Assembly (NCBI GenBank): GCA_902623785.1
Contig: CACNVG010000009.1
Span: forward strand, 1 to 35,800
Source: an uncultured Pelagibacteraceae bacterium
Lineage (GTDB): Bacteria > Pseudomonadota > Alphaproteobacteria > Pelagibacterales > Pelagibacteraceae
Length of the DNA stretch: 35,800 nt
Direction: 5' to 3'
The notes below the pieces were generated by a model. The model ran no database searches. It was not told the DNA's origin and saw only the letters and a program-made list of their open reading frames with translations. Below are positions 1-35,800 of the stretch, piece after piece. The position numbers were made by a program, and so were the translations under genes. How positions within the stretch are numbered: position 1 is the first letter of the stretch; every line of letters starts with the position of its first letter.

Positions 1-91
1 AATCTTAAAAAATTTTCTGTGAATTTAGTTATATTTTATGTATTTTTTTTGATTTTAAATTTATATAAAATTAATTTTAAAAATTATATGA

Positions 92-1492
92 TCAGTTAAG
101 AGATTTTATAATCTCCTCTGTCATTTTTTTAGCATCAGCAAACAACATTAGTGTGTTATCTCTATAAAATAAATCATTATCAATACCTGCATATCCTGGT
201 GACAAACTTCTTTTAACAAAAAGAACAGATTTACATTTCTCTACATCTAACACTGGCATTCCATAAATTGGGCTTTGAGGATCTGACTTTGCCACTGGAT
301 TAGTCACATCATTCGCTCCAATAACATACGCAACATCACAATTTGCAAAATCATTGTTAATTTCCTCTAATTCAAAAACTTCATCATAAGGTACATTAGC
401 TTCTGCTAATAAAACATTCATATGACCTGGCATTCTTCCGGCAACCGGGTGGATAGCATATGTTACTTTTACTCCATTCTTCTTTAAAGTATCAACCATT
501 TCTCTTAAAGCATGTTGTGCCTGAGCAACAGCCATGCCGTAACCAGGAACAATTATGACTGATGAAGCATTTTTCATTAAAAAAGCTGCGTCGTCTGCAT
601 TTCCACTTTTAACTGGCTTTTGTTCTTTGCTTATCTTGGTCGAAACTTGATCTGCTCCTCCAAAGCCTCCAAGTATCACATTGAAAAATGATCTATTCAT
701 ACCTTTGCACATTATGTAAGATAATATTGCACCTGAAGATCCCACTAAAGCACCAGTGATTATTAAGGCCGTATTTTCTAATGTAAAACCTATCCCAGCT
801 GCAGCCCAGCCCGAATAAGAGTTAAGCATTGAAATTACTACTGGCATATCTGCACCACCTATTGGAATGATCAACAAAAAGCCAACCAGAAAAGAAATTG
901 CAATCAATGACCAGAAAAAATTAGGAGACTGGTTTTGACATAAAAGATAAGTCAAAATTATAATAGAAATTAAAAATAACAAATTCAACATGTGTTGCCC
1001 TGGGAATGTTATTGGGGATCCAGACATTAAGCCTCTTAATTTAAGGAAAGCTATAATTGAACCTGAAAAAGTAATTGCTCCAACTGCTGCTCCTATCGAC
1101 ATCTCAATTAGACTGGCAAGTTTAATATTTCCAGAAGTTCCTAAATTAAAAACCTCAGGACTTATAAAAGCGGATATTGCAACAAACACTGCAGCCAAAC
1201 CTACCAAACTATGAAAGCCAGCTACTAGCTCAGGCATCGCAGTCATAGGTATTTTGAATGCAATAAAAGCACCTATTGAACCACCGATTAGTAAGAATAG
1301 TAACACATATAAAAATCCACTTGAAAAGTTATCTATAGACAGAAAAGTAACAGCTATAGCGATTGCCATTCCAATTATTCCAAATAAATTTCCTTGTCTT
1401 GAAGTTTCTGGAGAAGACAAACCTCTTAAAGCTAAAATAAATAAAATTCCAGAAATTAAATAAAATATTGCCAGTAAATTTGCAGAGATCAT
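92..1492 (-). CDS. pntB: NAD(P) transhydrogenase, beta subunit
   Basis: This is the membrane and NADP(H)-binding subunit of the proton-translocating transhydrogenase, which uses the proton gradient to reduce NADP+ with NADH in the inner membrane. The protein has 466 residues, close to the usual length of about 460. Residues 1-265 form a series of hydrophobic helices, and H94 in the FHSLVG motif matches the conserved membrane histidine involved in proton transfer. Residues 311-460 are the soluble NADP-binding domain III, with the GYGMAVAQAQ fingerprint at 317-326, HPVAGRMPGHMNVLLAE around 348-364, GANDVTNP at 392-399 and SPGYAGIDNDLF at 431-442. The start overlaps the end of pntAB by 4 bp (ATGA), so the two are translationally coupled. 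It is the last gene of the cluster that begins at the 5S rRNA. Confidence 0.97.
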   Translation of the reverse strand: MISANLLAIFYLISGILFILALRGLSSPETSRQGNLFGIIGMAIAIAVTFLSIDNFSSGFLYVLLFLLIGGSIGAFIAFKIPMTAMPELVAGFHSLVGLAAVFVAISAFISPEVFNLGTSGNIKLASLIEMSIGAAVGAITFSGSIIAFLKLRGLMSGSPITFPGQHMLNLLFLISIIILTYLLCQNQSPNFFWSLIAISFLVGFLLIIPIGGADMPVVISMLNSYSGWAAAGIGFTLENTALIITGALVGSSGAILSYIMCKGMNRSFFNVILGGFGGADQVSTKISKEQKPVKSGNADDAAFLMKNASSVIIVPGYGMAVAQAQHALREMVDTLKKNGVKVTYAIHPVAGRMPGHMNVLLAEANVPYDEVFELEEINNDFANCDVAYVIGANDVTNPVAKSDPQSPIYGMPVLDVEKCKSVLFVKRSLSPGYAGIDNDLFYRDNTLMLFADAKKMTEEIIKSLN

Positions 1493-1800
1493 TTTTTATC
1501 TTTCTTTTTTTTTTTGTACATTGCTAACATTCTCTGTGTCACCAAAAATCCACCAAATATATTTATTGCTGCTAATACAATAGCTAAAAATCCAAATATA
1601 CTAGATTGATTAAAAACACTTAAATTTGTTCCTGCCAATGAAGCGATTATAGCTCCAACTATAATTACTGAAGATATTGCATTAGTTACTGACATTAGAG
1701 GAGTATGTAAAGAGGGAGTAACACTCCATACAACGTAATAACCAACAAAGATTGACAATATGAATATGCTTAATCTAAAAATAAATGGGTCTATTTCCAT
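1489..1800 (-). CDS. pntAB: NAD(P) transhydrogenase, alpha subunit part 2
   Basis: This small membrane subunit (103 residues) corresponds to the C-terminal transmembrane part of E. coli PntA, which many alphaproteobacteria encode as a separate gene. Three to four hydrophobic segments are visible (about residues 8-25, 42-58 and 67-85), with the conserved motif TPSLHTPLMSVTNAIS at 28-43, and a lysine-rich cytoplasmic tail ends the protein. It sits 2 bp downstream of pntAA and overlaps pntB by 4 bp, so the three must be expressed together. It would assemble with PntB into the proton channel. The split arrangement is normal for this class of bacteria. Confidence 0.95.
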   Translation of the reverse strand: MEIDPFIFRLSIFILSIFVGYYVVWSVTPSLHTPLMSVTNAISSVIIVGAIIASLAGTNLSVFNQSSIFGFLAIVLAAINIFGGFLVTQRMLAMYKKKKKDKK

Positions 1801-1802
1801 AA

Positions 1803-2891
1803 TTACTTTATCAATGTTTCTTTAATTATTTCATCCTCTAAATTAATATTAACACTTTTTTTTTCTTTATCATAAAGATTTGATACAAAATTAAATATAT
1901 TTTTTGAATATAAGTTTGAAGCTGAGACCGGAAGTTTATTTAATATATTTTTCTCACCCATAATCTTAACTCCATTAAAATCAACTTCTTCATCAGCTTT
2001 AGTCACAGCAGTGTTTCCACCCTGAGCAGCTGCTAAATCATAAATTACAGAACCTGGCTGCATATTTTTAATCATACCTTCTTTAATAATTACTGGAGCT
2101 TTTTTACCAGGTATTAACGCTGTACAAATAACAATATCAATTTTTTTCAATGTTTCAGCTAGAAGATCTTCTTGTTTTTTCTTAAATTCATCTGAAGTTT
2201 CTTTAGCATATCCACCAGATGTCTCAAGATTTTCTGCACCCTCTACTGTTAAGAATTTTCCTCCCAAACTTTCAACTTGTTCTTTTGATGTCATCCTTAC
2301 ATCGGTTGCAAAAACTATACCACCCATTCGTTTTGCTGTTGCGATCGCTTGTAATCCAGCAACTCCTGCACCCACAACTAAAATTTTTGCTGCTGGAATT
2401 GTGCCTGCTGCTGTCATCATCATTGGAATTGCTTTTTTAAAATTTGCAAAAGCCTCTACTACAGCTTTGTATCCAGCCAAATTGGCTTGTGATGAAAGAA
2501 TATCCATTGATTGAGCTCTTGTTATTCTCGGTAAAAGTTCTAATGAAAAGACATTGATTTTTTTTTTTGATATACCGGAAATAATTTCTTTATTTGAGTA
2601 AGGGTTAAAGACACCAATCAAATTTTGTTTTTCATGTAAATGATTTAAATTTTCTTCAGATGGTAAGTTAAATTGGAGTATGAAATTAGAATTGGCTAAA
2701 ATTTTTTTTTTATCTTCAGTAATTTCAGCACCAAATGATTTATACATGTTATCGTTTAAACCAATATGCTCAGCATAATTTTTTTCTATTAATACTTTAA
2801 ATCCTAAATCAAGAAATTTTTTTACAATTTCTGGCGTTATCGCAACTCTGCTCTCAATTTTACGATCTTCATTTATTGAACCAACTATCAT
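1803..2891 (-). CDS. pntAA: NAD(P) transhydrogenase, alpha subunit part 1
   Basis: This is the soluble NAD(H)-binding domain I subunit of the transhydrogenase. I chose the ATG at 2889-2891 (protein beginning MIVGSINED, 362 residues), because this is where homologues begin. An in-frame extension to 2954 would run inside the preceding oxidase gene and has no conserved sequence. The Rossmann dinucleotide motif GAGVAGLQAIATAKRMG lies at about residues 174-190, preceded by the family block SLELLPRITRAQSMDILSSQ around 116-135. The RKIESRVAITPEIVKK block near the N-terminus is shared with alanine dehydrogenase-type enzymes. It begins 5 bp after the stop of the oxidase subunit IV gene and ends 2 bp before pntAB. 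Confidence 0.95.
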   Translation of the reverse strand: MIVGSINEDRKIESRVAITPEIVKKFLDLGFKVLIEKNYAEHIGLNDNMYKSFGAEITEDKKKILANSNFILQFNLPSEENLNHLHEKQNLIGVFNPYSNKEIISGISKKKINVFSLELLPRITRAQSMDILSSQANLAGYKAVVEAFANFKKAIPMMMTAAGTIPAAKILVVGAGVAGLQAIATAKRMGGIVFATDVRMTSKEQVESLGGKFLTVEGAENLETSGGYAKETSDEFKKKQEDLLAETLKKIDIVICTALIPGKKAPVIIKEGMIKNMQPGSVIYDLAAAQGGNTAVTKADEEVDFNGVKIMGEKNILNKLPVSASNLYSKNIFNFVSNLYDKEKKSVNINLEDEIIKETLIK

Positions 2892-2896
2892 TTTAA

Positions 2897-3007
2897 TTAC
2901 AATAAGAAAATAGCCAGAAGTGTGAGAATAACAATGACTGAAATTGTCCCCCACAGAACAAATTTTGTAAAATTATCCCACGTTTTTTTATGGTTATCAT
3001 TTTCCAT
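2897..3007 (-). CDS. aa3-type cytochrome c oxidase subunit IV (36 aa)
   Basis: This is a 36-residue single-pass membrane protein. Reading the minus strand from ATG 3007 gives MENDNHKKTWDNFTKF, followed by one hydrophobic helix (about residues 17-36) that ends at the stop at 2897-2899. The soluble head with the H-K-x-T-W-x-x-F-T-K pattern is typical of the bacterial aa3-type oxidase subunit IV family (COX4_pro_2), a small accessory subunit of terminal oxidase. The gene lies 4 bp after rpmJ and 5 bp before pntAA. In many alphaproteobacteria this gene sits directly upstream of the transhydrogenase genes, which supports the call. The product is short, so the identification rests on motif and context together. 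Confidence 0.82.
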   Translation of the reverse strand: MENDNHKKTWDNFTKFVLWGTISVIVILTLLAIFLL

Positions 3008-3011
3008 AAAA

Positions 3012-3137
3012 TTATTTTTGTCTTGCTTTAAATTTTGGGTTTTTTTTATTAATTATATAAACACGACCCCTTCTTTTTACCATTTTGGAGTTGAGGTCTC
3101 TTTTTTTGAGTGATTTTAAAGAACTTTTAATTTTCAT
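3012..3137 (-). CDS. rpmJ: 50S ribosomal protein bL36, zinc-free type (41 aa)
   Basis: The minus strand from ATG 3137 encodes 41 residues, beginning [14 protein letters not shown] and ending [10 protein letters not shown]. The SLKSLKKR start, the [15 protein letters not shown] core and the terminal KARQK are diagnostic of bL36. The cysteines and histidine of the zinc-binding form are absent, so it is the C-minus type usual in alphaproteobacteria. Its start codon is only 6 nt from the 3' end of the mature 5S rRNA, so it must share the 5S transcript. The only Shine-Dalgarno-like triplet (AGG, 7 nt before ATG) lies inside the 3' strand of the 5S terminal helix. The next gene starts 4 bp after its stop. 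Confidence 0.93.
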
Positions 3138-3143
3138 AATTAA

Positions 3144-3259
3144 GCCTGGCAACGTCCTACTCTCCCATGTCTTAAGACAAAGTACCATCGGCGCAGAAGG
3201 GCTTGACTTCCGAGTTCGGAATGGGATCGGGTATTACACCTTCGCAAAAATCACCAGGC
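3144..3259 (-). rRNA. rrf: 5S ribosomal RNA, isolated from 16S/23S
   Basis: The minus strand reads GCCTGGTGATTTTTGCG at the 5' end and GAGTAGGACGTTGCCAGGC at the 3' end, with the universal 5S core CCGATCCCATTCCGAACTCG and CGCCGATGGTA between. The terminal helix pairs GCCTGG (3259-3254) with CCAGGC (3149-3144). The length is about 116 nt, normal for bacteria. No 23S or 16S lies upstream: instead a plus-strand glycosyltransferase begins 65 bp away. The gene therefore needs its own promoter, and a good candidate is present at 3266-3293. Ends are set from the helix and could be off by one or two bases. Confidence 0.97.
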
Positions 3260-3265
3260 GAACTA

Positions 3266-3293
3266 CTTATACTTTAAAGTTATATTTTGTAAA
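3266..3293 (-). promoter_or_regulatory. Candidate sigma70 promoter of the 5S-rpmJ-pnt cluster
   Basis: On the minus strand, TTTACA (3293-3288) and TATAAG (3271-3266) are separated by 16 bp. Each matches the consensus at 5 of 6 positions. Six bases then separate the -10 box from 3259, the first base of the mature 5S, so initiation is predicted at or beside the mature 5' end. The same 65-bp gap must also serve the divergent glycosyltransferase at 3325. Confidence 0.6.
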
Positions 3294-3324
3294 CATTTTT
3301 TTTAAAAATGGTAGACTTAAAAAA

Positions 3325-4281
3325 ATGCAAAATATACTTAAATATCGTAGATATCTTAACAAAAAAGTTTCTAATAATAATCAAATTTATTTTAGACACC
3401 AAAAATATAGTATTGATAATAAAGGAAAATATATATCATTTCTAAAGGCTACAAAAAAATTTAGTCCCAATCTTTTAATTAAAGAAGGTGGAAAAAGAAC
3501 TAAAAATTTTTTTCGAAGAAACTTAAAAAGAAAACCTTTAATTAGTATTATAACTGTTGTTTACAACGGTCAAAAGGAAATCGAAAACACAATAAAAAGT
3601 GTTTTATTGCAGAATTACGATAACACTGAGTATATTATAGTTGATGGGGGATCAGTTGATGGAACTATATCAATTATAAAAAAATACGAAAAATATTTAG
3701 ACTATTGGATAAGTCAAAAAGATAACGGCACTTTTGATGCTTGGAATAAGGGTATAATTCTTTCTACTGGTGATTATATATGTTTTTTAAATGCCGGGGA
3801 TTACTTTACTGAGAATGCTCTAAATTTAATTGTAAAAAAAATTAATCAAAAAAAAATAGATATAATTTTTAGTCCAGTTCTAAAAAAAAAAAAATTTTAT
3901 GGCTTTTATCCAAAAAAAATATATTCAAGATTGAACATTATCCCAAGTTTTACTTCAACATTTGTAAACAAAAATATTTACAAAAAACATGGTTTATTTA
4001 ATTTAAATTTAAAACATTTTTCAGACTATGAATTTATTTACAGGGTAATGAATAAAAAAAATTTGATATGGGATACAACTGATAAAAATAAAATTATTAC
4101 AGTTTTTGATCTGAAAGGTGGAACGAGTAAACTAAAAATTCTCGATCTTTTAAAATCTGAACTCAAAATTAGGCTTAAGTACGAAAATTATATTTTTGTA
4201 CTGATAAAGATTTTTTTAAAATATATCAGATTTTATTATATAAAAATTTTTAAAAAAAAGAAATTTGATAAATATAATTAA
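3325..4281 (+). CDS. Family 2 glycosyltransferase with basic N-terminal extension
   Basis: This 318-residue protein is predicted to transfer a sugar from a nucleotide donor to a growing surface glycan. The GT-A fold starts at about residue 71 (PLISIITVVYNGQKEIENTI). It has DGGSVDGT at 107-114, the KDNGTFDAWNKGI block at 132-144 and LNAGD at 155-159, which stands where the DxD metal site usually is. The first 70 residues are rich in lysine, arginine and aromatic residues and match no domain I know. I chose ATG 3325: the frame stays open back to 3085, but that would read antisense through the 5S gene. The gene runs divergently from the 5S and its stop interlocks with that of the facing gene (TTAA, 4278-4281). 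Donor and acceptor are unknown. Confidence 0.8.
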   Translation: MQNILKYRRYLNKKVSNNNQIYFRHQKYSIDNKGKYISFLKATKKFSPNLLIKEGGKRTKNFFRRNLKRKPLISIITVVYNGQKEIENTIKSVLLQNYDNTEYIIVDGGSVDGTISIIKKYEKYLDYWISQKDNGTFDAWNKGIILSTGDYICFLNAGDYFTENALNLIVKKINQKKIDIIFSPVLKKKKFYGFYPKKIYSRLNIIPSFTSTFVNKNIYKKHGLFNLNLKHFSDYEFIYRVMNKKNLIWDTTDKNKIITVFDLKGGTSKLKILDLLKSELKIRLKYENYIFVLIKIFLKYIRFYYIKIFKKKKFDKYN

Positions 4282-6473
4282 TTATTAAAGAAAAATTTAA
4301 TTGTTTTAATCATTTTCTGAAATTTTGAATTATCTATCATAGGATTTAAACCAATATAAAGACCATAATTATGAATAAAGTCTGCATTAGGAAATTTTCT
4401 TACTCTTAATTCTTTAAATACTTTCGCAACAGGATGACGACAAAGATTACCTACAATTATAGGTCTTGACTCAATTCCATTTTTTTCAAGATACTCAATA
4501 AATTTTTGACGTTTAAATTTCGAATCTTTTTTAAAAATTATTGGTATTGAAAACCAGCTAGGATCAGCTTTCTTTTCAACTTGAGGAAAATATATATGTG
4601 GGTTATTTAAAAAATTAATTTTGAATTCATTGAAAAGTTTTTTTCTTGTTAAATTAAATTTTTCTAATTTTTTTAATTGTTCAATTCCAAAGCCTGCCTG
4701 TAATTCTGTTGGCCTTACATTAAGTCCCCAATTTACAAACTCAAATTTTTTGTAGATTTGATTTGTATTTCCCCCTCTATAATTAATATCTCTTTTCCAA
4801 CCATGTGATCTTAAATATTTAAGATTTTGAAATATTTTTTTGTTGTTTGTTACAATCATGCCTCCTTCCATTGTCGTAATATGGTGAGAAAAATAAAATG
4901 AAAAACTTCCTGCTAAACCAAAATTGCCAACAAACTTTTTTCCATACTTCGAGCCAAGTGCCTCACAACAGTCTTCGAGAATGATTAGGTCGTGTTGTTT
5001 AGCTAGTTTTGTGATTTCGTCCATATTACAAGGATTCCCCAGTGCATGAACAACAAAAATTGCCTTTGTCTTCTTTGAAATACTTTTTTTTAAATCAAGT
5101 AAATCTATGTTTAAAGAATTTATATCAACATCAACAAACTTTACTTTTAAACCAGCCATCATCACGCTCCATATATGTGTTGGCCAAGTAAGAATAGGAA
5201 CTATAACCTCATCTCCCTTTTTTAATAAATTTAGTCTTTTATCAATCAAACTTAAGCTCATTAATAAGTCAGATGAAGATCCACTATTTACCATAACAGA
5301 ATGATTGTAATTAAATTTTTTTGAAAATTTTTTTTCAAATATATTAGTTTTATCCCACATTGTTGTTTTATATTCCGACATAGAAACCATCGCTTGTTTG
5401 ATTTCTTTTTCATCATACGTTGGGACGCTGAGTGGATACCAATATTTCTTGTAAGAATTAGAATTTTTATTTTTATTCTTTAAGTTAAAATTAAAACTTA
5501 CAGTTTGGTTTTTCTTATTTTTTGATTTTACAATATTTTTTTTTAAATTTTTATTAGAAATGTTTCTAAATTCATTTACTGTCATGTCTATACCAGTTTC
5601 GAGTTTAATTTTGGATTTAAACCCTAATCTTGAAATTTTAGATATATCTAATAGTTTTCTTTTTACTCCATCAGGTTTTGTTTTATCCCACTTTATAATT
5701 CCTTTATATCCAACTTTTTTAGCAATTTTTGTAGCAAGTTCTTTAACCGACAAATCATACCCAGAGCCAACATTTATTGGATTAACTGAGTTATATTTTT
5801 TCATCAAAAAAATCAAAGATTTTGCAGCGTCTGAAACGTGAATGAACTCCCTTTTTGGCTTTCCAGTTCCCCAAAGAGTCACTATATTTTTATTTTTATT
5901 TTTAGCCTCAACAAATCTTCGAACCAAAGCTGATAGAACATGAGAATTATCAAAATCAAAGTTGTCATTCGTTCCATATATATTACACATCATGGGGCAA
6001 ATAATTTTTGTCGAATATCTTTCGTTGTAATATTTAGCAAGTCTTACACCAGTGATCTTTGCGAGTGCGTAGGCTTCATTTGTTTGTTCAAGGTAGCCGC
6101 TTAAGAGTGAAGTTTCTTTAATAGGTTGCTTGGAAGATTTCGGATATATACATGAACTACCTAAAAATATTGATTTTTTGGTCTTAAATTTGTGTATACA
6201 CTTGAAAAGATTAATTTGTATCAATTGGTTATCTTCGAAAAACTCAATTTTATTTTTTTCATTAGCTAGTATGCCTCCAACTTTGGCGGCAACTATATAT
6301 ACGTATTGGGGTTTATTTTTTCTAAAATAGTTTTCTACCTCGTCGTAATTTAAATAATTTACTTCTTGCCTACTTGGTTTGAGTAATTTAATTTTTTTAT
6401 CTTTTTCTAACTCTTGAATTAGAGCTTTTCCAACCATTCCATTGGCGCCTGCAATTAAAACTTTTGATCTCAT
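4278..6473 (-). CDS. Fusion: GDP-sugar epimerase/reductase + ColD-like 3-dehydratase (putative GDP-L-colitose synthase)
   Basis: Two enzymes are joined in 731 residues. Residues 1-305 are an extended SDR of the GDP-L-fucose synthase/ColC family: GxxGxxG at G9, G12 and G15, catalytic S107, Y135 and K139 (YALAK), and the epimerase acid-base pair C108 and H178 (in DNSHVL). A lysine/asparagine-rich linker (about 306-342) follows. Residues 345-731 are a PLP enzyme of the DegT/DnrJ/EryC1 fold with NSGSSSDLL at 396-404 and EDCCEALGS at 500-508. In SFYFSHHITTMEGG (525-538), H530 replaces the PLP-binding lysine. That is the hallmark of GDP-4-keto-6-deoxymannose 3-dehydratase (ColD). The cysteine cluster of the iron-sulfur RfbH/E1 dehydrases is absent. 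The gene lies 3 bp after gmd, so the predicted product is GDP-L-colitose. The first half acting alone would give GDP-L-fucose. Confidence 0.8.
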   Translation of the reverse strand: MRSKVLIAGANGMVGKALIQELEKDKKIKLLKPSRQEVNYLNYDEVENYFRKNKPQYVYIVAAKVGGILANEKNKIEFFEDNQLIQINLFKCIHKFKTKKSIFLGSSCIYPKSSKQPIKETSLLSGYLEQTNEAYALAKITGVRLAKYYNERYSTKIICPMMCNIYGTNDNFDFDNSHVLSALVRRFVEAKNKNKNIVTLWGTGKPKREFIHVSDAAKSLIFLMKKYNSVNPINVGSGYDLSVKELATKIAKKVGYKGIIKWDKTKPDGVKRKLLDISKISRLGFKSKIKLETGIDMTVNEFRNISNKNLKKNIVKSKNKKNQTVSFNFNLKNKNKNSNSYKKYWYPLSVPTYDEKEIKQAMVSMSEYKTTMWDKTNIFEKKFSKKFNYNHSVMVNSGSSSDLLMSLSLIDKRLNLLKKGDEVIVPILTWPTHIWSVMMAGLKVKFVDVDINSLNIDLLDLKKSISKKTKAIFVVHALGNPCNMDEITKLAKQHDLIILEDCCEALGSKYGKKFVGNFGLAGSFSFYFSHHITTMEGGMIVTNNKKIFQNLKYLRSHGWKRDINYRGGNTNQIYKKFEFVNWGLNVRPTELQAGFGIEQLKKLEKFNLTRKKLFNEFKINFLNNPHIYFPQVEKKADPSWFSIPIIFKKDSKFKRQKFIEYLEKNGIESRPIIVGNLCRHPVAKVFKELRVRKFPNADFIHNYGLYIGLNPMIDNSKFQKMIKTIKFFFNN

Positions 6474-6476
6474 AGT

Positions 6477-7517
6477 TTATTTATAAGATAGTTTTTTAAT
6501 TTCAAAGTTCACCATCTCATTCACGAGTTTTTTAATATTATAACGAGGTTTCCACTTAAGTTGACGTCTTGCTTTCGCAGCATTTCCAAGAAGGTTTTGA
6601 ACATCTAGAGGCCTTATATAGTTTTTATCACATTTTATTATTGGTCTGTTCTTATAAAAACCTCGCTCATTAATATTTTTACCTTTCCATTTTATTTTCA
6701 TTTTGAGTTCATCTGCAACAAAACCTATAAATTGTTTAATACTATAAGTTTGCCCAGTTGCTATAACAAAATCATCAGGATATTTTTGTTGTAAAATTTT
6801 CCACATTGCTTCAACGTAGTCTTTTGCATGACCCCAATCTCTTTTCGCGTATAAGTTTCCTAGATAAAGCTCTTTTTGTAAACCGAATTTAATTTTACAT
6901 AAAGCTGTAACAATTTTTTTTGTAACAAAAGTTTCACCTCGCAAGGGACTTTCATGGTTAAATAAAATCCCGTTACAAGCAAAAAAATTATAAGCCTCTC
7001 TATAATTTTTTGTAATCCAATGCGCATAAATTTTAGCTACACCATAAGGGCTCTGTGGGTAAAAAGGGGTTTTTTCTGTTTGTGGAGTTTGTTGAACTTT
7101 TCCAAACATTTCTGAAGTCCCAGCTTGGTAAAATTTTGTTTTGTCTTGTAATTTATGAAATTTTATTGCTTCAAGTATTCTTAATGGACCTAATGCATCT
7201 GCATTAGCAGTATACTCAGGAACTTCAAAGGAAACTGCGACATGTGATTGTGCTGCTAAGTTATAAATCTCGTCTGGTTTTACTTTTTCGATAACTTGTG
7301 AAACTGATATCGAGTCAGTCACATCCCCATAGTGTAAAATAAAACTCCTTTTTTTCTCATGGGGGTCTTGGTAAAGATGATCAATTCTGCCAGTGTTAAA
7401 TGATGATGATCTTCTTTTAATACCATGCACAATATAATTTTTTTTAATAAGGAAATCTGCAAGATAAGCACCATCCTGTCCAGTTATTCCAAATATAAGG
7501 GCTGTTTTTTTTTTCAT
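6477..7517 (-). CDS. gmd: GDP-mannose 4,6-dehydratase
   Basis: This cytoplasmic extended SDR converts GDP-D-mannose to GDP-4-keto-6-deoxy-D-mannose, the common precursor of fucose, colitose, perosamine and rhamnose donors. The 346-residue length is normal. Visible motifs are GITGQDG at 10-16, KRRSSSFNTGRIDHLY at 35-49 (NADP and subunit contacts), NLAAQSHVAVSFE at 86-98, GTSEMFG at 133-139 with catalytic T134 and E136, and SPYGVAK with Y158 and K162. FNHESPLRGETFVTKKI at 186-202 is highly conserved in GMD. It ends 3 bp before the fusion gene, so the two form an operon and the fusion probably uses its product directly. No GDP-mannose pyrophosphorylase or phosphomannomutase gene is in the window. 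Confidence 0.96.
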   Translation of the reverse strand: MKKKTALIFGITGQDGAYLADFLIKKNYIVHGIKRRSSSFNTGRIDHLYQDPHEKKRSFILHYGDVTDSISVSQVIEKVKPDEIYNLAAQSHVAVSFEVPEYTANADALGPLRILEAIKFHKLQDKTKFYQAGTSEMFGKVQQTPQTEKTPFYPQSPYGVAKIYAHWITKNYREAYNFFACNGILFNHESPLRGETFVTKKIVTALCKIKFGLQKELYLGNLYAKRDWGHAKDYVEAMWKILQQKYPDDFVIATGQTYSIKQFIGFVADELKMKIKWKGKNINERGFYKNRPIIKCDKNYIRPLDVQNLLGNAAKARRQLKWKPRYNIKKLVNEMVNFEIKKLSYK

Positions 7518-7570
7518 TGATCCAGTATTTTTTCTACAGTTTTTTTATGGCTTTGTTAAGGCTTTTTTTG

Positions 7571-9244
7571 TTAATTATCCTTTATAAAAGTAAATTTTCC
7601 GTAGAGTTTTTTTAGCTCATAGTTTTTAATAAAAATACACTCTCGGTTTTCATTTTTACATATTTCAAATTCTTTAAATTGTTTTTTAAACAAATTATCA
7701 ATTCTAAAATAGTCATCTTCAACTTTATAATTAAAGCTATTAATTAAATCAAAATTATAAGACCTCACTTCGTAAAATATTCTATCAATATTTCTTATTA
7801 GAAAAATAGAAATTGTTAAAATTATCAAAATTGATGAATATTTTATTAATTTATTCTTTTCTAAATTAAACCTAGACATGAAAACACTTAAAGGGATAAA
7901 AACTAACAATGAAATTATCACATATCCACCATATCTTAATGATGGATGATAAAAGAACCACTCTGCAAATAAAACAAATAAAGTTAGGTAAAATAATTTA
8001 TAATTTGTTTTTAAATATTTTTTTTTATATTTTGATTTGAATAAAAGAAAAATAATAACACAAATTATTGCTATACCTCCAAGAAAGTCTGAAACTTTAT
8101 TAAAAAAATATCTATCTAACCAATTTGGAAACCAATTATTTATATTCACATATTCAGTAGGATCAATTGGTGAAAAATACTCCGGACCTCCCCCAGCCTT
8201 TGACCACCACTCATAATGTAAATTCATTCTTTTTACGTTTTCAATTGGGACTCCCCAATCTGCACTGACAAAACATGTTTGACTAATTGGATAGAGAAGA
8301 CAGCCAGTATTTAAAAAATATATCAACAAGTTAAATGATATTAAAAGTGTGAAAATATAAAAAACTTTATTTCTAAAAATATTTTTTATCAGGCTAAGCT
8401 TCTCGTCTTTCCAAATATAAAAAACCATTGGTATTAAAAAAATAAAGTAAACAAAATAAAAAGATTTTAATGAAACAATAATACCAGTTAAGATAAATAT
8501 TTTTGTTATGTAAGTTTCAAAAGATAAATAAGAAAATCTAAAGTTAAGCAGCATTATTAAAAGTAAAAAGATCAATATTTGGGCTGATCTATCGGTACCG
8601 TGTTCTGCAAGTCTGTAAAAAAATATATTTATAAAAACAAAACTTATCAAATTTAAATAAAAAAATTCATCTATTTTTTTTGATTTAAGTTTTTTAGTAA
8701 TGTTTAAAATTAGATGAGTATTTGCAAACATCATAATTAAAAGAGCTCCCATATGAAAAAGGAAGTATTTAATTCCTGGTAAATAAAATAATGAGTTTAG
8801 ATAAAATATTGATGAAGGTGTCCTAAATCCGTGATTGAAATTACCAATTCCAATTATTTGTGAAAATTCATTTAAATAATAAGTATAAGGAAAATGATAA
8901 TAACTAAAATCATCATGGGGTTTGTAAATTATTATACTAATAAAAAGAATTACTTGAAAACTAATTAAAATTTTAATTTCGAAAAAAGAACTTTTGTTAA
9001 AGTAAATAATAAAAAAATACAAACCAACTAAAAGTAATAAAAGATTATGAAATTGATTATGAGAATAAAAAAAATGTGATAGATAAGAATAAATTATTAA
9101 AACAAATATACCTGTTAAACCAATAAATCCAATATCGATATTTTTTTTTTTAAAAAAAAAACTCGTTGCAAGAAAGCCGAATCCAAGAGTTGAAAATGGA
9201 ATTAAAAAGTAAACTAAAATAAAGAATATTTGATTGTTAATCAT
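7571..9244 (-). CDS. Multi-pass membrane protein, GT-C glycosyltransferase or polymerase-like
   Basis: The function is not certain. The 557-residue protein has about a dozen hydrophobic segments from residue 5 onward. A loop holds the acidic pair in KPHDDFSYYHFPY (108-120, D111 and D112) right after an early helix, the arrangement seen in GT-C glycosyltransferases that use polyprenyl-phosphate sugars. A second large loop contains NTGCLLYPISQTC and an aromatic stretch ending in WWSKAGGG, followed by more helices and a soluble C-terminal tail. Its place beside gmd, glycosyltransferases and a WecA-like enzyme suggests polysaccharide assembly at the inner membrane. It could instead be an O-antigen polymerase (Wzy), a class with little sequence conservation. 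It starts 62 bp from the divergent glycosyltransferase and stops 53 bp upstream of gmd. Confidence 0.6.
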   Translation of the reverse strand: MINNQIFFILVYFLIPFSTLGFGFLATSFFFKKKNIDIGFIGLTGIFVLIIYSYLSHFFYSHNQFHNLLLLLVGLYFFIIYFNKSSFFEIKILISFQVILFISIIIYKPHDDFSYYHFPYTYYLNEFSQIIGIGNFNHGFRTPSSIFYLNSLFYLPGIKYFLFHMGALLIMMFANTHLILNITKKLKSKKIDEFFYLNLISFVFINIFFYRLAEHGTDRSAQILIFLLLIMLLNFRFSYLSFETYITKIFILTGIIVSLKSFYFVYFIFLIPMVFYIWKDEKLSLIKNIFRNKVFYIFTLLISFNLLIYFLNTGCLLYPISQTCFVSADWGVPIENVKRMNLHYEWWSKAGGGPEYFSPIDPTEYVNINNWFPNWLDRYFFNKVSDFLGGIAIICVIIFLLFKSKYKKKYLKTNYKLFYLTLFVLFAEWFFYHPSLRYGGYVIISLLVFIPLSVFMSRFNLEKNKLIKYSSILIILTISIFLIRNIDRIFYEVRSYNFDLINSFNYKVEDDYFRIDNLFKKQFKEFEICKNENRECIFIKNYELKKLYGKFTFIKDN

Positions 9245-9306
9245 AAATCTAAATATATATTGTATTTAATGATGCTTTAAAATGAAATATTCTATTTAAC
9301 AAAAAA

Positions 9307-9978
9307 ATGAATCTTACTTTAGTAATTCCAGCAAAAAATGAAAAAGAGTCACTACCTTTAGTGCTAAATGAGTTAAAAATTTATAATTTTAAAATTAAAG
9401 TAGTGTTGGAACGAGAAGATATAGAGACAATTAATGCAATAAAAAACTATAACTGTGAAATTGTTTTCCAAAAAAATAACGGGTTTGGAGATGCTTTAAA
9501 TCAAGGTATAAACTCAACTGAAACAGAGCTGTTTTGTATTTTTAATGCAGATGGATCATTTAAACCAGATGAGATTAATAAAATGATTTCAAAAATTAAT
9601 GAAGAAAATGCAGATTTTGTTTTTGCCACTAGGTATGAAAATAATTGTGGAAGTGATGATGATACAATAGTTACTTTAATAGGAAATTATGTTTTCACTT
9701 TTTTTGGAAACTTCTTTTTCAAACTTGGAATTTCTGATATTTTATACACATTTGTTGTTGGTAAAACATCTGCCTACCAAAAGTTAGATATTAAAAGTAA
9801 AGATTTTTCTTTTTGTGTAGAACTTCCTATTAAAGCAAAAAAAGCTGGTTTTAGATTGATGACTTCTAAAGCTTATGAAAGGTCAAGAATTGCTGGAATA
9901 AAAAAAGTAAATCCCTTCAAAGATGGTTTAAAAATTTTAATCTCAATGATTAAGTTATTTTTTACTAAACCTAATTAA
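9307..9978 (+). CDS. Family 2 glycosyltransferase, DPM/DPG-like
   Basis: This 223-residue glycosyltransferase has the compact single-domain form of dolichyl/polyprenyl-phosphate sugar synthases. The N-terminal LTLVIPAKNEKESLPLVL (3-20) is the usual first strand and loop, NNGFGDALNQGI at 57-68 contacts the donor, and FNADGSFKPDEI at 79-90 carries the metal-binding acidic residue, as in the DADGS/DPDG motifs of that group. A hydrophobic patch near 120-140 may touch the membrane, but no clear transmembrane anchor is present. It may load a sugar onto a polyprenyl-phosphate carrier or onto the glycan itself. It is a lone plus-strand gene between two minus-strand genes, and its last 24 bp overlap the end of the WecA-like gene. 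Confidence 0.75.
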   Translation: MNLTLVIPAKNEKESLPLVLNELKIYNFKIKVVLEREDIETINAIKNYNCEIVFQKNNGFGDALNQGINSTETELFCIFNADGSFKPDEINKMISKINEENADFVFATRYENNCGSDDDTIVTLIGNYVFTFFGNFFFKLGISDILYTFVVGKTSAYQKLDIKSKDFSFCVELPIKAKKAGFRLMTSKAYERSRIAGIKKVNPFKDGLKILISMIKLFFTKPN

Positions 9979-10980
9979 TTTAAAATATCTAAGAAAAAAA
10001 TTATAGAAAATTATATATAAAATTAAGCTTAGAAAAATTAATTGAATTTGAAATTTTGTATTATAAATGTCAGTTGATCCCAAAGAAACAATAAGAATAT
10101 TAAAAAAATTAATCAAAATACTACTTAGATTATTTGATTTTACTATTGATAATTTCAATTTTTTTCTAACATAAAAAAATAATAATTGATGAAAATGTAA
10201 GTTGTCTGCTTCTAAAGGTGAAATTTTTTGAAAATATTTCCTTAATATTGAAAATAAATTTTCGAAACAAGGGTACCAAAGTAATAGGATAAAAAAATAA
10301 GGGGATACATTAGAATTTAAGTTGTGAGATTTAATAATTATAAAACCAAGCAAAAAACTAAGAATATAAGCTCCGTTATCACCGAGCATTAAATAATTCA
10401 TAAAATTCAATATTAAAAGTATTGATAATAGAATAAGGATAAATATAAAATTTTCATTTTTTATTAAGAAAAAAGATATCAAATCTAACTTAAAAAGTAA
10501 TAATATGACAATTATCACGTACAAAATTAACATACCGTTTAAACCATCAATAAAGTTAGAGCCGTTCATAAGAATTAATAAACAAAAACTTGAAAAAAAA
10601 TAAGCAAAGTAACTATTTTGCAATAAATTATCAAAAAATTCTAACCTTGATGAGATAATTTTTAAATCTGAAAATAACACAAAAGCGATTATAAGAAAAA
10701 TTTGAAAAATAAATCTTTTTTTTGCTGAAATTATTAATTTACGATCTGATAAGAAACCAATAAAAAAAATTAATATCAAAAAAATATCAAATATTGGGTA
10801 TTTAATAAAAATTAAAACTAACGGAGCAATTAATAATATTCCTCCTGATAAAGGAATGTCTTTTTTATTTGAAAAAAACTGATGTTTGTCACCAGAATAA
10901 TTGGACAAAAAGGCGTTTTTTTTTAGGTATATAGATATAGAAATTACGAAAATAATATAAAATGAGTAATAAAATAACAT
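9955..10980 (-). CDS. WecA/MraY-family glycosyl-1-phosphate transferase
   Basis: This integral membrane enzyme is predicted to start a surface glycan by moving a sugar-1-phosphate from a UDP-sugar onto undecaprenyl phosphate. The 341-residue protein is almost all transmembrane helices. It shows PLSGGILL at 43-50, MNGSNFIDGLNGM at 138-150 (the NxxDGxNG signature, D145), MLGDNGAY at 198-205 with D201, and the cytoplasmic LHFHQ at 261-265, equivalent to the HxH motif of the WecA/WbpL branch. The Asp-Asp pair expected near residue 78 reads FLSDRK here, with serine in the first position, so only one acidic residue of that pair remains. It is directly adjacent to the following glycosyltransferase gene (no gap). 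The exact sugar is unknown. Confidence 0.82.
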   Translation of the reverse strand: MLFYYSFYIIFVISISIYLKKNAFLSNYSGDKHQFFSNKKDIPLSGGILLIAPLVLIFIKYPIFDIFLILIFFIGFLSDRKLIISAKKRFIFQIFLIIAFVLFSDLKIISSRLEFFDNLLQNSYFAYFFSSFCLLILMNGSNFIDGLNGMLILYVIIVILLLFKLDLISFFLIKNENFIFILILLSILLILNFMNYLMLGDNGAYILSFLLGFIIIKSHNLNSNVSPYFFILLLWYPCFENLFSILRKYFQKISPLEADNLHFHQLLFFYVRKKLKLSIVKSNNLSSILINFFNILIVSLGSTDIYNTKFQIQLIFLSLILYIIFYNFFLRYFKLIRFSKK

Positions 10981-11727
10981 TTATTTTTTTCTAATAAAAT
11001 TAAAACTTAAAATAAATAAATAATATAAAGATTTTAAAAAGTTAAATCCCATAAAGTAGTTGTAAACTTTAAAGCCATCTTTAAGTTTTTGAGTAGTTGA
11101 AGAAGATAAAGATTTATCAAGTTTTGTCCATATTGTTAAATTTTTGTCAATTGCGTAAATGAATATATCTTTTTTTAAAATTTGTAACCAAACTACAAAA
11201 TCTTCTTTAGTAGTTAAATTTGGAAATTTAATGTCATTTTCTATTAATAATTTTTTTTCTAAAATAACAGTTGATAATCCAATATCACATGATTTTAATA
11301 GTTCTTTCAAAGAACAAATATTCTTAGCTATTCTATTGCCTATTATTTTCTTCTTATCATCTACAATTAAATATGATGTGTGAGATGCCTGAAAATTATT
11401 TTTTTTCATAAATGATATTTGAATATCAAGTTTTTCGGGTACCCAATTATCATCGGCATCCAAAAATGCCAAATATTTGCCAGAAGATCTGTCTATTCCA
11501 AGGTTTCTTGAAATTCCCGCCCCAACTCTAAATTTATTTTGGATTAAAATAATTCTCGCATCATTCTTTTTTAAATCAGAGATAAAAGTTAAATCTTCTA
11601 GATCCTCATCGTCATAGACAACTATAATTTCTAAATTTTTGTAAGTTTGTTGAATTACAGAGTTAATTGTACTCTTTATAAATTTTCTTTTTTTGTAATA
11701 AGGAATAATGACACTTACTAAATCCAT
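10981..11727 (-). CDS. Family 2 glycosyltransferase
   Basis: This 248-residue GT-A enzyme probably adds one sugar to the surface glycan. It opens with DLVSVIIPYYKKRKFI (2-17) and contains VGAGISRNLGI at 68-78 and FLDADDNWVPEKL at 88-100. The DADD (90-93) is the metal-binding motif, and KEDFVVWL (174-181) holds the ED pair usual for the catalytic base. The C-terminal 30 residues are aromatic and basic and may lie on the membrane. Its stop touches the start of the WecA-like gene with no bases between. Its start is only 21 bp after the rpoD stop on the same strand, so read-through from rpoD could drive it. It is the right-hand end of the accessory island. Confidence 0.82.
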   Translation of the reverse strand: MDLVSVIIPYYKKRKFIKSTINSVIQQTYKNLEIIVVYDDEDLEDLTFISDLKKNDARIILIQNKFRVGAGISRNLGIDRSSGKYLAFLDADDNWVPEKLDIQISFMKKNNFQASHTSYLIVDDKKKIIGNRIAKNICSLKELLKSCDIGLSTVILEKKLLIENDIKFPNLTTKEDFVVWLQILKKDIFIYAIDKNLTIWTKLDKSLSSSTTQKLKDGFKVYNYFMGFNFLKSLYYLFILSFNFIRKK

Positions 11728-11748
11728 TAAGTTGATATTTAGTTCTAA

Positions 11749-13602
11749 TTAACTCTCTAAAAAGCTTTTAAGCTGTTTAGATCTGCTTGGGTGTTTTAAC
11801 TTTCTCAAGGCTTTTGCTTCTATTTGACGTATCCTTTCTCTTGTTACTGAAAATTGTAATCCAACTTCTTCTAAAGTATGATCAGTATTCATTCCAACCC
11901 CAAACCTCATTCTTAAAACTCTTTCCTCTCTGGGAGTTAAAGTAGAAAGTATTTTTGTAGTCGCCTCGCTTAAGTTTGATTTAATAGCTTGTTCTAGAGG
12001 AGCTAATGCCTTTGTATCCTCTATAAAATCTCCTAAGCTACTATCTTCCTCATCCCCAACAGGTTTTTCAAGTGAAACTGGTTCTTTTGAAATTTTTAAA
12101 ACTTTTCTTACTTTCTCCAATGGCATTCTTAGTTTTTTTGATAATTCCTCTGGAGTTGCTTCTCTTCCAAATTCGCTCAAAATTAATCTTTGGGTTCTTA
12201 CAATTTTGTTAATAGTTTCTATCATATGGACTGGTATACGTATCGTTCTCGCCTGATCAGCAATAGATCTCGTAATTGCTTGTCTTATCCACCAAGTAGC
12301 ATAGGTTGAGAATTTATATCCTCTACGATATTCAAACTTATCTACTGCTTTCATTAAGCCAATGTTACCTTCTTGAATTAAATCTAAAAATTGCAAACCT
12401 CTATTAGTATATTTTTTTGCAATAGATATAACTAATCGAAGATTTGCTTCTACCATTTCTTTTTTTGCTATTCGTGATTCCTTTTCTCCTTTCTGTACTC
12501 TGCTTACAATTTTTTTAAAATCTGTGACACTGATACCTAGTTTATGACTAATTTCTGTAAGTCTATCTCTTATATTTTTAAATTCATCTTTATTTTTATT
12601 AAAAAAGTTTTTCCAAGTTGGATTTGTACTTAAAAAATTTTTTAAATTTGGATTTATTTCATTTCCAATATAAAATTTAATAAATTCCTCTCTTGGGATT
12701 TTATTATTTACAGCTAATCTTAATAAATTGCCTTCGAGTGAAAGAATTTTTCTATTTTCAATATAATGATTTTGAACGAGGGTTTCTAATACTGATGGAG
12801 ATAGTTGTAAAGATTTAATATTTTCTAAAATCTCACTCACAATTTTTTGATAACTCTTCTCTTTTGATGTAGTAAATTCAGAATTTTTTAAAAGACAGTC
12901 TAACTTTTCTTTTTGATATTTTATAAGTTTTGTATAGTCCTTTGTAAGTGTATTTATTGTATCCAATACCTTTGGTTTAATCTCACTTTCCATTGCAGCT
13001 AAAGTTGGATTGAATTCATCTTCTTCTACCTCTTGACTTTGTCGATCTTTTTTATTTTCATCTTTTGAATTTTTAAGATTGTTGGAATCATTTTTTTTGT
13101 CTTTCTCGCTCTGAGAAGTGTTCTCTTCCTCCATATAATTAGTATCTATATCAATTATTTCCCTAACCAAAATTTCATCTTTTTGAAGTTTTTCATTCCA
13201 TTCAAAAAATTGTTGGGCTGTTATAGGACTTTGTGAAAGGGCGTTGAGCATTACATCTTTTCCAGCCTCTATTCTTTTTGCTATTGCAATCTCACCTTCC
13301 CTGGAAAGTAATTCTACACCTCCCATTTCTCTTAAATACATTCTTATTGGATCATCACTTTTTTCGATTGCTTTTGGCTCTTCCTTGTTTTGGTTGTCTC
13401 TTTTCTTTAGAGACTTAAAGTCTGATTTTTTTTCAACTAAAGAAATTTTCTCGTTCAAAATATGAATAAAGGCTTGAGCTAAATTTTCTCCAGATAAATT
13501 TCTTTTTCCTAGAGATTTGTTAAGCTCCTCATAAGTAATGAAACCTCTATGAACCCCACGGCCCATAAGTCTAGCAAATGATTTTGTAATTATTCTTTCC
13601 AC
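11749..13602 (-). CDS. rpoD: RNA polymerase primary sigma factor (sigma70)
   Basis: This housekeeping sigma factor directs RNA polymerase to most promoters. Its 617 residues are near the E. coli length. Region 1.2 ([12 protein letters not shown]) begins near residue 84, followed by the variable non-conserved region with an acidic low-complexity stretch (about 155-200). Regions 2.1-2.4 hold [20 protein letters not shown] and the [18 protein letters not shown] segment that reads the -10 box. Region 3 follows, and region 4 ends with [12 protein letters not shown]-type and [20 protein letters not shown] helices that read the -35 box. The start is GTG at 13602. The N-terminal region 1.1 is short but recognisable ([12 protein letters not shown]). 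It lies 66 bp after dnaG and 21 bp before a glycosyltransferase gene. Confidence 0.98.
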
Positions 13603-13668
13603 AATTAAATACTTTGGAGTGCCTTATATAATGAGAATTTCAAAAAAATCCACGATAAATTTCCAGTA

Positions 13669-15438
13669 TTAATTAATATTTTGCTCCTTTTTAAGCCTAT
13701 TAATTTCATCAAAAGTGTTTTGACTAAAATCTTCAGCAAATTTTGATTCTAATTCCTGAATTCGTAATTCTAGATCATGTGTCTTTAGTTCGTTTTTTAT
13801 ATCATTAAAGATTTCTACAATCTTGCTCTCGTCTTTGTCGTTTGTACGAACTATATGTTTTATATTTGCATATTTTTCAATTTGATCGAAAAGTTGATCA
13901 TCAATTTGTAAACCATCAAAATTTCCACTTTTTAAACATTCCAAAACTTTGTTAAAAACTAAACCATTTTCTTTTTTAAAAAACTTAACATTTTCCAACA
14001 AATCAGATCTTTGATAAAAAAAATTTAAATTATTAATCATAATATAAAGTAAACAAAATTCTTTGATATCTGTTGAAGAAAAGTTTTCAGTATCCTTAAA
14101 AAGTTTTTTTGTTTTGTCGAGTGGCTTATGAAAATTAATAGATGATTTTTTAAAATTTTTAAAGATTGTTTCTGGAGAGTATTCTGCCAAGTTTTCTAAA
14201 AAATATCCTAAAATATATTTTTTAACGACACTGTCTTTTACTGTATTTGCTATACTTTTAAGTTTCTTTTCGAGTGAAGCGAGTGATGATGGAGATGAAG
14301 AACTTTCTTTTTTGTAATGTTCAAATATCAATTTATGCACCGGAATTTTATTATTCTTATAATAATCTAAAAATTCCCTTTTTCCTTTTTTTTCTACATA
14401 TGTATCAGGATCTTCTCCGTCAGGAAGAAATAAAAAATATATTTGTTTATCTGGAAGAACACTCTTAATTGAATTTTCTGCTGCTCTTATAGCAGCTTTA
14501 TATCCGCTTTCATCACCATCAAAACAAATTACAATATTATCAAAAAACTGAGTTACCATATAAATTTGTTTATCAGTTAACGCAGTCCCTAAATTTGCAA
14601 TACAATTTTCTATTTGAAATTTGCTTAAACCTATTACATCCATATAACCCTCAACCAAAAAAACTTCGTCGAACTTATGAGAAATTTTTCTTACTCTATC
14701 TAAGTTATATAAATTATTTCCTTTTCTAAAAAAATTTGTTTCTGGTGAGTTAATATATTTTGCATATCTATTTTTTGTGTCAATTATTCTTCCACCAAAA
14801 GCCATTGGTTTGCCTGATAAAGAGTTAATTGGAAAAATTATTCTGTTCCTAAATCTTTCAACATATATTTTTTTGTTTTCATCATAAAAGAATAATCCAG
14901 ACTCATTTAAAATTTTCATCTCATAATTTTTGCTAAGTTTTTCGTAAATACTTGAATTAAAGTTAACAAATCCAATCCTAAATTCTTTGATAATTGAATT
15001 ATCAATTTTTCTTTTTTTTAAATAATCTAAAGCAATCTTTGAATTTGGATTATTTAATAATTCATTGTGATAATAATTTGCATAGTCTAAATATATACTT
15101 GTGTACTCATTCCACTCTTTTTCTCTTTGCTCATCAACTTTAGAAAATCTATAAGGTGCCATTCCTGCTAAATTTGCTAAAAATTTTACTGCCTCTCCAA
15201 ACTTAAAGTTTTGCATTTTCATTACAAAATCAAAAATGTTTCCGTGTTCTGAAGTACTAAAACAATGATAAAAACCTTTTTCATCATTTACTGTGAAAGA
15301 TGGAGTTTTTTCATTTTTAAATGGCGATAATCCGACAAACTCTTTTCCTCTTTTTTTTAACGATACATATTTTGAAACAACCGTAGAAACTTTTAGCCTT
15401 ATTTTAATTTCATCGAGATACTCTTTTGGATATTTCAT
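13669..15438 (-). CDS. dnaG: DNA primase, zinc ligands lost
   Basis: This primase makes RNA primers for DNA replication. The 589-residue length is typical. The N-terminal CHC2-type domain is recognisable (GLSPFKNEKTPSFTVNDEKGF begins at residue 36). However, the zinc ligands are replaced: the CPFH motif reads SPFK (38-41), and of the later cysteine pair only C59 remains, with threonine at 62. The catalytic core includes ERFRNRIIFPI (194-204) and the TOPRIM motifs LVEGYMDVIG (261-270) and CFDGDESGYKA (305-315). The C-terminal DnaB-binding region is poorly conserved. The start overlaps yqeY by 4 bp, and rpoD follows 66 bp later, an alphaproteobacterial version of the macromolecular-synthesis operon. 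Confidence 0.96.
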   Translation of the reverse strand: MKYPKEYLDEIKIRLKVSTVVSKYVSLKKRGKEFVGLSPFKNEKTPSFTVNDEKGFYHCFSTSEHGNIFDFVMKMQNFKFGEAVKFLANLAGMAPYRFSKVDEQREKEWNEYTSIYLDYANYYHNELLNNPNSKIALDYLKKRKIDNSIIKEFRIGFVNFNSSIYEKLSKNYEMKILNESGLFFYDENKKIYVERFRNRIIFPINSLSGKPMAFGGRIIDTKNRYAKYINSPETNFFRKGNNLYNLDRVRKISHKFDEVFLVEGYMDVIGLSKFQIENCIANLGTALTDKQIYMVTQFFDNIVICFDGDESGYKAAIRAAENSIKSVLPDKQIYFLFLPDGEDPDTYVEKKGKREFLDYYKNNKIPVHKLIFEHYKKESSSSPSSLASLEKKLKSIANTVKDSVVKKYILGYFLENLAEYSPETIFKNFKKSSINFHKPLDKTKKLFKDTENFSSTDIKEFCLLYIMINNLNFFYQRSDLLENVKFFKKENGLVFNKVLECLKSGNFDGLQIDDQLFDQIEKYANIKHIVRTNDKDESKIVEIFNDIKNELKTHDLELRIQELESKFAEDFSQNTFDEINRLKKEQNIN

Positions 15439-15899
15439 TGTTTGTTCAGTAGCTCCTTCAACATCGATCCTGCTTTAGAAAAATCTATGCTATCAGAATA
15501 ATTTTTTTTCAACTCACCCATTACTTTACCCATATCCTTAATACTTTGGGCCCCAACTTTTGAAATAATTTCTGAACATATTTTTTTAGTCTCCTCCTCG
15601 CTTAGTTGTTCAGGTAGGTATGTTGACAATAAATCAATTTCACCTTGTTCTATTTTAAACAGATCTTCTCTCTTATTTTTTTTATAAATTTCAATTGATT
15701 CGTTTCTTTGTTTGATCATTTTTTTTAAAAGTTTTTTTATATCGTCATCGTCTGTCTCTTTCTTGTTAGGGCCTGACCTATTTGAAATATCTAAATCTTT
15801 AATACCAGAAAGAATTAACCTATAAGTTGATATCTTGTTTTTATCTTTAGATTTAAGCGCTGTTTTATACTCGTTGTTAATTTTTTCTTTAATGGACAT
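15435..15899 (-). CDS. yqeY: GatB/YqeY domain protein
   Basis: This 154-residue protein of the YqeY family resembles the C-terminal tRNA-binding tail domain of GatB. Homologues occur alone in many bacteria and are thought to act on tRNA or amidotransferase-related substrates, but the function is unproven. Visible family blocks are an N-terminal helix with ALKSKDKNKISTYRLILSGI (14-33), KKMIKQRNESIEIYKK near 69-84, EIDLLSTYLPEQLSEEE around 98-114, and MGKVMGELKK in the C-terminal part. It begins the minus-strand yqeY-dnaG-rpoD operon, overlapping dnaG by 4 bp (ATGA). It is divergent from carA across 126 bp, the longest intergenic gap in the window. Confidence 0.92.
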   Translation of the reverse strand: MSIKEKINNEYKTALKSKDKNKISTYRLILSGIKDLDISNRSGPNKKETDDDDIKKLLKKMIKQRNESIEIYKKNKREDLFKIEQGEIDLLSTYLPEQLSEEETKKICSEIISKVGAQSIKDMGKVMGELKKNYSDSIDFSKAGSMLKELLNKQ

Positions 15900-15924
15900 T
15901 TGTATTTAACTTAGCCTAAAGATT

Positions 15925-15942
15925 TTTTTCTTAAAAGAAAAA
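15925..15942. repeat. Perfect AT-rich inverted repeat
   Basis: TTTTTCTT and AAGAAAAA form a perfect 8-bp inverted repeat around a 2-bp centre, followed on the plus strand by TTG and a long T-run. It lies in the 126-bp gap between divergent yqeY and carA, so it is not positioned to end either gene. It could be an operator, a weak leader hairpin on the yqeY transcript, or chance in AT-rich DNA. Confidence 0.3.
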
Positions 15943-15975
15943 TTGTTTTTTTTTTCAAATTTTGTATTAGTTCAG

Positions 15976-16004
15976 TTGCTTAACCTAAGCTTTTATTGTA
16001 TTAA
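15976..16004 (+). promoter_or_regulatory. Candidate promoter for carAB
   Basis: TTGCTT (15976-15981) and TATTAA (15999-16004) are separated by 17 bp, matching the sigma70 consensus at 3 and 4 positions. Transcription would start near 16011, leaving a leader of about 15 nt before the TTG start of carA. The match is moderate and the region is AT-rich. Confidence 0.35.
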
Positions 16005-16025
16005 CCTTTAACTTATGAGTTGTAA

Positions 16026-17219
16026 TTGAATAAAAAACAAAAAGTAAACTCAAAAAAAAAATCAATTTTTAACCCAGGTATTTTAGTTCTTGAAAACAAA
16101 TCAATTTTTAATGGAATTGGTATTGGATACGAAGGCACTGCCACAGGAGAAGTTTGTTTCAATACTTCAATCACAGGTTATCAAGAAATAATTTCTGATC
16201 CATCTTATGCGGGACAAATTATTAATTTTACCTTTCCCCACATTGGTAATGTTGGGACTAATAAACAAGATAACGAGTCAGAAAAAGTCTGGACTAGAGG
16301 TGTAATATTCAATTCAGAGATTACTAATCCGTCAAACTATAGATCTTTAATTGAATTGGATTTGTGGCTCAAAAAAAATAAAATTGTTGGTTTAACTGGT
16401 TTAGATACCAGAAGTTTAACAAACCTAATAAGAGATAAGGGAGCGCCAAGGGGAACAATTTCTCACAGAAAAAAAGGTGTTTTTCCTGTAAAAAAATTTA
16501 TTAACAAAACATTAAAATGGCCGGGTCTCAATGGTCTAGATTTAGCAAAAACGGTTTCTACTAAAAATAAATTTACTTGGAAGGGATTACAAACTTGGAC
16601 AAAAAAAAATGGTTTTAAAAAAATAAAAAAAAAAAAATTTAAGATAGTTGCAATTGATTATGGAATAAAAACAAATATTTTAAGATATTTTTCAAATTTT
16701 TACTGTGATGTAGTTGTCGTACCATGTGATGCTTCAGCTGAGTATATCATGACACTGAAACCAAGTGGAATTTTTTTATCAAATGGCCCTGGTGACCCCG
16801 CGGCCACAGGCGTATATGCAATTAAAATTATAAAAAATCTTATTAAAAAAGGTTTGCCAATTTTTGGAATTTGTCTTGGACATCAATTATTAGCGCTTGC
16901 ATTAGGTGGTAAAACCAAAAAGATGAAGCTAGGACACAGGGGTGCAAATCATCCTGTCAAAAATCTTAAAAATAATAAAGTTGAAATTACAAGTCAAAAT
17001 CATGGGTTTGAGGTTACCAAAAATAATCTGCCATTTAAAATTGAAATCACACACAGATCTTTGTTTGACAATAGTATTGAGGGTATCAAATTAAAGAATA
17101 AGCCAGTTTTTTCAGTACAGTACCATCCTGAATCAAACCCAGGCCCTCAGGACAGTCATTATCTATTTAATAACTTTATTATGGAAGTAAAAAAGTATGC
17201 CAAAAAGAAAAGACATTAA
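16026..17219 (+). CDS. carA: Carbamoyl-phosphate synthase small subunit (TTG start)
   Basis: This is the glutaminase subunit that releases ammonia from glutamine for carbamoyl phosphate, the precursor of arginine and pyrimidines. It has 397 residues. The N-terminal CPSase domain begins after a lysine-rich stretch ([19 protein letters not shown], 19-37). The class I amidotransferase domain has SNGPGDP (252-258), the nucleophile C283 in [15 protein letters not shown], and H367 and E369 in YHPESNPGP. The start must be TTG at 16026: a TAA codon lies directly before it in frame, no in-frame ATG lies near the N-terminus, and the nearby ATG at 16015 is out of frame and soon stops. Its end overlaps carB by 23 bp in another frame. 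Confidence 0.96.
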
Positions 17220-20200
17220 AAAAATTTTGGTAATTGGTGCAGGTCCGATCATTATTGGTCAAGCTTGTGAGTTTGATTACTCGGGAACTCAAGCATGTAA
17301 AGCACTTAAAGATGAAGGTTATAAAGTCATTTTAGTCAATTCCAATCCTGCAACAATAATGACAGATCCTGAAGTTGCAGATCAAACATACATTGAGCCA
17401 ATATCTATTGAGGTCCTCGAAGAAATAATTAAGAAAGAAAAACCAAATGCTATTCTACCTACAATGGGAGGACAAACAGCATTGAACCTGGCTTTGAAGG
17501 CGGAAAAAAATGGATTGTTAAAAAAATATAAGATTGAGTTAATTGGAGCAAATTCTAAAGCAATTGCTAATGCAGAAGATAGAAAAAAATTTAGAAAAAA
17601 TATGTCAGATATTGGTATTGATCTTCCAAAATCTGAGATACTAAACAATTTTAAAAATGCTTCAAAGTGTTTAAAAAAAATTGGATTGCCGGCAATTATT
17701 AGACCCTCGTTTACTCTAGGCGGGCTTGGAGGTGGAATAGCAAGAACAAAAAAGGATTTTTTTAAAATTGTTAAAGGTGGACTTCACGAGTCTCCTCAAA
17801 ATCAAGTACTTGTAGAGGAATGTCTTGATGGTTGGAAAGAATTTGAGATGGAGGTCGTTAGAGATAAAAATGATAATTGTATAATAATTTGCTCAATTGA
17901 AAATATAGATCCAATGGGAACACATACGGGTGACTCCGTTACAATAGCTCCCGCGTTAACACTAACAGATAAGGAATATCAAGTGATGAGAAACGCTTCG
18001 ATTGCATGTTTAAGAAAAATTGGTGTTGAAACTGGAGGTTCAAATGTTCAGTTTGCAATTAATCCAAAAAATGGAAGAATGGTAATTATTGAGATGAATC
18101 CTCGGGTATCTCGATCATCTGCTTTAGCATCAAAGGCAACAGGTTTTCCAATTGCAAAAGTCGCGGCAAAACTTGCTGTTGGATACACCTTAGACGAACT
18201 TCAAAATGAAATTACAAAAGTTACTCCAGCATCATTTGAACCAACTATAGATTATGTAGTCACGAAAATACCAAGATTTACTTTTGAAAAGTTTCAAGAT
18301 ACTAAAGCAATTTTAGGCACCTCAATGAGATCAGTTGGGGAAGCAATGGCTATAGGCAGAAATTTCAAAGAATCGTTTCAAAAGGCACTTGTGTCTCTTG
18401 AGGTAGGTTTGAGTGGACTAGATGACATTTTAAATTATTCAAAAAAAGAAATAATTAAAAAATTAAAAGAGAATATACCAAACAAATTGTTACTGATAGC
18501 GGAGGCTTTTAGAAAGAAAGTTTCTTTAGATAAAATTTATAAGTTATCAAAAGTTGATCCTTGGTTTTTAAATCAAATTAAAGAAATAGTAGACGATGAA
18601 AATAGAATTAAGTTTAATGGTTTACCAAAAAACTACATAGAATTTAATAGAATTAAATCATGTGGATTTTCGGATAAAAGGTTATCTAAACTTACAAAAT
18701 TAAAAGAGGAAGTTGTTAAAAGAAAAAGGAAAGTTTTGAAAGTGGTTCCAGTTTTCAAAAAAGTTGACACATGTGCTGCAGAATTTAAATCATTTACTCC
18801 ATATATGTATTCGACATACCAAAGAAATTTTGCTCAAAATTCTGAGTGTGAAGCAAATCCAAGTAATAAAAAAAAAATCATTATATTAGGTGGAGGTCCC
18901 AACAGAATTGGACAAGGTATTGAATTTGACTATTGTTGTTGTCAAGCTAGTTTTTCACTTAAAGATGCAGGATATGAAACAATAATGATAAACTGTAATC
19001 CCGAGACAGTTTCTACCGATTATGACACAAGCGACAGACTTTATTTTGAGCCTTTAATAGATGAATATGTGGAAAATATAATTTTAAAAGAAAAATCAAA
19101 AGGGAATCTATTAGGTATAATTGCACAATTTGGAGGACAGACTCCTATTAAACTCGCAAAATTTCTTGACCAAAATAAGTTGCCAATTCTCGGAACTCAA
19201 TATTCATCAATTGATCTCGCAGAGGATAGAGACAGGTTTAGAGATTTATTGATTAAATTAAATTTAAAACAAGCAGAAAGTGGAATTGCTAAAAGTTTTA
19301 ACTCTGCAGTTAAAATAGCTCGTAAAATTGGTCTTCCAGTAGTAGTACGTCCCTCTTATGTCTTGGGTGGGAGAGCTATGGAAATTGTTCACGATGAGGA
19401 TCAATTAAAAAAGTTTATTAAACAGGCTTTTGATGCGTCGGAAAATAATCCAATTTTAATTGATAAGTTTATTGATAATGCAATGGAAGTTGATGTTGAT
19501 GCGATTGCAGATGGAAAAGATGTTTACGTTGCAGGTATTATGCAACATATAGAGGAAGCAGGTATACATTCTGGAGACTCTGCTTGCTGTTTGCCGCCAG
19601 TATCAATTAAAGAAAACATATTAAAAGAGATAAAAGTTCAAACAAGAAAATTGGCTTTGGCTATGAATGTTAAAGGTTTTTTAAATATTCAATTTGCAAT
19701 TAAAAAGGATGAAATTTTTGTTATAGAAGTGAACCCGCGGGCGAGCAGAACTGTTCCATTTGTTTCAAAAGCTAACGGTATCCCTTTAGCTAAAATTGCC
19801 TCTAGAATTATGGCTGGAGAAAAACTTTCTAAATACAATTTAAAATACAAGAAAAATAAGAGATATGCTGTTAAAGAAGCTGTCTTTCCATTTAATAAGT
19901 TTCCGGATAGCGATGTCCTGCTTGGTCCTGAAATGAAATCGACCGGAGAGGTTATGGGCTTTGATGAGGATTTTGGAATGGCAGTAGCAAAAAGTCAAAT
20001 TGCTGCCTCTAATTCTTTGCCAGTAGGAGGAATGGCATTTCTATCTGTGAAAGACTCGCACAAGCAGGAAATAATAGGAATAGCGCAAAGATTAAAAAAA
20101 TTTGGTTTTACTATTTCAGGAACAAAAGGAACTTCAAAAGTTTTGAATAACAACGGTATTAAATGTAAAACAATTAACAAAGTAAGTAGTGGTCGACCAC

Positions 20201-20421
20201 ATATCGTTGATGTTTTAAATTCAAAAAAGATTTCTTTGGTAATAAATACTGGAGGAGGAAATAGCGAACACAGAATTAACGACGCAAAGGCGTTAAGAAG
20301 AGGAGCATTGGCAAACAAAATCCCCTACTGCACAAACATGTCAACTGCTTATTCTTTTTTAGAAGCTATTAAATCTCTGAAAACTAAAAAGTTAGGCGTT
20401 AAATCTATTCAGGATATCTAG
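17197..20421 (+). CDS. carB: Carbamoyl-phosphate synthase large subunit
   Basis: This 1074-residue synthetase subunit makes carbamoyl phosphate from bicarbonate, ammonia and two ATP. The duplicated structure is plain: the first half starts with [20 protein letters not shown] (11-30) and the second, from about residue 564, with [19 protein letters not shown]. Each half carries an ATP-grasp domain, seen as [14 protein letters not shown] and [16 protein letters not shown], and each ends with an ATP-site [15 protein letters not shown] / [15 protein letters not shown] block. The allosteric MGS-like domain occupies roughly the last 110 residues ([16 protein letters not shown] near 968). Length and domain order match E. 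coli CarB. The gene overlaps carA by 23 bp, and its stop interlocks with that of the facing gene on the palindrome CTAG (20418-20421). Confidence 0.98.
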
Positions 20422-21080
20422 TCGACTTTCCAGTCAGTTTTAAAAGTTACGTAGTTCACTTGTAGGCATCTTCTCTCTTTACGAATTTCTTTTTTTTCCA
20501 TACCATGCCATGTACCTGGACCACTAGTGAAAAAATAACCATAATTATCTTTATAAGGCATTGTCTTTACTTTTTTCAGGTCGTTATTGTAAAAGTCAGT
20601 TCCTAAGTCTTCACTTTCATTTGTTTTATTAACAAATAGCAAACACGACATTAATTTTTCTTCAATATCACAATGTGGTTTTAACCAAAAACCTTTCCTA
20701 TCACATATGACTTCAACTCTTACATAAGAATTTGACAAATCTTTACCAACAAGTTTAGAGACTTTTTCATGAGTTTTCTTGCTCTGAAGCTCTTTAATCA
20801 ATTTCATTAAGTTAGGGAATTCATTTGAATTATCTTTTGTTATGAAGCATCTAAACTTAAGCGCTTGTCCACCATGAGACAACCCTTTCCTAAATTCTGG
20901 AGCTCCACCATCGATTGCTCTTGTCCCATCATAATTCAAATCATGTTCAATGGGATTTGCAATATCAGCTTTGATTATTTCGTTAATTTGTTCATCGGTA
21001 AGAGGTTTGTCCAATTCCCAATGTAAAAATGGGTCTTCAAATTTCTTCGATTTATTTTCTAGAGAATTTAAAAATGACAT
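20418..21080 (-). CDS. Putative 2-oxoglutarate/Fe(II)-dependent dioxygenase-like protein
   Basis: I do not recognise a named family. The 220-residue protein has a likely double-stranded beta-helix core: KPHCDIEEK at 134-142 gives an HxD pair (H136, D138). After LGTDFYNND (159-167), the segment [18 protein letters not shown] (180-197) supplies a distal histidine (H192), and arginines at 200, 203 and 204 could bind the 2-oxoglutarate carboxylate. This HxD...H...R order is the iron facial triad of such oxygenases, and the GTWHG ending resembles proteins that hydroxylate other macromolecules or small molecules. No signal peptide is seen. It overlaps the upstream ELM1-family gene by one base (TAATG), so the two are co-translated. 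Function and substrate are unknown. Confidence 0.6.
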
Positions 21081-22015
21081 TATAATTTCTGTTTTATTAA
21101 ATTTGCAATTCTATTAGTTTCATCAAGTTTTTCATATTTCCATATTTCTAAACTATTATTTAAATTTTTTATAATATTTAATTTACTAAACAAGTCCCTA
21201 AATTGCCTAAACCTATGATCGTCTCTTTTTGGTGGTATTTGAGCTACATATATTGGTTTTCCAGTTAAAGCAGCTTCGGAAATCATCGAAGTCGAGTCAC
21301 AAGTCACCACTAAAAATTTAGCGATGGACAGACCACTTAAATAAGCTTTTTTGTCAACATTTTGAATAACAAGATTTTCACTTCCAAAGAATTTATTCGC
21401 GTAATCAATGGTGTCAGCTGGAGTTCTCATGGAGGGAATAATAATAATTTGAAGATTATTTTTTTCTGCTAAACCCTTAATGTTTTCAAAAATCCTACTC
21501 AAGTTCTTTTTATCGTATTTGTAATACTTGTTAGGACCTCCTAAAATAAGAAGTATTTGTTGTTTATTTTTATCAATCTTATCACATAAGTACCCATGAT
21601 TTTTTTCAATTTCTTTTAAAGTGAGATAATGCAAAGCACCTTTAGAGCTGATGATATTTTTACCGTTTAAGCCATCATGCTCAGGAACAATCACATAATC
21701 GAAATTTGATAATGATACTTTTGGATCTTGAATATGAATATTTACAATTTTTTTAGTTGAATTCTTTTTAAGATATAATGAAGGTATGACACTTTTTCTT
21801 CCACAAGAAATTACTAAATCAATTTCTGGTACAGTGAATTTTTTAAAAAATAAATTTGAAACAGGAGTTATTTTTGGGGGAAGAAGTTTTGCTAAAAAGT
21901 TTATTTCAACTTTTTGGTGAATGTAATCAATGCCTAATGCTTTAGCCAATCCTTCGACTTGACTTATCATACCATGCATTCCCTCTGTTAATAATAACCC
22001 TTTTAATTTAGACAT
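21080..22015 (-). CDS. ELM1-family (DUF1022) GT-B-like protein
   Basis: This 311-residue protein belongs to the family named after the plant mitochondrial fission factor ELM1, common in alphaproteobacteria. Its bacterial role is not established, though the two-lobed Rossmann layout resembles GT-B glycosyltransferases. The first lobe has LLLTEGMHGMISQVEGLAKA at 7-26, ISCGRKSVIPSL at 69-80, HIQDP at 94-98 and VIVPEHDGL at 108-116. The second lobe has LLILGGPNKYYKYD at 155-168, TCDSTSMISEAALTGKP at 238-254 (the typical nucleotide-sugar-facing site) and a final DDHRFRQF block. Its start is only 21 bp from the divergent trxB. Its last base is the first base of the dioxygenase-like gene, suggesting a joint function. 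Confidence 0.8.
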   Translation of the reverse strand: MSKLKGLLLTEGMHGMISQVEGLAKALGIDYIHQKVEINFLAKLLPPKITPVSNLFFKKFTVPEIDLVISCGRKSVIPSLYLKKNSTKKIVNIHIQDPKVSLSNFDYVIVPEHDGLNGKNIISSKGALHYLTLKEIEKNHGYLCDKIDKNKQQILLILGGPNKYYKYDKKNLSRIFENIKGLAEKNNLQIIIIPSMRTPADTIDYANKFFGSENLVIQNVDKKAYLSGLSIAKFLVVTCDSTSMISEAALTGKPIYVAQIPPKRDDHRFRQFRDLFSKLNIIKNLNNSLEIWKYEKLDETNRIANLIKQKL

Positions 22016-22036
22016 AAATTACTATATAGCTTTGAT

Positions 22037-22981
22037 ATGAATCAAAATCCAACTAAACACACAAAAGTGTTAATAATTGGGTCTGGCCCAGCCGGATATA
22101 CTGCAGCAGTTTATGCTGCTAGAGCTATGTTGAATCCAATTTTAGTTCATGGAATGGAACCTGGTGGACAATTAACTACAACTACAGATGTTGAGAATTA
22201 TCCTGGATTTGCAAAAGTAATTCAAGGTCCTTGGCTAATGGACCAAATGAAGGATCAAGCTAAAGCTGTTGGAACTGAAATGATTGAAGATCATATTTCA
22301 TCTGTTAATTTTAAGTCTAAGCCTTTTGAAGCTATTGGTGAAAGTGGTAAAAAATATACTGCAGATTCAATTATCATTTCTACAGGCGCTCAAGCAAGAT
22401 GGTTAAATCTCGAGTCTGAAAAAAAATTTAGAGGCTTTGGAGTTTCTGCATGTGCTACATGTGACGGTTTCTTTTTTAAAGAAAAAACTGTTGCGGTAGT
22501 TGGTGGTGGAAATGCTGCCGTTGAAGAAGCAATGTTTCTCACAAAATTTGCTTCAAAAGTAAAATTAATACATAGGAGAGATACTTTACGAGCAGAAAAA
22601 ATGCTGCAAAAAAAACTTATGGATAATAAAAAAATTGAGATTATTTGGGACTCAGTTGTTGAGGAGATTGTGGGGGATGATGATCCTAAAAATGTTAAAG
22701 GCTTGAAAATAAAAAATGTTAAGAATAACAACATAAGTGATTTAAAAATAGATGGATTATTTATTGCGATTGGTCATGATCCTGCAACTCAACTGTTTAA
22801 AGATCAATTAAAAATGGATAAAGAAGGTTATTTGATTACAAAGCCTGACTCCACAGAAACAAATGTTCCAGGAATATTTGCTGCTGGCGATGTGAAAGAC
22901 AAAATTTTTAGACAAGCGGTTACAGCAGCAGGTATGGGATGTATGGCTGCTTTAGAGGCTGAGAAATACCTGGCAGGTTAA
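22037..22981 (+). CDS. trxB: Thioredoxin-disulfide reductase
   Basis: This flavoenzyme reduces thioredoxin with NADPH, supplying electrons for ribonucleotide reduction and repair of oxidised proteins. The 314 residues match the low-molecular-weight bacterial type. It shows FAD-binding IIGSGPAGYTAAVYAARA at 13-30, the EPGGQLTTTTDVENYPGF block at 41-58, and the redox-active CATC at 139-142. NADPH-binding VVGGGNAAVEEA at 154-165 with the following HRR (179-181), and the second FAD motif GIFAAGDVKD at 279-288, are also clear. It is divergent from the ELM1-family gene with only 21 bp between start codons, so its promoter must extend into that gene. It ends 3 bp before the facing aminotransferase gene. 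Confidence 0.97.
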   Translation: MNQNPTKHTKVLIIGSGPAGYTAAVYAARAMLNPILVHGMEPGGQLTTTTDVENYPGFAKVIQGPWLMDQMKDQAKAVGTEMIEDHISSVNFKSKPFEAIGESGKKYTADSIIISTGAQARWLNLESEKKFRGFGVSACATCDGFFFKEKTVAVVGGGNAAVEEAMFLTKFASKVKLIHRRDTLRAEKMLQKKLMDNKKIEIIWDSVVEEIVGDDDPKNVKGLKIKNVKNNNISDLKIDGLFIAIGHDPATQLFKDQLKMDKEGYLITKPDSTETNVPGIFAAGDVKDKIFRQAVTAAGMGCMAALEAEKYLAG

Positions 22982-22984
22982 ATA

Positions 22985-24196
<1,212 letters not shown>

Positions 24197-24220
24197 TTAT
24201 TTTATTACTTTGTTTAATAT

Positions 24221-26395
24221 ATGCAAAATACATATCAAGATTTAATTACCGATTTAGAGGGAAAAAAACCACAAATCAGTGGAAAACTTGAGGGAGGTAA
24301 GAAGTTTAAAATAATTTCAAATTTTACACCCGCGGGTGATCAACCAGAAGCAATTAAAAAACTGGTCTCTGGGGCTAATAAAGAACAATTTAATCAAGTT
24401 TTATTGGGAGTTACGGGATCAGGTAAAACTTTCACAATGGCAAAAGTTATTGAAGCTACGAATAGACCAGCTTTAATATTGGCCCCAAACAAAACATTAG
24501 CAGCTCAACTTTACGGCGAAATGAAAACTTTTTTTCCTGAAAATGCCGTGGAGTATTTTGTTTCATATTACGACTACTATACACCTGAAGCTTACGTGCC
24601 AAGGTCAGATACATATATCGAAAAAGAAGCTTCAATAAATGAACAGATCGATAGAATGCGTCACTCAGCTACAAGATCTTTATTAGAAAGAGATGATGTG
24701 CTTATTGTTGCGAGTGTATCATGTATTTATGGATTGGGTTCAGTAGAGGCTTACAGTAAAATGACACTGACACTCCAAAAAAATTATGAATATAACAGGG
24801 AGCAAATAATTAAATCTTTTGTTGCTTTACAATACAAAAGAAATGATCAAAACTTTTATAGAGGCACTTTTAGAGTAAGGGGTGAAAATCTAGAAATTTT
24901 CCCTTCACATTTAGAAGATAGAGCCTGGAGAATAAGTCTCTTTGGGAATAAGCTTGAACAAATAGAAGAATTTGATCCTTTGACTGGTGATAAAGTAAGA
25001 GATTTAAACTTAATAAAAGTTTATGCAAACAGTCACTACATTACACCAAAACCTACTGTAGAGCAGGCAGTGATAAATATCCGAAAAGAATTAGAGCTTA
25101 CACTTAAAAAACATAAATCTGAAAATAAGTTATTAGAGGCACAAAGACTAGAGGAGAGAACAAAGTTTGACTTAGAAATGATAGAGGCTACTGGATCTTG
25201 CGCGGGAATTGAGAACTATTCAAGATTTTTATCTGGTAGAAAACCGGGTGAACCTCCACCGACTCTATTCGAGTACTTTCCAGATAATGCAATTATATTT
25301 GTTGACGAGTCTCATGTAACAGTACCTCAATTAAATGGGATGTATAAAGGAGATAGATCAAGAAAAAGTACACTTGCTGAATATGGATTCAGATTACCTT
25401 CGTGTATGGATAATAGGCCATTAAAATTTGAAGAATGGGATTTAATGAGAACACAAACCATCTTTGTTTCAGCAACCCCAGGACCGTGGGAATTAGAGCA
25501 GACAAAAGGAAAATATATAGACCAAGTTATTAGACCCACTGGATTAATTGATCCAGAGGTAGAGGTAAGACCAGCAAAAAATCAGGTAGATGATTTAATG
25601 CATGAGTGTAAAAAAGTTGTTGAAAAGAATTATAGAGTTCTAGTTACTACTTTAACAAAAAAAATGGCAGAGGATTTGACTGAGTATCTCCATGAGAATG
25701 GAATTAAAGTTAGATATCTTCACTCGGATATCGACACACTTGAAAGGATAGAAATTATGCGGGACCTTCGTATGGGTGTTTTTGATGTTTTGGTTGGAAT
25801 TAACTTATTAAGAGAAGGGCTTGATATACCTGAATGTGCATTGGTTGGTATTTTAGATGCAGATAAAGAAGGGTTTCTAAGATCTGAAACATCTTTAATT
25901 CAAACAATTGGAAGGGCTGCAAGAAATGTCGAAGGGAAAGTAATCTTATATGCAGATAAAGAAACAAAAAGTATTAAAAAAGCAATACTGGAAACAAAAA
26001 GAAGGAGGGAAATTCAATTAGATTATAACAAAAAAAATAAAATTGACGCTAAATCAATTAAAAAAGAAATAAGCGATATTTTAGAAAGTGTTTACGAAAA
26101 AGATTACGTAAAAATTAGTGAGGGATCAAATATAGGTGGCAATTTAAAAAAACACTTAAAGGGTCTAAATAAAAAAATGAAAGATGCTGCATCTAATTTA
26201 GAGTTTGAAGAAGCGGCTAAATTAAGAGATGAGATTAGAAAATTGGAAAGTACTGAACTTGAAATTACTTTAAATCCTAAAATAAGACAATATGATGTAA
26301 AAAATAAGCTTTATCCTAAAGGTAGATCCACACTAGGAATGCCAGGAACTAAGGTAACTAAAAAAAGAGATAGAAAGTGGAAGCACAAAAAATAA
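24221..26395 (+). CDS. uvrB: Excinuclease ABC subunit B
   Basis: UvrB verifies DNA damage and loads UvrC for incision in nucleotide excision repair. The protein has 724 residues, about 50 more than E. coli, mainly from a short N-terminal extension and a basic tail. It shows the Walker A motif GVTGSGKT at 63-70, the damage-probing hairpin [20 protein letters not shown] about 115-135, helicase motif VDESHVT near 361, the [10 protein letters not shown] motif, and TIGRAARN in motif VI. A UVR coiled-coil domain ([20 protein letters not shown], near 647-666) for UvrC contact follows. The last 37 residues are lysine-rich, as in many alphaproteobacterial UvrBs. Its 3' end overlaps the SDR gene by 19 bp, starting a five-gene overlapping run. 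Confidence 0.97.
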
Positions 26396-27132
26396 TAATT
26401 ACTGGGGGAGCAACTAGAATAGGCGCTGCAATCGCTAGGAGTTTATCTGGAATTAATAAAGATATAGTCATTCATTATAATAAATCAAAATCGAAAGCTG
26501 AAAATTTAAAAAAAGAATTAATAAAAACAGGATCAAAGGTTTATCTTGTTAAAGGTGATTTAAAGAAAGAAAAAGATTTAAATAAAGTAATAAAATTCGC
26601 AAAATCGAAACTTAAATACTTTGATTGTTTGATAAATAATGCATCAATTTTTGAGAACGATAAGTTAGAAAATTTCACCTCAAGTAGTTGGGAAAAACAT
26701 TTATCTATAAATCTAAAAGCTCCAGCAATATTATCGAGAGAATTTGGAAAAAATATAAAAGGAAAAAATAACAATATAATAAACATTATTGATCAAAGGG
26801 TTTTTAAACTTACCCCATTTTTTTTTTCATATACTTTAAGTAAAACAGGCCTTTATACTTTGACAAAAACTAGCGCAATGAGCCTTGCGCCTCGTGTGAG
26901 AGTTAATGGAATAGCGCCTGGGCCAACTATTAAAAATAAAAGGCAATCAAAAGGTCACTTTAGAAGGCAATACCTATCAACACTTTTAAAAAAACAGGTA
27001 GACGTGGAAGAAATATGTAGTGCTGTTGACTTTTTTATCAAAAATAGTTCTATTACTGGACAAGTAATTTCAATTGATAGTGGTCAAAGCTTAAACTGGC
27101 AAACACCAGATGTCTTGAAAGGTAAGGAATGA
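26377..27132 (+). CDS. SDR, pteridine reductase / dihydromonapterin reductase-like
   Basis: This 251-residue short-chain dehydrogenase starts at GTG 26377. Two features point to the pteridine reductase (FolM/PTR1) branch. The cofactor loop reads TGGATRIG (9-16), with R14 where classical SDRs have glycine. The catalytic serine is replaced by D139, which lies 13 residues before Y152 of the YTLSK motif (K156), the same D-Y-K spacing I recall for PTR1. NNAS (87-90) and a PGPT loop near residue 187 are normal. It overlaps folB by 4 bp, which strengthens a role in pterin or folate reduction. Many SAR11-like streamlined genomes may use such an enzyme to support folate reduction. Substrate remains inferred. 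Confidence 0.78.
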
Positions 27133-27548
27133 AAAGAAGTAATTTAAAGATCGTAAAAATAAATAAATCTAAAAAGCTTTTTAATTATGAAAAAAAAGTT
27201 CTTATAAAAGAATTATTGCTAGATCTTAAAATTGGGTATTTCGACTTTGAAAAAGAAAAAAAACAAAAAGTAAAGTTTTCACTTGAAATAGATTATGTGG
27301 ATAAAAAACCATCAAGTGATAAGGACATCAAATCAATTGTAAACTACGCAAAAATTGTAAGATTAATTAAAAAACTTGTTAAAAAAAAACATTACAATTT
27401 CCTTGAAACATTGGCAGAAGATGTTTTTGATGAACTTTTTAAAGATAAAAGAATAGACAAAATAAGCCTTCAAATAGAAAAACTAGAAATAATGAGAGAT
27501 TGCTCTTCTGTTGGAATACAAATCTCAAAAAAAAGAAGTCATGATTAG
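27129..27548 (+). CDS. folB: Dihydroneopterin aldolase
   Basis: FolB cleaves 7,8-dihydroneopterin to 6-hydroxymethyl-7,8-dihydropterin and glycolaldehyde in folate synthesis. The 139-residue protein carries about 25 extra residues at its N-terminus compared with E. coli. Family positions are [16 protein letters not shown] at 35-50 (E41 in the substrate site), NYAKI at 72-76 with Y73, [12 protein letters not shown] at 92-103, and IEKLEIM at 116-122 where K118 aligns with the catalytic lysine. The body is lysine-rich, as are the neighbouring proteins. It overlaps the pteridine-reductase-like SDR by 4 bp and uvrC by 8 bp, so it is embedded between repair genes. Confidence 0.85.
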
Positions 27549-29376
27549 CTCAGAAATTGGAAAAGAAATCATAAAGAAAGAGCTGCCTTTAATTCCCAAG
27601 CTTCCAGGTGTCTATAAAATGCTCAGTGATAAAGATCAAATTCTTTATGTTGGTAAAGCAAAAAACTTGCCTAATAGACTCAAAAGTTATGTTTCGGAAA
27701 AAAATCATATTATAAGAACTGAGAGAATGCTTTCTCAAACAAGAAGAATTGAGATAACGACTACATCAAACGAGAGCGAGGCACTACTTCTTGAAGCTAA
27801 TCTTATAAAAAAACACAAACCAAAATTTAATATTTTATTAAGAGATGATAAATCTTTTCCATTTATTTTTATTGGCAATAAAGACAAATGGTCTCAAATC
27901 AAAAGACATAGAGGGAAAAAAACAAAGGAAGGTTTTTATTTTGGTCCTTTCGCATCTGCCGGCTCTGCTAACTGGACTATTAAAATGATACAAAAAATAT
28001 TTCATCTAAGAGTTTGTGACGACACTGTTTTTAAAAATAGAGAGCGACCTTGTATTTTATATCAGATCAAAAGATGCTCGGGTCCTTGTGTTGGTTATAT
28101 TGATGAAAGTGAATACAAGAGAACAGTAGATGATGCTATTGAATTCGTTTCTGGCAAATCGAGGAAAATACAAAAAAATTTATCCGATCAAATGGAAAAA
28201 GCAAGCGATAGTCTTGATTTTGAGAAAGCTGGAATTCTAAGAGATAGAATAAAATCGCTTAATATAATTCAATCATCCCAAAGAATAAATGAAGCAAACT
28301 TAGTTGAAGCTGATGTCATAGCGGCATATAAAGAGTCTGGGCAGACTTGCGTTCAGGTATTCTTTTATAGATCTAAACAAAACTGGGGTAATCAAGCATT
28401 TTTTCCAAAACATGACCCTGATGAAAGTTTAAGTAATATTTTAAATTCTTTTGTTTCTCAGTTTTATGAAAACAAAAGTGTCCCATCCTCAATTATTCTT
28501 TCTCAAGAAATTAAGGAAAAAATTTTAATAGAACAAACACTTTCTCAAAAAGAAGGTAAACAAGTAAATATTTCAGTTGCAAAAAAAGGTTCTAAATTAA
28601 AAGTAATTAATCAAGCTATAAAGAATGCAAAAGACAGTTTGAATAGAAAGCTCCACGAAACTCAAAATAATAGAGAGCTCTTTGAGTCAGTTGTAGCTAA
28701 ATTTAATTTAGAGACAAATATTAACCTTATCGAGGTTTATGATAATAGCCATATTCAAGGAACAAATAGTGTTGGGGCATTGATTTCTTATGGAGATGAG
28801 GGATTTATAAAAAAAAGATACAGAAAATTTAATATAAAAACTAAAAAAAATGAACAAGACGATTATGGTATGATGAAAGAAGTACTTACCAGAAGATTTA
28901 AAAGAGCAGTTCAGGAAAAAGAGGGTCATCTTTCTTTTCCAGATTTGATTTTTGTTGACGGGGGAAAGGGTCAGTATTCAGTAGCTAGAGAGACTTTAAA
29001 TGAACTCGGACTTCATGACATTCCATTAATAGCAATCGCCAAAGGGAAATTTAGAAATAGCGGGAACGAAACTTTTTTTCATAACGGAAAAGAGTATAAA
29101 TTTTCAAAAAACGACCCAACACTATTTTTTTTACAAAGAATAAGAGATGAATCTCACAGATTCGCGATTAGTGCTCACAGAGCTCGCAGAAAAAAAGGTA
29201 TAAGCAAATCTTTATTGGATCAAATAGAAGGTATAGGGTCAATAAGAAAGAGATCTTTGCTAAATCATTTTGGTTCAGCAAGAGCAGTGGAATCTGCAAG
29301 TTTGGATGAGATTAAGTCAGTGGAAGGAGTTGAGGAAAAAGTTGCAAAAAAGATATATAATTTTTTTCACGAATGA
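27541..29376 (+). CDS. uvrC: Excinuclease ABC subunit C
   Basis: UvrC makes both incisions around a lesion in nucleotide excision repair. I chose ATG 27541 (611 residues, [10 protein letters not shown]). A TTG at 27511 would add ten residues inside folB with no family support. The N-terminal GIY-YIG nuclease domain has LPGVYKML and [17 protein letters not shown] (about residues 21-51), followed by a cysteine motif around [19 protein letters not shown], a UVR domain ([20 protein letters not shown]) that binds UvrB, and the RNase H-like nuclease domain with [13 protein letters not shown] and [11 protein letters not shown]. Two helix-hairpin-helix motifs ([17 protein letters not shown] and [13 protein letters not shown]) end the protein. 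It overlaps folB by 8 bp and pgsA by 4 bp. Confidence 0.96.
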
Positions 29377-29954
29377 AAATAAAATTTCCTAATTACTTAA
29401 CAATCGGCCGAATAATAATAGTTCCCTTTTTTGTTTTAGCATATTATTTACCAGGATTTTATGGGGACATTATACCATTCACTTTGTTTGTTGTTGCATC
29501 TTTCACTGATTTCTTAGACGGCTTACTTGCGAGACTATACAAAGAAGAGTCTAAGCTTGGAGAACTTTTAGATCCTATCGCTGATAAAATCATTGTGGCA
29601 ACTGCTTTGATCTTACTTGTAATGGATGGGACTATAAAAAATTATGAAGTAATAGCTGCGATAATTATTTTAACTCGAGAAATTTTAATTTCTGGTTTAA
29701 GAGAATTTTTAGCAAAAGGCCAGGTGAATTTACCTGTATCGGGATTGGCCAAATTAAAAACTTTTTTACAGATGTTTTCAATATCTTTGCTTTTAACCGG
29801 AGAAACTGGGAATAAAATTTTTAATTTTCAAGATTATAACGCTCAAACTATTGGCATCATTTTATTATGGCTTTCAGCTTTTCTTACTTTATACACAGCT
29901 TATGACTATTTAAGGAAAGGTATTGACCATGCGATATCAGAAGATAATAAGTAA
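29373..29954 (+). CDS. pgsA: CDP-diacylglycerol-glycerol-3-phosphate 3-phosphatidyltransferase
   Basis: PgsA makes phosphatidylglycerol-phosphate, the committed step to phosphatidylglycerol and cardiolipin, in the inner membrane. The 193-residue length is normal. The CDP-alcohol phosphotransferase signature D-x2-DG-x2-AR-x8-G-x3-D-x3-D is complete: D46, D49, G50, A53, R54, G63, D67 and D71. PNYLTIGRI at 6-14 is the usual start and about five to six helices follow, with [15 protein letters not shown] near residue 106 typical of PgsA. Its start overlaps the uvrC stop (ATGA), a neighbourhood common in proteobacteria. Its stop codon touches the stop of the facing aminotransferase gene with no base between. 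Confidence 0.95.
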
Positions 29955-30836
29955 TTAAGCGGCAATTTTTTTTCTTACAAAAGATTGATAACTGTCCGAT
30001 AAATCCATAATTGTTTTGCAAACCTTATAATCAAAATTTGATATTTTTGAAACTGGTGTAACCTCTGCTGCAGTACCTGTTAAGAAGCATCCAACAAAAT
30101 CCTTTAATTCGTTGGGTGAGATTTTTCTCTCAATAACTTTGATATTTTTAGATTTTGCAATTTCAATCACAGTTCTTCTAGTAATTCCGTCTAAGAATGA
30201 GTCTGGTACTGGAGTATGTAGTTCCCCTTTTGTATCCTTGAAAAAAATATTTGCACCAGTTGCTTCTGCAACATTTCCCTCGTGATCTAACATTAGAGAA
30301 TCTGTATAGCCTTGTCTTTCTGCTTCGTGTTTTGACAAAGTGCAAATCATATAAAGTCCTGAGGCTTTTGTATCCCACGGAATTGAGTCGGGAGAAGGTC
30401 TTCTCCAATTTGATATATTTAACTTAATACCTTCGGTTTTAAGTTTGGGGTCGAAATAAGATCCCCACTCCCAAGTTGCAATTGCCACGTGAATTTTTGT
30501 TTGTTGAGCTGATATTGCCATCATCTCACTCCCTCTCCAAGCTACTGGTCTTACATAACCATTTTTTACATTTTGAGCTGATACAATTTTTTTCGTTGCA
30601 ATATTTATATCGCTTTCAGAATAAGGAATTTCAAAACCCATTCTTTTTGCTGAATAAAAAAATCTTGAAGTGTGTTCCTCAAGTTTAAAAATATTTCCGT
30701 CATATACTCTTTCACCTTCAAATACACAGCTTCCATAGTGTAATCCGTGACTTAAAACATGTAGCTTTACATCAGACCAATCAACTAAGTCTGAATTGTA
30801 CCATATTTTGCCATCTCTTTTATCGTAAGGAATCAT
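29955..30836 (-). CDS. ilvE: Branched-chain amino acid aminotransferase, class IV
   Basis: This 293-residue fold-type IV PLP enzyme most likely makes or degrades leucine, isoleucine and valine. The signature residues are HGLHYGSCVFEGERVYDG at 30-47, the Schiff-base lysine K157 in WDTKASGLYM, and E191 in GNVAEATGANIF (187-198), followed by LDGITRRTVIEIA near 218-230. Related enzymes act on D-alanine or aminodeoxychorismate. The FEG...R pattern and length fit the IlvE group best. It is divergent from marR across 65 bp where two opposed promoters overlap, so the MarR protein might control it. In alphaproteobacteria an ilvE-like gene often lies beside the PetP-PetR regulator genes. Confidence 0.88.
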   Translation of the reverse strand: MIPYDKRDGKIWYNSDLVDWSDVKLHVLSHGLHYGSCVFEGERVYDGNIFKLEEHTSRFFYSAKRMGFEIPYSESDINIATKKIVSAQNVKNGYVRPVAWRGSEMMAISAQQTKIHVAIATWEWGSYFDPKLKTEGIKLNISNWRRPSPDSIPWDTKASGLYMICTLSKHEAERQGYTDSLMLDHEGNVAEATGANIFFKDTKGELHTPVPDSFLDGITRRTVIEIAKSKNIKVIERKISPNELKDFVGCFLTGTAAEVTPVSKISNFDYKVCKTIMDLSDSYQSFVRKKIAA

Positions 30837-30850
30837 ATCAAAAAGATTTA

Positions 30851-30879
30851 TTTATAAAAAATATATTCCTATATATAAT
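30851..30879 (+). promoter_or_regulatory. Candidate promoter for marR-ompR-envZ
   Basis: TTTATA (30851-30856) and a perfect TATAAT (30874-30879) are separated by 17 bp, placing the start near 30886 and giving a leader of about 16 nt before marR. It overlaps the opposing ilvE promoter almost completely. Chance matches are likely in AT-rich DNA, but spacing and position are right. Confidence 0.45.
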
Positions 30880-30886
30880 ATGTCAA
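30858..30886 (-). promoter_or_regulatory. Candidate promoter for ilvE
   Basis: On the minus strand a perfect TTGACA (30886-30881) is followed after 17 bp by TATTTT (30863-30858), with transcription predicted near 30851 and a leader of about 15 nt. It interlocks with the plus-strand marR promoter. Confidence 0.5.
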
Positions 30887-30901
30887 TATAACTTACCAAT
30901 T

Positions 30902-31345
30902 ATGAAAAATCTTCTTTACTTAAAAGATGAACAATTAAAAGGTTTTATTGAAAAAATCTTTGTTGGTTACAGAGAAACATTTAACGATTCAAAAAAAGTG
31001 CTTAAAAAATACAATTTAGGAACAGCCCATCATAAAGCTCTGCATTTGATATCATTTTATGATGGGATAACTATTACTCAATTACTTAACAAGCTAAACG
31101 TAACAAAACAAAGTTTAAATAGAGTTATAAATGATTTAAAAAAATTAAATTATCTAGAATTTAAAAAGGATACTAAGGACACAAGAGTCAAACATATTTT
31201 TTTAAATGATAAAGGTAAGAAAATATTTGATGAAATTTTCTTATCTCAAAAAAAAAGGATTTATAAAGCATTACTCAACTCGAGTTCAAAAGAAGTGGTA
31301 AATTTTGAAATAGTTTTAAAAAGAATAATCGATGGAAAGTTTTAA
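30902..31345 (+). CDS. MarR-family transcriptional regulator (PetP-like)
   Basis: This 147-residue winged-helix dimer is predicted to bind DNA. The fold is seen as an N-terminal dimerisation helix, a helix-turn-helix around TQLLNKLNVTKQSLNRVIND (about 60-79) and a wing with the MarR signature KDTRVKHIFLNDKGKKIFDE (about 95-114). Its last 14 bp overlap the response regulator gene, and the kinase gene follows. The order MarR, OmpR-type regulator matches petP-petR of Rhodobacter capsulatus, which is known there for effects on cytochrome genes. The regulator may act at the overlapping promoters just upstream, including its own. Ligand and targets are unknown. Confidence 0.85.
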   Translation: MKNLLYLKDEQLKGFIEKIFVGYRETFNDSKKVLKKYNLGTAHHKALHLISFYDGITITQLLNKLNVTKQSLNRVINDLKKLNYLEFKKDTKDTRVKHIFLNDKGKKIFDEIFLSQKKRIYKALLNSSSKEVVNFEIVLKRIIDGKF

Positions 31346-32009
31346 ATCACATATCTTAGTAATAGATGACGACGAAGGAATAAGGTCATTACTTAAACAA
31401 TTTTTAAATGAAAACGGATATTTAGTAAATACTGCTTCAAATGCATTGGAAGCAAAAGAAAAGATTTCAATAATAAAATTTGATCTTTTAGTCTTGGATA
31501 TAATGATGCCTGGTAAAAGTGGGTTAGAATTTATTTCTGAAAATAAAAATAATTTAAATGTACCAATCATTTTGCTTACGGCTAAAGGAGAAGTGAGTGA
31601 AAGAGTTGAAGGGTTAGAAACAGGTGCAGATGATTATTTGCCCAAACCTTTTGAGCCTAAAGAACTTTTATTAAGGATAAATAATATCTTAAAAAAAACC
31701 AAAAAAGTTAATCTTAAACACGTCCTTGAATTCGGCTCAATTAAAATAGATTTAAATAAGTTGATGATTACCAATCAAAATAGTAATTTTAAAATTAACA
31801 ATACTGAAAAAACTATTTTAGAAAAAATGATAAATAATCCTGGTAAAGTATTTTCAAGAATTGACATTGGTAATTTAATTAAAATCGATAAAGAAAGATC
31901 AATTGATGTAATTATTACTAGGCTCAGAAAAAAAATTGAAACAAATCCAAAAAATCCAAAATACTTACAAACAATTAGAGGTTCGGGCTATGTTCTCTGG
32001 GTTGAGTAG
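31332..32009 (+). CDS. OmpR-family response regulator (PetR-like)
   Basis: This 225-residue two-domain response regulator has a receiver domain with the acidic pair D12 and D13, phosphoacceptor D56 in LLVLDIMMPGKSG, T83 and K105 (PKPFEPKELLLRI). The winged-helix DNA-binding domain at 130-225 has the NNTEKTILEKMINNPGKVFSR-type recognition region and ends with SIDVIITRLRKKIE and IRGSGYVLW, typical of OmpR/PhoB proteins. It overlaps marR by 14 bp and the sensor kinase gene by 20 bp, so all three are translated together. SAR11 genomes keep very few two-component systems, and this is probably the OmpR/EnvZ pair. The signal is unknown. Confidence 0.93.
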   Translation: MESFKSHILVIDDDEGIRSLLKQFLNENGYLVNTASNALEAKEKISIIKFDLLVLDIMMPGKSGLEFISENKNNLNVPIILLTAKGEVSERVEGLETGADDYLPKPFEPKELLLRINNILKKTKKVNLKHVLEFGSIKIDLNKLMITNQNSNFKINNTEKTILEKMINNPGKVFSRIDIGNLIKIDKERSIDVIITRLRKKIETNPKNPKYLQTIRGSGYVLWVE

Positions 32010-33303
32010 TTATATCAAAAAGTTACTTCCAAAAAGACTTTTTTATAGAGCATTACTAATTGTAGCTACACCAATAATAATATTACAAATTATTATATCG
32101 ATTGTTTTTTTTGATAGCCTTTGGATTAAAACTAACAAAGGAATGACCAGGGCTTTAGTAGGTGAAATTAAATTTTTTATAGATGCATACGAAATTGAGG
32201 AATATGAAAAAGATAATTTGATTAAATTATTTAAAGAACATCATAATTTTAATGTGAAGTTTCAGACATTCGGGGATATTCCAGAAACAGATATGGAAAG
32301 ATGGTTTAGTCCCATGGATAGAACTCTGAGAAGAGAATTAAAAAATAAATTTAAAAATTATTGGTTTGATACAACTACGTATAAAGAATTAATTGAGTTG
32401 AAAATTGAATATCTTAATGGTTATTTTGAATTTTTAATTCCAAAGAATAGAGTCACTAATACATCGGCCAGATTATTTGCGTTATGGATAACATTCCCAG
32501 CATTTTTGTTAATTACAATCGCTCTAATCTTCTTAAAAAATCAAACTCGACCAATAATTAATTTAGCAAAAGCATCAGAAAAATTTGGCAGAGGTGAAGA
32601 TGTTGAGGAATTTAGACCTTCGGGTGCTCTGGAGATAAGACAAGCTGGTTTTGAGTTTGAGAGAATGAGAAAGAGAATATTGAGACACTTAAACCAAAGA
32701 TCTGAAATGCTTTCTGGTATAAGCCATGACTTAAGAACTCCACTCACTAGAATTAAACTTCAACTTGCTCTAATTAAAGACGAAAAGATTTCACGTAAAT
32801 TATCTGAAGATGTTGAGGATATGGAAAAAATGTTAAATGAATACCTTCAATTTACTAGCTCTACATCATCGGAAAAAACTGAACTTTTTGATATTTCAAA
32901 ATTACTAAATCATTCAATTATGAAATACGATAATAAAAATATTACTTCAAATATAGAGCAAAAGATTTTTTTTAATGGAAGAAAAAGTTTAATAAATAGA
33001 TGTATAGATAACTTAATTAATAATTCTCTTAAGTACTCAAATAAAGTTTTAGTAAGTTTAAAAAAGATACATAAAAGCTTGATAATTACTGTAGATGACG
33101 ACGGTCCTGGAATAGTTGAGAGTGAATATGAAAATGTTTTTAAACCATTTTACAAAATTAATAAGGGAAGAGGTGATTCTAAGTCTAGCGTTGGCTTGGG
33201 TTTATCAATCTCATCAGATGTAGTGAGATCCCACGGGGGTAGTATTATATTGGATAAATCTAGTCTTGGCGGATTAAGGGTTAAGATCTCTTTACCTTTT
33301 TAA
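31990..33303 (+). CDS. envZ: EnvZ-like sensor histidine kinase
   Basis: This is the membrane sensor partner of the OmpR-type regulator. I chose ATG 31990 (437 residues, MFSGLSSYIKK). A longer frame from 31936 only lengthens the overlap with the regulator gene. Two membrane helices (about 20-42 and 166-183) enclose a periplasmic domain of roughly 120 residues with no known fold that I can name. A HAMP segment follows (NQTRPIINLAKASEKFGRGE). The H-box is SGISHDLRTPLTRIKLQLAL with phosphorylated H246, then the N-box DNLINNSLKYS near 340-350, the G1 box DDDGPGI at 369-375, and a GLGLSI G2 box near 402-407. The HDLRTPLTR H-box and HAMP order fit EnvZ. Its end overlaps the facing ubiK by 23 bp. Confidence 0.92.
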   Translation: MFSGLSSYIKKLLPKRLFYRALLIVATPIIILQIIISIVFFDSLWIKTNKGMTRALVGEIKFFIDAYEIEEYEKDNLIKLFKEHHNFNVKFQTFGDIPETDMERWFSPMDRTLRRELKNKFKNYWFDTTTYKELIELKIEYLNGYFEFLIPKNRVTNTSARLFALWITFPAFLLITIALIFLKNQTRPIINLAKASEKFGRGEDVEEFRPSGALEIRQAGFEFERMRKRILRHLNQRSEMLSGISHDLRTPLTRIKLQLALIKDEKISRKLSEDVEDMEKMLNEYLQFTSSTSSEKTELFDISKLLNHSIMKYDNKNITSNIEQKIFFNGRKSLINRCIDNLINNSLKYSNKVLVSLKKIHKSLIITVDDDGPGIVESEYENVFKPFYKINKGRGDSKSSVGLGLSISSDVVRSHGGSIILDKSSLGGLRVKISLPF

Positions 33304-33523
33304 TTTTTTTTGACTTCAAAGTTTTGATTTCCTTTTCTAATTTTTCTATTCGTTTCTTTAATACCTCAGTTTCCTCTTTGGTAGAAATCTTCATCCTTAA
33401 AACGATCTCATCCCTTTGAGATCTTACAATATTAACGATTTCTTCGCTTAAATCTTTATAAGATATAATTCCTTGTTCAAATAATTTTGCAAATTTTTCG
33501 ATGATAAATTTAGACTTTGACAT
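33281..33523 (-). CDS. ubiK: UbiK/BMFP-family ubiquinone-synthesis accessory factor
   Basis: This 80-residue protein has the shape of the BMFP (membrane-fusogenic, YqiC/UbiK) family. It has an N-terminal helix SKFIIEKFAKLFEQGI, a middle helix with KDLSEEIVNIVRSQRDEIV, and a C-terminal coiled coil (EVLKKRIEKLEKEIKTLK, about 53-70) before a basic tail. In enterobacteria UbiK trimers help assemble the ubiquinone synthesis complex at the membrane. Short coiled-coil proteins are hard to place by eye, but position beside lgt is common for this family in alphaproteobacteria. Its stop codon lies inside the kinase gene (23-bp convergent overlap), and its start is 44 bp from lgt, divergent. Confidence 0.75.
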   Translation of the reverse strand: MSKSKFIIEKFAKLFEQGIISYKDLSEEIVNIVRSQRDEIVLRMKISTKEETEVLKKRIEKLEKEIKTLKSKKIKKVKRS

Positions 33524-33567
33524 ATTTTTTTTTTTTACGATAGTATATCTTATATTTCATTTTTATA

Positions 33568-34332
33568 ATGTTTGTAAATAATCTAGATCCTGTTGCATTT
33601 GAATTTTTATCCTTTCAAATAAGGTGGTATTCATTAGCATATATTTTTGGTTTTTTAATAGGTTGGTTTTATATCAAAAATTTCTTAATTAAAGATTTGA
33701 GAGAAAAAAATTTAGTCGACGATTTTATCACTTATTTAATTTTAGGAGTAATTATTGGTGGAAGGCTAGGCTACGTAATTTTTTATAATTTTTTTTATTA
33801 TTTAAGTCATCCTTTTGAAATATTTTTTATTTGGCAAGGTGGTATGTCTTTCCATGGTGGCTTGCTGGGTGTTTGCGTAGCCACTTATATATTTACTCAA
33901 AAATATAATTTAAACTTTTTTAGATATACAGATTTGGTGTCCCTTGCAGCACCGATAGGAATTTTTTTAGGTAGGGTTGCAAATTTTATAAATTCTGAAC
34001 TTTACGGCAGAGAAACTGATTTTATTTTTTCAGTTAATTTTAATAAGGTAGATAATCTTTTTAGACATCCTTCGCAATTATACGAAAGTTTTTTTGAAGG
34101 TATTGTTTTGTTCATAATACTAAATTTCCTTTGGAAAAAATTTTCAGAAGTTCCTGGAGTAATATCGTCACTATTTTTAATTTTTTATTCTCTTTTTAGA
34201 TTTATAATTGAGTTTACAAGGGAACCAGATCCTCATCTAGGTATCTTAATGAATACTTTTACATATGGGCAAATGTTATCAATTGCATTTTTAATTTCTG
34301 GATTAATACTTTTTAAATTAGTAAAAAAATGA
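33568..34332 (+). CDS. lgt: Prolipoprotein diacylglyceryl transferase
   Basis: Lgt adds diacylglycerol from phosphatidylglycerol to the lipobox cysteine of prolipoproteins in the inner membrane, using lipid whose synthesis begins with pgsA nearby. The 254-residue protein has about seven helices. It shows RWYSLAYIFGFLIGW at 19-33, GGRLGYVIFYN at 64-74, the key GGMSFHGGLLG at 91-101 with H96, and the Lgt signature GRVANFINSELYGRET at 135-150 with R136 and N139. FRHPSQLYES at 165-174 and EFTREPDPHLG near the end are also typical. It starts 44 bp from divergent ubiK and overlaps the next gene by 4 bp (ATGA). Confidence 0.96.
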   Translation: MFVNNLDPVAFEFLSFQIRWYSLAYIFGFLIGWFYIKNFLIKDLREKNLVDDFITYLILGVIIGGRLGYVIFYNFFYYLSHPFEIFFIWQGGMSFHGGLLGVCVATYIFTQKYNLNFFRYTDLVSLAAPIGIFLGRVANFINSELYGRETDFIFSVNFNKVDNLFRHPSQLYESFFEGIVLFIILNFLWKKFSEVPGVISSLFLIFYSLFRFIIEFTREPDPHLGILMNTFTYGQMLSIAFLISGLILFKLVKK

Positions 34333-35378
34333 TCATTAAGGTTCAATCACTAGATAATTTTATTGATAAATCTCTTTATGAAAAAAATAAAGGTTATTAT
34401 CAAAGAAAAATGGAATTTGGTCGAAGAGGAGATTTTATTACATCTCCAGGGATTTCAAAACTTTTTTCTGAAATGATTGCTATTTGGGTTGTATCATTTT
34501 GGAAAAATTTAAATAAACCAGAAAAAATCAATTTAGTAGAATTGGGTGCAGGAAATGGAGAGCTCATAGAAGTCTTAATTAATACATTGAATAAATTAGA
34601 AATTGTAAAAGATAAATTCAAATTTTTTATTTTTGAAAAAAGCATGTCTCTTAAAAAATTACAAAAAAAAAAATTTTCAAAAAGTGTTAAGTGGTTGGAT
34701 AATTTTGATAAACTACCTAATTCTCCAACTATATTTTTGGCCAATGAATTTTTTGATGCTTTGCCAATAAAGCAGTTTATTAAAATAAATGAAGATTGGT
34801 ATGAAAATTTTGTGTTATTAAATAAAAGTGGAAAATTCTCTCTTGAGAAAAAAAAAGTTACTAAAAAAAAGATGGAGAAAATTTTTAATCAAGGGATTGA
34901 TGAAAATCAAAATTTTATAGAATTTTCACCTTTAATGGTCAAATATCTAAAAAGTATTTGTAAAAAAATTAAGTCTTCTGCGGGGGGTATTTTATTAATT
35001 GATTATGGTAGCTCTGACAAGAAAATGTACGATAGTTTACAAGGGATTAAAAATCATAAAAAAGTAAATATTTTTGATGACTACCAAAATATTGATATAA
35101 CTCATCATATAAATTTTAACTTTATCAAACAAATTGTTAATTTAAATGGATTAAAAGTTGGTGGTATTACTAATCAAGGAAGTTTTTTAAAAAACATGGG
35201 AATAGATTTAAGAGCTGAAATAGTATCAAAAAAAATGAGTTTCCTAAAAAAAACAGATCTTTACACAAGAATAAGAAGGCTTACACACAAAGATGAGATG
35301 GGTGAATTGTTTAAAGTAATGTTTATAACCAGGAAGGATAACAATTTTAAGACAGGGTTTAATGACATTAAAGTCTAA
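34329..35378 (+). CDS. MidA/NDUFAF7-like SAM-dependent methyltransferase
   Basis: This 349-residue class I methyltransferase belongs to the family that includes mitochondrial NDUFAF7 (MidA), an arginine methyltransferase needed for respiratory complex I assembly. The bacterial target is unproven. Family motifs are GYYQRKMEFGRRGDFITSP (22-40) and the SAM-binding loop VELGAGNGELIEVL (70-83). NEFFDALPIKQF (about 139-150) and LLIDYGSSDKKMYDSLQG in the middle also fit, as does a conserved DITHHINFNFI segment, where this family often reads D(I/L)TAHVDF. No signal peptide or membrane helix is seen. It overlaps lgt by 4 bp and pgeF by 17 bp, an lgt-midA-pgeF order found in other alphaproteobacteria. 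Confidence 0.9.
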   Translation: MIIKVQSLDNFIDKSLYEKNKGYYQRKMEFGRRGDFITSPGISKLFSEMIAIWVVSFWKNLNKPEKINLVELGAGNGELIEVLINTLNKLEIVKDKFKFFIFEKSMSLKKLQKKKFSKSVKWLDNFDKLPNSPTIFLANEFFDALPIKQFIKINEDWYENFVLLNKSGKFSLEKKKVTKKKMEKIFNQGIDENQNFIEFSPLMVKYLKSICKKIKSSAGGILLIDYGSSDKKMYDSLQGIKNHKKVNIFDDYQNIDITHHINFNFIKQIVNLNGLKVGGITNQGSFLKNMGIDLRAEIVSKKMSFLKKTDLYTRIRRLTHKDEMGELFKVMFITRKDNNFKTGFNDIKV

Positions 35379-35800
35379 AAAATTAGTAAAGTTTAGAAAT
35401 ATTTCACATGGTTTTTTTGGAAAAAAAGGAGGAGTATCAAATGGTATTTATAGTGCCTTAAATTGTGGCCCTGGTTCTAATGATAAAATTTCTAATGTTA
35501 AAAAAAATTTAAAAATTGTTTCGAAAAAGTTTAAAGTTTCTCCAAAAAACCTAATATTGCTTAAACAAATACATAGTAACAAATGTCACTTTATTTTAAA
35601 AAGGCCCTCAAAAAAACTTGTTGGCGATGGCTTGATTACAACAAAGAAAAATTTAGCTTTAGGTATTTTAACTGCTGATTGTGCTCCAGTTCTTATTTAT
35701 GACAAAAAATTGCCAATGATTGCAGCTATCCATGTTGGCTGGAAGGGCGCTTTTAAAAATATTCTAAAAAAGTGTATAAAATTTATGATTAAAAAAGGCT
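35362..35800 (+). CDS. pgeF: PgeF/laccase-domain protein (partial, cut by window end)
   Basis: The start is ATG 35362 (MTLKSKKLVKFR), and 146 codons are present with no stop before the window end. Homologues are about 250 residues, so roughly 60 percent is seen. The family of PgeF/YfiH enzymes corrects misplaced amino acids in the peptidoglycan stem and also shows purine nucleoside activity. Visible motifs are HGFFGKKGGVSNGIYSALNC (16-35), KQIHSN with H71, GILTADCAPVLIYD with C107 and AAIHVGWKGAFKNIL with H124. These three ligands form the expected zinc site. It overlaps the methyltransferase gene by 17 bp, so it is the third gene of the lgt operon. Confidence 0.9.
   Translation, partial: MTLKSKKLVKFRNISHGFFGKKGGVSNGIYSALNCGPGSNDKISNVKKNLKIVSKKFKVSPKNLILLKQIHSNKCHFILKRPSKKLVGDGLITTKKNLALGILTADCAPVLIYDKKLPMIAAIHVGWKGAFKNILKKCIKFMIKKG

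Follow-up and report, generated by a model that had tools for sequence, protein, structure and literature searches.

The thrT-tufB unit of Escherichia coli is a bacterial tRNA-mRNA co-transcript, and the transcripts of animal mitochondria are punctuated by tRNAs. The locus analyzed here resembles both in that a stable RNA and an ORF lie a few nucleotides apart on one strand with short leaders, and in that processing of the stable RNA is expected to make the 5′ end of the mRNA. It differs from the tRNA-mRNA co-transcripts in that a 5S rRNA with its own promoter occupies the head of the putative transcript, and the cut would be made at the 3′ end of 5S rather than at a tRNA end. In Rickettsia, a detached 23S-5S unit is found together with fmt, an rRNA sharing its transcript with a protein gene. 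There, as appears to be the case here, rRNA and a protein gene are joined in one transcript after a split of the operon in a reduced alphaproteobacterial genome, but the protein gene precedes the rRNA in Rickettsia, whereas the rRNA precedes the protein genes in the present locus.

The rRNA operon of SAR11 bacteria is split by a surface-polysaccharide island (hypervariable region 2), which separates 5S from 16S-23S (PMC2217521, PMC3815206, PMC11898729). The passages of these papers that deal with the island present 5S as its border, and the 5S promoter and the joining of 5S to rpmJ are not described in those passages. The words 'rpmJ', 'L36' and 'pntA' are absent from the main text of PMC11898729; in its account of group Ib.4, the island has moved and 5S is elsewhere. 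The identical locus appears in the paper on the pntA motif (RF01810), according to the relevant parts of which the motif is flanked by rpmJ in HTCC1062, and its commonest annotated neighbor in metagenomic reads is 5S or rmlB (PMC2704228). That paper regards the motif as a candidate RNA regulator of pntA, whereas in the genomes compared here its span overlaps that of a coxIV ORF and its variation resembles that of coding sequence. No description of a 5S-rpmJ transcript was found among the open-licence papers listed, as judged by titles and abstract openings.

The 5S rRNA and rpmJ genes and their flanks in the window

The window, by which we mean the whole 35.8-kb stretch of DNA that was analyzed, carries the following features around its 5S rRNA gene.

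3325 to 4281, plus strand: divergent glycosyltransferase 2 gene, beyond the 5S promoter (PF00535)
3266 to 3293, minus strand: 5S promoter, with −35 TTTACA (3293 to 3288), a 16-nt spacer and −10 TATAAG (3271 to 3266); the 5S 5′ end follows 7 nt on
3144 to 3258, minus strand: 5S rRNA (Rfam RF00001, 90.7 bits, model positions 1 to 120)
3138 to 3143, minus strand: spacer between 5S and rpmJ, TTAATT, 6 nt, read from the sequence
3012 to 3137, minus strand: rpmJ, ribosomal protein bL36 type B, 41 aa (PF00444 and NF002021)
2950 to 3011, minus strand: pntA sRNA RF01810 (Rfam), overlapping the start of the coxIV ORF
2897 to 3007, minus strand: small, unannotated ORF of aa3-type cytochrome c oxidase subunit IV (coxIV), 36 aa (PF07835, E = 3.5e-10)
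1803 to 2891, minus strand: pntAA, soluble part of NAD(P) transhydrogenase alpha, 362 aa (PF05222 and PF01262)
1489 to 1800, minus strand: pntAB, membrane part of transhydrogenase alpha, 103 aa (PF12769, E = 7.7e-35)
92 to 1492, minus strand: pntB, NAD(P) transhydrogenase beta (PF02233, E = 7e-197)

The 5S match was full-length and exceeded the RF00001 gathering score, with a mature 3′ end that may lie 1 to 2 nt from the Rfam end, and it was the only 5S match in the whole genome (75% complete). The rpmJ product was matched over the whole protein by PF00444 (58.2 bits, cut-off 26.1) and by NCBIfam NF002021 (73.7, cut-off 70). A preliminary description of this DNA had placed rpmJ 6 nt behind 5S on the same strand and had noted an AGG 7 nt 5′ of the rpmJ ATG, within the 3′ arm of 5S helix I. 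Both observations hold: 5S ran from 3258 to 3144 by Rfam and rpmJ from 3137 to 3012 with TTAATT between them, and the AGG was found in the sequence at that position. The packing continues along the single strand, with gaps of 6, 4, 5, 2 and −4 nt from 5S through rpmJ, coxIV, pntAA and pntAB to pntB.

The standard 16S-23S-5S operon is absent here, no second rRNA match having been found by Rfam in the window. Past the divergent glycosyltransferase gene, four more genes that were tested proved to be nucleotide-sugar or glycosyltransferase genes. Because such genes lie beside 5S, as in SAR11 hypervariable region 2, this flank resembles the margin of the surface-polysaccharide island found between 23S and 5S. 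A 731-aa ORF at 4278 to 6473 on the minus strand contained a GDP-fucose-synthase-like and a DegT/RfbH-like aminotransferase domain in a fusion-like arrangement, with NCBIfam scores below the curated cut-offs.

The RF01810 match (3011 to 2950) scored 77.2, above the gathering score. RF01810 was also present at the 5′ end of the coxIV ORF in the HTCC1062 locus (4628 to 4689). Among 84 distinct sequences of the RF01810 span, the pairwise difference was 0.157 at the first codon position, 0.087 at the second and 0.384 at the third. The first hairpin of the motif was complete in 43 of 85 sequences, and one of its eight rungs demonstrated sizeable two-sided change (8 A-T versus 55 G-C), while changes in the other rungs mostly broke pairs or turned G-C to G-T. 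In the relevant part of the original report, the motif was screened for coding regions by BLASTX/TBLASTX, and a stretch of roughly 60 bp, somewhat conserved and unstructured, was described between the motif and pntA (Meyer 2009; PMC2704228); the rest of the coxIV ORF plus its spacer amounts to 58 nt in the window. RF01810 is probably mainly coding sequence of coxIV, and an added RNA role is possible in view of that earlier screen and of the one hairpin rung with two-sided changes. For annotation, this means that Rfam RF01810 appears to be largely coding. By the rule used, no coxIV-type ORF was present in 19 of 105 genomes, and in the two of these that were inspected (G142 and G193) a pntAA-like start directly followed rpmJ.

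Conservation of the 5S-rpmJ linkage

Among the 197 genomes of the order that were searched, 5S was found in 164 and rpmJ in 174, and 136 genomes had both genes among the best 150 matches of each. The two genes lay on one contig and one strand in 129 of these 136 genomes, all of them in the window's family, which amounts to linkage in 129 of the 129 members with both genes among those best matches. The gap was 6 to 23 nt in 80 of the linked genomes (referred to as adjacent) and 860 to 2942 nt in the other 49 (gene-between), and the window had the smallest gap among the 136. The seven unlinked genomes all belonged to a second family; the genes were about 65 kb apart on one contig in three and on separate contigs in four. 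One of the adjacent genomes (G011) we take to be HTCC1062, and the window's family is therefore called Pelagibacteraceae. On the strength of these genome comparisons the 5S-rpmJ linkage is not chance, and the junction, the conservation of which across SAR11 the preliminary description had proposed to check, is widely kept there.

A same-strand ORF started 6 to 28 nt past 5S in 103 of the 105 genomes read. This ORF was rpmJ in 80 genomes; in 23 of the 25 gene-between genomes read (out of 49 members of that class) it was an epimerase-type gene, followed by rpmJ. The two exceptions had an antisense gene between 5S and rpmJ (G115) or the next ORF 69 nt on (G022). In HTCC1062, a homologous epimerase gene (PF01370) was located upstream of 5S, and 17 other adjacent genomes had one in that place (at least 60% identity, within 150 nt; 0.04 to 1.5 kb upstream was examined per genome). 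Since the epimerase gene stands on either side of 5S among the genomes, 5S appears to have switched sides more than once. A tree of the pntAA N-terminal region from 79 genomes gave 11 changes between the adjacent and gene-between states (mean of 15.7 with shuffled labels), two of which were forced by well-supported branches. This tree took in 79 of the 105 genomes, the other 26 being dropped for a missed start pattern or a short stretch, and because its branch support is weak our claim is limited to repeated switching. The gene orders and this weakly supported tree suggest that 5S changed sides of the epimerase gene repeatedly, and the tight 5S-ORF layout seems to return whichever gene comes next. 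A purpose specific to bL36 is made less likely by the gene-between class, where the first gene past 5S encodes no ribosomal protein. When the HTCC1062 locus (L121) was set beside the gene-between loci L117, L119 and L024, 5S together with its promoter was seen to lie on opposite sides of the epimerase gene.

In the second family, 5S retains its customary setting: the 23S end lay 93 nt before 5S in the one genome tested (L108). An inverted repeat flanked 5S in five of the five genomes read (L108 to L112), with TTCACGTTT before and AAACGTGAA after the gene, and this repeat looks like a pre-5S processing stem. A perfect 8-nt complement within 22 nt on both sides of 5S was present in only 2 of 105 Pelagibacteraceae junctions. 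At another locus of the second family (L115), a 43-aa ORF overlapped the rpmJ start by four bases.

Public genomes were scanned with an rpmJ pattern that excluded the SAR11 form of the gene; at least 120 stretches matched, and 80 loci were read. A loose 5S motif placed no 5S before the match in 78 of the 80, and the two loci that it flagged (L135 and L177) had no 5S by Rfam. Six of 385 genomes in the class matched a similar pattern. Three of them came from the window's family (the window genome, G001 and G003) and three from elsewhere; two of the latter had no 5S by Rfam (G432 and G278), and the printed match in G398 was unlike a bL36 start. The proposed check beyond SAR11 thus turned up no 5S-rpmJ pair outside the window's family among the matches examined (80 loci, and the matches in 385 class genomes), a result that depends on the patterns used.

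Transcription, proposed processing and translation of rpmJ

The arrangement TTTACA, 16 to 18 nt, TATAA(G) was found upstream of 5S in most genomes. Scored over 12 positions by a rule that was set after viewing the sequences and that allows either G or T as the third base of the −35 box, a 5S promoter of at least 10/12 was present in 84 of 104 genomes, whereas the rate was 4.6% in shuffles and 5.5% in a set of 1014 other upstream windows; the score was below 10/12 in the other 20 genomes. The −10 ended 5 to 8 nt before 5S in 82 of the 84 promoter-positive genomes, and RNA is therefore expected to start at or near the mature 5S 5′ end. A generic promoter scan, which requires the −10 box to end in T, misses this promoter.

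The 50 nt before rpmJ, which are mostly conserved rRNA sequence, contained no promoter of at least 10/12 in any of the 80 adjacent genomes; five scored 9, with a −10 within 3 nt of the ATG. The terminator scan, run on the window and HTCC1062, found no terminator-like site in window positions 50 to 3400 and two at chance level inside pntB of HTCC1062. On one strand and with no such promoter between them, 5S and rpmJ have the layout of a co-transcript. Because there is a conserved promoter before 5S, none before rpmJ and no terminator-like site, rpmJ is probably expressed from the 5S transcript, as the preliminary description had maintained.

Among the gene-between genomes, four from three other genera (G007, G009, G054 and G158) and G163 had a promoter-like site ending 8 to 10 nt before rpmJ. 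The scores were 9 to 10, and a score of at least 9 was reached by about 28% of shuffled windows, which gives only a hint that rpmJ mRNA might be almost leaderless in these five relatives. A score of 9 before rpmJ was also obtained in the other 20 gene-between genomes, where the site mostly lay in the last part of the preceding gene, and rpmJ may have a promoter of its own in them.

We consider it probable that the single 5S gene forms the opening cistron of a 5S-rpmJ-coxIV-pnt operon and that 3′ processing of 5S releases an mRNA with a short leader. A sigma70-like promoter would start the RNA at or within a few nucleotides of the mature 5S 5′ end, and the polymerase would read through 5S into rpmJ, coxIV, pntAA, pntAB and pntB. 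The 3′ end of 5S would be formed by RNases that cleave within the A/U-rich spacer or trim it, and some or all of the cuts would free an mRNA whose leader is no longer than 6 to 23 nt, from which rpmJ would be translated without a Shine-Dalgarno site. A gene of the RNase E/G family was present in both genomes tested (HTCC1062 and the window genome), and an RNase J-type gene was found in HTCC1062 but not in the 75%-complete window genome. An RNase J-type enzyme could destroy the 5′-monophosphate mRNA left by the cut, which counts against the processing model. It is plausible, as had been suggested earlier, that the cut RNA is nearly leaderless and that the uncut RNA is unable to become 5S, and no special 5S mechanism would be required for this.

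The A/U-rich spacer also bears on an alternative in which some transcripts are cut to 5S and the uncut ones serve as mRNA, so that bL36 synthesis would go up when 5S processing lags. The lack of a second promoter in the 80 adjacent genomes would allow such a choice between cutting and not cutting, but the spacer is a plausible cutting site in those same genomes, and the 30S subunit, given the footprint of a ribosome, should be excluded when a folded 5S lies 6 nt from the AUG. With no room for 30S beside a folded 5S, the cut RNA would be favored as the mRNA, and we regard the use of uncut transcripts as unlikely.

Eleven of 52 tRNAs in HTCC1062 and the window genome were followed directly, within 30 nt, by an ORF on the same strand, as counted with a crude ORF caller that missed some ORFs visible by eye (ccattttATG after G011:986294) and possibly included false ones. 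At some of the tRNA loci L242 to L279, for example after G011:467239, 843206 and 408598, ORFs started within 5 to 29 nt behind A/T-rich spacers without an obvious Shine-Dalgarno site. These data suggest tRNA-mRNA co-transcripts at some SAR11 tRNAs. The median intergenic length of HTCC1062 is given as 3 nt in the pntA motif report (PMC2704228). Because intergenic regions are this short and tRNAs also abut ORFs, the 6-nt gap in the window is less surprising, and the joining of stable RNAs to ORFs is, as read from gene order, a habit of compact SAR11 genomes. The unusual remainder is an rRNA gene with its own promoter apparently heading the unit throughout the family.

Such compaction is also what would explain the adjacency if rpmJ and pnt were expressed mainly from a promoter invisible to consensus scans, inside 5S or elsewhere, and 5S were ended by an unrecognized terminator. 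Besides the short intergenic regions and the abutting tRNAs, two weak promoter-like matches of the generic scan before pntAA (no more than chance would give) and the promoter-like sites before rpmJ in the gene-between class are compatible with this idea. We judge it quite improbable: the 50 nt before rpmJ are largely occupied by conserved rRNA without a site of at least 10/12 in the 80 genomes, and the terminator scan of window positions 50 to 3400 was empty. In the preferred model of a 5S-headed operon with a processed leader, the cause of the layout is probably genome compaction after the rRNA operon split and not a dedicated switch in the 5S fold.

The translation start of rpmJ is relevant to the latter point. 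In the 80 adjacent genomes, the 5S-rpmJ spacer was 6 to 23 nt long (13 nt in HTCC1062) and 93% A+T, and an SD-like tetramer was present in it in one genome (G001). The AGG was absent from 27 of the 80 junctions, including that of HTCC1062, and was replaced by GCCGGC or GCCAGCA; where it was present, its distance to the ATG varied from 7 to 24 nt. An SD-like tetramer was found at −20 to −5 before 2 of 32 gene starts of the window (crude ORF calls), compared with 10.8% of random 16-mers. Since this rate is no more than chance, an rpmJ without a Shine-Dalgarno site would be normal here. The AGG, which the preliminary description had taken as the only candidate for a Shine-Dalgarno site of rpmJ, was rejected in that role.

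In the predicted folds, the 3′ arm of 5S helix I had a mean pairing probability of 0.95. The AUG had a mean unpaired probability of 0.60 in the uncut and 0.61 in the cut RNA over the 80 genomes, with values below 0.5 in 25 and 26 genomes, respectively. It dropped to 0.43 only when the RNA was started 20 nt further upstream, a fold that is disfavored because the promoter position argues against RNA starting upstream of 5S. The minimum free energy fold of the window (z-score 0.05) paired the spacer and start codon with sequence upstream of 5S, a pairing that requires the RNA to begin upstream of 5S. A conserved Shine-Dalgarno site that is paired in one fold and free in the other was not found at the 5S-rpmJ junction, and the pair probabilities in the 80 genomes led us to reject the idea that the folded 5S covers the rpmJ start. 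A switch in which the AGG of helix I is the rpmJ Shine-Dalgarno site, 5S folding or processing hides or frees the start, and bL36 translation reads out 5S maturation is thus very unlikely, despite the AGG 7 nt before the ATG in the window and the strongly paired helix arm, given the AGG-less junctions, its unsteady spacing, the chance-level SD-like sites in the window and an AUG whose accessibility is unaltered by the cut.

Consequences for Pelagibacteraceae

The observation made in the preliminary description is real and conserved, and the co-transcription it proposed is likely as far as sequence can tell, whereas its regulatory inference as stated is unsupported. Of the proposed tie between bL36 output and 5S, a link through the shared transcript is likely, but control by 5S folding drew no support from the predicted accessibility of the AUG. 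With a shared 5S-headed transcript, the mRNA for bL36 and transhydrogenase would be tied to 5S synthesis by default. A stronger version, which we advance only tentatively, is that every 5S maturation in Pelagibacteraceae yields one near-leaderless mRNA for bL36, together with coxIV and transhydrogenase, such that 5S would be its obligatory 5′ portion and one promoter would set both ribosome building and NADPH supply.

The locus is a system in which one can test how rRNA and a ribosomal protein are kept in balance when a cell has a single 5S gene, and how SAR11 translates mRNAs that lack Shine-Dalgarno sites. If transcripts confirm the arrangement, a bacterial rRNA would head a protein operon family-wide, and 3′ processing of 5S would make the 5′ ends of mRNAs.
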